NCBI GenBank assembly: GCA_003054695.1
Contig: QAZA01000039.1
Coordinates: forward strand, 310,001-374,000
Source of the DNA: Verrucomicrobia bacterium LW23
GTDB lineage: Bacteria; Verrucomicrobiota; Verrucomicrobiia; Methylacidiphilales; UBA1321
DNA: 64,000 nucleotides
Direction of reading: 5' to 3'
Positions 1 through 64,000 of this stretch are shown here, piece by piece. The translations under genes and the position numbers were made by a program. The notes below the pieces were generated by a model that ran no database searches, had not been told where the DNA came from, and saw only the letters and a list, made by a program, of their open reading frames with translations. The number at the start of each line of letters is the position of its first letter. Position 1 is the first letter of the stretch.

Positions 1-3000
1 GGGACCCACCGTTACCGGCTCCGCAAACAGGTCGGCCTCCCACATCACCTGGCCCGAGCGCGCGTTGATGCACAGCGCACCGGAACTGGTAGGCAGGTAA
101 ACGCGCCCGCGTCCGTCCGTGGCGGGGGTGACGTAGCTGAGCCTGTCCTGCCTTTGGCCGGCGCGGACCTGCGTGCGGAAAGTAAAGCGCTGCCCACCTT
201 GATAACGCGTTACTACCTGCAAATTCGACCGCGGGTCGCCCGTCGTCGCCGCCGCCGTGGGGTAGTCGGCAACCAACGCAGGCTGATCCCACAGCAGCTT
301 GCCGGTACGCGAGTGCACGCCGTAGCCGTTGCCCTGGGAGTCCAGCACAAACAGCACATCTTCGTCCGCCTGCACCGAAGCCTGGATGGGCAGGCCGCTG
401 GGCGTATCAAAGCACCATGCCAGGTTGAGGGCGGAGTCCGAGGGGAGCCGAAGCGCTGCGGAAGCTGTTGCGGGAGAGGGGGCAGGGAATGCGGACGCGG
501 CCGGTGCCGGATCGCGCAGCAACGCCATCGCGGCGTCGGCGGAAAGCGTCAGTCCGTCGGGGAAGGCGATGCCGGTGAGGCGATCGACGTTTCCTGCGCC
601 GGAAGCTGAGCTTTTCGCGTCGCGACTCCCGGCCAGCAGATCGTCCAGGCTGTTTGCCCGAACCCCGCCCATTGCTCCGGGGTAGGTGTCGGTAGTTCCC
701 GAGGTTTTAGGCGCCCCCGCAAACGCCTCGGCAGCAGTATGTTGCGATGTCGCGACAGAGCCGTCCTCTCCGTCAATCAGCTTCTGCAGCTCCGCAATGG
801 CCTCGTCGCGCGCGGCGTTCTGATCCAGCTTTTTCAGTAGCCAGGCGCGCATCCACAGAGCCCACGCGCGTTGCGTGCGATCGGCGCTGCCCTGGTAGAT
901 AAAGTCCAGCAGCGGAAGGGCTTCCGTCCAGGCGGACGGCGTATTATCCGCGGCCAGTTTGCCGGCGGAGCGGCCGTACGAGTCGCGAAGGTGGCCCTCC
1001 AGCTCCTGACGCGTTTCGTCGCTCAGGGGCATGCGCTCCACGCCGGCCAGCACGCGTTGCAGGCCCGCGCGCAGCTTGAATTCCTCGCCCGCGGAGGCCA
1101 GCTGCAGCAGCCATTGCCTCCAATGCGCGCGGTTGGAGGGATCCATGTTGATAAGCCTTTCCAGTGCAAGGGTATAGCCAACGGCGCCGGTGGCGCCGGG
1201 GCCTTGCGGTGCCTGGCTTGTATCCTGTGTATACAAGGGCAGAAGTGCCTCAATGAGACTGCTTTGCGAGACCTGCAGCACATCAATTTGCGGCAGCAGT
1301 TTCACCGCCAGGTCCATGCGCTGATTGCGCACGTGCAGGCCGGCCAGCCGGGCCAGATAATCCATCTGCCGCGCGGGATCTTCCTTCTGCAGCAAAGTAA
1401 GTTGCTCTTCCGCAGCGGCATAGCTACCCGTTTGCGATGTCAGGATTTCAACAAGGCGTTCGCGCAGGCGCACTTTGAGGGCCGGGTCATCGGCAGCAGC
1501 CAGCCTGGAGCGCAGCGCCTCTTCAATCTGCTCCTTGCCAATGCCGCTGCGGCCATAAACGTCCAGGAAGGACTGCATGCGTTCCGATTTCGCCTGAGCA
1601 TCCGCAATCTTATCACCTTCCAGCGCAACACGTTCCGACTCCAGGAAGGCCGGCGATGTTTCAAAGACATCGTGGAACTTGGCGGCGGCCTCCAGCCACA
1701 TGCGGTAGCGGGCGCCGCTGTCCGCAATGGCGCGGGTTTCGGCAAGAACGCGCAGCCCTTCCTCCTGTTGCCCCAGCTGCGCAAGTACTTGCAGGAGAAG
1801 GACTCGCACCTCGATGCTTACCGGATCCTGCCGGGCGCGCGCGGTGAGGGCATCGCGGGCTTGCGTCCAGAGCTCCTGCCGCACCATAAACTGCAGAACC
1901 TCAAGGAATTGCTCGATAGGCAGCGTGGGCGGGACGGACTGGGAGAAGAGGGCGCGCACCTGTTCTTTTTGCTCACCGGCCAGGTAAAGCTCGGCCAGCT
2001 CGCGCCGCAGCTCAAAGCGGTTGGGCTCCAGGCGCACTAGCTCCTCAAAAAGGGCCATGGAATCCTGCCGCATGCTGCTTTTGCGCAGAAATCGGGCCAT
2101 CTCCAGCGTGGTAGCCGCGCGCGAGCGGGCGTCGGCGTTAGCCAGCGTGGCGTCGAGCAGGCGTCGCGCCTCCGTGCGGCGGCTGAGGAGGTAGAGTGAT
2201 TTGACGTGGCGCAGCGCCAGATCCGAGCGCCCGGGGTTTGCCGCAAGTCGTTTGGCCAGAAAGGCTTCGCGACCCGCCTCGTTTTGCAGGCGGTCGAACA
2301 CGCCCATCAGCGCGTTCTCGATCGCGGCCGACTTTGGCATCCGCTCGGAGGCGTCGAGCAGGACGCGCTCGGCTTCGCGGCGGCGGTCAAAGCCTTCCAG
2401 AAGCTGGGCCAGGCTCAGGACGGCGGCCTCGTCGCCGGGGGTGCGGGCCACGGCCTCGCGGGCGGCTTTCAGCAGGTCCTCGCGGCCTTTTTCGGTGCGG
2501 ACGAGGAGCATGCGCTGCTTGAGAATCTCCGGGCGGCGCCAGTAGTCGGCCGTCACGCGGGCCAGCACGGCGTCGAGGCGCTGCGCGGCGTCGGCGGGGC
2601 GGTCCAGGCCCGCCTCGGCGGTGGCGGCCAGGATTTCCAGCTCGATGCCGTTTTCGGCGGAAGGCTGGTTGCGGGAGGCGGCGGCGAGGAGGTCGAGCGC
2701 GTGCTCGTAAAAGCGCAGGGAGAGGGCGAGGCGCGCGGCGTCGATCTGGGCGTCGACGTTATCCTTCACTAGGTCATTCAGCATCAACAGGTTACGCTCG
2801 GCCATCGTGCGGTCTTCGCGCTTGGCGGCCGCGGGCACAATCTCCTCCAGCCAGGCGCGCCTTTTGCTGGGGCGCTTCGTCTCCAGGGCAATGGCGGCCT
2901 CCAGTTCCTCCAGGGCGCGGGGATCTCCGCCGGAGCGCAGCAGGGCGTAGAGCGTGTAGCGGACGTCGGCGTTACGCGGAAACTGCAGGGTGGCCTGGCG

Positions 3001-3426
3001 GGCCAGTTGCAGCGCCTCCGTACCGTTGGTGATTTGCAGGATGCGGATGAGGACGAGCGTGGCGCCGGCGTCGTTGGGGTAGCCGGCGATGTGGGTGCGG
3101 TAGAGGGCGACGAGGTCGCCAAGCCGGTTTTGCTCGCGAAACATGGCGAGCAGGCGCTCCAGCGGGGCCTGCAGCGTTGGGTCGTGGTACAGGGCGGTGC
3201 GCAGGGGGAGCGATTGCGAGAGCAAGTCGCTTTTGGGCGGGGCGGTTGCGGCTGTTGCCGGGGCGGGACGCGGCTTTGTTGCGGCAGCCGCGGAAGGCGC
3301 GTTAGTGGGCTCGGTCGCAGTGGCGTCGGCCGGATTGGCCTGCGCGGGAGACGGAACGGCAAGTGTTACGCTGCAAAAAATGCCCACAGCGACGGCCACG
3401 GTGAGCAAAAATGCTCCGGCCGGCAC
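1..3426 (-). CDS. Secreted TPR-repeat protein with PQQ-type beta-propeller (partial)
   Basis: The gene runs off the left edge, so only about 1,142 residues of its N-terminal part are visible. From GTG at 3426 the product starts MPAGAFLLTVAVAVGIFC, a signal peptide ending near SPAQA, so it is exported. A long helical region follows, built of TPR-like pairs (for example NRLGDLVALYRTH and SDLALRHVKSLYLLS). Close to the window edge it changes into blades with the WD/PQQ pattern (TGKLLWDQP, SGQVMWEADLF), typical of PQQ-like propellers. The family usually acts as a protein or polymer scaffold outside the cytoplasm; no catalytic role can be read. The start is uncertain: the frame stays open to a GTG at 3558, but the signal peptide favours 3426. 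A GAGG motif lies about 12 bases upstream. Confidence 0.85.
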   Translation of the reverse strand, partial: MPAGAFLLTVAVAVGIFCSVTLAVPSPAQANPADATATEPTNAPSAAAATKPRPAPATAATAPPKSDLLSQSLPLRTALYHDPTLQAPLERLLAMFREQNRLGDLVALYRTHIAGYPNDAGATLVLIRILQITNGTEALQLARQATLQFPRNADVRYTLYALLRSGGDPRALEELEAAIALETKRPSKRRAWLEEIVPAAAKREDRTMAERNLLMLNDLVKDNVDAQIDAARLALSLRFYEHALDLLAAASRNQPSAENGIELEILAATAEAGLDRPADAAQRLDAVLARVTADYWRRPEILKQRMLLVRTEKGREDLLKAAREAVARTPGDEAAVLSLAQLLEGFDRRREAERVLLDASERMPKSAAIENALMGVFDRLQNEAGREAFLAKRLAANPGRSDLALRHVKSLYLLSRRTEARRLLDATLANADARSRAATTLEMARFLRKSSMRQDSMALFEELVRLEPNRFELRRELAELYLAGEQKEQVRALFSQSVPPTLPIEQFLEVLQFMVRQELWTQARDALTARARQDPVSIEVRVLLLQVLAQLGQQEEGLRVLAETRAIADSGARYRMWLEAAAKFHDVFETSPAFLESERVALEGDKIADAQAKSERMQSFLDVYGRSGIGKEQIEEALRSRLAAADDPALKVRLRERLVEILTSQTGSYAAAEEQLTLLQKEDPARQMDYLARLAGLHVRNQRMDLAVKLLPQIDVLQVSQSSLIEALLPLYTQDTSQAPQGPGATGAVGYTLALERLINMDPSNRAHWRQWLLQLASAGEEFKLRAGLQRVLAGVERMPLSDETRQELEGHLRDSYGRSAGKLAADNTPSAWTEALPLLDFIYQGSADRTQRAWALWMRAWLLKKLDQNAARDEAIAELQKLIDGEDGSVATSQHTAAEAFAGAPKTSGTTDTYPGAMGGVRANSLDDLLAGSRDAKSSASGAGNVDRLTGIAFPDGLTLSADAAMALLRDPAPAASAFPAPSPATASAALRLPSDSALNLAWCFDTPSGLPIQASVQADEDVLFVLDSQGNGYGVHSRTGKLLWDQPALVADYPTAAATTGDPRSNLQVVTRYQGGQRFTFRTQVRAGQRQDRLSYVTPATDGRGRVYLPTSSGALCINARSGQVMWEADLFAEPVTVGP

Positions 3427-4252
3427 GGCGTGAAGGTGCCTCGCATGGGGGTGGAAAGGCGCGCCGCCCTCGCGGTCCCTGGCGCGTCCTCCTGCAGAAA
3501 GTGGGGGATGATGTTGCGTAGGTCGTCCTTTCTTCAGTTCGCACCAACAACTAAGCACAAATCGAGCCGCCCGCTTCTCATTTCACGAAAAAGCCGCGAA
3601 AAAAGCATAAAAACGCCATGGCGAACCGTTGAGATGGCCGGCCTCCGCGCGAGAGGTGGCATTCCATCTCATAGCAAACGGGCGGAAATACTCAAGACGG
3701 GAATGCGGCGGGTTGCATGTTGCGACGCGCCGATGTGGATGGAAATGAAAAATGTCTTGCACAAGCGGTAATTGTCGATAATGTGAGACTAGCTTTTCAG
3801 CGACTAATTTAACCCACATAAGGCTGATGCATCTCCACAGGGGAGATGACGCGGCCTTTTGCGACTGAAAAGCGGCATTGCAAACGCCCAGCCCGCCCCT
3901 GGCGTTGCGCCGCGCCGGTGCCTGAATGCACCGCAACGCGCCGCCACCCACCAGGCAAAAGCCGGAGTTTGCGCCATCACCCGAAGAGGGTGATATTGCA
4001 CGGGCCCGCACAGCGGCCGCGCTACAGGCGGCAACCGCCGCCCGCAGCCAGGCCAAAGCCACCGCACAGGCGCTGTAAAGCGCACACGCACGCCGCCGCG
4101 CACCACACGCGCAAAGCATTGTCGCGGTGGAGGTTACACTGCATCGCAGTCCCCGCCCATCCGGCATGTTCCGGAGCCGGCGCGGTGGCTGCAAATACCA
4201 GGGACGCCACACATAAGTTCCACAGCATCACCCTCTTCCATCAGATACGATC
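3427..4252. other. 826-bp intergenic region, no gene recognised
   Basis: This lies between two divergent genes, so it should hold promoters for both. ORFs here on both strands have the low-complexity, arginine-rich look of GC-rich shadow frames. The part from 3560 to 3850 is more AT-rich than the rest. I see no tRNA, known RNA or clear hairpin-T-run. Confidence 0.5.
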
Positions 4253-4834
4253 ATGAGCAACGCGACTGTCAGCACCCAATCCGCCCTCCAGGACCTCGCC
4301 AATCGGCATGGATTCTCCCTGGACGCCGTTCAGACCCTTTTCCGCGCCATACAAAGCGGCGGCGGAAGCATGGCGCAGTTTAGCCACTACGAGCTGGGTG
4401 GATCCGGCCAGTGGATGGGCGGCGGCATGTTGATGATTGGGGATATGTTTAACAACAACCTCAAGTCCCGCGTGGGCTCGCTGGCGCAGGATCTCTCGAA
4501 CCTGTACTATAACCAGCCTGCGGAGCCGGCGCCGAGCGTTCAGAATCCGCAATCCGGCGGCATGCAGTTCAACAGCTTTTCCAACAGCAACGCCAACTGG
4601 TGGCCAAGTGAGCTGGGGCATCCGGCCAGCTCCGGCGGGCAAAACAACCTCAGCTACGCGCATTTTCCGGACAGCGACCGCCTGGCGATTCGCCTGGATG
4701 GCGAGGTTGTGGTGTTTAACACGCAGGGCCTGAGCATCGGCGGCTTTAGCCAGCAGCAGAGCAACGGCCTGCAGGGTCTCTACGTCAGCACCAACCGCGG
4801 TCAGATTGCGGTGAGCAGCCTGCCGCGCGTGTAA
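4253..4834 (+). CDS. Small conserved protein of the family often annotated 'SHOCT domain-containing'
   Basis: A 193-residue cytoplasmic protein with no signal peptide. Residues 8-35 form a predicted helix (ALQDLANRHGFSLDAVQTLF). Then comes a glycine-rich signature, SMAQFSHYELGGSGQWMGGG, followed by MLMIGDMFNNNLK. The second half has a beta-rich segment, LSYAHFPDSDRLAIRLDG, ending in IGGFSQQQS. I recognise this arrangement from proteobacterial proteins labelled SHOCT. Here the C-terminal SHOCT helix pair itself appears absent. Function is unknown; some relatives are thought to be oligomeric. It is a single gene followed at once by a good terminator. Confidence 0.8.
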   Translation: MSNATVSTQSALQDLANRHGFSLDAVQTLFRAIQSGGGSMAQFSHYELGGSGQWMGGGMLMIGDMFNNNLKSRVGSLAQDLSNLYYNQPAEPAPSVQNPQSGGMQFNSFSNSNANWWPSELGHPASSGGQNNLSYAHFPDSDRLAIRLDGEVVVFNTQGLSIGGFSQQQSNGLQGLYVSTNRGQIAVSSLPRV

Positions 4835-4919
4835 GCGCAAGCGTAGGCATAAGCTCAAGCACCTGAAGTTTAGCCCTCTACGCGCCTGGGGAATCCCCCC
4901 GGCGCGTTCAGGCTTCCCT

Positions 4920-4958
4920 GGCGGGACGCGTCCATGCGACGTGTGTCCCGCCTTTTTT
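4920..4958 (+). terminator. Rho-independent terminator of the 4253-4834 gene
   Basis: The stem GGCGGGAC (4920-4927) pairs with GTCCCGCC (4945-4952), with extra pairing inside, and is followed directly by six T residues (4953-4958). Confidence 0.85.
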
Positions 4959-5031
4959 GTTGCGCGTAGAATCCCTGATGCAGGGTACTTTAATTTAGCT
5001 ACCGAAATCACGTAGAAAGTGTCGTCACGAG

Positions 5032-5061
5032 TTGACTTTGGTTATTATTCGTTAGTATAAT
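5032..5061 (+). promoter_or_regulatory. Promoter of the IS427-type transposase
   Basis: TTGACT (5032-5037) and a perfect TATAAT (5056-5061) are separated by 18 bases. The transposase ATG at 5068 begins only six bases after the -10 box, so transcription would start at or next to the start codon, giving a leaderless mRNA. Confidence 0.65.
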
Positions 5062-5067
5062 GCAGGC

Positions 5068-5840
5068 ATGCCATTACCATCCCATCGCCGCCACGATATA
5101 TCCGACTCGATCTGGGCTTTACTGGAGCCTCGCCTCCCAGGGCGTAAAGGCGCGTGGGGAGGCCAGGCGCGCGATAATCGGTTGTTTATCAACGCAGTCT
5201 TCTGGATCCTGCGCACGGGTGCGCCATGGAGGGATCTCCCGCCGGATTATGGTGATTGGAAGAATACGCATCGACGCTTCTGCCGGTGGCGCGATAAAGG
5301 CATTTGGGAGGGGCTCCTCGAAGAGCTGATTCTCGAAGCCGGGCCTGATTTCGAGTGGCTGATGATCGATGCCAGTCACGTCAAGGTTCATCCTCACGCG
5401 GCAGGAGCGCGCGGCGGTAACCAGGCCATGGATGGCACAAAAGGGGGCTCAACACCAAAATACATCTGGCCGTGGATGCGCATGGTATGCCGGTCCGAGC
5501 TGTTGTTACAAAGGGTACCACGGCAGATTGCACTCAGGCTGAGCCCCTTATCGATGGCCTGACCGCCGAGGCGCTCATTGCCGACCGCGGCTACGACACC
5601 AACGCCATTCTGGACCAGGCCGCCCGCCAAGGAATGGCTGCCGTTATACCTCCCAAGAAAAATCGCAAAGAGCAGCGCTCTTATGATCGCTACCTCTACA
5701 AGCTTCGCCACCTCGTCGAAAACGCCATCCTTCACCTCAAACGCTGGCGCGCCATTGGCACACGCTATGCCAAAAATGAGGCTTCTTTCCTCGCCGCTGT
5801 GCACATCCGCAGCCTTTCCCTCTGGCTTTCTATCTCGTGA
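5068..5840 (+). CDS. IS5-family DDE transposase, two ORFs joined by -1 frameshift
   Basis: ORF A (5068-5562) encodes the N-terminal part (DSIWALLEPRLPGRKGAWGG, RTGAPWRDLP) with the first catalytic Asp in LMIDASHVKVH. ORF B continues in the -1 frame with VDAHGMPVRAVVTKG, the second Asp in IADRGYDTN and the Glu region (HLVENAILHLKRWR) to the stop at 5838-5840. The frames join at the A4G5 run 5439-5447, where ACA AAA GGG slips back one base and restores GLNTKIHLAVDAHG. Such slippage is normal for this IS group, so the element is probably functional. The product cuts and inserts its own IS DNA in the cytoplasm. Confidence 0.85.
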
Positions 5841-5881
5841 CGACACCATCTAGTACACGGAGGGTAACAGGAAGTATTTCT

Positions 5882-6397
5882 ATGGAATACTCTGAGATTA
5901 TGCCTGCAGTATGGAACAATGATATTGAGCTGGTGAAGCATCTCCTTGATGAAGGGCTCCATCCAACTGATGAATTGTTGCATATCGCTTCACAACACGG
6001 GTATTTGGAGTTAACCAGGCTATTGATTCAAGTATTGGGCCCTGGGTCTCTGAACTCCTTCGACGAGATTCATCGAACACCACTTACTCTGGCTGCATTA
6101 GGAGGACATCTGGATGTCATGAAAGTGCTTTTAGATGCAGGAGCTAATATAAACGCGCATGACACTGAACATACTGGGGAGACTGCACTTGCAGAGGTTA
6201 TTCAATGCGTTCCAGAGGGAAACCTCCATGTCGTGGCATTTCTTCTTGAGGCAGGAGCAGATCCTACAATTTTGGGTTGGATGCAGCTTACCGCGTGTTA
6301 CAGAGCGGAAGTTCGTGCAATGAATAACCCAGATACAGAATCAAAAGAAATCCTGGAGCTTGTTCGAAAATACGCAGGTCGATTCGAGCCGAAATGA
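5882..6397 (+). CDS. Ankyrin-repeat protein
   Basis: A 171-residue protein with four ankyrin-like repeats: WNNDIELVKHLLDEGLHP, ASQHGYLELTRLLIQ, TPLTLAALGGHLDVMKVL, and GNLHVVAFLLEAGADP. The start at 5882 is supported by AGGAAG seven bases upstream; longer in-frame forms would begin inside the IS. No signal peptide is seen, so it is probably a cytoplasmic protein-binding module. It is clearly less GC-rich than its neighbours and starts only 32 bases after the IS end, so its original promoter may have been displaced and it may now rely on transcription from the IS. AT-richness hints at acquisition. Partner unknown. Confidence 0.85.
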   Translation: MEYSEIMPAVWNNDIELVKHLLDEGLHPTDELLHIASQHGYLELTRLLIQVLGPGSLNSFDEIHRTPLTLAALGGHLDVMKVLLDAGANINAHDTEHTGETALAEVIQCVPEGNLHVVAFLLEAGADPTILGWMQLTACYRAEVRAMNNPDTESKEILELVRKYAGRFEPK

Positions 6398-6482
6398 GGC
6401 GAGTGACGCAGGCGTGAAGTACACTCAGAAACGGGTGAAACGTCTGCGAGCCAAAGCCGGCAAGTCGCGTTAGCACGCAAAA

Positions 6483-6514
6483 GCCCGTAGCCGCAAGGAT
6501 TTGCGACTACGGGC
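6483..6514 (-). terminator. Hairpin terminator of the RRM gene
   Basis: GCCCGTAG (6483-6490) pairs with CTACGGGC (6507-6514), with further CGCA/TGCG pairing inside. Read on the minus strand it lies 54 bases after the stop of the 6568-7482 gene and ends in a short TTTT, so it probably ends that transcript. Confidence 0.65.
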
Positions 6515-6567
6515 CTGAGGAATGCGCCGCGCGCCAGGCGTGGGGCGCGCGGGGTTTGGGTTCCTGC

Positions 6568-7482
6568 TTACTGGCGCTCGCTTTTGGCGCCGCTGATGCG
6601 GATGTTGCGGCCCATGAAGGAGGTCTGGTCGATCTCGGCGGCGGCGGCCTTGGCGGATTCGAGGTGTTCCATCTCGACGAACGCGAAGCCCTTGGACTTG
6701 TTGTTGCGGTCCTTGACGACTTCGACGTTCTTCACCTTGCCGACCTTGCTGAAGAGGTCGTAGATGTCGCTTTCGGCGGCGTCGTAGGAGAGGTTGCCGA
6801 CGAAGAGCTTGGGGTTGGTTATCTCCAGGCGCTGCTGCTTGCTGGGGCTGGGCGCGGGTTCGCGGGAGTCGCTCTCGGCGGCGGAGCTGGCGGTGGTGGT
6901 AGCGGACTCGGCAGCGACCTCGCCTGGCGCTTCGGCCTCGGCCGTCTCGTAGGAGGACGGGCTGTACGTGTCGCTGCTGCTGCCGCTGCGGCGGGAGCTG
7001 TCGGGCGTAAAGTCGCTTTCCTCGGGCGGGCGCTGCTGGTTGCGGCCGCCGCGGCGGGGGCCGCGTTCGGAGCGCTGCTGTTGCTGCTCGTCGCTGGAGC
7101 CGCCATGGTCGCCACCACGGCTACGGCCTTCGCGTTCCACGCGGTCGGCGCGGACTTTTTCTTTGGTAAAGGTGTTGCCGTTGCTGAAGGCTTTGGTCTC
7201 CTTGTTACCTTTGGCGGTAACGTTGGCGGCGGCGGGGGCTTTGAATCCGGCGAGGCTTTTGATCCAGCCAAAGAAGCGGGAGAAAAGGCTGGTGTTCTTT
7301 TTCTTGGACTTGGCGTAGTCGCGGTCGTCCACGTAGTGGCTGTTGCTGCCTTGGCTGCCGCTGTGGCGCTGGGCCTGGCTGTCCTGGGGGTTGTAATCCC
7401 CTCCGTGGCCTTGACCTTGACGGCGGTGGCGGCGGCCACCTCGGCGGCTGCCACCCTGGCGGGGGCGGTATTCGGTGTTCAT
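6568..7482 (-). CDS. RNA-binding protein with one C-terminal RRM domain
   Basis: A 304-residue protein. Residues about 1-220 are low-complexity and charged (RPRQGGSRRGGRRHRRQ, SKKKNTSLFSRFFGWIKS, many Ser/Glu/Ala), probably disordered. The last 80 residues are a complete RRM: RNP2 LFVGNL, then SDIYDLFSKVGKVKNVEVV, RNP1 KGFAFVEM, and a closing MGRNIRISGAK. RRM proteins bind single-stranded RNA and in bacteria often affect mRNA stability or cold response. ATG at 7482 was chosen because the in-frame extension upstream (to 8193) has no plausible protein character. It is unusual in placing the RRM at the end of a long basic tail rather than as a stand-alone 80-residue domain. Confidence 0.8.
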   Translation of the reverse strand: MNTEYRPRQGGSRRGGRRHRRQGQGHGGDYNPQDSQAQRHSGSQGSNSHYVDDRDYAKSKKKNTSLFSRFFGWIKSLAGFKAPAAANVTAKGNKETKAFSNGNTFTKEKVRADRVEREGRSRGGDHGGSSDEQQQQRSERGPRRGGRNQQRPPEESDFTPDSSRRSGSSSDTYSPSSYETAEAEAPGEVAAESATTTASSAAESDSREPAPSPSKQQRLEITNPKLFVGNLSYDAAESDIYDLFSKVGKVKNVEVVKDRNNKSKGFAFVEMEHLESAKAAAAEIDQTSFMGRNIRISGAKSERQ

Positions 7483-8514
7483 TGTGGTGTGCTGAACGGG
7501 AAGGTCCTGGGTGCCTTGCCGTGCCGGTCCTGGCGCCGGGCTGGCTGCGTAGCGCTGCGTGGGCTGAGGGTGCGGCTGGCTGCTGCTGCGGTATCCGGCT
7601 ATGGCGCGCGCTGTCTGCCCTGTGCGGTGTGGCTGCGCCCTGGGCGGGCCGGCGCCGGCGGCGTTTTGGCTCCATCCCTGGCAGGCGATGGAGGGGGGAC
7701 GCGGGGCGTGGCTTGCGTGGGGCTGCCGGGCGCGCGCGTCCGCGATGCGATGCGGAGGCGTGCCTGCGGCTGTTGCCTGGGGGCGTGTGCGGCGACGGTA
7801 CGGAGGTGCGTGGCGGAGGTTGTCGGGCGGGAAGGGCCGCTCTGCGTCTTTTGCTGAGCAGAGGGACCGTACGGCGGGCGACGTGCTGTTGAGCTGCTGC
7901 TGCTGCGGCCTGCCATGCGCGGGACTGTGCAGTACCCGAAGGGGCGGGCCGACCTCCGGGCCGGGACGTTGTTGCAAGGGCAATGGGTGTGAGTAGAAGC
8001 TGCGGGACGTGTGATCGAGTACGGCGAGCCTGTCGCTGAGGGGCGCGCTCCGCTCGACAGCGGCGGACCTCCCGGCCCCTGTGCGCCATACATAACTGCG
8101 GAACTCCCCGGAGAATCCTGCGGCGGCGGCTGGCGCGGACGGCAGCAACAGCAGCAGGCACGGGGTTATCCTTCCTGCGGTCCGGGGCTGCATCCCTGCC
8201 GGTTGTGATGCGGGATGCGTGGCGGAATGCTCGCACCCACGCCGGCTACGGCAGGGCGGCCTCGGGGAGCACAGGAGTGAGTGCCGGGCGGCAACAGGAG
8301 AGGCAGATGCACGTGCGAGTGCGCGGCGCGACGCTTTGCATTCGACGATACGTACGCCGATGCCGGCCAGCCTGGATCTCGAACCACGGGATTGGCTTCC
8401 CGTTCTGTTCCTTTCCTTAACCTAAGTGATAAGGGAAACAAGGGGATAAACGCAATGTTAAAGGTGATCTCTTTTGAAGAATCTTTTGCGGCCCGTCACT
8501 TTTACTTTAACCAC
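7483..8514. other. 1-kb GC-rich non-coding stretch upstream of the RRM gene
   Basis: ORFs here on both strands are proline/arginine/alanine-rich shadows. The stretch is unusually GC-rich with CTG/CGG-type runs (7891-7915, 8121-8160) and turns AT-richer after 8420. I looked for rnpB, tmRNA and tRNA landmarks and found none. It may contain a long 5' leader of the RRM gene; that is inference. Confidence 0.4.
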
Positions 8515-10548
8515 CTACCGCACTGCCGCCGCAACCGAGGGCCCGGCCGGCCAGTTGTCGATGTACGGATCGCGCGCCAGCCATACGGCGTAGCGACGTA
8601 TCACGTTGTCGCCAAAGTGGATGTCGATGTCCGCCACCCGCTCGATGGTGCCGAATTCCTTGGCCAGGCCGTCGGCGTGGTGATGCATCATCTCGTCCGT
8701 GAGAAAGAGTGCGCGCTCCCCGCGGCGAACGGAATAGGTGGGCCAGAAGCTGAACTGATTCTCCGGCTGCCGCGGGGCGGCGGCGTTCTCCGCCACCATG
8801 CCGGGTAGCTGCTCGCGGTAGCGGAGAAGCTTCTCCGGCAGGTCCGCTTCCTCCGCCCTGGGCGGGCGCAGGTTATGGGGAATCTCCCCCGCGTTTTTGG
8901 CCATGTAGGTGCGCGGCCGGCCCTGCATGTACCAGGACATAACGCTGGCGTTCTGGTAGCGGTTGGAGAGCAGCAGCGTGGCGTTGTGTTGCGCGCGCAA
9001 CTCGTCCATGGCCTTGCCGAGGGCAGCCCAGCCGCGCGCGCGATTCATCACGTCGTACTTCATGGGCAGGTGTAGCGCGGCCGTGCCGTGCAGCGCTACC
9101 GTCATGGCAATGCCGATGAGGATAGCCGTGACGCCGATCCAGCCCGGCCGCAGCAGGCCCCAGCCGGGGATGACAGACCGCTCCGCCTGCGCGGAGGCGG
9201 GGATAAAGCCGGTGCGCCACCAGGCCGCCACCAGGATGACGCCCGCGATGTAGCATGGCGCCGTCCAGTTCGCCTCCCCCTGCTCGCGCAGGGAGAGGAG
9301 CGTGTAGAAGAGCATCAGGGGGAGGAAAAGCGTCAGCAAAAAGCGCTCCCGCTCCGGCCAGCCCAGGGCGATGCCGGAGGTTGCGGCAGGGGCGGATGCC
9401 GAAACCGGGGCGGTGCTCTCCTCCGCATCCCGCGCCATTGCGGGGCTGCCGCCTCGGCCGCCACAGCGCACGCACGCCATCGCCGCCGCCGCGATAATGC
9501 AGGCGAAGAGCACGGGGCTGATGGCCTGGGCCTGCTCCTGCAGAAATTTTGCGACATCCAGCGGCTTGAGCGACGGATCTTTGCGCCCGCCCGCGCGCTC
9601 CTTTAAGTGCGTGACAGTGATCCACTTATGCTGAGCGTTCCAATAATAAATGGGCGTGGTGCATATGGCGAAAACCGAGAGCATCGCCCCAAAGCCGGCC
9701 AGCCACCAGGTGCGGCCCGGCAACCCCGCCGCCAAAGCAGCGCGCACGCGGGGAGACCACAGCATAAACAGCAGAAAGCCAATCAGTTGCACGCCGTTCA
9801 CATACTTGGCGAGAAAGCCGCTGCCCACCGCAAAGCCCACCACCGCCCAGCGCCACAGGCTCCCGCGCTCCAGCGCATCCAGAAAGAGATTGGCCGACCA
9901 CACCCAGAAGAAGACGCTGAGCGCATCAATCGTCATGAGGATGGCGCCGATGGCGTACAGCGGAATGACGCCTACCAGCAGAAGCGCCGCGAAAGCCGTC
10001 TCCTCATCGTACAGCCGCCGCGCCAGGATAAACAGCTGCCACCCGGTGCCCACGCCCAGCAGCACGGCCAGCCAGCGCACGCCCAGGGTCGTATCGCCCA
10101 CCAGCCACGTGCCAAACGCGATCGTCCACCCCACGCCGGGGCCCTTGCTGTAGTAGCTGGCATCCAGGTGCTGGCTCCACAGAAAATAGTAGGTTTCGTC
10201 GGGAATCAGCTCCAGCGTGGTGCACAGGTACAGGCGAAACAGGCCGGCCAGCGCCAGCAGCACAATGGCCGCGTTGGTGGGCTTCGCGAGCCATCCGCGC
10301 ACAAACCATGCGCCCTCGGCCCAGTCGCGCTCCGGGGCGGCGGGGGATGGCGGGGTGGCCGGGGCTGTGACGCTGCCGCCCGCGCCTCCGCCCGTGCCTT
10401 CCGCGCGGCCCTGTTGGGACGGGGAATCGGGCTGGGCGGCGGAGGTCAGGGAAGCGGCAATATTCACAGCGGATGAAAGGGGGAAGGGAAAGGAGGGCGG
10501 GCAAAAGGGAGGATAGGCCCGGCGCCTGCCGAGCGAACTTGGTCGCAC
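8515..10548 (-). CDS. GT39/ArnT-like integral membrane glycosyltransferase
   Basis: Up to 677 residues. The N-terminal 70 residues are Pro/Ala/Ser-rich, then about ten or more hydrophobic segments begin at NAAIVLLALAGLFRLYL. The first periplasmic loop holds LIPDETYYFLWSQHLD followed by SYYSKGPGVGW; the acidic pair and the Tyr/Lys/Gly motif are typical of the GT39/GT83 (PMT/ArnT) superfamily, which moves a sugar from a polyprenyl-phosphate donor to a lipid or protein on the outer face of the inner membrane. A soluble C-terminal domain (about 150 residues) ends the protein. The acceptor cannot be inferred. The start is unsure: GTG 10548 or GTG 10467, neither with a good RBS. It stands alone on this strand. 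Confidence 0.85.
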   Translation of the reverse strand: MRPSSLGRRRAYPPFCPPSFPFPLSSAVNIAASLTSAAQPDSPSQQGRAEGTGGGAGGSVTAPATPPSPAAPERDWAEGAWFVRGWLAKPTNAAIVLLALAGLFRLYLCTTLELIPDETYYFLWSQHLDASYYSKGPGVGWTIAFGTWLVGDTTLGVRWLAVLLGVGTGWQLFILARRLYDEETAFAALLLVGVIPLYAIGAILMTIDALSVFFWVWSANLFLDALERGSLWRWAVVGFAVGSGFLAKYVNGVQLIGFLLFMLWSPRVRAALAAGLPGRTWWLAGFGAMLSVFAICTTPIYYWNAQHKWITVTHLKERAGGRKDPSLKPLDVAKFLQEQAQAISPVLFACIIAAAAMACVRCGGRGGSPAMARDAEESTAPVSASAPAATSGIALGWPERERFLLTLFLPLMLFYTLLSLREQGEANWTAPCYIAGVILVAAWWRTGFIPASAQAERSVIPGWGLLRPGWIGVTAILIGIAMTVALHGTAALHLPMKYDVMNRARGWAALGKAMDELRAQHNATLLLSNRYQNASVMSWYMQGRPRTYMAKNAGEIPHNLRPPRAEEADLPEKLLRYREQLPGMVAENAAAPRQPENQFSFWPTYSVRRGERALFLTDEMMHHHADGLAKEFGTIERVADIDIHFGDNVIRRYAVWLARDPYIDNWPAGPSVAAAVR

Positions 10549-10638
10549 AAAGCTAAGGCGGGAGCGTTACCGTAGCCGCTCCCGCCACGCCACGCCAGCG
10601 CAAATTTTACGGCCAGCCTAATGCCATCCGAACACCGG

Positions 10639-11055
10639 CTAAATGTCATCGTCAAGATCTCGGCTTTCGGCAATGTCTTCCCACGGAATGAGATCGAACA
10701 ATTTTCGATTAGAGCGGGAAACCAGCGGACTAATGCCGTTCTGAAACCACGTCAGCCGCATGATCGAATATTCCTTCCTTTGAATCACTGGCGCCGACAA
10801 TGCTGTCACCTCGAACTGTAGAGCGGGCAGTGGCTTGCCGGGATCCTTCTGAATGCCAGGTGGCACAACGCAGTACGACGGCCAGCCGCCGCCGGGCGGA
10901 ACCTTGGATGCCGATCCAATAATATGTCTGTTTGCTGTACCGTACCCGCCCTCCATAATGCCACTGTAGGTGCCCCACACACGCAGAGACCGAAAGGTGA
11001 GTTTCCAGCCCGATGAGAGTTGAACTGTATATATAGTGCTTGAGGCTAAGGACAT
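10639..11055 (-). CDS. Hypothetical protein
   Basis: A 138-residue product from ATG 11055 (GTG 11061 is also in frame). It has natural-looking composition and mixed hydrophobicity (SSGWKLTFRSLRVWGTYSG, VPPGGGWPSYCVVPPG, acidic tail ESRDLDDDI) and lies in a less GC-rich patch, unlike the shadow ORFs around it. No domain recognised, no signal peptide, weak RBS. It is divergent from hprK. Confidence 0.55.
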   Translation of the reverse strand: MSLASSTIYTVQLSSGWKLTFRSLRVWGTYSGIMEGGYGTANRHIIGSASKVPPGGGWPSYCVVPPGIQKDPGKPLPALQFEVTALSAPVIQRKEYSIMRLTWFQNGISPLVSRSNRKLFDLIPWEDIAESRDLDDDI

Positions 11056-11409
11056 AGACACGCTTTGTCGTATACTCTTCGTCGATGAACTATCTCGATT
11101 GGCTGTCGCGATCCACGCGTACAGTCAAAGCATACAAGTTATCCGCAGAATGTCGAACTGTGTCAAAATCCGCCCGAATAGCGCGTAAATCGGCAAAAAT
11201 TTCCGGCTCAGAGAATGCCATGCGGAGCGGTTGCAACACGTGCACAATGGCTCCGCACCGCTCGCGGGCGCAAGATTTCATCGAAAAATGTGATGACTTT
11301 ACTCGGGCGGCGCCCCAAAATGAATATTCGCCTTTGGCTGCCTATTCGGCTACACTGCAGGACGTTTCTTCTCCAGCGCTTTTCTCCCGACAGTCGGATT
11401 TCCCCATCC
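11056..11409. other. Intergenic region upstream of hprK
   Basis: 354 bases between the divergent hypothetical gene and hprK. An ORF on the plus strand (11085-11471) overlaps hprK out of frame and looks spurious. No hairpin or operator recognised. Confidence 0.4.
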
Positions 11410-12366
11410 ATGCGTTCCAAAATTCCCATTCCGGAGGTGACGGTCGGCCAGTTCTACACGAACCACGCTAACGTCATGCACCTGAAGCTTTTAGCGGGGG
11501 CGTCGGGGCTGCGCAGGCGCATTGGGGAGGGCGCGGTGAATCGCCCGGGCCTGGCGCTGGCCGGCTTCTACCACAGCTTCGCGTTTCAGCGCGTGCAGGT
11601 GATTGGCAGCGGCGAGACGGCCTACCTCAAGAGCCTGCCGGAGGATACCAACCGGCAGCGGCTGCGGGAGCTTTTTCGCCACAACATCCCGTGCCTTATT
11701 TTTGCGCGCAACATCAATCCGCCCAAGGTTGTGCTGGAAGAGGCTGAGGCTGAAGGCATTGCGGTGTTCAAGTCGCCACTGACGACGATGCGCCTTATCA
11801 ACACGGCCACCATCTGTCTGGAGCTCGATTTCGCCCCGACGGTGACGGAGCACGGCAGCATGGTGGACATCCAGGGCATCGGCGTAATGGTGCGCGGCGC
11901 CAGCGGCATCGGCAAAAGCGAGTGCGTGCTCTCCCTTATCGAGCGCGGCCACAGCCTCGTCTCCGACGACGTCACGCGCATCCGCTCGCTGGAGGGGCGC
12001 GAACTTATCGGCACCGCGTCGGAACTCTCTCGCTTTCATATGGAAGTACGCGGGCTGGGAATCATTAATATCGCCAGTATTTTTGGTGTGCGCAGTATTC
12101 GGCTGGAAAAGCGGCTCGATCTCGTGGTAACACTTAAGGACTGGCACGATGTGTCGGAAGTCGACCGCATCGGACTTGATCCGCAGCACTATGAAATCTT
12201 GCAAATCATGATTCCTCATGTCACCATTCCCGTACGTCAGGGCAGGAATCTTGCGAGCCTGATTGAGGTCGCCGCGCTGGACCAGAAGCTCAAGAGCATG
12301 GGCCAGAACTCCGCGGTGGAATTCAACGAGCGGCTGATCCAGTCGATTCGCAACCAGGAAAAATAG
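11410..12366 (+). CDS. hprK: HPr kinase/phosphorylase
   Basis: A 318-residue protein, normal for the family (about 310-330). The N-terminal half has the HPrK_N fold (VTVGQFYTNHANVMHLKLLAG). The C-terminal kinase domain shows HGSMVDIQGIGVMVRG, the P-loop GASGIGKSE, the conserved SDDVT and the HPrK signature MEVRGLGIINI. The enzyme uses ATP or pyrophosphate to phosphorylate HPr on its regulatory serine, and removes that phosphate when phosphate is high, so it reports glycolytic state. It is followed by ptsH 97 bases downstream, its substrate gene. ATG 11410 is preferred because homologues start close to here; the frame stays open upstream to 11215 and no clear RBS is visible. Confidence 0.95.
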   Translation: MRSKIPIPEVTVGQFYTNHANVMHLKLLAGASGLRRRIGEGAVNRPGLALAGFYHSFAFQRVQVIGSGETAYLKSLPEDTNRQRLRELFRHNIPCLIFARNINPPKVVLEEAEAEGIAVFKSPLTTMRLINTATICLELDFAPTVTEHGSMVDIQGIGVMVRGASGIGKSECVLSLIERGHSLVSDDVTRIRSLEGRELIGTASELSRFHMEVRGLGIINIASIFGVRSIRLEKRLDLVVTLKDWHDVSEVDRIGLDPQHYEILQIMIPHVTIPVRQGRNLASLIEVAALDQKLKSMGQNSAVEFNERLIQSIRNQEK

Positions 12367-12383
12367 AAATCGAAGCACCAACA

Positions 12384-12417
12384 TTCCGGGCTGATCGAAA
12401 AGATCCAGGATCCGGAA
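12384..12417 (+). other. Hairpin between hprK and ptsH
   Basis: TTCCGG (12384-12389) pairs with CCGGAA (12412-12417), enclosing CTGATC and GATCCAG which also pair. There is no T-run after it, so it is more likely a processing or attenuation element than a classic terminator. Confidence 0.35.
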
Positions 12418-12463
12418 CAAAAATCATTTTCATACTTAACCTCAGCTATTAAGCTTACCATCG

Positions 12464-12796
12464 ATGGGCATGGGCATTTTGAACTCCAAGACTAATTCGA
12501 ACTCCGATCCGGAAGATCCGAATTCCAACAAGGTTGTGCGCGAATTTGTTGTCGGCAACAAACTCGGCCTGCATGCCCGTCCCGCCGCCATGTTCGTAAG
12601 GATCGCCAACCGCTATAACTCGGAAATCTGGGTGGAGAAGGATGGCGAGGAGATCAACGGCAAAAGCATCATGGGCCTCATGCTTCTGGCCGCCGGCTGC
12701 GGCTCCCGCCTCAAAGTCACCGCCATCGGCCCCGACGCCCGCGACGCCGTGGGTGATCTGCAGGAGCTGATCTCCCGCAAGTTTGACGAGGAGTAG
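12464..12796 (+). CDS. ptsH: HPr phosphocarrier protein
   Basis: A 110-residue protein, about 20 residues longer than usual because of a polar N-terminal extension (NSKTNSNSDPEDPNSNK). The HPr fold follows: active-site His in GLHARPAAMFV, phosphorylated by Enzyme I, and the regulatory Ser in INGKSIMGLMLLAAGCGS, the target of HPr kinase. Both residues are present, so it should take part in both kinds of phosphorylation. No EII permease is visible, which fits a regulatory rather than a transport role (inference). Two in-frame ATGs (12464 and 12470) are possible. An imperfect ACTTAA-N9-TTAAGC palindrome sits just upstream at 12434-12454. Confidence 0.93.
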   Translation: MGMGILNSKTNSNSDPEDPNSNKVVREFVVGNKLGLHARPAAMFVRIANRYNSEIWVEKDGEEINGKSIMGLMLLAAGCGSRLKVTAIGPDARDAVGDLQELISRKFDEE

Positions 12797-13144
12797 GCGC
12801 GGGGCGAGGGCGAGGCAGGAGGCGGACGTCCGCGGGTGCCGGCGGGCTCGAGCGCCCGACCGCCAGTGCGCCTGAGAGCCTGCGTTATGGCCGCCATGCC
12901 GCGCCGCCATACGCTAGATCTGCGTGCCGGTTGCCAGCGCATTCGCTTGCAGCATCGACCGGGGCTGCACTCCTTCCGCATGCGTCGCATTTCTTCTGGC
13001 GCTCTCGTGCCGCCTCGTGTTTCAATCAAACTCGCGCAATTTCAGTGCGGGTGTACACAGGGTATCATGATTTGAAGCGCCGGAGGCGCGCAACATCTTG
13101 CGTACACCTGTGTTTAAACCGCTCCCGCGCGGAGGCAGGCGGCC
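12797..13144 (+). other. Intergenic region between ptsH and the LuxR-type gene, candidate operator
   Basis: 348 bases without a convincing gene. GGTGTAC at 13050-13056 reappears inverted as GTACACC at 13102-13108; both are followed, in their own orientation, or preceded by a CACAGG-like run. These could be binding sites for the downstream regulator. GGAGG at 13131-13135 is the RBS for the ATG at 13145. Confidence 0.4.
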
Positions 13145-13900
13145 ATGGAACGTCTTCGGCATCGCGAACTCAAACTCTTTTCTAAGTCGCTGGTCAGGCT
13201 CTATGATATGTCGGAGCCAGAGCGCATTCACGAGCAGCTTGTGGACTGCGTGGCGTCGCTGACCAGCGGCGATTTCATCTGCTGCGAAGTTGTGGACCCC
13301 ACTAATGACGTTCATCAGATTACGTCCAACGTTCAGGTGCCCAATCACGAAGCATGGGTCCGGCGCCTCGGCGAGCTGGTGCATCAGAACCCGATTATAC
13401 CCTTTGTGATGAATGGGGGAGGTACGGAAGTATTAAGCCCGTACGACCTGATGCCGAAAAAGGAGTTTGAGCGAACAGAGCTCTTTAACGAGGCGTTTCG
13501 CGTTGTGGGCGAGCAGCAGCTTGCGGCGATGATTCCCAAAGCGGGCGCGGCAATGGCGACGGTGATCCACCGCAACACCACGTTCAGCGAGGAGGACCGC
13601 ACTCTGCTTAAGTTGCTGCGGCCGCACCTGATGCAGGCCTACAGCACGGCGCAGCTTACCATGCGGCTCAGGCAACGGGACATTTCCGTCAAGAGTCCCG
13701 CCGATCTCCTGAAGTGCGGGCTTTCATCGCGGGAGATTGAGGTGCTGCACTGGATGCGGGAAGGGAAGGCGGACAAGGAGATCGGGATCATTCTGGGCAT
13801 CAGCCACCGGACGGTTAACAACCATGTCGCGGCGATTCTGAGGAAACTCGGTGTCGATAGCCGGATGGCTGCGGTTGTGATGACTTTTGGGTGCAGCTGA
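13145..13900 (+). CDS. LuxR-family transcriptional regulator
   Basis: A 251-residue protein. The C-terminal 65 residues are a LuxR/GerE helix-turn-helix: CGLSSREIEVLHWMREGK, DKEIGIILGISHRTVNNHV, AAILRKLGVDSR. Residues 1-180 form an alpha/beta sensor-like region resembling a GAF-type domain (LTSGDFICCEVVDPTND, FSEEDRTLLKLLRPHLMQAY). There is no receiver domain with a phospho-Asp, so it probably senses a ligand directly. The start has a clear GGAGG nine bases upstream. It sits between ptsH and ptsI, which are neighbours in most genomes, so it probably entered between them. Target genes unknown. Confidence 0.9.
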   Translation: MERLRHRELKLFSKSLVRLYDMSEPERIHEQLVDCVASLTSGDFICCEVVDPTNDVHQITSNVQVPNHEAWVRRLGELVHQNPIIPFVMNGGGTEVLSPYDLMPKKEFERTELFNEAFRVVGEQQLAAMIPKAGAAMATVIHRNTTFSEEDRTLLKLLRPHLMQAYSTAQLTMRLRQRDISVKSPADLLKCGLSSREIEVLHWMREGKADKEIGIILGISHRTVNNHVAAILRKLGVDSRMAAVVMTFGCS

Positions 13901-13915
13901 GGTTACCGCTCTCCC

Positions 13916-13978
13916 CCTGTCCCAGCGACGAAATCTACCGACTAATTTCTCGCAAATTCGACGAATTCCAGCCAAAGT
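13916..13978 (+). pseudogene. Remnant of a second HPr C-terminus
   Basis: Immediately before ptsI an open frame ends in LISRKFDEFQPK-stop (stop 13976-13978). The intact HPr ends in LISRKFDEE. Over the eight shared codons the DNA differs at six positions, all silent third bases. This looks like the 3' end of another ptsH copy, left when the LuxR-type gene was placed between ptsH and ptsI. The shared stretch is short, so chance cannot be fully excluded. Confidence 0.5.
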
Positions 13979-13987
13979 AGTGCGGTA

Positions 13988-15766
13988 ATGCCGGAGCCTC
14001 AATCACCGACACCACCACCCCAGGAAGTTCGCCTGCGCGCCACCGCCGTTTCCCCCGGTGTGGCTACGGGAGTGTTTGTCGCGTATCGCCCGCACGAGCA
14101 CTCGGTCAAGCGCCGCCGTATCCGCGAGGAGGACGTGCCGGCCGAGGTGGCGCGGCTGGAGGCGGCGCTGCTGGAGACGCGGCATCAGCTGCACGACATG
14201 CGCGAGCGCCTGGCGGCCACGCTGGGCGAGAAGGACGCCTCCGTGTTTGATGCGCATATCCTTGTGGTGGAGGATGCTACGTTGCTGGAGGCGGTGAACA
14301 AGCAGCTGAATGAGCGCTTGCTTAATGTCGACTTCCTCTATTATCAACTCACCAAATCGTACGTCAAAAAGATGCGCGAGGTGGACGACGAATATCTGGC
14401 CGAGCGCGCGCAGGATATCGTCGACGTCTCCCGCCGCGTGCTGCGCAACCTGCAGGGGCTCAAAAACGACATGGCCCTCGATCTCGACGGCCCCACCATC
14501 ATCCATGCGCACGACCTGACGCCGAGCGATACGGCCACGTTCGATCGCTCCAAGGTCATCGGGTTTGTCACGGAGATCGGCAGCAAAACGTCGCACAGCG
14601 CCATCATGGCGCGCTCGCTCAACATCCCCGCGCTCGTGGGCCTGCGCGATCTGGCCATGCAGGTGGACCCGGGCACCGAGGCGCTTATCGACGGCTACGA
14701 GGGCCTTCTCATCCTCAACCCCACTCCGCAAACCAAGTACGAGTACGGGCAGGTGACCAGCCGGCGCCATGCCGAGGAGGAAAAGCTGGCGCGCCTGCGC
14801 GATACCCTGGCCATCACCACCGACCAGCGCCGCATCACCGTCTCCGCCAACGTGGAGCTGCCCGAGGACCTGCCGCTGGTACGCGACAACGGCGCGGAAG
14901 GCATCGGCCTGTACCGCACGGAGTTCCTCTACCTCAACCGCGACGACATCCCCACCGAGGACGAGCAGGTGGAGATGTACCGGCAGGTGGCCGAGGCCGC
15001 GAAGCCGCACAGCGTCATCATCCGCACGCTGGATATCGGCGGCGACAAAGCGCTGGGCCACCTGGGCATTGAGCAGGAGCTCAACCCCTTTCTCGGCTGG
15101 CGCGGCATCCGCCTGTGCCTGGGCCGGCCGGAGCTGTTTAAGGTGCAACTGCGCGCCCTGTGCCGCGCCAGCACGGAGGGCAACATCCGCATCATGTTCC
15201 CCATGATTACGGAGATTGGCGAGCTGCGCGCCGCCAAAAAGCTGCTTGCGGAGGTTCAGGACGACCTGCGCCGCGAAGGCGTGCCCATTGCGGACAAGAT
15301 TGAAGTGGGCATGATGATTGAGGTGCCCAGCGCTGCCCTGCTGGCCGACGTGCTGGCGCGCGAGGTCGATTTCTTCTCCGTCGGCACCAACGATTTGATC
15401 CAGTACACTCTGGCCGTCGATCGCGCCAACGAGCGTGTGGCGGATCTCTACCAGCCCACGCACCCCAGCATCATCCGCCTGCTGCGCATGGTGGTGCAGG
15501 GCGCCCACAACGCCAACATATGGGTGGGCGTGTGCGGCGAGGTGGGCGGCGATATCGCGCTCACCCCCTTGCTTGTGGGCCTGGGCATCGACGAACTGAG
15601 CCTCGGCTCCGTCAACGTGCCGCGCGTCAAAAAAGCCATTCAGGCGCTCAACTACCACGAGTGCCGCGACGTCGTCGACAGCATGCTCGCCCAGTCCCTC
15701 ACGCCCTACGAGAACCTCAAATGGCTCGAGGAAATCGCCCGCAAACATTACGGGGAGCTGTTTTAG
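13988..15766 (+). CDS. ptsI: PTS Enzyme I (phosphoenolpyruvate-protein phosphotransferase)
   Basis: A 592-residue protein, normal length. The N-terminal domain begins LRATAVSPGVATGVFV; the phosphohistidine lies in the swivel domain at GSKTSHSAIMAR. The PEP-binding TIM barrel has GIGLYRTEFLYL, RTLDIGGDK, GWRGIRLCL, and FFSVGTNDLIQYTLAVDR, with the catalytic Cys in VCGEVGGD. It takes phosphate from PEP and passes it to the HPr histidine in the cytoplasm. All key residues are visible, so it should be active. With HPr and HPrK it makes a complete phosphorelay lacking EII in this window. No good RBS is seen; ATG 13988 lies nine bases after the stop of the HPr-like remnant. Confidence 0.96.
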   Translation: MPEPQSPTPPPQEVRLRATAVSPGVATGVFVAYRPHEHSVKRRRIREEDVPAEVARLEAALLETRHQLHDMRERLAATLGEKDASVFDAHILVVEDATLLEAVNKQLNERLLNVDFLYYQLTKSYVKKMREVDDEYLAERAQDIVDVSRRVLRNLQGLKNDMALDLDGPTIIHAHDLTPSDTATFDRSKVIGFVTEIGSKTSHSAIMARSLNIPALVGLRDLAMQVDPGTEALIDGYEGLLILNPTPQTKYEYGQVTSRRHAEEEKLARLRDTLAITTDQRRITVSANVELPEDLPLVRDNGAEGIGLYRTEFLYLNRDDIPTEDEQVEMYRQVAEAAKPHSVIIRTLDIGGDKALGHLGIEQELNPFLGWRGIRLCLGRPELFKVQLRALCRASTEGNIRIMFPMITEIGELRAAKKLLAEVQDDLRREGVPIADKIEVGMMIEVPSAALLADVLAREVDFFSVGTNDLIQYTLAVDRANERVADLYQPTHPSIIRLLRMVVQGAHNANIWVGVCGEVGGDIALTPLLVGLGIDELSLGSVNVPRVKKAIQALNYHECRDVVDSMLAQSLTPYENLKWLEEIARKHYGELF

Positions 15767-15909
15767 AGGCAAAGCGGTATGCAACTCGCCAATGTCAAAC
15801 CCTGGGGACTGTCGGCGATCCGCGCATCTCGACCCCTTGCGGCGAGCCCTGAAGCAACGAGGCGTTGCCTCTGAACTCCAGGCAATCACCGCGAACCCTC
15901 ACCACCGCC

Positions 15910-16725
15910 ATGATGCGACTCCCTGTCATTGAAGGACTTATACGCCGGCGCCTGCTCGTCAACTTCCGGGCTGACCCCGATGTGGTGGCGCGCCTGCTGC
16001 CCGCGGGGTTTCGACCCAAACAACACAAAGGCTTTGCGATTGTCGGCATCTGCCTGATCCGGTTGGAAGAAGTTCGGCCCAAAGGACTTCCGCGCGCAAT
16101 GGGGATCAGCAGCGAGAATGCGGCGCACCGCATTGCGGTGGAGTGGGAGGCGCCAGATGCCGGCGCAACCGGTTGGCGCGAAGGCGTTTACATACCGCGG
16201 CGCGACACGGGCTCCGTGCTCAACGCTCTGGCAGGCGGTCGCGTCTTTCCGGGGGAGCATCATTTCTCCCGCTTTGCCGTGGAGGAGATCGGCGGGGCGG
16301 ACGGCAGCGGCCCCACCATCCGTTTCTCCATGCAGTCCGTTTCGGACGCGTGCTGCGAGACGGCCCCGCACGCCGACAATGACGACTCGGCCGTCGCCAT
16401 CCACCTGGAGGGGCGCAACGCAGACGCCCTCCCGCCGGGCTCTGTGTTCCACGATCTGTCCGAGGCTTCCGCGTACTTTGAGGGCGGCTGCACGGGTTAC
16501 TCAGCCACGTGCGATGCTGCGCGCCTGGACGGGATTGAGCTGCGCACCGCCCGCTGGGAGGTGCGGCCCCTCGACGTCACGCGCGTGTACAGCAGCTACT
16601 TTGCCAATGCGACCCGCTTTCCTGCCGGCACGGTTGAGTTCGACCACGCCCTCATCATGCGCGGTATCCCGCACGAATGGCACTCCGTTCCCGACTTTGC
16701 TGTGGCAGCACCGGCGCGCGCGTAG
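15910..16725 (+). CDS. DUF2071-type protein
   Basis: A 271-residue protein resembling the DUF2071/YqjF group: RLLVNFRADPDVVARLLPAGF near the N-terminus, then alternating beta strands (GFAIVGICLIRLEEV, RIAVEWEAP, GVYIPRRDTGS), and a terminal ATRFPAGTVEFDHALIMRG. Relatives adopt a fold like acetoacetate decarboxylase, but no biochemical role is established and I see no catalytic lysine I can assign. ATG 15910 is chosen because it leads directly into the conserved start; the frame also opens at TTG 15865. It stands 143 bases after ptsI, with no sign of co-regulation. Confidence 0.75.
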   Translation: MMRLPVIEGLIRRRLLVNFRADPDVVARLLPAGFRPKQHKGFAIVGICLIRLEEVRPKGLPRAMGISSENAAHRIAVEWEAPDAGATGWREGVYIPRRDTGSVLNALAGGRVFPGEHHFSRFAVEEIGGADGSGPTIRFSMQSVSDACCETAPHADNDDSAVAIHLEGRNADALPPGSVFHDLSEASAYFEGGCTGYSATCDAARLDGIELRTARWEVRPLDVTRVYSSYFANATRFPAGTVEFDHALIMRGIPHEWHSVPDFAVAAPARA

Positions 16726-16993
16726 ATCCGCTCTCCGGGGCATCCCCTTGGCGAATCCCCTGCGTTTGCTCCACAAAGTTATCAGGGATTCGGAGGGATG
16801 AGGGAAAGGTGTCCGCCGATTCTCCCTTGCGTTGCCACTGGGCGGCCGATATTAGCCTTTCCGTAAGCCTCTTTTTCCGCTAGAAACACCTTACCGCGAA
16901 CCAACGCCCCGGCGGGAGCGGGCGCGCCTTTTTTGACGGCGCCGCATGCCTGCCCTCCCTGCCAGGTCATGTTCCCTCAACACACGCTCCCTC

Positions 16994-18142
16994 ATGGCCA
17001 CTCTCCAGCGCATTGACGGACCGAGCTTTGGGCAAACGCCCCAGGCCGCACAGTCCATGGCCCAGGAGGCCAGGGGCGAATACCGCGGGCAGCAGGTTAA
17101 CGTCAAGGACGCCACCTCTCTGGTGAACGACGCCAAGGAGGAACTCTCCTTTGTCGCGGCCGAGAAGGTGGAGAAAAAGCTGAGCCAGCGCAAGGCCGAT
17201 CCCAAATCGCGCATGGACGCGCGCGTGGAGAAGATCCTGCGCATGTACGTGCAACACATGGAGGATAAAGAGCAGGCCGGCGCCTTTACCAAGTTTGCCG
17301 ACCGCCTGCGCCGCATGGCACAGAACCACGGCCGCCTGCAGCAGGAGCAGGTGCGGCAGGAGGCCGCCGGCGCCTTCAAGGACGTGACCGACCAGCACCT
17401 GGCCCTTACCGTTGCGGAGGAGATTCTGGCGCTGGACGATAACATGGAGGAGCTGCTTACCTCCATCCGCGAGGCCAAGGATGGCCTGATGGCTGAGAAG
17501 GGCGCAGAAGTTCGCGCAGGGCACAATGTTACGGAAGAAGCGCTAAAGTTTGCCGACCAGGGCCTGGGCGACAAAGACGAGCTGCGCGAATTCTACCGGC
17601 AATCCGTGCTGGGCCACGAAAACATCGCCTCCACCTTCGAGGCCATTATGAAGGAGTACGGCGCTGACCGCTTTGAGGAGGCGCTGGAGTTCCTGATGAA
17701 GGGCGCCGGCAACGACATGCAGTCCCAGGGCCCCAGTGTGGCGCCGGAGCAGCTGCGCTCCGTCGTCGACGACCTGTACCACGTGCAGGTGCTGGGCAAC
17801 ATTCAACGCAACGTGATGACGCTGCTGGAGAAGCTGGCCAAGCTCTTTAACGTGCCGCTCGGCAGCCCCACGGAGATGATGGAGAAGATCCTGATGATGA
17901 CCAACCAGAGCTACCTGCGCACCGACCAGATGCTGGAACTGGCCATCATCGCCCACGCCAACAGCGCGGAGGAGCGCATCTATTTCCTCACCCAGCTTAA
18001 GGAGCAGCTGCGCCTGCTGCCGCTGAAAATCTACAAAGCCAGGGAAAACCGCGACAAACTCCTCGAAACCAACCAGCTTGCCCTGGACCAGGTGATTGAG
18101 CAGGAGACCGCGGAGCTGGAGCAGATGGAGGAAGAGGAGTAG
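16994..18142 (+). CDS. sctW: Type III secretion gatekeeper-like protein (SctW/YopN/HrpJ family with TyeA-like C-terminus)
   Basis: A 382-residue, highly charged, almost wholly helical protein with no signal peptide. The N-terminus is polar (RIDGPSFGQTPQAAQSMAQ), as in secreted gatekeepers. A central HrpJ/InvE-like helical region includes DARVEKILRMYVQHMEDKEQ, and the final 90 residues (MMEKILMMTNQSYLRTDQML, AEERIYFLTQLKEQLRLLP) resemble TyeA fused to the C-terminus, as in CopN and MxiC. In known systems this protein plugs the injectisome and controls the switch from translocator to effector export. No other secretion genes are in the window, so it is an orphan here. A longer GC-rich frame starts at 16946, but MATLQRIDG at 16994 looks natural. 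Confidence 0.75.
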   Translation: MATLQRIDGPSFGQTPQAAQSMAQEARGEYRGQQVNVKDATSLVNDAKEELSFVAAEKVEKKLSQRKADPKSRMDARVEKILRMYVQHMEDKEQAGAFTKFADRLRRMAQNHGRLQQEQVRQEAAGAFKDVTDQHLALTVAEEILALDDNMEELLTSIREAKDGLMAEKGAEVRAGHNVTEEALKFADQGLGDKDELREFYRQSVLGHENIASTFEAIMKEYGADRFEEALEFLMKGAGNDMQSQGPSVAPEQLRSVVDDLYHVQVLGNIQRNVMTLLEKLAKLFNVPLGSPTEMMEKILMMTNQSYLRTDQMLELAIIAHANSAEERIYFLTQLKEQLRLLPLKIYKARENRDKLLETNQLALDQVIEQETAELEQMEEEE

Positions 18143-18164
18143 CGCATCTGATACCAGAGTCCTG

Positions 18165-18230
18165 GAGCAAAGCCCATTCAAGCTGTCGCGCGGTTAGGTA
18201 CTCCGAGAATGGCGGAGCCGGACGGTTGCT
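18165..18230 (+). repeat. Dispersed hairpin repeat, left copy
   Basis: It begins with a 25-base block (18165-18189) that is identical at 24 of 25 positions to the complement of 58241-58265. Then comes a hairpin, CTCCG-AGAATGG-CGGAG (18201-18217), followed by CCGGACGG. It starts 22 bases after the sctW stop. The right-hand copies at 58.15-58.27 kb are in the opposite orientation. Confidence 0.75.
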
Positions 18231-18462
18231 ATCTGGAAAATGCTCTAAACGCTGCCCAGTAGAGCTCCGGGGGCTCTTCCCTCCCGGCCTGCCAGCCCCG
18301 TTTCATCCAGGCGGGGACCAGAAGCGGGTGCCGGGGCTTACGTGCTGCTCCCACCCCTCCAGGGCATACGGCAGGACGCTACGTAAATTAGGCGGTAGGA
18401 GGGAACGAAGCAGCGCTCGTGCCCTATCTCGAAGACTTCCAGATTTTGGGCCACCTTCAGCC

Positions 18463-18704
18463 AGATCCCCTACCGCAGCGTGGTACCAAACTCCACCCTG
18501 CCGAATCTGCTGCTGTCCGGCCGCATGATCGACGCCGATGCTGTGGCTCGCGGGGCGATTCAGGTCATGGTCAGCCTCAACCAGACCGGGGAAGCCGCCA
18601 GCACTGCCGCGGTCCTCGCCCTGCGCCGCAACGGCACTGCCGCCGAGGTCGATACGACGGTGCTACGCCACTCACTGGCGGATGGAGGGTCCGTGATGAT
18701 CTGA
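18463..18704 (+). pseudogene. C-terminal remnant of an FAD-dependent oxidoreductase
   Basis: In one frame the sequence reads ATFSQIPYRSVVPNSTLPNL, LLLSGRMIDADAVARGAI, QVMVSLNQTGEAASTAAVLA, ending in a stop at 18704. This matches the end of the large FAD_oxidored family found in polysaccharide clusters, where the final Rossmann-like stretch (SGRMIDAD, TGEAASTAA) closes the FAD site. The rest of the enzyme (about 400 residues) is gone; upstream sequence does not continue in any frame. It cannot encode an active enzyme. Confidence 0.75.
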
Positions 18705-18723
18705 TTCGCACGAGATTGATTTC

Positions 18724-19230
18724 TCAAATGTCCTGCACCAGCCCACTCGGTTGGCGGACCTGACCCACAACACCCTTTTTGATGGCCGTGGTAAGCGACT
18801 GATGCCATGCGATATCCCGCCCGAGCCCGAGGAACTGGGGGTGCGTGACGTTGGAGGTGCAGGTAAACTTCTGGCCGTGCTTGAGGGCAAGCTCGACACA
18901 GATTTCCCCGGCTTCTTTTGTGAAGTCCCAGGAGAGGACCGGGTGTTCAGTCCAGTCGATTGGACCCCAGCCCTCCGTATTGCCGCAGGGGATATTGTGC
19001 CTGCGGCCTGCTTCAGCTACGAGAGAGAGTTGGTGATCCTTCCACGCGATGACTTCCTTGCGCTCTGTCCTCCACCAGCGACGCATGCCTTCCTGACACT
19101 CCATAAAGCGGATGTCGGATTTCAGAGGATGCATATCCTCCAGGTAGCCCGTAGCGGGAAAACACCCCGGGTGGTGAGAGGTATCCTGCACGTTGGCGTT
19201 CCACCTTCGGAACGGATGCCGGGATCCAAC
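18724..19230 (-). pseudogene. Remnant of a cellulase-like (sugar-binding, GH5-like) glycoside hydrolase
   Basis: The minus strand from about 19230 reads NANVQDTSHHPGCFPATGY, then FMECQEGMRRWWRTERKEV, PCGNTEGWGPIDWTEHPVL, CTSNVTHPQFLGLGRDIAWH, to a stop at 18724. The EGWGP segment and CTSN-HPQF resemble the C-terminal part of cellulase-like TIM barrels from gut and plant-polymer degraders. Upstream of 19230 this frame turns into shadow sequence, while another minus frame (19122-19379) gives ALDGGKTWAQVMAPP. The gene is therefore broken and lacks its N-terminal half. Confidence 0.6.
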
Positions 19231-19442
19231 ACCCCCACCTTCTGCCCGGCGGCCAGAGTGGGCGGGGCCATGACCTGCGCCCAGGTTTTGCCGCCGTCCA
19301 GGGCGACCATCGCGGCCGTTGCCGCAGCGCGGGCTATGGCGGCGAAAAACAATGGGTTCGAGCTGAGTAAATCGCACAATCGAGTGGATTAAGTATGGTG
19401 AACAGAATGCACCAAACGAACGGCAAGGCACAGAGCAGCATC

Positions 19443-19458
19443 GCTTAAATTATTAAAC
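19443..19458 (+). promoter_or_regulatory. Candidate LacI-family operator upstream of GH29-GH36
   Basis: GCTTAA-ATTA-TTAAAC matches the palindrome GCTTAA-N4-TTAAGC at 11 of 12 positions. It lies 57 bases before the ATG at 19515. Another GCTTAA half-site follows at 19464. Confidence 0.6.
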
Positions 19459-19514
19459 TGCACGCTTAACAGTATCAGCAAATCCAGTCTTTTTGCCCTT
19501 ACGCCCAGACCGAT

Positions 19515-20840
19515 ATGGTATGTAACGGCAGCATCAAAAACTATAATTTCATGAGTATCAAGAATAAGGGCATCCCCGCGCCGCTGCCCCGCATCGCCCG
19601 CTTTGAGGAACTGGGCTACGGCATGTTTATCCACTGGGGCCTCTACTCTCAACTGGGATCGGGAGAGTGGGTGATGGTGCAGCGGGGTATACCTTCGGCT
19701 GAGTACAACCGGCTTCTGCAATCCTTTACCGCCGATGACTTTGACGCTCGGGCATGGGCGCGGCTGGCGAAGGCGGCGGGTATGCGGTACATCACCCTTA
19801 CGACGCGGCATCACGAGGGCTTCTCGCTGTACGATACGCACGGGCTCTCTTGCTTCGACGCGCCGCACTCGCCCGCAGGCAGGGATCTCGTGGCGGAGTT
19901 TGTCCAGGCTTGCAACGAGGAGGAAATCGTCCCCTTCTTTTACCACACCACCATTGACTGGCAGTGGTTTACAGACATGACGTGGCCTCCGGCACCGGAT
20001 GGCGGGCCGAACTTTGCCGAGTACCTGGATTATCTCCACGCCTCCGTAGAGGTGCTGTGCACGCAGTACGGCCCCATCGGCGGGCTGTGGTTTGACGGTA
20101 ACTGGGCGCACCCCGATGCGGACTGGCGGGAAGATCGCCTCTACGCGCTTATCCGCAGACATCAGCCCGAGGCGATGATCATCAACAACACCGGCCTCGA
20201 TTTCCGCGGCGCCAAAGGTCATCCCGAGATTGACAGCACCACCTTTGAGCAGGGACTGCCGACCATGCCGGACCGTCGCGGCTGGCCCAAATACCTGGCC
20301 GGGGAAATGTGCCAGACGATGAACGCGCACTGGGGCCTCGGCGACAAAGACCTGAACTACCTCTCGCCGGCGCAGATCATCGAGAACCTCTGCCTCTCCC
20401 GCAAAGCCGGTGCCAACTACCTCCTCAACGTCGGCCCCACGGCGCAGGGTGGTATTCCCGCGTACGAAGCAGCGGCACTGCGCCGCGTGGGCGATTGGGT
20501 GCGCATCTTCGGCGGCGCCATTTACACCGCAAAGCCGGTGCCGGAAATCCGCTGCGCCGGCCAGGACTTTGTGCTGAAGGCAGGATCGAAGCACTACTAC
20601 TTCGCGTTCAACCTCCCCATCAAGGGAAACGAGCACGTGACGGTAGGCGGCAGCAGCCGGCCCGGTTTGCGCGCTTTTAGCGGATTGAAGGCGGAGCTAC
20701 GCTCGGCCCGCTGGCTGGATGTGGAGGAAAAGCTGGCCTGGACGCAAGACGCCACGCGAGGCATCGCCGCGCTGGATTGCACACCATACCCGTACGGCAC
20801 GCAGCTCGTGGTTCGGGTAGCAGAGCTGGAGACGGTATGA
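19515..20840 (+). CDS. Alpha-L-fucosidase, GH29
   Basis: Up to 441 residues; ATG 19551 (MSIKNKGIPAPLPRIARF) is an equally good start and no RBS decides. GH29 landmarks: FEELGYGMFIHWGLYSQLG at the N-terminus, YITLTTRHHEGFSLYDT, and GGLWFDGNW with the nucleophile Asp. The enzyme releases terminal alpha-L-fucose with retention. There is no signal peptide, so it probably acts on oligosaccharides already imported. It is the first gene of a two-gene operon and overlaps the GH36 gene by ATGA. A candidate operator lies just upstream, so expression is probably under the LacI regulator at 24227 (inference). The C-terminal beta domain appears short compared with many GH29 enzymes. Confidence 0.93.
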   Translation: MVCNGSIKNYNFMSIKNKGIPAPLPRIARFEELGYGMFIHWGLYSQLGSGEWVMVQRGIPSAEYNRLLQSFTADDFDARAWARLAKAAGMRYITLTTRHHEGFSLYDTHGLSCFDAPHSPAGRDLVAEFVQACNEEEIVPFFYHTTIDWQWFTDMTWPPAPDGGPNFAEYLDYLHASVEVLCTQYGPIGGLWFDGNWAHPDADWREDRLYALIRRHQPEAMIINNTGLDFRGAKGHPEIDSTTFEQGLPTMPDRRGWPKYLAGEMCQTMNAHWGLGDKDLNYLSPAQIIENLCLSRKAGANYLLNVGPTAQGGIPAYEAAALRRVGDWVRIFGGAIYTAKPVPEIRCAGQDFVLKAGSKHYYFAFNLPIKGNEHVTVGGSSRPGLRAFSGLKAELRSARWLDVEEKLAWTQDATRGIAALDCTPYPYGTQLVVRVAELETV

Positions 20841-23056
20841 TTGAGTTATTGGCCGAGATTACGCTGGGCAGCCTCGTCGCCCGCTACGTCCAGCCCGCAG
20901 GCACAGCGCGCTGCGAGCTGCACCTGCTCCCCATCTCGATGGTGGACGAGACTGTTGCGCCGCGCCGCACCCTGGAGGATCGCCCGGAGATCCTGGGCCT
21001 GCCACAGAAGTTCAAGCCGATCGACGCCATTTCCCCCGGCAGCCTCGTGCATCTCAAGCTTCAGCAGGATGACACTGGCTATGGCTTCGCCTCGGGCGTC
21101 ACCATGGCGGAAAGCGCTACCATGTTTACGCTGGCCTACGAGGGCATACAGGTGAAGCGCCCCGCACCCACGCCGATCTCTCCCGCCGGCAAGGGCAGCG
21201 CCACGGTGGTAGAAACTACGCTGCGCGACACCGCCAGCCGCTTCCGCTGCATCCATCGCCTGCACTACACCCCGGGGGAGCCCGGAGTGCGCAGCAGCAC
21301 GGAGTTCGTCAACGAGAGCAAAGACGCCCTCTCGCTGGAGCTGCTGACATCGTTTGCGCTCAATGGGTTAACGCCCTTTGAGGCAGGCAGCGCCACACCG
21401 CACCTTACTTTCCATCGCTTCCGCTCATGGTGGAGCCTGGAGGGGCGGCAGGATTCCGCCGGCCTGGAAGTGCTGCACATGGAGCGCTCCTGGGGCGGTT
21501 TCGGACTCTTTAGCGAGCGCTTTGGGCAGGTGGGCACCATGCCGGTGCGTCGCTGGTTTCCCTTTGCGGCTGTGGAGGATACGACGCATGGAGTCGTCTG
21601 GGCCGCGCAGTTGGCCTGGGCGGGCTCCTGGCAAATGGAGCTGATGCGCAAAGGAGACCGCGTCACCCTGTGCGGCGGGCTGGCGGATCGCGAGTTCGGC
21701 CATTGGGTCAAACACATCCAGCCCGGAGAGTCGTTCCACACGCCGGAAGCGCTGCTGACGGTAGTGGCCGGCACACTGGACGATGCATGCCAGGCACTTA
21801 CCACCATGCAGCGAGGCGCGCTGGAAATCTCCGCACCTCCCGTGGAGGCCGGGCTGCCCATCTGCTTCAACGAGTGGTGCACCTCCTGGGGCAACCCGAC
21901 GCACGACAACGTCCTGGCCATCGCCAGGCGCCTGCAAGGCTGCGGCGTGCGCTACATCGTTATAGACGACGGTTGGGCCGTGCGTCCGCCGGATGCCCTG
22001 CTGCAAAGCAATGGCGACTGGATTGTCGATGAATCGAAATTTCCCGGCGGCCTCAAGCACACGTGCGATGCCTTGCGCAGCATGGGGTACATCCCCGGCA
22101 TCTGGTTTGAGTTTGAGGTGATCAACCCCGGCGCCACAGTGTGGAACGAGACCACCCACATGGTGCAGCGCGATGGACGACCTCTCCAGGTAGGCTCCCG
22201 CCGCTTCTGGGACTTTACCGACCCGTGGGTGCACAACTACCTCTTGGAGAAAGTGATACGCCTGCTGAAAGAGAACGGCATCGGCTACCTTAAAGTGGAT
22301 TACAACGACAACCTCGGCATCGGCTGCGACTGCGCCGACTCGCTGGGCGAGGGCCTGCGGCGGCACGTGGAGGGCGTGCAGCGCTTCTTCCACCTGCTGC
22401 GTCGGGAAATCCCGGACCTGGTCATCGAGAACTGCTCCTCGGGCGGCCATCGGCTGGAGCCCTCCATGCAGGCGCTCGCTTCCATGGGATCGTTCTCCGA
22501 CGCGCACGAGCCCATCATCATCCCCATCGTTGCGCGCAATCTCCAGCGCCTCATCCTACCGCAGCAATCGCTGATCTGGGCCGTGCTGCACCCCTCTGAC
22601 GACGAACCGCGCCTCATCTTCTCCCTCGCCGCCACCTTCCTGGGCCGCATGTGCCTCTCCGGCGAAATCCACGACCTGCACCCGTGGCAGCTGGACGCTC
22701 TGCGCCAGGCAACGGCCCTGTACACCAAAGCCGGGCCCATCGTCAGCCGCGGCACATCGCAGTTCTACGGCACGCCGGACAACAGCTACGTCGATCCTCT
22801 CGGCTGGCAGGCCATCGTCCGCACGTGGGAGAACAAGGCCCTTGTCGTCGCGCACAGCTTCAACCAGAAGAGTGAGTCGGCCGGTGACGATGACGGCAAG
22901 CTCACCACTCTCAGCATCCCGCTGCCTTTTTCAGATGCCAGGATTACGGATTCCCTGGCACCGCAATTCGCCTCCGCGTCCGTGCAGAAAGGGCAGTTCA
23001 CGTTCCGCCTGCCGCCCGGTTGCCAGGGCGGCGTCTGGCTTATGCAGACGGGCTAG
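20837..23056 (+). CDS. Alpha-galactosidase-like glycoside hydrolase, GH36
   Basis: A 739-residue enzyme starting at the ATG that overlaps the GH29 stop, so the two are translationally coupled. The N-terminal 340 residues form the beta-supersandwich. The barrel begins ICFNEWCTSWGNPT and continues YIVIDDGW, GIWFEFEVINPG, the nucleophile in GYLKVDYNDN, ENCSSGGHRLEPSM and the acid/base Asp in SFSDAHE. All catalytic residues are present. GH36 enzymes remove alpha-linked galactose (or transfer it) with retention. No signal peptide is seen, so it is cytoplasmic. Paired with a fucosidase, it suggests an oligosaccharide carrying fucose and galactose, such as a xyloglucan-type side chain. Its stop codon lies inside a repeated 33-bp sequence. 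Confidence 0.92.
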   Translation: MIELLAEITLGSLVARYVQPAGTARCELHLLPISMVDETVAPRRTLEDRPEILGLPQKFKPIDAISPGSLVHLKLQQDDTGYGFASGVTMAESATMFTLAYEGIQVKRPAPTPISPAGKGSATVVETTLRDTASRFRCIHRLHYTPGEPGVRSSTEFVNESKDALSLELLTSFALNGLTPFEAGSATPHLTFHRFRSWWSLEGRQDSAGLEVLHMERSWGGFGLFSERFGQVGTMPVRRWFPFAAVEDTTHGVVWAAQLAWAGSWQMELMRKGDRVTLCGGLADREFGHWVKHIQPGESFHTPEALLTVVAGTLDDACQALTTMQRGALEISAPPVEAGLPICFNEWCTSWGNPTHDNVLAIARRLQGCGVRYIVIDDGWAVRPPDALLQSNGDWIVDESKFPGGLKHTCDALRSMGYIPGIWFEFEVINPGATVWNETTHMVQRDGRPLQVGSRRFWDFTDPWVHNYLLEKVIRLLKENGIGYLKVDYNDNLGIGCDCADSLGEGLRRHVEGVQRFFHLLRREIPDLVIENCSSGGHRLEPSMQALASMGSFSDAHEPIIIPIVARNLQRLILPQQSLIWAVLHPSDDEPRLIFSLAATFLGRMCLSGEIHDLHPWQLDALRQATALYTKAGPIVSRGTSQFYGTPDNSYVDPLGWQAIVRTWENKALVVAHSFNQKSESAGDDDGKLTTLSIPLPFSDARITDSLAPQFASASVQKGQFTFRLPPGCQGGVWLMQTG

Positions 23057-23082
23057 CGTTGCAGCAAGGATCTATTTTGGGA
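23049..23082 (+). repeat. 33/34-bp repeat, copy 1
   Basis: Starts CGGGCTAG and contains GCAAGGATCTATTTTGGGA. It matches the complement of 23430-23463 at 30 of 34 positions; all four differences are transitions. It covers the stop codon of the GH36 gene. Confidence 0.8.
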
Positions 23083-23104
23083 AGGTTGAACATCGTGGAA
23101 GCAA

Positions 23105-23201
23105 CCCTCTTGGCGAAACTTTCTGCCCTTGGCGATGTTATCTGAAGGTCCGTAGATCCAAGGCAGATAGTATCGCCAAGGACGGAAAGTTTCGCCAAGG
23201 G
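23105..23201. repeat. Long imperfect inverted repeat
   Basis: The arm 23105-23143 pairs with 23165-23201 with only a few mismatches and a one-to-two base bulge; both arms carry TTGGCGAAACTTTC or its complement. In RNA it would fold as one long hairpin with a 21-base loop. Confidence 0.7.
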
Positions 23202-23226
23202 AATCCAGCGGAAATGTCGACTGCCT

Positions 23227-23259
23227 CTAGTGCATCGGCAAAGATCTATATTGGGATTA
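23227..23259 (+). repeat. 33-bp repeat, copy 2
   Basis: CTAGTGCATCGGCAAAGATC followed by TATATTGGGATTA; it matches the complement of the copy at 23430-23463 at about 28 of 33 positions and lies in the same orientation as copy 1. Confidence 0.65.
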
Positions 23260-23328
23260 GACGTGCATGGACCTCGGCGTCGAAAAGGGATGCGACCCGC
23301 GTTGGCGTCGTTCGATTTCGCGCCTTTA

Positions 23329-23392
23329 CCCAGGGTTCTTTCGCTTCGCTCGGGGAACCCTGGGCTAGCTTATACAACCTCGTTGAGGTTGT
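23329..23392. repeat. Paired hairpins resembling a RAYT/IS200-associated palindromic element
   Basis: CCCAGGGTTC (23329-23338) pairs with GAACCCTGGG (23355-23364); ten bases later ACAACCTC-GTT-GAGGTTGT (23374-23392) forms a second hairpin. I recall very similar paired hairpins with the linker GGGCTA as scattered palindromes in Verrucomicrobia and Planctomycetes; that link is from memory. Confidence 0.5.
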
Positions 23393-23429
23393 CAGAGCCT
23401 TGCGAACAGCTTTTCTTGAACCGCCATAA

Positions 23430-23463
23430 TCCTAAAATAGATCCTTGCCGCAGCACTAGCCCG
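23430..23463 (-). repeat. 33/34-bp repeat, copy 3 (inverted)
   Basis: The complement of copy 1. It covers the stop codon of the GH39 remnant at 23456-23458, so the two outer copies embrace the stops of two convergent genes. Confidence 0.8.
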
Positions 23464-23971
23464 GCTTACTCGCGACGCGAAGCCGGATCATTCGGTTGGG
23501 CTGCTGACGGGCTGTGATATCACCAGCTCCACGGCCCAGGCCGTAGCGCGCGACGCAGTGCTCGGTAAAGCGACGCACCAGCTCCTCCCACTTGTCCCAG
23601 TCCTTGGGCGGCAAGCCGTTGCCCTTCCACCAGAACACCGTGGCGCGGCGCCGTGCGAGGTCGCCGGGGCAGAACGCAAGCTCGACGAAAGGCTTCACGC
23701 CCATGTCGAGCATGCGGTCAAAGACGTCATCGACATACTGCCAGTTCCAGATTTCCACTCCCTTCTGGACGCGGTAGACAAACATGTCGTCGTGAAAGAT
23801 CCCGTGGAATCGCACGTAGCGGAAGCCGGCGTGCAGCCGGGCGCTTGCCAAATGCTCCAGCCAGCCGGCGCGCAAAGCTTCATTCGCACGGCCCGCGCCG
23901 ACGCAGAGGCTCCAGGTATGGCGCAGCGGAGTTCCGGGCGACTGCACGTTTGCAGAAAGGGTCGGTGTCAT
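23456..23971 (-). pseudogene. GH39 beta-xylosidase-like gene with large internal deletion
   Basis: The first about 140 residues are a convincing GH39 N-terminus: HTWSLCVGAGRANEALRAGW, YVRFHGIFHDDMFVYR, WQYVDDVFDRMLDMGVKPFV, VFWWKGNGLPPKDWDKW, stopping at HCVARYG, just before the WEVWNEPNL-type acid/base motif. Sequence then continues LGRGAGDITARQQP. In the +1 frame the same DNA reads AVELVISQPVSSPTE-stop, which looks like a natural GH39 C-terminus. So roughly 300 internal residues are missing and the join changed the frame. Both catalytic glutamates are absent, hence it is inactive. The family normally releases xylose. It is convergent with the GH29-GH36 operon. Confidence 0.8.
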
Positions 23972-24108
23972 CGGAACAGGCGGAGTAGACAGGTTAGCGG
24001 GTAAAGTGTGGACAGGGGAAAGGGCAGCATAGAAGTCCGATTGCGAAGTTGGGATTAATCGGCATTGCCATCATGATTTGTCATGAAAGCCAGAGCAAAC
24101 GGCAGCTT

Positions 24109-24124
24109 GCTTAACTTATTAAGC
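24109..24124 (+). promoter_or_regulatory. Candidate LacI-family operator, perfect palindrome
   Basis: GCTTAA-CTTA-TTAAGC, a perfect match to the proposed consensus, 102 bases before the ATG of the LacI-type gene, implying autoregulation. Confidence 0.65.
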
Positions 24125-24187
24125 GTAATTGAAGAGAGAGATGCAATGTTGCGCCACGAGAAGTCAGAGAGTCTCCGCATCATCCTT

Positions 24188-24208
24188 GCTTAATCTATTG
24201 AATTAAGC
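24188..24208 (+). promoter_or_regulatory. Second palindrome upstream of the LacI-type gene
   Basis: GCTTAAT-N7-ATTAAGC: same half-sites as the operator but with wider spacing. It sits 18 bases before the ATG at 24227 and could block transcription or loop with the site at 24109. Confidence 0.5.
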
Positions 24209-24226
24209 TAGGTTGTAGCCGTCTCC

Positions 24227-25294
24227 ATGATCAAATCCGTCCCACCGCGTATTACCCTCAAAGAGCTGGCCGTGGAGGCGAAACTGAGTGTCGCCGCCGT
24301 CTCAATGGCGATGCGCAACCACCCGCGCATCGCCAAGACAACCTGCGAGCGGGTTCAGGCGCTGGCCAAAGAGCGGGGATACAGGCCCGATCCAACGCTC
24401 TCCGCTCTCGTGGCCTACAGGCAGAATCAGCAGGTGCGGCCCACCGGATGCAAGATTGCCATCGTCCACTTTGCCCCGGCAGGCTTGGTGGTGCCGGATC
24501 GCGAAAAGCGCGACGAATTCAGCGGGATAACGGAATGCGCGGAGAAGCTGGGCTACGGCTACGATCTCTTTTCCGCCAGCCCGGACGAGGCGGAGCAGGC
24601 CCGAGTGCTGCGAATCATCCGCAACCGCGGCATACGCGGCATCATCTTCCAGTTTATGGATGCGGAGCCGGCGCAGCTTAAGGCCAACTGGGGCTTTGTG
24701 GCCGCCATCGGCATCGGAATCATCGCCCGCCATTCCACGCTGCCGCTGCCCACGGTCTCCGCCGATCACATGCAATGCGCGTACGATTGCATGCGGCAAC
24801 TCGGCAAGCTGGGCTATCGGCGGCCTTCTCTGGTCATGCCGGCCTCCTTCCCCATGCCTTTGCGAACGGAGATTTTAGGCGGATATCTGGCCGGACTGCG
24901 GGAGTGCCCCGGTAAACCGAAAGCAGCCGACATCACGGTGAATTTTCTGGACGAGGCGTGGAAGCCCCAGCTCTCGGCGCATTTGCTGCAAAAAAAGCCC
25001 GATGTCCTCATCAGTGCCGGCCGCGCCACCACACTGCCACATTGGTTGGCATTAGCTCACCCGGATCTGGTCGAAACGCTTAGCCTGTGCACTCTGGACG
25101 GCGGAGCCGGTGACACCCGCACGAGTGGAATGGTTCAGGACCGGCGAGGTGTGGGCATTGTGGCGATGGAGACGCTGTACAAGATGATTCTGGCCAACAT
25201 TACCGGCCCCTTCGAGCGGCCGCAGTCGATCCACATCCCCGGTTTTTGGCAGGAGGGAAAAACCCTCCTTCTTGCACGGAAACAGTGCCGATAA
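24227..25294 (+). CDS. LacI-family transcriptional regulator
   Basis: A 355-residue protein of normal length. Residues 7-60 are the LacI helix-turn-helix and hinge region: PRITLKELAVEAKLSVAAVS, MAMRNHPRIAKTTCERVQAL, GYRPDPTLSAL. The rest is the periplasmic-binding-protein-like effector domain (IAIVHFAPAGLV, RGIRGIIFQFMD, KLGYRRPSLVMPAS). It should bind a palindromic operator and be released, or recruited, by a sugar. Two GCTTAA/TTAAGC palindromes lie in its own upstream region, and similar ones precede four other units in module A, so it is the natural candidate for their control (inference). It is followed by the Verru_Chthon operon 147 bases downstream. Confidence 0.93.
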   Translation: MIKSVPPRITLKELAVEAKLSVAAVSMAMRNHPRIAKTTCERVQALAKERGYRPDPTLSALVAYRQNQQVRPTGCKIAIVHFAPAGLVVPDREKRDEFSGITECAEKLGYGYDLFSASPDEAEQARVLRIIRNRGIRGIIFQFMDAEPAQLKANWGFVAAIGIGIIARHSTLPLPTVSADHMQCAYDCMRQLGKLGYRRPSLVMPASFPMPLRTEILGGYLAGLRECPGKPKAADITVNFLDEAWKPQLSAHLLQKKPDVLISAGRATTLPHWLALAHPDLVETLSLCTLDGGAGDTRTSGMVQDRRGVGIVAMETLYKMILANITGPFERPQSIHIPGFWQEGKTLLLARKQCR

Positions 25295-25441
25295 TCTTTT
25301 TGTAACGTTTAGCACTGGCAGCAATTGCTTCGGCATGACCGGGGTGGGCCAAGGGCGGTTGATCTCGGAGAGAAGCGACTGCTGAATAGTTTCAGCAACG
25401 CATCGCTTGTATGGAAGTTGTGGTGCTTATATTGTAACTAC

Positions 25442-26089
25442 ATGAAACAAATCCGCCGCCACAAGCCTCGCAGCGCTTTTACACTTATCGAGATCCTCGC
25501 CGTAGTGACGATCATGGGCGTGCTGGCGGCGGTTGCTGTCCCGGCCTTTCGTGGTGTCTCCACGTCCACCAACCTGGTTAACGCCGCCACAATGGCAACG
25601 GGGATGATTAATCAGGCCAGAATTTACGCGATTGCACAGAATACGCAAACCGCGGTCTACTTCTGCGAAACCTGGGCGGACAGCCAGGATAAGCCGCTGC
25701 GTGTTGCCTCCACCTGGCACTGGGACGCGGATAGCGCGGCCTGGAAGCAAACGAGCAAATGGGAAACACTCCCTGCAGGCGTTGTATTTGAAAAAGAGAG
25801 GCCGGCCGAAGTTGTGGAAGCCGGACACTACTACGCCATGGATAAGGCCGAACTGAACAACGGAAAATCTATAGTGGTAAACGGGCATAACGTGGATGTT
25901 GTCGAAATACGCTTTAACTCTCTTGGCACGGTAATTGTACCTTCTACGACGAAGAACATTCAGAAGCTGAGCCTGCGCCTGAGCACCGGTTTTATTGCCA
26001 ATGGAGTACACCAGAAGACTCAGAAGGATAATTGGGTAGATGTCTCCATCAATGGTCTCACGGGCCGCGTTAACTTCGCCCAGCGCTAA
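25442..26089 (+). CDS. Verru_Chthon cassette protein D (pseudopilin)
   Basis: A 215-residue product starting at ATG 25442 (an in-frame open stretch goes back to 25325 but has no protein character). The N-terminus is a class III prepilin signal: basic leader RRHKPRSA, then FTLIEILAVVTIMGVLAAV with Glu at +5 for prepilin peptidase processing and methylation. The remaining globular domain has strands such as NVDVVEIRFNSLGTVIVPS and ends DVSINGLTGRVNF, as in GspH-like minor pilins. It fits the D member of the four-gene Verru_Chthon cassette known only from Verrucomicrobia; the function of the cassette is unestablished. First gene of the D-B-C-A operon. Confidence 0.85.
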   Translation: MKQIRRHKPRSAFTLIEILAVVTIMGVLAAVAVPAFRGVSTSTNLVNAATMATGMINQARIYAIAQNTQTAVYFCETWADSQDKPLRVASTWHWDADSAAWKQTSKWETLPAGVVFEKERPAEVVEAGHYYAMDKAELNNGKSIVVNGHNVDVVEIRFNSLGTVIVPSTTKNIQKLSLRLSTGFIANGVHQKTQKDNWVDVSINGLTGRVNFAQR

Positions 26090-26120
26090 TAGTTATCTCC
26101 TCCTATAAGCGATCTATTGT

Positions 26121-26732
26121 ATGAAGACTTCCTGCTCGGACGACGTGCTGACTGGGCCGGCGGGGTGGCAGTTTCCAGGGAGGGGAGATCGCCGGAAGCC
26201 GCAAAGTGGAATCCGAGGCCTCTCGCTGGTGGAAGTTGTTCTTGCCATGGGGGTTCTGGCTTTTGTCCTTGTTTCCCTGATGGGGATGATGGCTCTGGGG
26301 CTGAAGACGTATAGGGATTCTGCGGATGAAAGCTTGTGTGCGTTGATTTCGCGGGATGTAAAGGACAGGTTGAACAGTTACTCCTTTACCGCCGAAGATG
26401 TTTCCGCCACCCAGCCTTCACCCTTTAATCCTGCAAATCCTTTACCCCTGCGGCTTGCCTTTTATTACAATGAGGAAGGCCTCTTCCTCGGCACCACATA
26501 CACGCCGGCCGGGGGTGATGCGCAGTACCGGGCAGAGGCGGTGATAGATCAGGTGGATGCGCAATTATCAGATAACGTATCTTCAATGATGTTGCGCGGT
26601 GTTGTTCTTACCGTCCAGTGGCCCATTAATCCAGCTACAGGCTTACCCCCGGCGGGATCAGTAAACGCGAGGCGTTACTCCTTCCTGCTTAGCAAAGGCA
26701 TACATATCAACTCTCTGGAAGGGATAAAATGA
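26121..26732 (+). CDS. Verru_Chthon cassette protein B (pseudopilin)
   Basis: A 203-residue protein with an unusually long 32-residue leader (MKTSCSDDVLTGPAGWQFPG, then RRKPQSGIRG) before the pilin helix LSLVEVVLAMGVLAFVLVSL. The Gly before the cleavage site and Glu at +5 are both present. The globular part includes VSSMMLRGVVLTVQWPIN. It overlaps the next gene by ATGA, so the two are translationally coupled. It corresponds to the B member of the Verru_Chthon cassette. Like minor pseudopilins of type II secretion, it should be inserted in the inner membrane and cut by a prepilin peptidase encoded elsewhere. Confidence 0.85.
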   Translation: MKTSCSDDVLTGPAGWQFPGRGDRRKPQSGIRGLSLVEVVLAMGVLAFVLVSLMGMMALGLKTYRDSADESLCALISRDVKDRLNSYSFTAEDVSATQPSPFNPANPLPLRLAFYYNEEGLFLGTTYTPAGGDAQYRAEAVIDQVDAQLSDNVSSMMLRGVVLTVQWPINPATGLPPAGSVNARRYSFLLSKGIHINSLEGIK

Positions 26733-27736
26733 ACGTGCGTTATCGTGCAGGCCGAGCGGGGTTCAGCATTGTGGAGCTGTTGATGGTAACAGCTATATTG
26801 AGTGTCCTTACTTTGGTTCTTGTACAGATGGTAACGGGTGTAAGCAAGCTATGGAAGTCCGGACATGAGCGAGCGGATATGTACCAGACAGGAAGAGCTG
26901 TACTGGAGATGATAGGCCGTGAAGTGCAACAGGCAGAGGCCCGCCCGCCTAACATCATGAACAGCGTTAAGGAAAGGTTTGCCAGCACGCCGCTGGTGAT
27001 TAATCCTCCGCTTCCTGCGTCCGCGCAGCCGCTCAAGGATTCCAGTAATGTACCGATGGATTCACTTTTCTTCTATGCTCCGCTCCAGGTAACAGGCAAA
27101 GGTGCACTGGTATCGATAGGCTTCTTTGTCAATACAAACCACGAGCTATGCAGGCTCTCCGTTGACTCAGCCAACACTACGTACCCCAAGATGGCTGCGG
27201 GAAACTTTAATGATCCGTCGAATGTAAACAATTACCTCTACAATACTTACGAAACTGCGCAGCGTACTCTGAAGGAAAGCGCTTTTATGAAGCCCGTGGC
27301 GTGGCTTCTGGACGCGAGCTCCCAGCCTGCATTTACGGATCCCGCCGCGGTATCTGTTGTTGCGAATCGCATCATCGGCTTCATCGTCAGAGGTATAGAT
27401 CGTAACGGAAATCCTTTGCCCTCCAGCCTTTTGCCCAGCACAGCCCCTGTGTATTCCGCCGGCTCCGTTAATGTAAACCGCTCCTTTCTTAGCGCATGGT
27501 GGCCTGTATCGGATGAATTGCCAAGCGCGATTGAAGTGACGCTGATTATTGCAGAGCCGTCCGGCTATTTAAGATTAAAGCAGAGCGGTCAGCTCCCTGT
27601 CCTTAAAGTGCCGGCTAGCAACTCTGATGCTGATATCCAGGCAGCGCTTACTGACATAAAGGCGCGCTTGCTTAACAAGATGGACAATTACGTTATTGTC
27701 ACCAAAAAATTTCCACTGGCCCGAGGAACCCGATGA
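26729..27736 (+). CDS. Verru_Chthon cassette protein C (pseudopilin)
   Basis: A 335-residue protein. The leader NVRYRAGRAG is followed by FSIVELLMVTAILSVLTLVL with the prepilin Glu at +5. Its length and mixed alpha/beta body (QTGRAVLEMIGREVQQAEAR, DSLFFYAPLQVTGKGALVS, PSAIEVTLIIAEPSGYL) resemble the GspJ type of minor pseudopilin and match cassette protein C. It begins inside the end of gene B and ends inside the start of gene A (ATGA at 27733), so B, C and A are made from one message with coupled translation. Confidence 0.85.
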   Translation: MNVRYRAGRAGFSIVELLMVTAILSVLTLVLVQMVTGVSKLWKSGHERADMYQTGRAVLEMIGREVQQAEARPPNIMNSVKERFASTPLVINPPLPASAQPLKDSSNVPMDSLFFYAPLQVTGKGALVSIGFFVNTNHELCRLSVDSANTTYPKMAAGNFNDPSNVNNYLYNTYETAQRTLKESAFMKPVAWLLDASSQPAFTDPAAVSVVANRIIGFIVRGIDRNGNPLPSSLLPSTAPVYSAGSVNVNRSFLSAWWPVSDELPSAIEVTLIIAEPSGYLRLKQSGQLPVLKVPASNSDADIQAALTDIKARLLNKMDNYVIVTKKFPLARGTR

Positions 27737-30700
27737 AAATGCTGTCGCACAGCAATCACCACCAAAAGCGTGCGGGCTTCGCGCTTGTCCTGACGCTATG
27801 TGTACTGACTCTGATTACTATCATGGTAATCGGCTTCATCATCACTTCGCGTTTTGACCGCGTTATAGCGCAGGGTTATGCCAATGCTGACCGCGTCACT
27901 CTCGTGGCGGAATCCGCCGTGGACCACGCCAGGGCGCTGCTCGCTACCAGCATCCCGGAGGTGGGTCCCAATGCTCCCGCGGTCCCTGTCAACTGGTGGT
28001 GCGCGCCCGGCAGGCTCTGGACGCAGACCGGCAACGATGCACCTCAAATCTACAACCTCTACAGCGGCGACGCGACCACAGCCGCCGACGGTCCGGATCT
28101 GAACCGCAGGAAGATTGACGGGACCTACCCCATCGAGCCCACCGGCAAGCCGATGCGCGTGAAGTGGATCAACGTGGGCGAAGACCCCGGCAAGCCGGTC
28201 TCCCTCACCAATCCCGTCGTTGCCCGCTTTGCCTACTGGATCGACGTGGAAAACACACGCGTCAACCTGCGCTATGGCAAGATGAGCCAGGGAGGCAAAA
28301 TCAGCCTTACGCCGACCAGGCTCCCCTTCATCAACGCGCTGCCCGTCTCTTCCTTTAAAGGCGGTAGCGGCTTCGACGGCATTGCGCCGGGCCATCCGTC
28401 TTGCAGCGACCTCGCCGTCTTGGCGAATGCCAACGACATATTGGGCACTGCGTTTGGCGGGGGAGGACCGCTTCGACTTTCCGAAGTGAGCGAATTCAGC
28501 GAGTATTTTTCCAACCAAACCGCGTGGAAGAATTTTTACACCGCCAATCAGTTCCAGATCTCCGCCTCGGGCCAGTCACCGGAGTTTAGCCCCTTCGGCG
28601 TCAGCCGGATGACGGCGGGGCTGGAGGGGCGCAACAAGATGTTTGCCGGCTACCAATACTATTGGGATCTGGAGAATCCCAGCATACTGCCGCTCGGAAA
28701 CTTTACCCTCAGGAACGTTCCCGGAGATAACACCACAACATTCTACGAGCTCGATTATGTACGAGCGTCCGTGCGCCAGCTTGCGAACGCTTTCCTCAGC
28801 ACGGAGTGGCCCGGGTATGCGGGCACCAGCCTGGTAGCAAAGTGGAAGGCGCGCGCGAACATGCCTGCGGCCGATTCAAACAAATTTGCCGAGCAGGTGG
28901 CCTGGAATCTTCAGGGTCTCAACACTTACCAGTACCGCGAGTTTGCAGACATGATAAGCCTGGGAAATGTGGGAAGAGCTGCGGCAGGAACGAATGCGCA
29001 AGGCCTCTTCGTGCGCAACCTCATGCCCAGCGTACTGAAGACTCCTACCAATGGGAGATATTATCCCCAGAACGGCGTTCCCTACGTCACCGAGCTCGGC
29101 ATATGTGTGGAACGCGCCGCAACACCAAACGCACCTATGTACATAAGCCTCGTGGGCGAGCTCTATGTGCCGCCCGGCATCCGGTCGGTAGATCAGGCTG
29201 ATGTCAGAGATAAAGGTATAACTGTAGGAGATCCAGGGATCAATACCGGCATGTATATTATCCCCACCACCGTAGACCTGTTGGTGAATGGAGTCAGGCC
29301 GTCAGGAATCCCGCTGAATCCTGCGAATCCAATTGATACCTCATATAAAACAGCCGGCCGCCTGACCACAAGCCCCGGCACGGGCAAAATGGGAGGTCTG
29401 GACTCCACCCCCACGGTCAACTACCTGGTGCTGGAAAGCTCAAGCGGTCCCACCCCGGCGACTCCTGATACGCGTATTACTGTTCCTGTTCCTGGTTCAC
29501 CTGCGGGCATCAACTTCAGCGACATCAGGCTTAAAGCAATTGCTATACGTTCGGCTACCAACAACAACACGATAGATGCGAATCAGCTTATCGTACAGTA
29601 CTGCCCGCTTTATACCAGCGATCCTAACGCAGCCGGAATTCTTTACCCATCGCCTCAAAGCGACACCATATCGCTCGATAACTTTACCTACACCCCAGGG
29701 AGTGGTAAGCAATATTACACAGTGGAAGTATCCGATCCACGCCGCTCTGCGCTGAGCGACGCGTGGACCACCGCCACAACCAATGGAACTGCACCCAGGC
29801 CCGGCAAAAACACCCTGGGAGCCGCAAATGCAAACTGGAGCAGCGGCATGCCGGATATCCGTACCCCGGCCAGGCATTCCCTCGCCGGTGCGGCCACCCC
29901 AGCCGGTGGCGCAGGTTATTACCCTGCCAACCCGGACGCCAAAAACACTTCGTTCTATACTCCAGGATTCTGTGCCGCTTTATGGACAGCGCCGCCCTAC
30001 GTTGTTCCAGCTACCGGGGATTGTTATCTCAATCTCACCAAAACCGATACTGCACTCCCGCCGGACTACCTTGTGTTGGAGCTGCTGAATACAACTTGCG
30101 GTCTCTCCTCCGGCAACATGCAGGGCACTGTCAATATCAACTCCGGCATCTTCCCCGGCTACTTTGGTATCCCGCCACGCACTAAGGCTATAGAAGCGCT
30201 GCTCAACCGCTGGTCTGTGGGCGGAACCAACGTTCCCGCTGCCACTATAGCTTCTACTATTGCGGGTAGATTCAATGATCCCACGTTCACAGGTTATCCC
30301 TATCGTGGTGCTATTATTGCGGATCTGGACTTTAGTGAAACGCTCCCCCAGCTCCAAAGGCAAAGCCTTATCGTCACCCTGGCCGGCCGCCTCGCCACTC
30401 AAGGCACCGACTTTGGCGTCTGGGGTGTGGCGCAGACGGTGAAACAGACGGAGACCGGCGAGATCATCGTGCAGGGGGAGCGCCGCTTTTACAGCATGGT
30501 GCAGGCTGGGCCGTTTACGGGCGTGGACGGCAATCTGGGCAATGCGCGGGTCAATGCAACCGGCAGCTTTATTGAGAGCATCCCGTATACGGATGGAAAA
30601 CTCTACGGCAGCATGCGGGACAGCATTGATGGACCCGACGCGGTTCCCCTCCCATCGCACGGCAATTATGTGACGCCTGTCGATAAAAGCAGTCCCGGAT

Positions 30701-30780
30701 CCAAGCTTCGCGAGGCGTTCAATCCGTTGAAGCCGTACATGCAATACAAGACGGCTTACTTCAAGTTTCTGGAGCCTTAG
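27733..30780 (+). CDS. Verru_Chthon cassette protein A (very large GspK-like protein)
   Basis: A 1,015-residue protein. It has a basic N-terminus (HSNHHQKRAG) and then FALVLTLCVLTLITIMVIGF; there is no Glu at +5, as in GspK-type tip pseudopilins. The following SRFDRVIAQGYANADRVTLV and VAESAVDHARALLATSIPEV resemble the GspK/PilX start (AESA motif). The rest is a long extracellular region, rich in Pro, Asn and Thr, with no domain I recognise. By analogy with GspK it may cap a pseudopilus tip; its size suggests it also binds something outside. Last gene of the operon. Confidence 0.85.
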   Translation: MKMLSHSNHHQKRAGFALVLTLCVLTLITIMVIGFIITSRFDRVIAQGYANADRVTLVAESAVDHARALLATSIPEVGPNAPAVPVNWWCAPGRLWTQTGNDAPQIYNLYSGDATTAADGPDLNRRKIDGTYPIEPTGKPMRVKWINVGEDPGKPVSLTNPVVARFAYWIDVENTRVNLRYGKMSQGGKISLTPTRLPFINALPVSSFKGGSGFDGIAPGHPSCSDLAVLANANDILGTAFGGGGPLRLSEVSEFSEYFSNQTAWKNFYTANQFQISASGQSPEFSPFGVSRMTAGLEGRNKMFAGYQYYWDLENPSILPLGNFTLRNVPGDNTTTFYELDYVRASVRQLANAFLSTEWPGYAGTSLVAKWKARANMPAADSNKFAEQVAWNLQGLNTYQYREFADMISLGNVGRAAAGTNAQGLFVRNLMPSVLKTPTNGRYYPQNGVPYVTELGICVERAATPNAPMYISLVGELYVPPGIRSVDQADVRDKGITVGDPGINTGMYIIPTTVDLLVNGVRPSGIPLNPANPIDTSYKTAGRLTTSPGTGKMGGLDSTPTVNYLVLESSSGPTPATPDTRITVPVPGSPAGINFSDIRLKAIAIRSATNNNTIDANQLIVQYCPLYTSDPNAAGILYPSPQSDTISLDNFTYTPGSGKQYYTVEVSDPRRSALSDAWTTATTNGTAPRPGKNTLGAANANWSSGMPDIRTPARHSLAGAATPAGGAGYYPANPDAKNTSFYTPGFCAALWTAPPYVVPATGDCYLNLTKTDTALPPDYLVLELLNTTCGLSSGNMQGTVNINSGIFPGYFGIPPRTKAIEALLNRWSVGGTNVPAATIASTIAGRFNDPTFTGYPYRGAIIADLDFSETLPQLQRQSLIVTLAGRLATQGTDFGVWGVAQTVKQTETGEIIVQGERRFYSMVQAGPFTGVDGNLGNARVNATGSFIESIPYTDGKLYGSMRDSIDGPDAVPLPSHGNYVTPVDKSSPGSKLREAFNPLKPYMQYKTAYFKFLEP

Positions 30781-30863
30781 AACTGTCGTCCAGCTCTCAC
30801 AGTCTCCTCAATCCTGCAAACTTTCTTTGGGATTCCGCTAGCTCGGATCCTCTCTCCTTGCTT

Positions 30864-32300
30864 ATGTCTGGAAACCCGGAACCAACTACGCCTGTCGCTA
30901 CACAACAGGCGGCTACCTATAAAGCAAGCGACCGCGAGATTTACATCTGGGGCACCAGCCAGATTACGAACGGATTGATAGGTACGCTAGGGACAAATAT
31001 CACGGTTTTCTTCAACACAACTCTGGGGCTGGATGCAGCCCTTATCGGCATCGCCACGCTTATCCCCCGCATTCTGGATGCGATTACGGATCCGCTGATG
31101 GGGCACATATCGGACAACACGCACACGCGCTGGGGGAGGCGTCGTCCCTACATCCTCATCGGGTCCATCCTTACGGCAATAACCATGGCGGGGATGTGGT
31201 GGGCGTCGCCGGGGTGGTCGCAGCCTGCGCTTTTTGCCTGGCTGGCGATCGGTCTGCTGACGTTTGGCGTGGCCAACACGATTATCCAGGTACCGCTGGA
31301 GGCACTTGGGCTGGAGCTTACCGATGACTACCACCAGCGTACCAAGATCCAGAGCGTCAAATTCTTCTTCGGCGCGGTTCTGGGGCTGGGAATCCCCTGG
31401 ATTTACTGGCTGACGCTTCGGCCAGAGTGGGGTGGGGAGGTCTATGGTTTCCGAGGCGTCTATTTTGTTATCGCCATCCTTATTGTTGTTTTCGGCCTGC
31501 TGCCGGCGATTTTCTGTCAGGAACGATTCCAGCGCTCCAACGAGAAGCCGGAGAGTATCTATGAAGGTATCAAAACGGCATGGCAGAATAAATACTTTCG
31601 CCAGATAGTCTACTTGCGCCTTACTAATGCTATTGCCGCCACCATTACAGCCGGCATGTATGTCTACATCAATATCTACTACATCTGCCAGGGAGACAAA
31701 GTACTGGCGATGGAGTTGGCCGGCATCGGCGGCACCATGTACAGCGTCATGACGTTTGCCTTTCTCTTCTGCATCCCCTGGCTGGGACGAACATTGGGCA
31801 AGCGCACCTCCATGCTTATCGGTTTCGGGCTTCAGGTGGCGGGGATGATGCTGAACCCGTGGCTCCAGACTCCCGAGAACCCGTATCTGCAACTGGTGGG
31901 CACGGCGCTGGCGGTGCCTGCGGGTTTGATGGCCAACATTTTTGTCTCCTCCTTTATGGCCGATGTGTGCGATCTGGGCGAGGTGCAGTCCGGCCGCCGA
32001 ATGGAGGGCACGTACGGTGCGGTGTTTGGCTTTCTCTCCAAGATCGAGTATTCGTTGCTGGCGGTGGTTGTTGGTTTTCTCGTCAGTTTTTCCGGCTTTA
32101 ATCCTGCCCTGCCGCAGCAGCCTGTGGACATACAGAACAACATTCGCTGGCTTACGTATATACCTGGCTTCTTCTTTATCTGCCTTACGTTCTGGTTTGC
32201 ATGGCGCTTTGAGGTAGACCACAAGCTTATGCAGGAAGCCAGAGCAACACTGGATGCACGCCATCGCGCGAAGGCGGATAAAGCATCAGAGGCAGATTGA
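30864..32300 (+). CDS. GPH-family (MelB-like) sugar:cation symporter
   Basis: A 478-residue membrane protein with twelve hydrophobic segments. Family landmarks include an N-terminal YIWGTSQITNGLIGTLGTN, the cytoplasmic loop DPLMGHISDNTHTRWGRRRP between helices 2 and 3, and ADVCDLGEVQSGRRMEGTYG in the second half, typical of the glycoside-pentoside-hexuronide:cation symporter family. It moves a sugar across the inner membrane using sodium or protons. ATG 30864 is chosen; TTG 30858 is in frame. It stands 83 bases after the pseudopilin operon and 122 bases before the GH28 gene. The substrate cannot be read directly, but the context suggests pectin- or hemicellulose-derived oligosaccharides. Confidence 0.92.
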   Translation: MSGNPEPTTPVATQQAATYKASDREIYIWGTSQITNGLIGTLGTNITVFFNTTLGLDAALIGIATLIPRILDAITDPLMGHISDNTHTRWGRRRPYILIGSILTAITMAGMWWASPGWSQPALFAWLAIGLLTFGVANTIIQVPLEALGLELTDDYHQRTKIQSVKFFFGAVLGLGIPWIYWLTLRPEWGGEVYGFRGVYFVIAILIVVFGLLPAIFCQERFQRSNEKPESIYEGIKTAWQNKYFRQIVYLRLTNAIAATITAGMYVYINIYYICQGDKVLAMELAGIGGTMYSVMTFAFLFCIPWLGRTLGKRTSMLIGFGLQVAGMMLNPWLQTPENPYLQLVGTALAVPAGLMANIFVSSFMADVCDLGEVQSGRRMEGTYGAVFGFLSKIEYSLLAVVVGFLVSFSGFNPALPQQPVDIQNNIRWLTYIPGFFFICLTFWFAWRFEVDHKLMQEARATLDARHRAKADKASEAD

Positions 32301-32347
32301 GTAAACACACACACACGCACCAGCCTTCTCTGCGTCTCATCCGTATA

Positions 32348-32363
32348 GCTCAATAGTTTAAGC
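32348..32363 (+). promoter_or_regulatory. Candidate LacI-family operator upstream of the GH28 operon
   Basis: GCTCAA-TAGT-TTAAGC matches GCTTAA-N4-TTAAGC at 11 of 12 positions and lies 59 bases before the ATG at 32423. Confidence 0.6.
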
Positions 32364-32422
32364 ATCGCTAAGGATGCCTTTGCGCCTTCTTCTGGAATAC
32401 TAACCTACAGCATTTCTCTCTC

Positions 32423-33805
32423 ATGATTACCTCGCACCTTCCCCCACTCGACGCACCGCAGCACTTTGCCCGGGCCCTGTCCTCCGCGCCTGCCTCCCCT
32501 GAGACCACTGGGCAGGCAGCGGAAAGCCCCGTCTACCGCGTCACGGTCAACGGAGTTGCTGCAGAAGTAATCCATACCGCAGCGGCCGCGATCGTAAGGC
32601 CCTTGGTTGCCGGTCCCGCACACGTCGTGGTCACGCACCATCGCCGCGTGGCAACGGCCATCGTCCGGCCGCTTCGGCACAAAATCGCGGTAGATATCGC
32701 CGGCTGCACGCTCAGCTTCCGCATCCCGGGCGCGTGCCATCTCAGCGTGGAGATAGACGGGGATCTCGCCTATCCGCTGCTCATCCTCGCGGAGCAGGAG
32801 ACAGAAACGCCGGAGCCAGCTAACACGGCGGGTGTCATCCTTCTGCTGGAGGGGACTCATGACGCGGGCGGCCTGGAGCTGAAGAGTGGAAACGTGCTCT
32901 ACCTCGGCCACGGCGCGCGCCTGCAAGGCTATATCCACCTTCGGGGGCTTAAGGATGTGTCGATCCTAGGAAGCGGCATCCTCGACGCCGTGGCTGCGGA
33001 TGAATCAGGCCCCAACAATACGGCCATCCTTCTCGACAACTGCGAGAACATACTGATAGACGGGCCGCTGGCCTTCATGCGCGGCGCCTGGGGATGCATC
33101 GTGCGTCGCAGCCGAAACGTCGTTATCCGCAATCTGAAGCTGGTAGGCCACGAAAAATGCAGCGACGGCATTGATGTTGATGGAAGTCATCGCGTCAAAG
33201 TTTCGCGCTGTTTCATCAAGAATAACGACGATTGCCTGTGCATCAAGTCGGCACCGCCCGCAAAGGGTGCCTCAGTGGCCGATATCGAGTTCTCGCATTG
33301 CACCCTGTGGAATGGACAAGCCGGCAATGGCATCGAGTTCGGCTACGAATCGCAAACCGACTCTTTCCGCAATATCACTTTCCGCGACATCGACATTATC
33401 CACGTGGAATCCGAAGCGAGTGGTGGCTGGATTGACCGTCTCGCCGGCCTCTCCATGCACATTACCCACGATGCCCACGTCGAGAACATCCTCTTCGAAA
33501 ATATAACGCTGGAAGACGTGCAGGTGCCCAAGATTATCCAGTTTACTACGTTCCATTACTATCGCGAGCACGGCTGGTTCAGCCCCGCAGACAGGCTGGC
33601 CCGTGGCAAGATAAGCAATGTACGCCTTCGCAACATCCACTTCCTCAAAGTAGCCGAGCCCCGTATTCACATTGAAGGCTTCAACGGACCGGATGATATT
33701 GAGAATATCAGTTTTGAAAATGTAACGGTGGAGGGCATCAATATTCTCCATCGCACTGATCTTGTGCTTGAAGTGATAAATACAAAGAACCTGCACATTG
33801 AATAG
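32423..33805 (+). CDS. GH28-like polygalacturonase family protein
   Basis: A 460-residue protein. The first 130 residues are a beta-rich domain. A right-handed beta-helix follows: DVSILGSGILDAVAADESG, NVVIRNLKLVGHEKCSDGID, and VKVSRCFIKNNDDCLCIKS. The SDGIDVDG and NNDDC segments hold the catalytic aspartates of GH28; in classical enzymes a GHG and RIK motif follow, and here these are replaced (QAGNGIEFGYES), so the substrate may be unusual. GH28 enzymes hydrolyse galacturonan or rhamnogalacturonan. There is no signal peptide, so it is probably intracellular, acting on imported oligomers. It heads an operon with an amidohydrolase and a Rieske protein. Confidence 0.85.
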   Translation: MITSHLPPLDAPQHFARALSSAPASPETTGQAAESPVYRVTVNGVAAEVIHTAAAAIVRPLVAGPAHVVVTHHRRVATAIVRPLRHKIAVDIAGCTLSFRIPGACHLSVEIDGDLAYPLLILAEQETETPEPANTAGVILLLEGTHDAGGLELKSGNVLYLGHGARLQGYIHLRGLKDVSILGSGILDAVAADESGPNNTAILLDNCENILIDGPLAFMRGAWGCIVRRSRNVVIRNLKLVGHEKCSDGIDVDGSHRVKVSRCFIKNNDDCLCIKSAPPAKGASVADIEFSHCTLWNGQAGNGIEFGYESQTDSFRNITFRDIDIIHVESEASGGWIDRLAGLSMHITHDAHVENILFENITLEDVQVPKIIQFTTFHYYREHGWFSPADRLARGKISNVRLRNIHFLKVAEPRIHIEGFNGPDDIENISFENVTVEGINILHRTDLVLEVINTKNLHIE

Positions 33806-33873
33806 CAGCTTCATCCTTTAACCGCTGAGCTTCTATTCCTGGTTCAACTACCTACAATCTTGCGATTCCGACC

Positions 33874-34971
33874 ATGAGCTTAATCGATTGCGATATACAT
33901 TTTGCGCCGGCACACAAAGAGGAGTGGCTGCCTTATCTGGACGAGCCCTACCGTAGCGAAGTCAACCAGTTTGGGCCGCGCGTCATCTCCTCCGGAGTCC
34001 GCTGGGAGGATGGCGGAAATCGCTGGGACACGGTGCTGGAAGATGGCCGCAACGGAGCCCTTGATGTCACTGCGATGCGCGACCAGCTCCTCGACGTCTA
34101 CGGGCATCGCCTCGGCCTCCTCACGGGCATTAACACGTGGCACGCCGGGCAGCCGGATGGGGACTACGCCGCCGCCATCTGCCGCGCGTTTAACGACTAC
34201 ACCCTGGCGCACTGGACCTCCGCCGATGAGCGCCTCTACACAGGCATCCACGTCCCCAATCTCGATCCCGAGCTGGCTTCCCGCGAGGTGGAGCGGCTGG
34301 CGGGGCATCCCAAAATCAAGTGCGTCTTCCTGCCCGCCACCGCCGGCCGAACGCCGCTGGGGAATCCCGCCATGGCGGCGCTCTTTAAAGCATGCGCCAA
34401 GCATGGGCTGCCGCTGCATCTGCATCCCTCGACTACGGTGATGATTGCCAACGGCAGCACCATCCCCACCGGCATGGCGCGCAACTTCCTGCAGATCCAC
34501 GTCTGCATCCCCCAGTTCTACATGTCGGATCTCGTCAGCCTCGTGCTTGAGGGCACCTTTGAGAAATATCCCGGGCTCAAGGTTATGTTTATCGAGGGCG
34601 GCATCTGCTGGCTGCCGCACGTGCTCTGGCGCATGGACAAAGAGTACAAGGCTCTGCGCCAGCAGGCCCCGCGGCTGAAACGGCTGCCCAGCGAGTACGT
34701 CTACGATCACGTCCGCTTCGGCACCCAGCCACTGGAGGAGCCCGACAAGCCGGAGCACCTCGCCCAAATCTTCAACATGATTCAGGCGGACCGCATCGTC
34801 GTCTACTCCAGCGATTACCCGCACTTCGATTTCGACGAGCCCTCCTTTTTGCCAAAGACACTGGGAGAAACCACGCGCCGCCGCATTCTGCACGATAATG
34901 CAGCCGAGCTCTTCGGTCTGCCTGTGCCGGCTGTTTCGGAGGAGAAAACAATGGAGCCTGCATCCCGATGA
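33874..34971 (+). CDS. Amidohydrolase-2 family metal-dependent hydrolase or decarboxylase
   Basis: A 365-residue TIM-barrel protein. It has the N-terminal metal motif DCDIHFAP (D-x-H), the lysine-strand region IKCVFLPATAG, LPLHLHPS with a metal His, and YSSDYPHFDFDEPSF with the last metal Asp, all as in the PF04909 group that includes ACMSD and resorcylate decarboxylase. Members cut C-C, C-O or C-N bonds of carboxylates and lactones. It overlaps the Rieske gene by ATGA. In a pectin-type cluster it might act on a sugar lactone or on an aromatic acid released from plant wall (inference). Confidence 0.88.
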   Translation: MSLIDCDIHFAPAHKEEWLPYLDEPYRSEVNQFGPRVISSGVRWEDGGNRWDTVLEDGRNGALDVTAMRDQLLDVYGHRLGLLTGINTWHAGQPDGDYAAAICRAFNDYTLAHWTSADERLYTGIHVPNLDPELASREVERLAGHPKIKCVFLPATAGRTPLGNPAMAALFKACAKHGLPLHLHPSTTVMIANGSTIPTGMARNFLQIHVCIPQFYMSDLVSLVLEGTFEKYPGLKVMFIEGGICWLPHVLWRMDKEYKALRQQAPRLKRLPSEYVYDHVRFGTQPLEEPDKPEHLAQIFNMIQADRIVVYSSDYPHFDFDEPSFLPKTLGETTRRRILHDNAAELFGLPVPAVSEEKTMEPASR

Positions 34972-35399
34972 GCAACACAGCCTCACCCTCAGCTACAGCT
35001 ACCCCGACACCCGCCGCTGCCTCAGCGGAAGCGGCGGCAGTGGAGAAGAACTGGACTGAAGTAGCACGCCTGGACTCTTTGCAGCCCGGCGTGCCGAAGA
35101 TCATCCTGGTCGCCGGCAAAAGCATCGGGCTCATCCGCGACAAGAACCAGGTCCATGCACTGCTGAACTACTGCCCCCATGCCGGTGCCCCCGTGTGCAC
35201 CAAAGCCCGCGTCTCCGGCTTTGTAGGTACCGACAGCGACGGCAACCTGACCTACAACGAGGAGACCAAAGTCCTCCGCTGTCCCTGGCACCACTGGGAG
35301 TTCTACCTCGCCACCGGCCTCCCCGTTGTCAAAACGCGCGGCCGCCTCAAGCGTTTTGATGTGCGGGTGCGAGAGGGCGTTGTAGAGCTGGTGATGTGA
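34968..35399 (+). CDS. Rieske [2Fe-2S] ferredoxin-like protein
   Basis: A 143-residue protein. After an Ala/Pro/Ser-rich 30-residue start the Rieske fold has both cluster motifs: C-P-H-A-G in LLNYCPHAGAPVC and C-P-W-H-H in LRCPWHHWEFYLATG. The spacing between them is longer than usual (about 38 residues, including SGFVGTDSDGNLTYNEE). This is a ferredoxin-type carrier, without an oxygenase catalytic domain. It is translationally coupled to the amidohydrolase, so they probably serve one redox or ring-modifying reaction; the oxygenase or reductase partner is not in the window. Confidence 0.9.
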   Translation: MSNTASPSATATPTPAAASAEAAAVEKNWTEVARLDSLQPGVPKIILVAGKSIGLIRDKNQVHALLNYCPHAGAPVCTKARVSGFVGTDSDGNLTYNEETKVLRCPWHHWEFYLATGLPVVKTRGRLKRFDVRVREGVVELVM

Positions 35400-35564
35400 G
35401 ATTAACTGGACAGATGGGAAGAGACGCATCTCCCCCGGTGGATACCAGAGTCATTCGCGTCCGCTGGGGTTAATCGCAGGGAGGTTAATTTGGCTCTGAG
35501 TTCAGGCACAACAGCAACGGCCACATGCGCGTTGGTGAATGGAGTCAGGCATTGTTCCCGGGCG

Positions 35565-36310
35565 TTACTGCAGTATGCAGAGCTTATAGCCATTACTATA
35601 AGCCGGTTGGTCAACGGCATGAAGCTCCAGACGAAAAACACCCGTAAAGTCTGTTGGCAACGTCGCAGCTATCATGACGCCCCGGATATTCGTCTGCGCC
35701 GCTGACTCCACCGTTTGCCAGGTTTCCAGTGCCAGCGAGGTTTCCCCAAAATACAGCACGGGCTGAATCAGCAGCGGCGGTGCGATTTCAAAGCTGTCAT
35801 TCAAGATCCAAAGCTCCGCCGTAAACTTCTCCCCCGCCCTCCAGCCAAACTTCACAATCTTCGCGCTCGCCAGGATCGGACGACACGCCTCGGCAACTGC
35901 CGTGTAAGCCCTTTTTGGCATGAATGCCCAGCCCAGCAGGCTGCAATTGGCCGCGCAGGGCCACGGCTCATTGAAGCACCAACTCAGCGCCATGCTCGCA
36001 AAGGGCGATTGCCTTCGGATCTCCTCATACACACCGCGCAGCCCCTCTGCCTGCAGAAGTTGCCCATGCTCTACCACCTCCTCCAGCGAGGCCGTATGCG
36101 GAAAATAGCGCTTGATCGCCGGCAATTGCAGCCAGGTCGAAGGGTCCATATCCCACGCGCCGAAACCATGATGCGTCTCCCAGGCCGTTCCGGGTCGGGG
36201 CGGATACAGATCCTCCGCCGGAATGATCTCCCGCAACCGCTCCGCGTCGAGGGGCCCCGGACATCCAAACTCCGTATAGGCCGTATGCGCCGCGTGTTGA
36301 TACCTATACT
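35565..36310 (-). pseudogene. C-terminal fragment of a GH2-type glycoside hydrolase
   Basis: In the minus frame after a TAG near 36313 it reads YQHAAHTAYTEFGCPGPLDA, then AEDLYPPRPGTAWETHHGFG, MALSWCFNEPWPCAANCSLL and AFMPKRAYTAVAEACRPILA to a stop at 35565. TEFG holds the nucleophile region of GH2 beta-mannosidase-like enzymes, and the later part is their C-terminal beta domain. The N-terminal domains and acid/base NEP motif are absent, so it is not functional. It has no start codon other than TTG 36236. Mannosides would have been the substrate of the intact gene (inference). Confidence 0.7.
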
Positions 36311-36440
36311 ATATCTCGTTTCCACTGGCAGGATCGATAAACGTGTAGGCGCCATGCCCCACCCTCGGGAGCGTTGCCCTTATCTTAAAAGATGAAAAGC
36401 AACGCTCGGTGTTATGCCGTTTGTTGTCCGGAGCCCTTTA

Positions 36441-39344
36441 TTACGGAGCCTTGGGTACTTTGGCCTTGTCCGTTGCTTCGCCCATGACAAAGCCGACGCC
36501 GGACAGGTAGAGGCGGCCGTAAGTCTGGCGGTCGGCGGCGAAGATGTGGCTGTCGAAGCAATCGAAGGGCCAGTCGCTGAGCTTTTGCCACTGAATCTGC
36601 TCCGCCTTTTCTTTGGCGATGTCGTGCGTGATGAAGATGGCGGTCTTTTTGTCTCCATTGGCGCGTCCCATGAGGTAGACCGTGGGTTCGTCTGCTTCTT
36701 TGCCGGGAGCCGGCTTGCCGAAGGCAAACAGCATGGGACGAGGGTCGGACTTGCCTTTGGCGCGTTCGCCGAATTCGAGGAAGTTTATTTCCTGCCAGGT
36801 CTGGCCATAGTCGCGGGTGCGCCAGATGCCGCCGCTGGACAGCGCGGCCCAGACTTCGCCGGCGCGACCGGGAGCAGCTTCGATCCAGACGGGTGATTTG
36901 TCATCCCCAGTGCCGGCTCCGCCAAAGGGAAGAGTGCGGGCGGTGAAGGTTTTGCCGCCGTCGCGGGAGACGAGGAATTCTTTGCGGGCAAAGCGGTACA
37001 GGTAAAACGTGTCGGCGTCCACGCGGTCGGCACAGATGGAGCGGTAATAGGTGTAAGCATCGACGTCATAGGCTACGGGACCAACCGGCTCGTTGCTTTT
37101 GGCATCCAGTGCGTCATTCCACCTTTGGCCGCCATCGTGCGTGTAGCGCACATTTTGGCCGTTGCCGGGGGCGAAAACAGCTTTGAGATCGGCGGGCGAC
37201 GTGCATTTGGCGGAAAGGGCGATTTTACCGCCGCCGTAATTAGCATGGAGAGCTTTGGGAAGTTCCTTCCATTTCAGCCCGCCATCGGTGGTCAGCATGA
37301 TGGTGGCCGGACCCTGGGCGAGATCCTTCTTGTTGTAGGGATTGATCTGGCGCACGACCATGAGGATGTCGGGGTTGCTTTCGCAGTAGTCGAATCCGGT
37401 GTTGTACTCCGCGTTATCCCATCGGGCAGGCTTCATCTGATTCTTAGGCGCGACGTGGGGATCGGCGTGGCGGAAGCCGTTGCAGTCCGAGACCCCGGTG
37501 TACAGAGGAGCGGCATTGCCCGAAGCGGAGGCAGGCGGGCACAGGGCGGAGAGCGGAATGATGTTCTCAATGCCGTCATTCATCAGGGTCCACGTAATGA
37601 CGGGTGCCCAAACATCTTCCGTCTGCCAGACCGCATAGGCATCGGTGGCGTAAGCACGCCTGGGATCGTGAGGATCAATCGTGAGGCTGGAGGGAGCCAG
37701 GATGTCCTTATGGTTCCAGTTGGTGAGACCGAGCAGCGTCATCTGATCTTTGTCATCATTGTTGCGAAAGGTCCAAGTCTTGCCGCCGTCCTGGGAGCGG
37801 AAAAGGGCGGAGTGGAACCATTTGCCTTCGCCCTTGCCCTTCGACTTGCCCCAGGCGATGACGTTATTGGAGTTTTTTGGATCCACAGCAATGCCGGTTC
37901 CCATTTGCTTTGCCTCAGTGGGCGTTACCTTGCTCCATCCGGTCCTGGGATCATGCCGAAAAACACCGGTAAGGTTTTGCGCGTAAATAACGCCATCGGC
38001 ACTGGCACCCATCCACCGGACAGGCTCATTCCCGGTCATTTCGGAAAAAGCTGTGTCGCGAGTGAAGGTGTCGCCGCCATCTTTGCTGACATAGAGGCCG
38101 CGTTCGGCATCCGGCAGGTCTTTGCTGCCGTGGAGGTAGAAATGGACATGCTCCGAACGCTTTTCTGATCCCTGACCGATGGAGGAAGAGCCGTCAATGA
38201 CGAGGCTGCGGATGCCGGGGTCAAGGTACGCGCGGCTGTCTTTACCGGCGGGAACGGAAGGAGCCTTGAAGACTTGCTTCCAGGTGGCTCCACCATCGAA
38301 GGAGCGCCAGACGCCGTCGGTGCGGGTGCCCCAGTAGATGATGTCCGGGTTCTGCGGGTCCAACGCGACGGGGTTACCCCATTTGCGGGCCTCATGACGG
38401 TTTCCGTCCGCAAACTTCTCAAGAACTCGTGTCCAGTTTGCACCGCCGTCCGTCGTTTTAAAGAGACCGACACCGATTTGCCAGCCATCGCCCCGCTCGG
38501 CGTAAGCAATATCGGCATTGGTGGGATGAAGGATCAAACTCCCAACACCGCCGTAACTGCGAGGGGTGTAGGCTTGAGTCAAAGCCATCGGCTGCCAGGC
38601 CTTGTCCGAAGCGGTGCGCTTCCATGGGCCACCCACATCGGATCGCATCCACAGCAGGCCGGGAACCTGGGGATGAGGTGTGACCTCCAGGCACCAGCCA
38701 CCGCCGCCGATGGCCACATTCCCCCACTTCATCGCAAGATCGGAAGGAATAACAGGGAGCGGTTTCCCGGCCGGGGAGATCGTCACAGGCTCCGAAGGCC
38801 GGGGCGTTGTGCGCACCAGATTAATCCCGCCGATTTCGATCGTCTGCGCCTGATGTCCAAAGAAGAAAACCAGCAGCATCTTGCCGGTGTCGGCTTTGGT
38901 GCGGGCAGTAAAGGAGTAGCGAAACTCTTGCCAGTCCGCTGTCAGCTCCAGCTTGCTGACCTCGAGCGAGCTGATGTCGTTGAGGCTGTTGGAGGATTGC
39001 ACCTTGACCGCCATTTGGCCCGCGGGCTCAGGAGAACGGGCGAAAAAGCTGAGCACAAGGCTGTCCCCCGCTGCGATGGGCTCTGCATTGCGGGCGCTCA
39101 GCTGGACTTCCCAGAAGTTGGCGGGAGGAGCCGTGACACGGATCCGGTTCACTTCCCGAAAAGGTTGCCCGGAGACGGCAGAAGTCTCACGCGTGGCCTT
39201 GCCATAAGGCATGGACTCCTTAAGGGCAGCGTGTATCGCTGCATCGTCAGCTCCAAGCAGCGCTGTGTCAGCAGCCGAAAGTTGCATGGCGCCTGCCAGA
39301 ATAAAGAAACAGAAAGCAGGAATGCGGAGTAGGCTATTGTTCAT
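36441..39344 (-). CDS. Secreted GH74-like xyloglucanase/sialidase-type propeller protein
   Basis: A 967-residue protein with a clear signal peptide (IPAFCFFILAGAMQLSAA). Residues 35-190 form a beta-sandwich carbohydrate-binding-like domain (FWEVQLSARNAEPIAAGDSL, DWQEFRYSFTARTKAD). The rest is the tandem seven-bladed propeller of GH74 with Asp-box repeats: LLWMRSDVGGPWKR, LFKTTDGGANWTRV, VWRSFDGGATWKQ, LFRSQDGGKTWTFR, and IWRTRDYGQTWQ. GH74 enzymes cut the xyloglucan backbone outside the cell. A candidate operator lies 128 bases upstream, linking it to the LacI regulon. With the fucosidase, alpha-galactosidase and a dead xylosidase, it points to xyloglucan use. Confidence 0.88.
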   Translation of the reverse strand: MNNSLLRIPAFCFFILAGAMQLSAADTALLGADDAAIHAALKESMPYGKATRETSAVSGQPFREVNRIRVTAPPANFWEVQLSARNAEPIAAGDSLVLSFFARSPEPAGQMAVKVQSSNSLNDISSLEVSKLELTADWQEFRYSFTARTKADTGKMLLVFFFGHQAQTIEIGGINLVRTTPRPSEPVTISPAGKPLPVIPSDLAMKWGNVAIGGGGWCLEVTPHPQVPGLLWMRSDVGGPWKRTASDKAWQPMALTQAYTPRSYGGVGSLILHPTNADIAYAERGDGWQIGVGLFKTTDGGANWTRVLEKFADGNRHEARKWGNPVALDPQNPDIIYWGTRTDGVWRSFDGGATWKQVFKAPSVPAGKDSRAYLDPGIRSLVIDGSSSIGQGSEKRSEHVHFYLHGSKDLPDAERGLYVSKDGGDTFTRDTAFSEMTGNEPVRWMGASADGVIYAQNLTGVFRHDPRTGWSKVTPTEAKQMGTGIAVDPKNSNNVIAWGKSKGKGEGKWFHSALFRSQDGGKTWTFRNNDDKDQMTLLGLTNWNHKDILAPSSLTIDPHDPRRAYATDAYAVWQTEDVWAPVITWTLMNDGIENIIPLSALCPPASASGNAAPLYTGVSDCNGFRHADPHVAPKNQMKPARWDNAEYNTGFDYCESNPDILMVVRQINPYNKKDLAQGPATIMLTTDGGLKWKELPKALHANYGGGKIALSAKCTSPADLKAVFAPGNGQNVRYTHDGGQRWNDALDAKSNEPVGPVAYDVDAYTYYRSICADRVDADTFYLYRFARKEFLVSRDGGKTFTARTLPFGGAGTGDDKSPVWIEAAPGRAGEVWAALSSGGIWRTRDYGQTWQEINFLEFGERAKGKSDPRPMLFAFGKPAPGKEADEPTVYLMGRANGDKKTAIFITHDIAKEKAEQIQWQKLSDWPFDCFDSHIFAADRQTYGRLYLSGVGFVMGEATDKAKVPKAP

Positions 39345-39471
39345 AGAAAGGGGAGTGTTGGAAGCGAGGCACAGGTCATGTCTCCAATAGACCTGAATCC
39401 TGGGTTATAGCGGTGATTCAGTGCTGCCTGTATACCTGAACTAAAACGAGCGCTTTGACGACTTGTTTGGA

Positions 39472-39487
39472 ACTGAAACTATTAAGC
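39472..39487 (-). promoter_or_regulatory. Candidate LacI-family operator upstream of the GH74-like gene
   Basis: ACTGAA-ACTA-TTAAGC matches the proposed palindrome at 10 of 12 positions and lies 128 bases upstream of the minus-strand ATG at 39344. Confidence 0.45.
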
Positions 39488-39536
39488 ATGACCAGCCTCT
39501 CTTCACGGCTCCACAGCAGAGTTGATTCTAATGTGC

Positions 39537-39925
39537 AATCAAGATGAGCTTCGCGAAGCGCTGGGGCTGAGTTGTGCGCTGTCCACCCTGCACGACGTGC
39601 TCAAGGAGATGAAGCTGACCTTTAGAAGAAACGCTGCGCGCCGATGAGCAGACGCGACCCGATGTGAAAGCCAAACGCCGGCGCTGGTAGGCCAAACACC
39701 GCAACTGGCACCGCAGTCGCCTGGTCTTTGTCGACGAAGCCGGCGCGAAAACCAGCATGACGCGCCTGTACGGGCGCTCGCGTCGTGGCAAACGCTGCCA
39801 CGACACCACGCCGCACGGCCGCTGGTGCTCCACCAGCATGATCGCCTCCATGCGCAGCGACGGTTTCACCACCCAAACCGCCCTGTCTAGAGCCACCAAC
39901 ACGGAGATCTTCCGCACCTCTGTGC
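39537..39925 (+). mobile_element. Degenerate IS630-family transposase
   Basis: Pieces of one transposase appear in two frames: DELREALGLSCALSTLHDVL and KEMKLTF, then after a frameshift TLRADEQTRPDVKAKRRRW-stop, then HRSRLVFVDEAGAKTSMTRL and HDTTPHGRWCSTSMIASM. VFVDEAG carries the middle catalytic Asp of IS630. A frameshift, an internal stop and loss of the C-terminal catalytic Glu make it inactive. Ends of the element cannot be found. Confidence 0.8.
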
Positions 39926-39942
39926 TCACCGGGCGCCCAAGA

Positions 39943-40627
39943 AATACCACACTTCCGAAAGGGAATGGGTTGCTCCCGCCAATTGAGGCTGTAGTAAATT
40001 CTATTCAGGCAATTGAAGAGTGTGCTGGCAAGTTTGGCTCGCCCTTGCCAAGTATAATCGGAGAAGATTATTGTGGCTTAAAACGTTTAAGCAAGTTTTT
40101 GTTAATAGCGTATATCGAACAGAGGCTGACACTTTAAATCGTCGCAGCTTTAAGTTCTCCGTTATCGAAGGTATAACCGGACAAAAATTGGATGCAATTG
40201 ACGCATCTTAAGATGAAACCTGGTTTCGTTAAAGAGCGTGCCGTATCTTGGTGTGCTGCAAGTAGAGTGATTAAAACTGAAAATCTCTCAGGCAAAATAG
40301 GAGGCCAGGATGGATACTATTGTGCGGGATACATTCAATCGCCGTATTTCGATAAGATGTTGCGTCCTGAAAGATTTGGATTCGATATTGAAGAAGCGGA
40401 GAACGATTTATTGCCGTGCGACGAACCCCTCTTTTCTGAGATACGGGAGGCGGAGATTTCGTCTGCACAACAGCTACTTTCACCAGCTCATTATGCCTAT
40501 GGGGAAAACTTCTGATGACGTCAGACAGGACAGCTGCCATCTTTGGCTTATCGATGAACGGCTAGCTTTCCACAATTACCTCGCACCCGATAAGCCTCTA
40601 AGCAGTTATGCCGGTGGAAGCGACTGA
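39943..40627 (+). pseudogene. Shredded GHKL-ATPase (HSP90-like ATP-binding) gene of a type seen in defence loci
   Basis: Fragments of one large ATP-binding protein occur in order but in different frames: NTTLPKGNGLLPPIEAVVNS with IQAIEE (the Bergerat N-box motif), then RSFKFSVIEGITGQKLDAI, AVSWCAASRVIKTENLSGKI, GYIQSPYFDKMLRPERFGFD, and finally LWLIDERLAFHNYLAPDKPL. I recognise this combination from large ATP-binding proteins that often lie in bacterial defence islands. Internal deletions and frameshifts make it dead. It is much more AT-rich than both flanks, a sign of foreign origin. Confidence 0.65.
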
Positions 40628-40986
40628 CCAGAGGTCATCCGCAACGTACAGCAGGCAACAGGGACAGCGGGCGCGGCGCGGCGCAAGGCGCTCCGATCTC
40701 CGGGGAGATGACCTTAGACTCGGTCGCAACTGCGGAGCGGATGGGCGGGCACATGGCGTTCAACTCAATGCGCGAATGGTCTGCCCAGTTCAAGGATTAG
40801 ATCGAGCGCGACGGGCCCTGGCCGACGACAAGTAGCTCCGCCTTCATCGAGGCGGTGCGTGTCGCGCAAGGAGTGAATCCTATCTGTATATATGGGCGGG
40901 GCGGGGCGTTGTCCCGCACAGTGTTGTCGGCGATTCACGTCACCCCTCTGGCCCTGCGTCGCCATTTATAACACTCCATACGCATC
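40628..40986. other. Scar sequence before the sulfatase module
   Basis: One frame ends ISGEMTLDSVATAERMGG and HMAFNSMREWSAQFKD-stop (about 40697-40800), which looks like the tail of a lost protein that I cannot name. The remainder shows nothing recognisable. A promoter for the following sulfatase should lie near 40930-40980. Confidence 0.4.
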
Positions 40987-42519
40987 ATGTCCAAGCGGAC
41001 CAACATTCTGCTTATCACGAGCGACCAACAGCACTGGAATACGCTTGGGAAGCATCAGCCGGAAATCAAGACGCCCAACCTCGACCGCCTGGCTGCCGAG
41101 GGCATGTTGTTCAAGCGCGCCTATTGCCCGAATCCGACCTGCACGCCGACGAGGGCATCCCTCATCACCGGACAGTATCCCAGCATGCACGGCGCCTGGG
41201 CGCTGGGCACCAAGCTGCCCGAGTCGGCCGTGACGATCGGAGAAGCGCTTGGCAGGGAGGGCTACGGGACGGCCCTCATAGGCAAGGCCCACTTTCAGCC
41301 GCTGCGAAACACCGAGCAGTGGCCGTCTATGGAGTCGTATCCGTTGCTCAAGGACGATGCATACTGGGCTGGTTTCCATGGGCCGTTTTATGGCTTCGAA
41401 CACGTCGAGTTGACCCGCAATCATGGCGACGAATCCCATGTCGGCCAGCACTATGGCCTTTGGATGCGCGAACGGGGCCTGACCGACTGGGAAAAGCATT
41501 TCCAGACCTCCTGGCAGGAGTTCGATTATTCGGAGGGCGAAAGCAATCCGCCGCAATTCGGGCCTTGGACGCTGCCGGAGGACTACCACATGAATGCATG
41601 GATAACGGAGCGCACGGCCGCTTGGTTCGACCGGTGCAAAGAGGAGGGGCGTCCCTGCTTCGCGTGGGCCAGCTATTTCGATCCGCATCCGCCCTACCTG
41701 GTCCCGGAGCCCTGGGCCTCGATGTATGATCCCAGCAAGCTTACCGTCCCCGCGGCGACCCCGGGCGAGCATGACGACAGCCCGCCCTACATCCGGATGA
41801 CCCAGCAGGAGAATCCCGATTTTGCCGGGTTCGACGAGACCGGGCACCGGCCCCACGGATTGGGGTGCCACCTGCAGTGCAGGGAAAAGACCGCCCGCGA
41901 GCTGGCGCTCTATTACGGCATGGTCAGCATGATGGACCGCTACATCGGCCGCCTGATCGACCATCTTGAAAAGATCGGCGAGAAGGAAAACACGCTGATC
42001 GTCTTCACTAGCGACCACGGGCACTACATCGGCCACCACGGGTTGATCGCCAAGGGCCCGTTCCATTACGAGGACGGTGTCAGGGTGCCGATGATCGCCA
42101 GCTGGCCGGGCCGCATCCCCGCCGGCGTGGAAAGCGACGCCATCCAGTCGCTCGTGGATCTGCCGGTTTCCTTCCTCAAGGCCGGCGGGGCCCAGGTGCC
42201 GCCCGTCATGCAGGGGGTCGACCAGCTGCCGGTGTGGACCGGCGGCGGGACGCCCGCCCGGGACCATGCGCTCATCGAGTTCCGCGACCAGCCGACCGCG
42301 CTGCACATGCGGACGTATGTGAATGACAGATACAAACTGACGGTCCATTGCCGCCGGGACTACGGCGAGCTCTACGACCTGCGGGAGGACCCCGGGGAGA
42401 TCCGCAACCTCTGGGACCGGCCGGAACATCGCGCGCTCAAGGCGGAGCTGATACGGAAAATGGTGGACGCCGAGATGGCCCGTGAGCCGATGTGGATGCC
42501 CCGCGTTTCCTTCGCATGA
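40987..42519 (+). CDS. Sulfatase (type I, formylglycine-dependent)
   Basis: A 510-residue alkaline-phosphatase-fold enzyme. The N-terminus NILLITSDQQHWNTLG carries the metal-binding Asp. The active-site signature is CTPTRASLITGQYPS, where the Cys is converted to formylglycine. The second metal site is in VFTSDHGHYIGHHG, and the C-terminus has the usual sulfatase beta domain (LYDLREDPGEIRNLW). It removes sulfate esters from sugars. No signal peptide is visible, which is unusual for polysaccharide sulfatases and may mean cytoplasmic action or a missed start. An anaerobic or FGE-type maturase must exist elsewhere. It opens module B and lies 107 bases before an SGNH hydrolase. Confidence 0.94.
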   Translation: MSKRTNILLITSDQQHWNTLGKHQPEIKTPNLDRLAAEGMLFKRAYCPNPTCTPTRASLITGQYPSMHGAWALGTKLPESAVTIGEALGREGYGTALIGKAHFQPLRNTEQWPSMESYPLLKDDAYWAGFHGPFYGFEHVELTRNHGDESHVGQHYGLWMRERGLTDWEKHFQTSWQEFDYSEGESNPPQFGPWTLPEDYHMNAWITERTAAWFDRCKEEGRPCFAWASYFDPHPPYLVPEPWASMYDPSKLTVPAATPGEHDDSPPYIRMTQQENPDFAGFDETGHRPHGLGCHLQCREKTARELALYYGMVSMMDRYIGRLIDHLEKIGEKENTLIVFTSDHGHYIGHHGLIAKGPFHYEDGVRVPMIASWPGRIPAGVESDAIQSLVDLPVSFLKAGGAQVPPVMQGVDQLPVWTGGGTPARDHALIEFRDQPTALHMRTYVNDRYKLTVHCRRDYGELYDLREDPGEIRNLWDRPEHRALKAELIRKMVDAEMAREPMWMPRVSFA

Positions 42520-42626
42520 CGCCGGCCGAAACGCGGTTATCGCCGCGTTCCATGCGGATATCGGACGGCGAATCGCTTTCACCCTCAAACACGTCAACGC
42601 ATAGCCCAGCCCTGTCTGTCACCGCC

Positions 42627-43319
42627 ATGAGCACGCAGTCTTTTTCCAGCGAATCGTTCTACACCCCCGCCGAGGACATCAGCGGGTTGAAGGCCGGGAC
42701 CGAAAAGCGTCCCGATCTGCCGAACGTGCTGCTGATCGGAGACTCGATCTCCGTGGGCTACACGCTGCCGGTCATCGAGCGCCTGAGGGACACGGCGAAC
42801 ACCGAGCGCGCTAAGGCCAATTGCGGCGACACCCTCGCGGGCCTAAGGAATCTGGAAGCCTGGCTGGGCGACACCCGCTGGGAGGTGATCCATTTCAACT
42901 GGGGCCTGCACGACCTCTGCTATCGCCATCCCGATGCCAGGGCCTACGGGCACCGGGACAAGATCAATGGCACTGTCTCGGTGCCGTTGGACGAGTATGT
43001 CCGGAATCTGGAAAGGCTGGTCGGCCGGTTGCGGCAGACCGGCGCGAAGCTCATCTGGGCCAGCAGCACCTGCGTGCCCGAGGGCGAGGCGGGCCGTTAC
43101 GCGGGTGATGAAATCGTCTACAACGAGGCGGCCGCGAAAGTGATGCGGGCGCACGGCGTGCCGGTTAACGATCTCCATGCGGTCAGCCAGCGATTTGGCG
43201 CGGCGCACTGGTCGTTGCCCGGAGACGTGCATTTCAGCAAGAGCGGCTCCAATTTGCTGGCCGACCAGGTCGTCGCGGCCATCCGCGAAGTCCTGGCGGG
43301 TCTGCCGAAGAAATTCTAG
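42627..43319 (+). CDS. SGNH/GDSL-type esterase
   Basis: A 230-residue protein. Block I is VLLIGDSISVGYT with the nucleophile Ser, block II Gly lies in CGDTLAGLRNL, block III is HFNWGLHD (His in place of Asn), and block V is GDVHFSKSG with the Asp-x-x-His pair. Such enzymes deacetylate sugars in many polysaccharide clusters. ATG 42627 was chosen; an in-frame stretch back to 42492 overlaps the sulfatase end and looks non-coding. No signal peptide. It probably removes acetyl groups from the same substrate as the sulfatase (inference). Confidence 0.9.
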   Translation: MSTQSFSSESFYTPAEDISGLKAGTEKRPDLPNVLLIGDSISVGYTLPVIERLRDTANTERAKANCGDTLAGLRNLEAWLGDTRWEVIHFNWGLHDLCYRHPDARAYGHRDKINGTVSVPLDEYVRNLERLVGRLRQTGAKLIWASSTCVPEGEAGRYAGDEIVYNEAAAKVMRAHGVPVNDLHAVSQRFGAAHWSLPGDVHFSKSGSNLLADQVVAAIREVLAGLPKKF

Positions 43320-43379
43320 CGTTCGCGCAAGGCGCCGCCCGTCCGGTGCGCGTTCTTTCTCAATCTCCCGCGTGTCCGG

Positions 43380-45005
43380 TCAGTCCGTCCACTCGTTCCA
43401 GTCGTAGCGGGTCTCGACGCCCTGGAGCATCCAGCGCGAGGGGATGGCGCTGTCGAACCAATCAAGCGGCTCGGCGGGGGCGCAGGTGCGCACCGCCGCC
43501 TCCAGGGCCCGGCGGATGTCGTCCTGCATGCGCGCATCGCAGGCCGCCGGATCCATGGAGAGGAACAGGGGGGTGCCGCTACGCGCGACCAGATCGAGCC
43601 ACTGCCGGGTGAGCTTCGGGGAGACGTGAGGGCTGACGGGGACGCAGTCCGCGTCGGCCGCAAACAGGGTTCCCTGCTGCGGGGCGCGAAAGGCGAGCGT
43701 GTTCACCCCCATGCGGCGGGTGCGATCCCAGTCGGTGGCCGAGGTGTCGTCGCCGATGCGCTGGATCTCGGCCAGTCCGGCGATGAGGTGGCCGACCGTG
43801 TTGCAGCCGATGAGCAACACGTCCGGGCCGGCGGCGTCGCGGATGTTTTGATACAGGTTGACCAGGACCTCGGCGGTCGTTTTGCGGTTGTCGGCCAGGG
43901 TCCAGCCGTCCGGCGCGAAGCCCATGGGGTGGCCGATCGCAACGCCCCACAGCCCCGTGACGTCGAACGTGGTGAAGTCATACTTGATCATCTCAAAACC
44001 CCACTCGCGCAGGCGTGCGATGTCCCGGCGGACGAGGTCGAGCACCTCGGGCAAGCTCGGGTCGAGGCAGGTGCCGCCCTTCGAGGGCCGCCTGGGTTTG
44101 CGCGACTCCCATGAGGCGGGCACGACCCCCTTGGTGTTCAACGGCCGCACCCAAATGCCGGGACGTGCGCCGAGCTCCTTGATCCTGCAGGCGAGTCCGG
44201 GCATGTCAGGGAATCCGGGGTTGCGGTTGATCCACGGCCCGCCGTTGACATGCAAGTCGTGTCCCGCGGGGGTTTGCCAGCCGTCGTCGATCACGGACCA
44301 CGGAACGACGTCGGTATTTTTTGGATACAGACTCATGAACCGCCGGGTGGCCTCGAGGATAAGCTCCTCGGAGTTTTTGCCGTAGAGCCAATACCAGTCG
44401 TTGTGGCCGACGATCGGACGGGGAGGCGTTGACTGTCCCGGACAAAGGCCGGCGCAAAGGCCGCGGGTGGCGGCAAAGGCGGATTCTCCCTCGACGGGTG
44501 GACGCTGGACGACCGTCGCGGCGCGCAGCACGCGCGATTCGAGAACGACGCCGGCGCCGCCGGAACGCAGGTCGAGGCTGAGGGTCAGTCCGCCGCCATC
44601 CGCCTGCCAGCAGGCGATGGATGCGGCGCCGGTCTGCACGCCGTAGCCGGCGGAGGAGCTTCCATCGTTGGCGACTAAATACCAGGGCAGCGTCCGGTGC
44701 GGGGTGAAGCCTCGCCACTCGAGCTCGCCGTAGGAGCGCTCCCAGGCGTCGCCCATCATCCGGGTGCCCGGGGCCCAGGCATGGCTCCAGCGCAGGATGG
44801 CCTGGCGCACGGGTTTCGTCGCAGTGATGTCGATGGAGAAGCGGTCGCTGTTCTCGTGGCGGACAATGGTCAGGCTGGCGTCGTCGGTGTGCCAGCAGTC
44901 ACCGCACCCTTTTTCGGGCCGGGCGATGACGGGGCGGGGATCTCCCTCGGTCCAGAGAAAAACGTGCATGAGCGGAGTGGCCAGATCGGGAAACGTACGG
45001 TGCAT
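43380..45005 (-). CDS. Alpha-galactosidase-like glycoside hydrolase (GH36/GH27-like clan D)
   Basis: A 541-residue protein from ATG 45005 (TTG 45023 possible). The barrel begins HNDWYWLYGKNSEELI, then WSVIDDGWQTPAGHD, GIWVRPLNTKG, the nucleophile in FEMIKYDFTTFD, LIGCNTVGHLIAGL, and the acid/base region RIGDDTSATDWDR. This order is that of clan D alpha-galactosidases, but it lacks the large N-terminal sandwich of the GH36 at 20837 and shares little detail with it, so it is a distinct subfamily. No signal peptide. It is convergent with the SGNH gene and downstream of the sulfatase and propeller genes on the minus strand. Confidence 0.85.
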   Translation of the reverse strand: MHRTFPDLATPLMHVFLWTEGDPRPVIARPEKGCGDCWHTDDASLTIVRHENSDRFSIDITATKPVRQAILRWSHAWAPGTRMMGDAWERSYGELEWRGFTPHRTLPWYLVANDGSSSAGYGVQTGAASIACWQADGGGLTLSLDLRSGGAGVVLESRVLRAATVVQRPPVEGESAFAATRGLCAGLCPGQSTPPRPIVGHNDWYWLYGKNSEELILEATRRFMSLYPKNTDVVPWSVIDDGWQTPAGHDLHVNGGPWINRNPGFPDMPGLACRIKELGARPGIWVRPLNTKGVVPASWESRKPRRPSKGGTCLDPSLPEVLDLVRRDIARLREWGFEMIKYDFTTFDVTGLWGVAIGHPMGFAPDGWTLADNRKTTAEVLVNLYQNIRDAAGPDVLLIGCNTVGHLIAGLAEIQRIGDDTSATDWDRTRRMGVNTLAFRAPQQGTLFAADADCVPVSPHVSPKLTRQWLDLVARSGTPLFLSMDPAACDARMQDDIRRALEAAVRTCAPAEPLDWFDSAIPSRWMLQGVETRYDWNEWTD

Positions 45006-45128
45006 ATCCGCTAATGCTAACAATGCATTGCAGACTGAAAAGCGAGTTGGTTCCGACTCTTATCTGAATACCCGCCCAGACTCAAGGGGGGACCTGGTCG
45101 CGTCGTTCAAATCGCCGGAAACCCGACT

Positions 45129-45572
45129 TCAGGTTGCCAGATAGACGCGTCCCTTGCGCAGCATCGTGCCGGCCGCCGCGTTGCTCTCCGCGTCGACCAA
45201 TCCGTCCGCCGGAATCTCGACGTCAGCAAACGCCCAGACGACGGACTCCTTGCCGTCCGCATCCAGCCAGACGACATGCGTGCCGCCCCGCTGCAAACGG
45301 GGTCGCACCATGCGGGCCATGAAACCGTTGTAGAGATGGTTCACGCGGGCGTAGCCCTCCGCGAGATCCCCGCCCGGCAACTGGACCCCGGCCGGCGGAA
45401 GCCCCCACGGATCCGCCTTGATGAGCGGCACGCGGCGGTGGGCGACCATCCAGAAATAGCGGTCCGGACACAACATGCCGGGGGCGAGGTAGTTTTTGCC
45501 TCCCGCGAAAAACCCCGACCAGCGGGTCACCACCACCACCGCCGACCTGGCGGACACCAACTCGGACCACAC
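45129..45572 (-). CDS. Hypothetical protein, possibly the C-terminal part of a lost enzyme
   Basis: A 147-residue frame from GTG 45572, which follows a stop codon directly. It has protein-like sequence (FAGGKNYLAPGMLCPDRYFW, GYARVNHLYNGFMARMVRPR, THVVWLDADGKESVVWAFAD) ending KGRVYLAT. I do not recognise a family. It sits between the sulfatase and the alpha-galactosidase-like gene on the same strand, so it is probably in that operon. The lack of a natural N-terminus suggests a truncated gene. Confidence 0.5.
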   Translation of the reverse strand: MWSELVSARSAVVVVTRWSGFFAGGKNYLAPGMLCPDRYFWMVAHRRVPLIKADPWGLPPAGVQLPGGDLAEGYARVNHLYNGFMARMVRPRLQRGGTHVVWLDADGKESVVWAFADVEIPADGLVDAESNAAAGTMLRKGRVYLAT

Positions 45573-45655
45573 CTACCGTCCCGGAGACTCGACTCCGGTC
45601 TTCACTCCGGTCTCCACGTCCGAGCCGAATCTTCTGCGCTGCCGGAGGAGGCCGC

Positions 45656-47110
45656 TCAATAAACCTGCAGGCCGCGGGCCTCGCGGCGCCCGTCGCGCCA
45701 AGCCTCCGACGCGCTGCCGTGGGCTGGCAGATCCTTCACCCGCAGGCCCGACTTGGCGGGGTCCTCGTGCGACCGATACCAGGCCGCAAGTCGGTCGGAC
45801 AGCCCGGCCTGAAGGGTTTTATACTCGGCCCAACCGGCGAAGTTGAACGTCTCCCCCGGGTCGCGGACCAGGTCGAACAGCTCGTGCGGTCCGGCGGGGT
45901 GGCGCAGCACGAGCTTGTGGGTGGCCGTGCGGATCATGCGCAGGTCGCCGTATTCGCCGTAGACCGCGTCGCTCCGGCCGGGATCGTCGCGCCCGGCGGC
46001 CAGCGGCGCCAGGCTGCGGCCGGGGTTGCCCCCGCCCGGACGGTCGGCGCCGTCGTTCCAGGCCGCGCCAGACCATTCCATGACCGCGCGGAACAAGTCA
46101 TAGTGGTCCACCAGATACGGAATCCGCAGTCCTGCCGCGATCCCCGGACCGCGCACGATCAGCGGCACCCGCGTGGAGATGTCGCACATGTTGAGCGGAC
46201 GGGTGGCGTTGCCCTTGCCGGCGAAGCCGTTGTGTCCGATCGCGCAGCCATGGTCCGAGACGTAGACGACGATGGTGTTGTCCAGCAGGCCGCGGTGCTC
46301 GAGCCCGGCGAGCACCCGCCCGATCTCGCGATCCAGTTCGTGGACGGCCGCGTAGTAGCCGCGTGCGCGCTTGAGCAGATCGGCACGGGTCGCGCCGGGC
46401 GCGCAGAAAGCGCCCTCGCCCCCGTCGGTCAGCCAGGGGTGGGGCCGCAGATCGGGGATGTCCGCGAAGGTCATCCCCTCGGTCTTGGCGAGCACCTCCG
46501 GTTCGTGGTGCTCGGGCAGCCAGGGTGAGTGCGTCGCGATGTAGCCGATGTTGAGAAAGAAGGGCCGGTCGTCCGGCGCGGCGTCGAGGAACTCCAGCGC
46601 CCGGTCGGTGACGATCCGGCTCTTGTTGCCCTCCACCGGCAGCGGCACGCCGTCCAGGTGGTAGGTGTAGGAGCCGTTGTGCGTTCCCTGCCGGCCGATG
46701 AAGCCGAAGGCCCTGTCGAAGCCGCGCGGCGCGCGCCCGCGCGATCCCATGTGCCACTTGCCGGAGAGCATGGTGTGGTAGCCCGAGGCCCGCAGCAGGG
46801 CCGGCATGGTCTCCTCGTCGGCCAGCCAGTCCCGCGCGCCGACCTCATCGACAAACTCCTGCAGGAAGTCGTGCAGGCCGACCTGCGACGGCGTGCGTCC
46901 GGTCATCACGCAGGCGCGCGCCGGCGAGCACACCGGGGACGGCGTGAACGCGTTTTCAAACACGGCCCCCTCGCGGGCAAGCCGGGAAAACACCGGCGTC
47001 CCCATCTCCGAGTTGCCGTAAACGGGCAGCGACCAGGGACCGTGGTCGTCGGTCAGGAACAGCAGGATGTTGGGCCTGCGTTTTCCGAGTGAGGTGGACG
47101 GTGTGTTCAT
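45656..47110 (-). CDS. Sulfatase (type I, formylglycine-dependent)
   Basis: A 484-residue enzyme. NILLFLTDDHGPWSLPVYGN holds the first metal ligands; the signature is CSPARACVMTGRTPSQVG, with Cys for formylglycine. The second site is VVYVSDHGCAIGHNG, and the C-terminus has LRMIRTATHKLVL and ELFDLVRDPGETFN. The ATG at 47110 overlaps the stop of the upstream giant propeller gene (ATGA), so the pair is translationally coupled. No signal peptide seen. Sequence differs markedly from the sulfatase at 40987, so it likely removes a sulfate at a different position or sugar of the same polymer (inference). Confidence 0.94.
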   Translation of the reverse strand: MNTPSTSLGKRRPNILLFLTDDHGPWSLPVYGNSEMGTPVFSRLAREGAVFENAFTPSPVCSPARACVMTGRTPSQVGLHDFLQEFVDEVGARDWLADEETMPALLRASGYHTMLSGKWHMGSRGRAPRGFDRAFGFIGRQGTHNGSYTYHLDGVPLPVEGNKSRIVTDRALEFLDAAPDDRPFFLNIGYIATHSPWLPEHHEPEVLAKTEGMTFADIPDLRPHPWLTDGGEGAFCAPGATRADLLKRARGYYAAVHELDREIGRVLAGLEHRGLLDNTIVVYVSDHGCAIGHNGFAGKGNATRPLNMCDISTRVPLIVRGPGIAAGLRIPYLVDHYDLFRAVMEWSGAAWNDGADRPGGGNPGRSLAPLAAGRDDPGRSDAVYGEYGDLRMIRTATHKLVLRHPAGPHELFDLVRDPGETFNFAGWAEYKTLQAGLSDRLAAWYRSHEDPAKSGLRVKDLPAHGSASEAWRDGRREARGLQVY

Positions 47111-50100
47111 CGGCGCGCGGCGTCGAAGCGCCACTCGCCCCACATCTGCGGGACCAGGGTGGCCTCGCCGGGCACGTCGTTCACAAGCCCGGTGGCCTTG
47201 TTGTGCCAGTAGACGCGCTGCAACGTGGTGCCGCGTTCGCCCAAAAGGACGCCGATGTCGCCCTTGCAAACAAGACCGGGCGTCGGCTTCAGCCCGAGTT
47301 CCCGGAGCGGGACGAGCACCTCGTAGTCGATGGCCGAGAGCTGGGCGGACTTGCCCGTGGGCAGCGGGACCTGCAGGGTTTTCCTTTTCGTGGCCATGCT
47401 CACGAGCGACGACACGTCGCGAACCTCGTCGAAGGTGATCGTCCGGCTGGGCGAACTGAAGGGCACCTTGCGCGCGTCGGGCGTGCCGGGCACGACCTGC
47501 TTGTATAGCATGGCCAGGTGGGCGTCATCGCTCAGCGGCGCGACAATCAGGCGGGTGTCGCCGGGAGCCGCGGCCTTGCGGCCGGCGCTGGCCGCCGGAT
47601 CGACGCCCAGCATCAGGTCGAGGCCGAAGCCCGTCTTGAACAGGGCGACGGGAGTCTCGCCCGTGTTGTGACCGGGCCGCCTTTGCTGGAGGAAGCGGTA
47701 GGCCAGGGCCAGGTTGTCCCCGTCCACGCGCACGGACGCCTTGATGTAGGCGGCGCGGATGCCCGGCTTAGCCGGAGTCTGGATGTCGACCCAATCCATC
47801 TCACCCCAGTCGTCCAGGTCGCCGTCGGCGACGATCCCGGCGGTCTGGGAGATGCGCACGTTCAGCGGTCCGTCCGTCGCGGCGGCGGCATCCGCCTTGG
47901 CCTTTTGAAGCTGCACCGCGACCGCCTGCTGGATTTGCTCGGGACCGACCTGCAGGGTTGAGACCGGCAGCGCCCGGATGCTGTCGATGCCGTTGACGCG
48001 GATGATGCCGGCGCAGTGCTTGCCGGTGATGGCGTAGACTTGCCCGTCGTCGAGACGTTGCACGCGGGGGAAGAAATTCTCCCCGGCAATCTGCATGTTG
48101 TTCCAGTCCATGCCCGGCCCCTTGGCCGTCAGCATGCCCTTGAGGTATCGGTTCGGATCGCGGGAGCTCGGCCCTGAACCGCCGGTGCCGAACAGGCGGG
48201 TGACGAAATAGCCCTGGGTCGTCATCGCGTAGATGCAGCCGCGGTCGCTGTTGTAGAACCAAAGTTCGCCGAGCGACTCATCCGCGAGGGGAATGGGCCA
48301 GCTCACGGGCTTGGTGGTGGCGCGGAGCTGGCCGGGGTATTGCTCCTCCGGGGCGGCGTGTCCAGAGTGCAAGGACGGCCATTGGTTGGGATAGGTCCAC
48401 TTGAGGCGGCCCTTTTCATAGCCCGATAGCGGACCGTTGATCGAGACCGCCCGCTCACGCGAGTCGACCATCATCCCGAAAGGCTCGCCGCTGACGGCAT
48501 TGTCGCCCGCCACCACCGAACGGCGCCCGTCGAGATCGTAGACCGGGGTGCCGTCGGGCAGGTAGGATTTCACGCGAATGGCTTCACCGATCTCGCTGAC
48601 CACCTCGAGATCCCGGCCAATGTAGAACCGGCGTCCGCCCTTGGCGGGCTGCACCACGATCTCGTCGGGCTGGATGAGGCCGTCGGCGTTGGCATCGCTC
48701 CAGGCGGCGAGCACCGGATGTTTCTGGATGTAGCTCAAGACCGTTTTCTGGTCGTCCCACTGACCGACGGGAGCGCCCTCGGGCCACTTGCGATCAAACT
48801 CGGGACGGAAGAGATCGGGGAAGCGCTCCGCCGCGCCGACCGCCGCGACCGGGCGGCAGCGTTCGCCGTCGTCAAGCCAGATGCCCACCACCGAGGGAAG
48901 CGAGACCGGCATCTCGGAAAAGAGGTTCGTCAGGTAGCGGTGTTCGCCGTGATAGACGGTCGATTGCGGGCTCATATACCGGGACATCCCCCGGCGTATG
49001 GCCAGCGGGATGGCATCCACGGGCCCGCCCTGCTCATCGTTCAGTAGCGCGTTGCGAGAGACAGGAAACCGGCTGAGGATGCGGCTCACGCGGCTCTGGC
49101 CGGTTTTCCAGTCGACGGCGAACTCCATGGAGCCCTGGTTCTGGTCCGCGAGATAGAACCTGGTCTTGTCACGGGGATCGAACTCGCCACCGGCGCCATA
49201 CTGGGGCGGGCCGATAAAGTCCTCGATCAACCGGCCGTCGAGCGACCAGACGCTGACTCGCTTGGGCAGATAGCTCAGCTCGGTCACCCAGATGCGATCA
49301 TCGACCACGGTCAGTCCGTAGGGGTTTTGCATGCGGAGCGGATCATACTTTCCGATCTGCGGTCCGCCGGGATGACCGATGACGCGCAAGGGCCGGCCAT
49401 CCTCCGAGAAGACCTTGATCTGATGACTGGTTCCCCAGTCGGCGACGTAGATCGAGCCGCCGTCCGTCGTGATTTGGCGCGCGGACTCCAGACCCGAATC
49501 GACCAGCACCTCGGGATTGGGCAGCTCCTTGACGCCGCGCCAGTCGGCCACGCGGTAGCGCAGGATGCGCTTGGACTGCAGCACGAGGAGGTTGCCCTGT
49601 CCGTCGAAGGACAACCCGCGCGCATCCTCGATCCGCCACTCGCCCGCGAGGGGAGCGTTGTTGGCGGGATCCCAGTCCCAGTGTTTGAGGAGAGACGGCT
49701 TGATGGTCATTTTCGATACATCCCAGGCCATGAGCTTTCCGCTGAAGGGAAACGAGGCCAGCACGACGCCGTTCCTGGCCGCCATGCCGCCGATCTCGGC
49801 CGCGGTTTCGGACTCGAAGCCTTGGACCAGAGCGACCGGGATGGCTGTCTTTTCGTTGTCGCCGAAGCCCACCAGTCGCACTTCGCCCGGCGGATTCGCC
49901 CGGCGCGACGAGCCGGTCGGTATCCAGTTGGCGGCGGCGTAGAATGCGATGTCGGCAATGGCCTTGGGCCCGCCGACGTCACGGGCGAGCGACTTGGCGC
50001 CCGTCCAGATGCCGCCGAAGTAGCGGATGCCCCGCAGCTTTTTGCCCTTCGTGTCGATCCAGACCACGCCGTCGCCGCCCTCGGCCACGGCGCTGCCGAT

Positions 50101-50607
50101 CACGATCTGCCCGCGCCCGGGCAGATATAGCGCCGACTGGGGGGCGGTGTGGTCGGCCAGCCAGCCGCCCTTGTTGTCTTCCGTCGGCCAGGGCGGCGAC
50201 CCGCGGCCGTCATAAACGCTGAACTGGTAGCGCAGGTCGATCGGATCATGCACGATGCCGCGCACCGTGTAGGTGCCAGGCTTCACCAGCTGCCGGGCCA
50301 AACTGTAAAATCCGCCCGCATGGGCGCCCTTGCCCGGGTTATCGTCAAGACCGTCCCAATAGACGGTGTGCTCGCCCGCAGCGAAGGGCGTATCCTGAAT
50401 AAGATTACGCACGCGCACGTCGTTCCCGTCGTTGATGACCAGCGTCACGTTGCCCGGCTTGTCCAGGGTAAAGCGAACCGGGATGCCCCGCTCTCCCCCG
50501 TCAGGCTCGGCCCGGAGAACGGCGGCGGCGGCCAAAAGCGAAAGGGTGGCGGCGACCAGCGCCGGCAAGTGCCGCCTGATTAGTCCGGGATAATGATGTA
50601 GCGTCAT
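47107..50607 (-). CDS. Very large secreted FlgD-Ig / beta-propeller / CBM9-like protein
   Basis: A 1,166-residue protein from ATG 50607, with a signal peptide (RHLPALVAATLSLLAAAAVL). Residues 35-140 resemble a FlgD-type Ig domain (FTLDKPGNVTLVINDGNDVR, TVYWDGLDDNPG). A large NHL/propeller-like region follows (ARGLSFDGQGNLLVLQSKRI, ITTDGGSIYVADWGTSHQIK). The last 200 residues form a CBM9/DOMON-like sandwich (GDLDDWGEMDWVDIQTPAKP, ending YWHNKATGLVNDVPGEA). It is a paralogue of the protein at 52680. It is probably a carbohydrate-binding surface or periplasmic protein; whether it is also an enzyme is unknown. It is coupled to the sulfatase downstream. Confidence 0.8.
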   Translation of the reverse strand: MTLHHYPGLIRRHLPALVAATLSLLAAAAVLRAEPDGGERGIPVRFTLDKPGNVTLVINDGNDVRVRNLIQDTPFAAGEHTVYWDGLDDNPGKGAHAGGFYSLARQLVKPGTYTVRGIVHDPIDLRYQFSVYDGRGSPPWPTEDNKGGWLADHTAPQSALYLPGRGQIVIGSAVAEGGDGVVWIDTKGKKLRGIRYFGGIWTGAKSLARDVGGPKAIADIAFYAAANWIPTGSSRRANPPGEVRLVGFGDNEKTAIPVALVQGFESETAAEIGGMAARNGVVLASFPFSGKLMAWDVSKMTIKPSLLKHWDWDPANNAPLAGEWRIEDARGLSFDGQGNLLVLQSKRILRYRVADWRGVKELPNPEVLVDSGLESARQITTDGGSIYVADWGTSHQIKVFSEDGRPLRVIGHPGGPQIGKYDPLRMQNPYGLTVVDDRIWVTELSYLPKRVSVWSLDGRLIEDFIGPPQYGAGGEFDPRDKTRFYLADQNQGSMEFAVDWKTGQSRVSRILSRFPVSRNALLNDEQGGPVDAIPLAIRRGMSRYMSPQSTVYHGEHRYLTNLFSEMPVSLPSVVGIWLDDGERCRPVAAVGAAERFPDLFRPEFDRKWPEGAPVGQWDDQKTVLSYIQKHPVLAAWSDANADGLIQPDEIVVQPAKGGRRFYIGRDLEVVSEIGEAIRVKSYLPDGTPVYDLDGRRSVVAGDNAVSGEPFGMMVDSRERAVSINGPLSGYEKGRLKWTYPNQWPSLHSGHAAPEEQYPGQLRATTKPVSWPIPLADESLGELWFYNSDRGCIYAMTTQGYFVTRLFGTGGSGPSSRDPNRYLKGMLTAKGPGMDWNNMQIAGENFFPRVQRLDDGQVYAITGKHCAGIIRVNGIDSIRALPVSTLQVGPEQIQQAVAVQLQKAKADAAAATDGPLNVRISQTAGIVADGDLDDWGEMDWVDIQTPAKPGIRAAYIKASVRVDGDNLALAYRFLQQRRPGHNTGETPVALFKTGFGLDLMLGVDPAASAGRKAAAPGDTRLIVAPLSDDAHLAMLYKQVVPGTPDARKVPFSSPSRTITFDEVRDVSSLVSMATKRKTLQVPLPTGKSAQLSAIDYEVLVPLRELGLKPTPGLVCKGDIGVLLGERGTTLQRVYWHNKATGLVNDVPGEATLVPQMWGEWRFDAARR

Positions 50608-51011
50608 GATGGGGATGCCTGAGATTGACTGTGTTATGTGGATCCGTACGTCGCGCGCACGCGAGAGGTCGGTTTTGGCCGGGAAGGAAGGACGTTGGGT
50701 GCGGATGTTCGGTATTATCACGTGCGCGTCCCGGAGGGATCGGACCGTCCGTGCGACGCGTGCCTGAAGGAAACGGTCTCGACGAACGGACGCAGGTGAG
50801 CACGGGGGATGACGAGGGGTATGCGCCACCGTAGCCGATCCCCGCTCCCGCCACCAAGGGATTCAGATGAAACACACATTGGGGGGCGTCAGTGCCGGTC
50901 AAACGCGGGACCGCGGGATGAGACACATATAGGATACATGAACCTTCCGCTCGCTACCGGTCCCATTTCTTGGTGGATTAGCGCAGCCCCCTGCCACCCC
51001 GACGACACCGC

Positions 51012-52370
51012 ATGTCCCCGCTACCAAACATACTGCTCATCATCGACGACCAGCACCGCCATGACTGGATCGGCGGAACCGGCGCCTCGCCCGTGCGCAC
51101 GCCCAACCTCGACCGGCTGCGCTCCGAAGGCGTGTGGCACCGCCACATGTATTCCAACAACCCGCTCTGCATGCCCGCGCGCTGCAGCCTGATCAGCGGA
51201 CTGTTCAGCCATCAATCGGGCCAGATGAACAACAACACCGACTGGCCGCCGCAGATGCCCACGATGCCGCAGGCGCTGCAGCGCGCGGGCTACCACACCG
51301 CGCTGATCGGCAAGCTCCACGCCTTCGAGGGCGTCCCGATCAATCTCGACCTGACCACGGTGCGCGAGCGCATCCGCGCCTTCGGCTTCGACCACGTGAA
51401 CGAGGTCTCCGGCAAGATGATCGCGCGCAACGTCGAGTGCGACTGGACCTACTACCTGCGCGAGCGCGGCCTGCTCGACCTGTATCGCGCCGACCAGAAG
51501 CTGCGCAATCCCGCCACCGACGGCGCCCCCTTCCCCCTCGACGAGGAGCACTACGTCGACCACTACATCGGCGACAATTGCGTGAAGTGGCTGGATGAGT
51601 ACAACCGTCCGGATCCGTTCTTTCTGTGGGCGGGATTCTGTTCCCCCCACCCCACCTACGACGCCCCCGCGCGCTGGCTGGAGCCCTACCCGCAGGACCG
51701 CATGCCGCCGCCCGCCGACCTGCAGCCCGGCGACACGCGCTGGCGGATCCGCCGGTCGCAATACGCCGCCATGATCGAACTCGTCGACCACGAGGTCGGA
51801 CGCCTCCTGGAGGTGCTCGACCGCCGCGGCATGGCCTCGAACACGCTCGTGATCTTCGTCTCCGACCACGGCGAGATGCTCGACGAGCACGGCCTGCGCG
51901 GCAAATGCCTGCCGCACGACCCGTCCATCCGCGTTCCCTGCGTAGCCCGCTGGCCCGGGCACATTTCCCCCGGAACGATCTCCGACGAGCTCGCAAACAT
52001 CGTCGATCTGACCGGCGCCTGCGTGCGCGTCGGCGGTTACCGCGCCATCGAGGAGGCGCTGCCCGACGCCCGCCTGGCCGACATCGTCGGACACTGGCGC
52101 GATCAACGGACCGCGTTGCGCCCCCACGTCTTCAGCGAGAACGGCGGCCAGTTCAACCCGCCGTGGCGAGTTGTCCGCACTCAAAAGCTCAAGTGGATCC
52201 AGTGGGCTCGCGACGGACGCGAGACGCTCCATGACATGGAGAACGATCCCCACGAATGCCACGACCTCGCCACACTGCCCGCCTACCGTTCCGAGTTGGC
52301 CGCGATGCGCGACCGGCTCGACCGATTCCTCGGCGAAACCTCCACGGCGTGCACCGCCCGACCGCGATGA
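51012..52370 (+). CDS. Sulfatase (type I, formylglycine-dependent)
   Basis: A 452-residue enzyme divergent from the 47107-50607 gene. It starts MSPLPNILLIIDDQHRHDWI; the active-site signature is CMPARCSLISGLFSHQSG; the second metal site is IFVSDHGEMLDEHGLRGK. The C-terminus is shortened compared with the other two sulfatases but includes the expected VVRTQKLKWIQWAR. No signal peptide. Its stop overlaps, by ATGA, the start of a GH52 remnant, so it was once coupled to a xylosidase gene. The Met in the CMPAR core is unusual but allowed by the C-x-P-x-R rule. Confidence 0.93.
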   Translation: MSPLPNILLIIDDQHRHDWIGGTGASPVRTPNLDRLRSEGVWHRHMYSNNPLCMPARCSLISGLFSHQSGQMNNNTDWPPQMPTMPQALQRAGYHTALIGKLHAFEGVPINLDLTTVRERIRAFGFDHVNEVSGKMIARNVECDWTYYLRERGLLDLYRADQKLRNPATDGAPFPLDEEHYVDHYIGDNCVKWLDEYNRPDPFFLWAGFCSPHPTYDAPARWLEPYPQDRMPPPADLQPGDTRWRIRRSQYAAMIELVDHEVGRLLEVLDRRGMASNTLVIFVSDHGEMLDEHGLRGKCLPHDPSIRVPCVARWPGHISPGTISDELANIVDLTGACVRVGGYRAIEEALPDARLADIVGHWRDQRTALRPHVFSENGGQFNPPWRVVRTQKLKWIQWARDGRETLHDMENDPHECHDLATLPAYRSELAAMRDRLDRFLGETSTACTARPR

Positions 52371-52517
52371 CCCGCCCTTTGAACATCTTCTACAACGCGC
52401 AGCATTCGCCCAACGGGGCCTTCGCCTCCTTCACGCTCGGCCACAAGGACGCCAAGGGCGGCCTCGGCCTGGAAATCGGCGGCTCCGCCAACCAAAGCCT
52501 GTTCATCGGGCTCGAGT
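52367..52517 (+). pseudogene. N-terminal remnant of a GH52 beta-xylosidase
   Basis: The first about 50 residues, PLNIFYNAQHSPNGAFASFT and LGHKDAKGGLGLEIGGSANQ then SLFIGLES, match the start of GH52 enzymes (the HSPxGAFASFTLG motif). After that the frame becomes a Pro/Ala-rich shadow that runs into the next gene. The catalytic domains (another 650 residues) are missing. The ATG overlaps the sulfatase stop. Confidence 0.75.
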
Positions 52518-52679
52518 CGGTCCTCAACTCGACCGCCCCGGCCCGCCTCGCCGGCCACCAAGCCGCGCTTTGCGCGGAGCCTCCTCCTGGCTGTGGCTTT
52601 CCCGCCGCGCCTGCCCTGCCTTTCTGTCCCCACCCGCGCCCGCGCCCTGAAACGCCCGCCACCCCGACAACCCGATCTC

Positions 52680-55600
52680 ATGACATCCAACCTCGCCCGC
52701 CTCTCCGCCCCGCTTTTCGCCGCCTACCTGCTGCTCATGTCAACCGCACTCGCCACCGACGGCACCGTGACCATCGCGCCCCTTGATCGCGTCGATCAAT
52801 CGGGCGAAGGCCGCGAAAACATGATTGAAAACCAGACCCGCAACCGCGGTCTGCTCGCGCTCCCAGCCCCCGGGAAAGTCGTCGTCGACGGCGATCTCTC
52901 CGACTGGGATTTGACCGGCCGCATGTCGAGCTTCGCCGATTTCAACCTCCGCAACACCTACTCCGTGGACACCGCGATGATGTGGGATCAGGACCGCCTT
53001 TACGTGGCGTTCCTCTGGACGGACCGGACCCCGCTCGTCAACATGGTCGACCCCGTCGCCGACACCGGGAAAGGCTGGCAAGGCGACTCGGTCCAGATGC
53101 GCATGCTCACCGACAAGGTCATGTGGATTACCGGCTGGTTTTACACCAAGGAGCAACGCCCCGCCATCGTGATCGACACGTGGAAGGACGCCAAGAACTA
53201 CCGCGCCGGCCTGGACCACCAACTGCTCGTCGGCGAGGCCGGCTCGACGGAAGTCGGCAACGGCATCCGCATGGCCTTCAAAAAAACGGACGTCGGCTAC
53301 ACCCAGGAAATCAGCTTGCCCTGGGAAGTCCTTTACAAGGCGAAACCCCAAGTCGGCCCCGGCCTGACGCTGCGCACCGGATTTGAGTACTTCTGGGCCG
53401 GCCCCTCCGGCAAAGACTGGCCCGAGCATCGTTACGCCGACAACCTCCAGCCCGGCCAAAACAAAATCCAGTTCTTCTGGACCGGCACCGACCTGTGGGG
53501 CGACGTCACGCTGGCCCCCGCCGGCCGCGTCGCGATGCGCCAATACCGCGCGCAGGGCGATTCCCTGAACGGCCCCGTGCAACTCTCCATCAACGTCCCC
53601 GCGGCGGCCAAACGCTTCACCGTCGTCATCGACGACGAACACGGCCGCCGCGTGCGCAACCTCGCCGCCGACCTCGCGCCCGAGGACTACGCCGTGGCCA
53701 ACACGGACGGCCGGCACGTCATCCACCTCCGCTGGGACGGCCGCGACGACCGCGGCCAGCCCGTGGCCAAGGGCCGCTACCGCGTTCGCGGCCTCTATCA
53801 CGAAGGCCTGGTTCCCGTCTTCGACTCCGTGTTTTACAACCCCGGCACCCCCCCGTGGAAAACCGCCGGCGGCAGCGGCGCCTGGGGCGCGGACCACACT
53901 CCGCCCTACCTCGTCTCCCGCGCAGGCGACCGCATGATTCTCGGCTGGCAGACCGCCGAAGGCGGCGACGGCATCATCGGCCTGTCCCCCGATGGACGGA
54001 AAGCCTGGGGCGACAAGCGCGGCAGCGTCGCGCTGGCCTCCGACGACGAGTATGCCTACTCCATCATGAACGCCCACCGCCTGAGCAACCGCCTCGTGCG
54101 ATACGCGGTGAAAGACGGCGACTATCGCCCGTTCGTGAAGGATGGCAAGGAATTGCCCTTTGAGGTCCGCCTCGATTCCATCATTCCCGGCATCTCTGCA
54201 GAAGCCGTGGACAAGCAGGTCCGCCCCCCGGAAGGCTTCCTCGTCCAAAGCCTCTCCTGCGATGCGAACCACCTTTACCTGAGCCTCACCGACCAACGGC
54301 TCGCCATCGTCCGCAAGTCCGACCTTACCTTCATCGCCGCCCACCCCATCGACGGTCTGGGCGCCCTGGCCAGCGCCCCCGACGGCACTCTCTACGCCCT
54401 GGTCAACGGCACCCTGAACCGGGTCGACGCCACCAACGGCACCACCACTCCGATTCCCGCGCCAGGACTCGGCCGCGCCGGCTCCATCGCCTGTGACGTT
54501 GACGGCAACGTGCTCGTCATGGATGTCGGCCCCGACCAGCAAATTAAGGTCTACAGCCCCGCCGGCAAGGCCCTTCCGACCCTCGCCCAAAAAGGCGGCC
54601 GCCCCATCCGCGGCAATTTCCAGCCCCAGGCGCTCTCTCACGTCTCCTCCATCGCCGCCGACAACCGTGGCAACGCCTGGGCCGTGGAAAACTGGAACTA
54701 TCCGCGCCGCGTCAGCGTGTGGGGCAAGGACGGCCAGCTCGTGCGCGACTACATCGGCGGCACCGGCTACGCCGGCGTCGGCGGCTACCTCCATGATCAG
54801 GACGCCACCCTCGGCTACGTCGGCCCCATCGAGATGAAGATCGACCGCGCCAACCACGGCTACCACGTCACCCGCGTGCTCTGGGTGGCCGATCCCTCCA
54901 AGGACGGCGAACCCGCCAGCTTTAACGTCAATGTCGGCGACAACGTCATCCCCAAGCGCTTCCGCAGCAACGCCGGCGGCGTTGAACGCGAGTTCATGTT
55001 CCGGCCGTCCGATACCGTGCGCCAGACCCCCACCGTGCTCTTCATGGAAGACGACAACGGCTGGCGCCCCGTCTCCGCCATGGGCCACATCCACCATCTC
55101 TCCGGCGAAATTCAGCGCCGCAGCGGCGGCAAGGTCACCAAGGCGCCCAGCGGCGAATACGCCGGCCTCAACGCCAAGGACGCCTTCTATTGGAACGATC
55201 TGAACGAAGACGGCTGCGTGCAGCGCGTAGAATGCGTCATCATCCCCCAGGTCAGCGACAAACCCAACGGCTGGGCGCCACTGCCCCTCGAAGGACGCTG
55301 GAACAACACCATCAACACCGCGGACCTCTCCTTTGTCTCCGGAGACATTTACCGCACCGCGCCGGATCACTTCACCACGAAAGGCGCCCCCGTCTACCTG
55401 CCCTCAAGCACCAGGCGTGTCGCCGACGCGTCGGCCATTCCCAGCCCCGCGCCCTTCTCCCTTGATCACGACCACGTCCTCGTCGCCCTGGGCAAGCTCG
55501 CCACCGGCAAGGGCGAAGGGGGCGGCCTCGCCGGCTTCGACGCATCCAGCGGACGTCAACTCTGGCGCTATCCCAACCCCTACCCCGGCGTGCACAGCTC

Positions 55601-56738
55601 CCACGCCGCCCCCATGGCCTCGCCCGGCACCATCATCGGCCCACTGAGAATCCTCGGTCAGTTCAACGTCAAGGGACTCGGCGACGTCTTCGGCATCCGC
55701 GGCAACCTCGGCGAAGACTACTACCTGACCGGCGACGGCCTCTACGTTGGCGCCGTGTTCCGCGATGGCCGCTTCCCCTCCGCGCAACTTCCTTCGACCG
55801 TAGCGGAACTCGAAGGCCGGTCCATGGCCGACCACTCCGAAGGCGGCGAACCCTTCAGCGGCTCCCTGAACCGCCAGTCGGATGGCAAGATCCGCCTCAC
55901 TACCAGCATCGGCCAGCAGTCGGTCCTGGTCGTCGAACTCAAAGGCTTCGACTCCGTGCGCCGCTTCGACGGCCCCGCCTTTACCGTGGATGACGCGGCG
56001 GAGGCCGCCATAGCCGCCTACCAACCCGCGTCGACCACCGACAATCAACCCAAGGAATACACCGTCACCCGCGCCAAGCGCAGTCTGTCCGTCGACAACC
56101 CGCGCGACTGGAGCGGCCTCCCGCAGCTCTCGCTGAGCCGCTCGGGCAGCCCGGAGAACGCGCTCATCCGCCTTGCCTACGACGACGCCAACCTCTACGT
56201 CGCCTGCACCGTCACCGACGACTCGCCCCTCAAGAACGAAGGCAAGGACTTCCGCCAGCTCTTCAAGACCGGCGACGCCGTCGACCTCCAGATAGGCCCC
56301 AAGGTTGACTCGCCCCAAAAGGACGCCGGCAAGGACGACTCCCGCGTGCTCTTCTCCATGCTCAACGGCCGGCCCGTCGCCGTGCTCATGGACCCCGTGG
56401 CCCCCGGCATCCCGGTCGACCTCGGCTACACCTACAACTCGCCGGTCGGCAGCAGCCGCTTCGACCGCGTGCAGGTCAGGGACGACATCGCGGTTTCCGC
56501 GTCGACCCAGGGCAACACCTACACCGTGCGCGCCGTGATCCCCTGGAAAGTGCTTGGCATAACCCCCGCCTCCGGCCTGCGGCTCTCTGGCGACTTCGGC
56601 TTTATCTCCTCGGACTCCGCCGGCCGCATCAACGTCGCGCGCACCTACTGGTCCAACCGGCAGACGGGCTTGGTCAACGACCTGCCCGAGGAAGCCAGGC
56701 TGACTCCCGCCCAGTGGGGCACGCTCAAGCTGGAATAA
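52680..56738 (+). CDS. Very large secreted protein: CBM9-like, FlgD-Ig, beta-propeller, CBM9-like
   Basis: A 1,352-residue protein from ATG 52680 with a signal peptide (LSAPLFAAYLLLMSTALATD). Residues 55-240 are a CBM9-like sandwich (VVDGDLSDWDLTGRMSSFAD, YVAFLWTDRTPLVNMVDP). A FlgD-like Ig follows (VVIDDEHGRRVRNLAADLAP, HLRWDGRDDRGQPVAKGRYR), then a propeller region (IAADNRGNAWAVENWNYPRR), then a second CBM9-like domain (LIRLAYDDANLYVACTVTDD). The end, YWSNRQTGLVNDLPEEARL, mirrors the end of its paralogue at 47107. It differs from it by the extra N-terminal binding domain. It probably binds the module B polymer outside the cytoplasm; enzyme activity unproved. Confidence 0.82.
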   Translation: MTSNLARLSAPLFAAYLLLMSTALATDGTVTIAPLDRVDQSGEGRENMIENQTRNRGLLALPAPGKVVVDGDLSDWDLTGRMSSFADFNLRNTYSVDTAMMWDQDRLYVAFLWTDRTPLVNMVDPVADTGKGWQGDSVQMRMLTDKVMWITGWFYTKEQRPAIVIDTWKDAKNYRAGLDHQLLVGEAGSTEVGNGIRMAFKKTDVGYTQEISLPWEVLYKAKPQVGPGLTLRTGFEYFWAGPSGKDWPEHRYADNLQPGQNKIQFFWTGTDLWGDVTLAPAGRVAMRQYRAQGDSLNGPVQLSINVPAAAKRFTVVIDDEHGRRVRNLAADLAPEDYAVANTDGRHVIHLRWDGRDDRGQPVAKGRYRVRGLYHEGLVPVFDSVFYNPGTPPWKTAGGSGAWGADHTPPYLVSRAGDRMILGWQTAEGGDGIIGLSPDGRKAWGDKRGSVALASDDEYAYSIMNAHRLSNRLVRYAVKDGDYRPFVKDGKELPFEVRLDSIIPGISAEAVDKQVRPPEGFLVQSLSCDANHLYLSLTDQRLAIVRKSDLTFIAAHPIDGLGALASAPDGTLYALVNGTLNRVDATNGTTTPIPAPGLGRAGSIACDVDGNVLVMDVGPDQQIKVYSPAGKALPTLAQKGGRPIRGNFQPQALSHVSSIAADNRGNAWAVENWNYPRRVSVWGKDGQLVRDYIGGTGYAGVGGYLHDQDATLGYVGPIEMKIDRANHGYHVTRVLWVADPSKDGEPASFNVNVGDNVIPKRFRSNAGGVEREFMFRPSDTVRQTPTVLFMEDDNGWRPVSAMGHIHHLSGEIQRRSGGKVTKAPSGEYAGLNAKDAFYWNDLNEDGCVQRVECVIIPQVSDKPNGWAPLPLEGRWNNTINTADLSFVSGDIYRTAPDHFTTKGAPVYLPSSTRRVADASAIPSPAPFSLDHDHVLVALGKLATGKGEGGGLAGFDASSGRQLWRYPNPYPGVHSSHAAPMASPGTIIGPLRILGQFNVKGLGDVFGIRGNLGEDYYLTGDGLYVGAVFRDGRFPSAQLPSTVAELEGRSMADHSEGGEPFSGSLNRQSDGKIRLTTSIGQQSVLVVELKGFDSVRRFDGPAFTVDDAAEAAIAAYQPASTTDNQPKEYTVTRAKRSLSVDNPRDWSGLPQLSLSRSGSPENALIRLAYDDANLYVACTVTDDSPLKNEGKDFRQLFKTGDAVDLQIGPKVDSPQKDAGKDDSRVLFSMLNGRPVAVLMDPVAPGIPVDLGYTYNSPVGSSRFDRVQVRDDIAVSASTQGNTYTVRAVIPWKVLGITPASGLRLSGDFGFISSDSAGRINVARTYWSNRQTGLVNDLPEEARLTPAQWGTLKLE

Positions 56739-56819
56739 CGGTCCGGACCGCGGCCCCGGGATCGCCGGCATCCTTCATAGTGCTGGCCTTTCGGGTCCGT
56801 TGACCTCTAGAATCCGGCC

Positions 56820-57971
56820 ATGAGTCGCAAACAAGTCGAGCGCTCGCTACCTCCGCTGGAAAAACAGTTTGCAGATTTCAAAGGATTTGGCCCCGACGTA
56901 GTCCTTCGCTCCGCCCTTTACGATCTCCTGCTCCGCGCCGCCAGCCAGCTACGCGGAAAACGGTCCCGCCCCTTCTATGCGATGCGCGAGGTCGCCATCC
57001 ATTTCGGGCTGGCCCTGCGCACCGTCGCCATCGTCTACTACCGCCTCGAGCAAAAGGGGCTGATCTACCGTATCCGAAGTTCCAAGACCATGCTGGCCGG
57101 CAGTGAGCTTTCGCCCCGCAACCCCGTCCGGGCGCTGATCGGCATACCCGCCTTCATGCCCGCAATGACATTCTCCATTTCATACCGCTATATGCTGATG
57201 GAGCTGGGCGATCGCCTGAGGCACCACGGATTCGTCGCGGACTTCATTTTTTTCCGACATCAGGAAAACAAGGACAACCAGTTCATCAACCGGCTGCTTC
57301 AGCACAAGCTCGACTACATGATCTGGCACACGCTCGACGCCTACGAGTCGGAGCTGCTGCTTTCGCTCAAGGACAGCGGCGTCCGCCAGATCCTGATCCA
57401 GCAGACCGATCAGGCCGGCAGCCTGGACATCCCCTCCTACATGATTGATTGGAACGCGGCCTATCGGGACATGGCCGACGAATGGTTCGCCAAAGGCATC
57501 CGTACCGTGCTTGTGCCCGAGCTGGACAGCTCGTTCGCGATGCGGGCGGCCAAAAGCTTCTCAACCATCCTTGGCCAGTCCGGCATACAGGTTCACATCG
57601 CCGGCAAGGACCTGCCCGAGCTAAGCAACCAACTGGCCGACCGGTCGCCGAAATCCTGCGCGGTCGCCTTTCTCGACCAGGGCCGCACCAGCGTCATTTG
57701 CAGCCAGCAGCCCGCCCTTCTCGAATCGATCGTCAAAAAGTATCGCACCGCCCTCTGCCGCGGCCCCATCCCCGCGCGTTACTTTGATTTACGCCCCGCG
57801 CTCATCGACATCGTGAGGATATCCCCCGCCGAGATCGCCAAGCGCATCGCCAACGACATTCACACCAATAACATTCCGGCCAACGGCACCATCCACACCT
57901 TTCGCGCCGGCTACCAGAAGCGGGTGAACTTCATCGACGCGCATGGCATGACCTGGGGTCAATGCCGTTAA
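56820..57971 (+). CDS. GntR-type DNA-binding domain fused to LacI-like sensor
   Basis: A 383-residue regulator. Residues 25-95 are a winged helix of the GntR type (LRSALYDLLLRAASQLRGKR, REVAIHFGLALRTVAIVYYR, LEQKGLIYRIRS). The remainder looks like a periplasmic-binding-protein-type effector domain (ALIGIPAFMPAMTFSISYRY, MIWHTLDAYESELLLSL, RQILIQQTDQAGSLDIPSY). Such hybrids resemble AraR, which senses sugars. It is the only regulator in module B and the last gene before the right-hand repeat, so it probably controls the sulfatase genes (inference). It uses a DNA-binding fold different from the module A LacI protein, so the two modules are likely regulated apart. Confidence 0.85.
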   Translation: MSRKQVERSLPPLEKQFADFKGFGPDVVLRSALYDLLLRAASQLRGKRSRPFYAMREVAIHFGLALRTVAIVYYRLEQKGLIYRIRSSKTMLAGSELSPRNPVRALIGIPAFMPAMTFSISYRYMLMELGDRLRHHGFVADFIFFRHQENKDNQFINRLLQHKLDYMIWHTLDAYESELLLSLKDSGVRQILIQQTDQAGSLDIPSYMIDWNAAYRDMADEWFAKGIRTVLVPELDSSFAMRAAKSFSTILGQSGIQVHIAGKDLPELSNQLADRSPKSCAVAFLDQGRTSVICSQQPALLESIVKKYRTALCRGPIPARYFDLRPALIDIVRISPAEIAKRIANDIHTNNIPANGTIHTFRAGYQKRVNFIDAHGMTWGQCR

Positions 57972-58539
57972 GGCATCTTTTGCTGAGTTGCCAGGTGGGA
58001 TATCTTCCTCCCGCTGAGTCCTGCACCTTTCCACGGCGCACCAAGCTGTATCTCAAGCTGTGGATCCTTGGCGGTAAGAACACGCTGGCGGGCTGCTGAG
58101 TCTTGCGTCGAGGAAGAAAGCTGTGCAAATAATTGACAAATTGAGCTGTACCCGTCCGGCTCCGCCGTTCTCGGAGTGCTATGCCTCGGCAAAGCCCTTT
58201 CTCAAACGTCCCTCTCCGCCGTTCTTGGCGACCTACCCCTGCGACAGCTTAAATGGGCTTTGCTCTAACCTTTTGTATCATCAATCCTTCGTATAATAAT
58301 TGATGAAGACTACTGAAAGCCGTACATTTTATTCTACGAAGATTTACTGATACAGGACAGCAGTACGGTCTCAATACCGGCGTATACACGATATACTCTG
58401 AAGTGCCCAAGGCGCGAAAGCCTGGCGTAAGCCTGGACTTACGCCACGTAAGCCCAGGGTGAGGTGAAAATCCGCAGCGTTCTGCAGGAACGCAACATTG
58501 TCAGGCAGGCGCATTGGCGTCCACCGTCCCTTCATCGCG
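57972..58539. other. Right boundary of the carbohydrate island, non-coding
   Basis: 568 bases without a gene. It contains the hairpin repeats listed separately, an AT-rich stretch (58266-58400), and a small palindrome GGCGTAAG-CCTGGA-CTTACGCC at 58424-58445, followed by another GTAAGCC. No promoter or RNA recognised. Confidence 0.5.
58141..58265 (-). repeat. Dispersed hairpin repeat, right copies (inverted)
   Basis: Read on the minus strand, 58265-58241 repeats the 25-base block at 18165-18189 (24 of 25), followed by GAACGGCGGAGAGGGACG (58226-58209). A second unit follows: CACTCCGAGAACGGCGGAGC (near 58178-58159) then CGGACGGGTAC, even closer to the left copy's hairpin. The CTCCG/CGGAG hairpin is shared. 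Confidence 0.75.
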
Positions 58540-58869
58540 CTACGCCAGCTCCGTCTCCAGGATGTGGCGGATTTCCGCCTCCGGGTCCAGGTGCTTTTGC
58601 ACGATGGCGAAGTGGAGGGCGCGCTCGTAGAGCTGGCGGGCGGCGGGTTTGTCGTTCCGGCGCAGGGCGCACTGGGCCAGCAGCATAATCACCACCATCC
58701 AGTCCTCGCGGGTGGAGAGGGCCACGCGCAGATGCTCTTCGGCCTCGGCGTAGCGGCCGGCGTCGTACAGCAGCTTGCCCAGGCTGAAGCGGTGCAGGCC
58801 GTTGCCAGGTTTGTCCGCCACCCGCTGCGCGGCGGCGGCGATGGCAGGGTTGGAGTCCGTCGTCGTCAT
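58540..58869 (-). CDS. Small TPR protein
   Basis: A 109-residue protein from ATG 58869. It has about two TPR units: GNGLHRFSLGKLLYDAGRYA with EAEEHLRVAL, and MLLAQCALRRNDKPAARQLY. No signal peptide. The frame stays open upstream to 59001 and overlaps the neighbour there, but only the part from MTTTDSNPA looks natural. It is the last gene of a minus-strand series thrS, propeller protein, TPR protein, 119 bases after the propeller gene. Likely a cytoplasmic adaptor. Confidence 0.8.
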   Translation of the reverse strand: MTTTDSNPAIAAAAQRVADKPGNGLHRFSLGKLLYDAGRYAEAEEHLRVALSTREDWMVVIMLLAQCALRRNDKPAARQLYERALHFAIVQKHLDPEAEIRHILETELA

Positions 58870-58988
58870 GATGCCGCTAACATGCGCCATGCGCGCCGGG
58901 ATTTCCAGTGCGGATTTGCGCCGGGCGGTGTAGTGGTGAAGGCCGGCGGACGGAAGCTCAGCAGGGACGCGGCGCTGCTCGGGGGGCA

Positions 58989-60614
58989 TCACGTATCCCA
59001 CATGGAGCGCTTGCCGTCGAACTCCACTTCCTTAAACTCGATAACGCTGCGGTTGTTGAGCAGAAAGCGCGTTCTCTCGTGCTTGTAGACGGGCTCGGCG
59101 TCGGTAAGGTCCAGGTTCATCTCGTCCACCACCAGCCACGGGTCCCGGAACTCGAACGGCAGGAACGGGCCGGTATTGATCTTCACCCGCATGGGGTTGG
59201 TGTTCTCAAACACGCGCAATATGGGGCTGTCGATGGGCAGCGGCGGCAGGTTCGCGCGCTCGCCCGGCGCCAGCTTGCGGGTGCTCTTTGGCTTGGCCTT
59301 GCCTTCGCGGAACATCATGATGGTGATGAACACGGCGGCGATGCCCAGGCCGGTGAAGACATAACCGATGTTGTTGCGGATGGGCGCGGGGAGATTCTGC
59401 ACCCATTTGGGCTGGTCGTGCTTCTTTAAAACGCTGGAGTCCTGCGGCTCTTCGTCGGAGGGCGGGCCCAGCGTGTAGCTGGTGGCGGCGGCAAAGGAGG
59501 GGGAGCCCTCGGGCTGGGGCATGGGCGTCCAGGCGTTGCCGTCGGCGCTGGAGGCCAGCAGGCCGGGGCCCATCAGCACAAACTTGTCGTCGGCGTAGAG
59601 GATGCCCTCCGCCTTGCCCCGCGCGGCCATCGCGCGGTCCCAGCTCTTGGTAAAGTCCCGGGATACCGCCACGTTGCCGGAGGCGTCCGCCGCCATAAAC
59701 AGGCCGTTGCCGGAGACCATGCCGATGGGTGCCAGGCCGATGCCGGATTCCCGCCTGGAGAAGGAAGCGTCCTCGTCGGAGGCGTACACAACACCCTTGT
59801 CGCTGGCCACGTAGGCATTGCCCTTGGCCACTACGGCAACAAACGTGTCGGTGCCCTCAATGGGTTGCTTAAACCACTCCTTGCCGTTGCGGGAGGTGAG
59901 CACGGTTCCGCCGGCGCCCACGGCTGTAAAGAAGCGGACGTTGCTTCGCACGCTGCTGACAAAGGCGATGGCGTTGAGGTTGGCGGTGGTGCCGGAAGTC
60001 GTTTTAGCCCAGGTCTTTCCGCCATCCGCGGAGCTGATGATGACGCCGTCGTCGCCCACGGCGACAAACTTCTGCCGGCCGTAGGTGATGCCGCGCAGGG
60101 TCACGTCCACGTCGCTCTTCTGCGGCGCCCAGTCCACCCCGTTAGGGGAGAGCAGCACCGTGCCGGCATCGCCCACCGCGACAAAATGGCGTACGGCGTA
60201 GGTGACCGCACGCAGCCGCGGCGTGCCGGCGGGTACCTCCGCCTTCTGGAACTCCTTCTGATCCACCGAGTAATAGATGGCGCCGTCTGTCGTCAGCACC
60301 ACCCACTCCGCCCGGCGGCTGGAGGTGGGCGCGGGAGTGGGCTCGGCGGCAGGAGCAGCCGGCTCGACTGCTGCCGCCGGTGCAGGCGCGGGCGCGGGGG
60401 TAGGTGGGGGCGCGGCGTTTGTCTCCGCGGCCGGGGCGGGGGCGGAAGCCGGCGTCGCTTCCGCAGGCACGGCCGTCTCCTGGGCCATGACGGCCAGTGG
60501 GGCCATCAGCAACACAGCCAGCACAACACAGGTAAGCAGGCGCCCGGCAACCGTCGCCGGCCGCGGTGCAAAGCAGGAAAGTCGTTGTCCTCGAAGCAGC
60601 TCCGTGGAAATCAT
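58989..60614 (-). CDS. Exported Asp-box propeller protein with C-terminal transmembrane anchor
   Basis: A 541-residue protein with a signal peptide (RLLTCVVLAVLLMAPLAVMA), then a Pro/Ala-rich linker (residues 45-100). A propeller follows whose blades carry YSS-like or Asp-box motifs: VLTTDGAIYYSVDQKEF, VLLSPNGVDWAPQ, IISSADGGKTWAK, and VLTSRNGKEWFKQ. A membrane helix (NNIGYVFTGLGIAAVFITIM) precedes a roughly 110-residue cytoplasmic tail (EFRDPWLVVDEMNLDLTDAE). This shape suggests a periplasmic sensor or assembly factor rather than an enzyme. It is 168 bases downstream of thrS. Confidence 0.82.
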   Translation of the reverse strand: MISTELLRGQRLSCFAPRPATVAGRLLTCVVLAVLLMAPLAVMAQETAVPAEATPASAPAPAAETNAAPPPTPAPAPAPAAAVEPAAPAAEPTPAPTSSRRAEWVVLTTDGAIYYSVDQKEFQKAEVPAGTPRLRAVTYAVRHFVAVGDAGTVLLSPNGVDWAPQKSDVDVTLRGITYGRQKFVAVGDDGVIISSADGGKTWAKTTSGTTANLNAIAFVSSVRSNVRFFTAVGAGGTVLTSRNGKEWFKQPIEGTDTFVAVVAKGNAYVASDKGVVYASDEDASFSRRESGIGLAPIGMVSGNGLFMAADASGNVAVSRDFTKSWDRAMAARGKAEGILYADDKFVLMGPGLLASSADGNAWTPMPQPEGSPSFAAATSYTLGPPSDEEPQDSSVLKKHDQPKWVQNLPAPIRNNIGYVFTGLGIAAVFITIMMFREGKAKPKSTRKLAPGERANLPPLPIDSPILRVFENTNPMRVKINTGPFLPFEFRDPWLVVDEMNLDLTDAEPVYKHERTRFLLNNRSVIEFKEVEFDGKRSMWDT

Positions 60615-60736
60615 GCCAGCGATTGTAGTGACTTTCGGGCAGCTTTACAATTCGGAACGTAAAGGAGCGGAGGAAATCGCGCTGCGAGTCTGCGAGCAGG
60701 CTGGGTAATAGGCGAGGAGTCGTCTCGCGCCATTCC

Positions 60737-60771
60737 CCGGGCCGCTCGCAGGATCGCCTGCGGTGGCCCGG
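60737..60771 (-). terminator. Strong hairpin after thrS
   Basis: CCGGGCC (60737-60743) pairs with GGCCCGG (60765-60771), enclosing CGCAGG-ATCG-CCTGCG. It starts 11 bases after the thrS stop on the minus strand. There is no T-run, so it could be a weak terminator or an mRNA-stabilising hairpin. Confidence 0.45.
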
Positions 60772-60782
60772 AGGCACGCGCC

Positions 60783-62609
60783 TTACAGCGCGCGGGTGCG
60801 GATCTCCTCGGCCAGGCGGGCGAGGAAATCGGTGCGGGGCAGGGTGCCTTCGTCGCCGGCTTTGCGGCTGCGCAGGGCGACCTTGTCGGCCTCCGCCTCC
60901 TTGGCGCCGATGACGACCATGTAGGGGACTTTGTCGAGCTGCGCGTCGCGGATTTTGGCGCCGATCTTGTCGCGGCCGCTCTCCAGTTTGGCGCGCACGC
61001 GCAGCTTTTTCAGCTCCGCCATAAGCGCTTCGGCGTAAGGGATTTGCTCCTCCGTAATGGTCATCACGCGCACCTGCTCCGGCGCCAGCCATACGGGGAA
61101 GGAGCCGGCAAAGTGCTCAATCACCAGGCCCATAAAGCGCTCGATGGAGCCGAACACGGCGCGGTGGATCATCACCGGCGTGTGCTTGGCGCCGTCGCTG
61201 CCGGTGTACTCCAGCTCAAAGCGTTGCGGCAGGCCAAAGTCCACCTGGATGGTGGCGATCTGCCAGCTGCGGTTGAGGCAGTCGTAGGCCATAAAGTCGA
61301 GCTTGGGGCCATAGAAAGCCGCCTCGCCCAGGCCGACGGTGTGCTCCAGCTTCAGGTCCTCCACCACCTTGCGGATGACGCTTTCGGCGCGCGCCCAGTC
61401 TTCGTCGCTGCCCACGTATTTGCCTTCCTTCACCTTGTCGCGCAGGGAGATACGGCATTTGGTGTTGAAGCCGAACAGGTTCATCACCTCCTGGATCATC
61501 CGCAAACAGCCGCGGAACTCGTCCTCCAGCTGCTCCGGCGTACAGAAGATGTGGCCGTCGTCCTGCGTAAAGCCGCGCACGCGCACCAGGCCGTTCAGCT
61601 CGCCGCTCTGCTCCTTGCGGTACACCGTGCCAAACTCCGCATAGCGTTGCGGCAGATCACGATACGACCGGAGCTCCGAGGCGTAGGCCTGGATGTGCAT
61701 CGGGCAGTTCATCGGCTTGAGCAGAAACTCGCGCTCTTCGATCTTGAGCGTGTCGTACATGCTCTCCGCGTAAAACGGGTAGTGCCCGCTGGTGCGGTAG
61801 AGATCGACCGAGCCGATGTGGGGCGAGTAGACGGGATGGTAGCCAAAGTCAAACAGCTTCTCCTCAATCATACGCTCCAGCTCGCGGCGGATGATGGCGC
61901 CCTTGGGCAGCAGCACGGGCAGGCCGGAGCCCACGCGCGCATCTACCTGAAAGAGATGGAGTTCCGCGCCCAGCTTGCGGTGGTCGCGGCGTTTGGCTTC
62001 CTCCAGCGCGGCAAAGTGCTCGTCCAGCTGCTTTTTGGAGGCAAAGGCCGTGCCATAAACGCGTTGCAGCTGCGGGTTCTTTTCGTCGCCCAGGTAGTAG
62101 CTGGAGGACAGGTGCGTGAGCTTGAACGCGCCGATTTTGGAGGTGTCGGAGACGTGCACGCCTTCGCACAGGTCGATAAACTCGCCGTTTTGGTAGAGCG
62201 AAATCACCGCGTCGGGCGCGATGCGGTTGAGGATATCGAGCTTGAACTTGCTCGCCTCGGCGCGGTCCGTCTGCGAGCCCAGGCGGCCGGCGTTGCCCAG
62301 CGCCATGGCTTCATCGCGCGAGACGACTTTGCGTACGAAAGGCTGCTTGGCGGCGATGACTTTGGCCATCTCGGCCTCGATCTTCGGAAAGTCCTCCGGC
62401 GTAATGCGATGCGCCAGCTGCATGTCGTAGTAAAAGCCCTGCTCCACGGGGGGGCCCGCAGCCAGCTGAGCGTCCGGCCACAGGGTAGTCACGGCGGTCG
62501 CGAGCACGTGGGCAGTCGAGTGCCGCAGACGTTCGAGACTCGTCATGACAACTTTCGGCGCCTCGCCCGAGGGGGGAGCCGGATCCGGATTGCTGTTGGG
62601 CTGTGACAT
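60783..62609 (-). CDS. thrS: Threonyl-tRNA synthetase lacking the TGS domain
   Basis: A 608-residue enzyme that charges tRNA-Thr. The editing domain opens at residue about 30 with LRHSTAHVLATAV, the HxxxH motif. The class II core has PMNCPMHIQAYASELRSYRD, with the zinc-binding Cys, RYAEFGTVYRKEQSGELNGL and VRGFTQDDGHIF (motif 2 and TQDD), and IHRAVFGSIERFMGLVIEH (motif 3). The anticodon-binding domain ends the protein (FPVWLAPEQVRVMTI). Classical bacterial enzymes are about 640 residues with an N-terminal TGS domain of 60 residues, which is missing here and replaced by a short Pro/Ser-rich start. ATG 62609 was chosen; an upstream in-frame extension to 62711 does not encode TGS either. Confidence 0.95.
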   Translation of the reverse strand: MSQPNSNPDPAPPSGEAPKVVMTSLERLRHSTAHVLATAVTTLWPDAQLAAGPPVEQGFYYDMQLAHRITPEDFPKIEAEMAKVIAAKQPFVRKVVSRDEAMALGNAGRLGSQTDRAEASKFKLDILNRIAPDAVISLYQNGEFIDLCEGVHVSDTSKIGAFKLTHLSSSYYLGDEKNPQLQRVYGTAFASKKQLDEHFAALEEAKRRDHRKLGAELHLFQVDARVGSGLPVLLPKGAIIRRELERMIEEKLFDFGYHPVYSPHIGSVDLYRTSGHYPFYAESMYDTLKIEEREFLLKPMNCPMHIQAYASELRSYRDLPQRYAEFGTVYRKEQSGELNGLVRVRGFTQDDGHIFCTPEQLEDEFRGCLRMIQEVMNLFGFNTKCRISLRDKVKEGKYVGSDEDWARAESVIRKVVEDLKLEHTVGLGEAAFYGPKLDFMAYDCLNRSWQIATIQVDFGLPQRFELEYTGSDGAKHTPVMIHRAVFGSIERFMGLVIEHFAGSFPVWLAPEQVRVMTITEEQIPYAEALMAELKKLRVRAKLESGRDKIGAKIRDAQLDKVPYMVVIGAKEAEADKVALRSRKAGDEGTLPRTDFLARLAEEIRTRAL

Positions 62610-63275
62610 AAGAACCGCATAGCATAGAGGAAGCCCGGGTCTTTCGTCAAGGCGCGCGGTGGAGTGGGGCGGCGGAACGGATGGAGGGTTTAGGTCGGAG
62701 CGGAGGTGCAACCATCCCCGCAGGGGACGAGTACGAGCGTGCGCGTTCGCTCACGAAAAACGGACTTCCGCGATCTCCATTATGCAGTGCATTACCCCAT
62801 TGTGCAAAGGCGCAAAGAGTTCAGGACGGACCCAGGATCGGTACTGGACCAGGGCTGGACGAGGACTGGGGTGGCCAAATCAGAAGGTGCCATACTGGCA
62901 ACGTCCCCCGTAGCGTCCGTTGCGTGAATTCCCCCCCCCGAGGTTCGCCGCACCACAGCGCGGGGCAAAGTCTATTGCTGATTTTCACGCAACGGGCGCA
63001 AGGGGCGGAAGCGCAACGGACCCTGAGGGGGGAACGATGGCAGGCACGGTTTGCGAGTCTCGATACCGTGATGAGAACTGGGGTTGGATAGGGAAGGCTC
63101 CATCTTTCGCTTGACATTTTTAAGCAAATAACTTTACTTCGCAAAGTTTCTCACGCTTTATGCGCCAGCTCGTATTCTCCGCAGAAAGATGACAGAAATG
63201 GATTGCGAGTGCCTTATCGCTCGCTCCCCGATGACGTTCCGGCGTCCGTCGATCCCTACCCAGCCCCCCTTCGCA
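62610..63275. other. Intergenic region between thrS and the phosphoesterase gene
   Basis: 666 bases. The middle (62790-63010) has GCGCAAAG-type short repeats and a run of nine or ten C residues (62931-62940), giving the look of a decayed repeat. No RNA gene recognised. The thrS promoter and leader must lie between 62610 and about 62800. Confidence 0.4.
63111..63138 (+). promoter_or_regulatory. Possible promoter of the phosphoesterase gene
   Basis: A perfect TTGACA (63111-63116) is followed after 16 bases by TTTACT (63133-63138), which matches four of six -10 positions. The sequence around it is AT-rich, in contrast to the flanks. Confidence 0.4.
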
Positions 63276-64000
63276 TGAATCCCTCCGCACCGAGCCCCAC
63301 GGCACCGGCAGTCGCCCAGCCCGACGCACCGGCGCCCGTCCGCCCGTCAACCGCCCAAAGCTTCCGCACGCTGACGCGCCGCACCTTCCTGTACGGCATG
63401 GCGGCCTCGGCCGCGGCGGCCGGATACTCCGTGCTGGGCGAGGCGCAATGGCTGGAGGTCACGCGCACGGCGGTGAAGGTGACGCGGGTGCCCATGCGGC
63501 GGCCGTTGCGCATCGTGCATCTGTCGGATCTCCATGCCTCGGAGCCCGTGCCGATGTCGCACATTCGCCGCGCCGTGGCCATGGCGCTGGAGCAAAAGCC
63601 CGATTTTATCGCGCTGACGGGCGACTACATTACCTGGAAGTTTACCGACTGGGACGACTACGCCGACGCGCTGGCACCCCTGGCCCGCTTTGCACCCACC
63701 TTCGCCGTCAAAGGCAACCACGATGGCGGGCGCTGGACCGTCCCGCCCGACGGCGACAACGGTTACGGCGACTCGATGATCAACCGCTTTCTGGCCAAAG
63801 CGGGCGTGGAGCTGCTCTCCAACGACGCGCGCGTGTTCCGCCTGGGCGAGCAGGAGGTGAACATCATGGGCATTGGCGACTACTGGACGCGCAACTCCCG
63901 CCCCGCCGACGCCTTCCGTAAGATGGCCGCGCAGAGCCCCGCCAGCGCCAGCCTCCCCACCGTGGTGCTGGCGCATAACCCGGATACCAAAAGCGTGTGC
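63276..64000 (+). CDS. Tat-exported metallophosphoesterase (partial)
   Basis: The gene runs past the right edge; 241 residues are visible. After a Pro/Ala-rich start comes a twin-arginine signal, TLTRRTFLYGMAASAAAAGY. The calcineurin-like metal motifs follow in order: VHLSDLHASE (D-x-H), ALTGDYITWKF (GD), VKGNHDGG (GNHD) and VLAHNPD (GH-type). This is the YkuE/YaeI-like branch of metallophosphoesterases, dimetal enzymes that often cut phosphodiester or pyrophosphate bonds of lipids. Folded export by Tat fits metal loading in the cytoplasm. Substrate unknown. Confidence 0.9.

Follow-up and report, generated by a model that had tools for sequence, protein, structure and literature searches.

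The window analysed here, a 64,000-bp stretch of a 6.6-Mb genome assembled in 56 contigs (C39:310001-374000), contains two convergent genes, GH36 and a remnant of GH39, whose stop codons both lie in copies of one short repeat, with a series of stacked hairpins between them. What is the sequence that separates these genes, and how did both stop codons come to lie within its repeats?

The stretch between GH36 and GH39 is a composite of two multicopy elements

Re-examination of the sequence upheld the initial annotation in its description of three repeat copies, which begin at 23049, 23227 and, in inverted orientation, 23430. The two outer copies (23049-23082 and inverted 23430-23463) differ at 4 of 34 positions, all by transitions as had been noted, and the middle copy, which starts with CTAG at 23227, is more diverged (23 of 30 positions identical). 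At up to 3 mismatches, the 15-mer GCAAGGATCTATTTT has 4 matches in the window, 3 of them within this stretch, against an expectation of 0.76; this excess indicates that the repeat is not due to chance. The long inverted repeat reported between the outer copies is equally real, with arms of 36 nt at 23109-23144 and 23164-23199 that are 89% complementary, and so are the two small hairpins at 23329-23364 and 23374-23392. Compared to shuffled controls, the predicted fold of the 415 bp was far more stable on both strands (z = -9.96 and -9.50). The 415-bp sequence was not unique, as 118 matching stretches were found in the genome, many of them counted on both strands because parts of the sequence are palindromic. 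These stretches resolve into two families, A, which corresponds to the part with the long hairpin, and B, and the insert is one composite of these two multicopy MITE families.

The insert proper measures 401 bp (23056-23456) and has CTAG on either side; the outermost 4 bp of the outer repeat copies (CGGG/CCCG) are host sequence that is palindromic by coincidence. Reading along the forward strand, it starts with a 24-bp stub of the family B left terminal repeat (23056-23079), followed by the right-hand part of a palindromic family A MITE (23080-23226), which is without its left arm and carries the long inverted repeat (23109-23199). At 23227-23230 lies a CTAG that A, at its right end, shares with B, at its left end. 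From there the alignment places an internally deleted family B fold-back MITE (23227-23456), which relative to full-length copies is without about 117 bp after about 23271-23273. Both small hairpins belong to the interior of family B, the first formed by CCCAGGG...CCCTGGG and the second by ACAACCTC...GAGGTTGT, and the right terminal repeat of B lies at 23430-23456 on the reverse strand.

Families A and B have the properties of MITEs

Among the first 50 loci, we counted at least 32 distinct copies of the family A region 23080-23231. Across the genome the A terminal repeat, GAGGCTGTCGACATT, has 147 matches at up to 1 mismatch and the B terminal repeat, GTGNNNCGGCAARGATCT, has 48 at up to 3 mismatches, the weakest of which are probably chance matches; the reversed pattern gave 0 matches in both cases. 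Pairs of A-type ends span 152-307 bp in 26 of 28 cases, the other two being the IS copy at locus L057 (683 bp) and one pair of 473 bp. Family B pairs, the window composite apart, span 136-342 bp. The full length of B is about 342 bp, with the same 342-bp span in ten copies, and the shorter spans are 136 (four copies), 155, 209 and 313 bp; the repeated internal hairpins suggest that the shorter copies may be products of deletion. Elements of both families are thus short, without a transposase gene and repeated in the genome, as expected of MITEs. A third group of elements, at L060, L061, L063, L068 and L076, has the A terminal repeat, another hairpin and a span of about 154-156 bp.

Family A was confined to its own genome among the 60 genomes searched, its own included, and family B gave one weak partial hit of 81 bp in the 59 relatives. 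The B terminal 22-mer had 0 matches in the genome_contigs and viral_contigs collections, and full B had no match in plasmids, collections from which records of this or very near genomes may be absent.

Insertion appears to duplicate TA and to rebuild stop codons

To the outside of 78 distinct A-type ends, the three bases read CTA in 37 cases and TTA in 22. The pattern that defines these ends itself contains the adjoining G, with one mismatch allowed, and the constancy of that G (76 of 78) is therefore partly built in, so that the varying pyrimidine is the real evidence. The 4-mers on the two sides agreed in 6 of 28 pairs for A-type ends and in 12 of 19 for B, so that in many pairs a duplication cannot be read off directly; the usual differences at A-type pairs lay in the outer base of either side, a pyrimidine on the left and a purine on the right. 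Since A-type 4-mers are mostly unequal and disagree at their outer bases, we infer that TA is duplicated within YTAR and that the G belongs to the element. Insertion thus appears to take place in the TA of YTAR, with TA duplicated and G as the first base of the element. At B ends, 30 of 39 read CTA/G, where a TA target is indistinguishable from a CTAG target.

With a TA target and a G contributed by the element, insertion into the YTAR of a stop codon would yield TAG at both edges, and the stop codon that is hit would be kept. At the window insert, the outer repeat copies do cover the stop codons of GH36 (TAG at 23054-23056, forward strand) and of the GH39 remnant (TAG at 23456-23458, reverse strand), as the initial annotation stated; the stops are observed at the very edges of the element, and they would lie in the outer copies because TAG was rebuilt at each edge, TA coming from the target and G from the element. 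By the TA rule drawn from A-type ends, the presumed duplicated TA is found at 23054-23055, in the CTAG at 23053-23056, and at 23457-23458, in the CTAG at 23456-23459. The joined window flanks read ACGGG[CTAG]CCCGG. Both genes end in GGC TAG, GH36 when read from the left and the GH39 remnant from the right, so that a single CTAG of this reconstructed empty site would have carried the two stops in overlap. No empty site was seen in 11 other genomes of the family, whose best GH36 is 45% identical.

The GH36 gene (PF02065) extends to its stop at the insert. The GH39 remnant matches positions 8-144 of the 472 of PF01229 in a profile search, and most matching GH39 frames in relatives have 500-584 residues. 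Of the 171 residues of the remnant, the homologous part extends to residue 145 or 146, which leaves about 80 bp before the insert; the last 26 residues had no profile match and, compared by eye, did not resemble the 9 relatives, out of 11 loci, that yielded a frame. The earlier suggestion that the repeat had driven the GH39 deletion fared poorly, since the break is not at the edge of the element and gives no support to a deletion started there; recombination with an earlier copy may have been involved. Open reading frames predicted across the insert (e.g., 22842-23429 and 23230-23517) need not be genes.

We also counted how often element ends coincide with stop codons. The ends examined were 98 of A-type, which include the IS and the third MITE family, and 43 of B, compared with 147 and 48 pattern matches in the genome, and 14 nested ends (7 A and 7 B of the 141) were dropped. 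Of the 127 non-nested ends, 21 fall exactly on the stop of a called gene (11 of 91 A-type and 10 of 36 B), and 6 A-type and 2 B ends overlap a called gene, as judged with a home-made, window-trained gene caller that missed evident reading frames of the window such as 19515-20840. The background was 270,754 unmasked bp, drawn from the window plus a selection of the retrieved loci; of the non-coding-or-stop sites there, stops made up 8 among 45 for CTAG and 28 among 350 for YTAR. With the number of insertions taken as half the number of ends, B showed 10 stop ends for about 18 insertions (p = 0.004 against the CTAG background), or 9 of 18 when the two ends in the window were counted once (p = 0.013). 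The A-type elements showed 11 stop ends for about 45 insertions (p = 0.002 against YTAR; p = 0.30 against CTAG). A cruder test that required at least 100 open codons gave 7 A-type ends in frame versus 4 and 10 in the other frames, with no excess, and 8 B ends versus 4 and 4. Together, these counts make an enrichment of element ends at stop codons suggestive, short of proof.

A preference for palindromic targets was considered and rejected. The window target CGGGCTAGCCCG and a few others are palindromic, yet flanks pair no better than mispaired ones over the first 6 positions (1.36 versus 1.78 for A, 1.53 versus 1.58 for B; 28 A-type and 19 B pairs, the 19 including two nested readings of the window copy).

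Our tentative reading, which we put forward as a possibility, is that a stop-codon-restoring design concentrates these elements at the YTAA/YTAG stops of one gene or of two convergent genes, where landing would be harmless and fold-back MITEs stack and composites would swap the ends of one transposase for those of another. The sources covered, in part, by a literature search contained no description of stop-codon restoration by MITEs.

The element is judged a tolerated passenger

Element ends face the 3' ends of genes more often than their 5' ends, with 26 B ends toward and 9 away (p = 0.002) and 51 versus 30 A-type ends (p = 0.007), relative to a baseline of 49% that comes from 35 gene pairs of the window; both ends of an insertion enter this count, although they depend on each other. 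Such a bias, and the very stable fold on both strands, could speak for a maintained bidirectional terminator or 3'-end stabiliser whose mobile origin is secondary, and a bidirectional terminator had indeed been proposed for this stretch. That proposal stays unproven: between 22900 and 23600 we found 0 terminator-like sites, that is, no GC-rich hairpin followed by a T run, where shuffled sequences lead to an expectation of 0.8. Among 28 copies of A, 0 of 41 hairpin pairs were changed on both sides, a comparison of little power with copies 98% alike. A selected RNA hairpin was likewise set aside for want of covariation, with the caveat that copies so similar permit no strong test, and Rfam returned three weak matches, to microRNA models, far below gathering scores. 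Harmless landing combined with purifying selection would produce the 3'-end bias just as readily, and the bias is compatible with tolerance and with a mild 3'-end role. We judge the element to be a tolerated passenger and a maintained terminator or stabiliser to be unlikely.

An IS5-family element is the probable driver of family A

A profile search of the genome gave 7 IS5-type DDE_Tnp_1 matches. At L057 the matching gene is enclosed by a perfect 19-bp A-type inverted repeat, CTAGAGGCTGTCGACATTC, with CTAG on both sides, and at L052 it adjoins an A-type end. NCBIfam identifies the L052 protein as an IS5 family transposase (NF033580, 3.1e-36, 125.2 bits with a cut-off of 110; also PF01609), and the L057 copy matches PF01609 at 3.2e-7. 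We saw 6 right and 6 left ends of the A-type IS, several of them where a contig stops, which is what near-identical copies would cause by breaking the assembly. Family A is thus observed to share its terminal repeat with an autonomous element of the same genome, and to judge from the sequence this IS5-family IS is probably its driver. It is established that an IS can mobilise MITEs in trans when their ends match its own (e.g., PMC3189936), and we infer that family A is transposed in trans by the IS5-family transposase. Related loci numbered 16 in named genomes, of which 5 were inspected (four from Caulobacterales and one from Bacteroidetes). A CTAG marks the end behind the gene in all 5, and 3 of them have an inverted partner; the TCGACATTC core of the A repeat is present in 4 and absent from L205.

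No B-ended gene was found among the 7 DDE_Tnp_1 and 13 DDE_3 matches in the genome. IS630 elements are another user of TA/CTAG, and as drivers of B they are unsupported, since the 13 DDE_3 loci yielded two weak matches to the B repeat, with 6 mismatches each and surroundings that are not end-like. The window has a weak DDE_3 (IS630-type) match below cut-off at 39718-39918, perhaps the remnant of a transposase. It also holds another IS5-type element at 5013-5852, with terminal repeats TAGAAAGTGTCGTCACGAG / CTCGTGACGACACCATCTA and two overlapping frames, a very similar copy of which is found in L053. A further IS5-type element, at L055, has a perfect 14-bp inverted repeat, CTAGAACCTATCTC, and lies beside an apparently broken gene of another transposase, which may be IS1182-like and which occurs in L051 as well.

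A single transposase that moves A and B as variants of one family would explain why both have the same CTAG/YTAR flank and fold-back build, and why B directly adjoins an A-type end at 8 of its 44 distinct ends, window and L002 included. The terminal repeats of the two families nevertheless differ (GAGGCTGTCGACATT versus GTGNNNCGGCAARGATCT) and most A and B copies stand apart from each other, so we consider one common transposase improbable. Far less credible still is a spread as REP/REPIN-type elements by a RAYT tyrosine transposase. In its favour, A and B are palindromic, multicopy and situated near the ends of genes, Y1_Tnp matches number five in the genome, and repeats of this sort, as well as RAYTs with long terminal repeats on either side, have been described in other bacteria (PMC3733652). 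Against it, the units here have terminal inverted repeats, CTAG/TA flanks and a size of about 136-400 bp, a DDE transposase gene shares the A terminal repeat, and among the matches listed (100 of the 147 for A) there is no A or B copy within 5 kb of any Y1_Tnp match. The initial annotation is sustained in its proposal of nested non-autonomous mobile elements of the MITE type, and the 118 stretches dispose of a unique sequence, one of the outcomes that it named as refuting it. Its link to RAYT or IS200 is unsupported, family A sharing its terminal repeat with an IS5-family DDE element.

The composite probably transposed as one piece

From left to right, the window insert comprises the B stub, an A that lacks its left arm, CTAG, and a B from which about 117 bp are missing. 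The window copy (L001) and L002 (C45:816800) have the same B-stub/A junction and share one substitution that is found in 0 of 27 other copies, plus two rare ones; the same junction and the private substitution, both read directly, indicate that the composite probably moved as a unit at least once. This reading draws on the left half of L002, the right half of which is another structure and not full B. At L007 there is a ninth case of B abutting A, in which the A end is damaged, and given 45 non-coding-or-stop CTAG sites in 270 kb, such abutment looks to us like more than chance. Where B stands beside family A proper (L001, L002, L004, L006 and L011), it is always at the hairpin-side end of A. 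At L003 and L076 the neighbour of B is the third element group, not family A proper.

The account that we favour, and hold to be very probable as a whole, is reconstructed from the observed copies, junctions and terminal repeats. Family A would be moved by the IS5-family transposase that is still in the genome, and family B, with other terminal repeats, by a separate transposase with the same taste for CTAG. A copy of B would have inserted at the CTAG at the right end of an A element, and a deletion would have fused the B left terminal repeat to the A interior. The product, bounded by two B ends, would then have transposed at least once as a unit and landed in the TA of the one CTAG common to the stops of two convergent genes. 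There, the G at each end of the element would have rebuilt TAG on both sides, with neither protein changed.

Discussion

The A and B elements would be new members of the IS5-type MITEs, such as MITEPsy1. Among IS elements, the IS427 group of IS5, with a 2-bp duplication, two overlapping frames and a length of about 850 bp, has an IS5-family transposase in common with the A-type IS, here only partly read. With one exception in the rows available, the listed IS427-group elements have short terminal repeats and a 2-bp duplication (PMC3281130). MITEPsy1 of Pseudomonas syringae is likewise small and gene-less, with terminal repeats that tie it to an IS5-family element, ISPsy2; it inserts at CTAG or YTAA, was caught transposing, measures 100 bp, has six copies in that strain and has a reported duplication of 4 bp (PMC3189936). 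Compared to MITEPsy1, the copies described here are longer, nested and more numerous, and A-type ends point to TA.

Other systems show partial likeness. RUP of Streptococcus pneumoniae (107 bp) is a MITE with TA-containing targets and terminal repeats like those of a resident IS, and tends to lie within other mobile elements, but its IS belongs to the IS630 family (PMC2229807). In Haloquadratum many elements are nested in others and there are MITEs for which the genome has lost a working transposase, although it is an archaeon with other element families (PMC3119063). REP sequences are also palindromic and multicopy, and sometimes part of larger palindromes, but differ from A and B in size, terminal repeats, flanks and driver gene (PMC3733652).

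The insert is ordinary in kind and its anatomy is well resolved, and a puzzling repeat with stacked hairpins becomes a history that is legible base by base. Its main points are the stop-restoring insertion and the probably mobile composite, and it offers a testable case of how a mobile element may land on one stop codon, or on two overlapping ones, and leave the protein unchanged.
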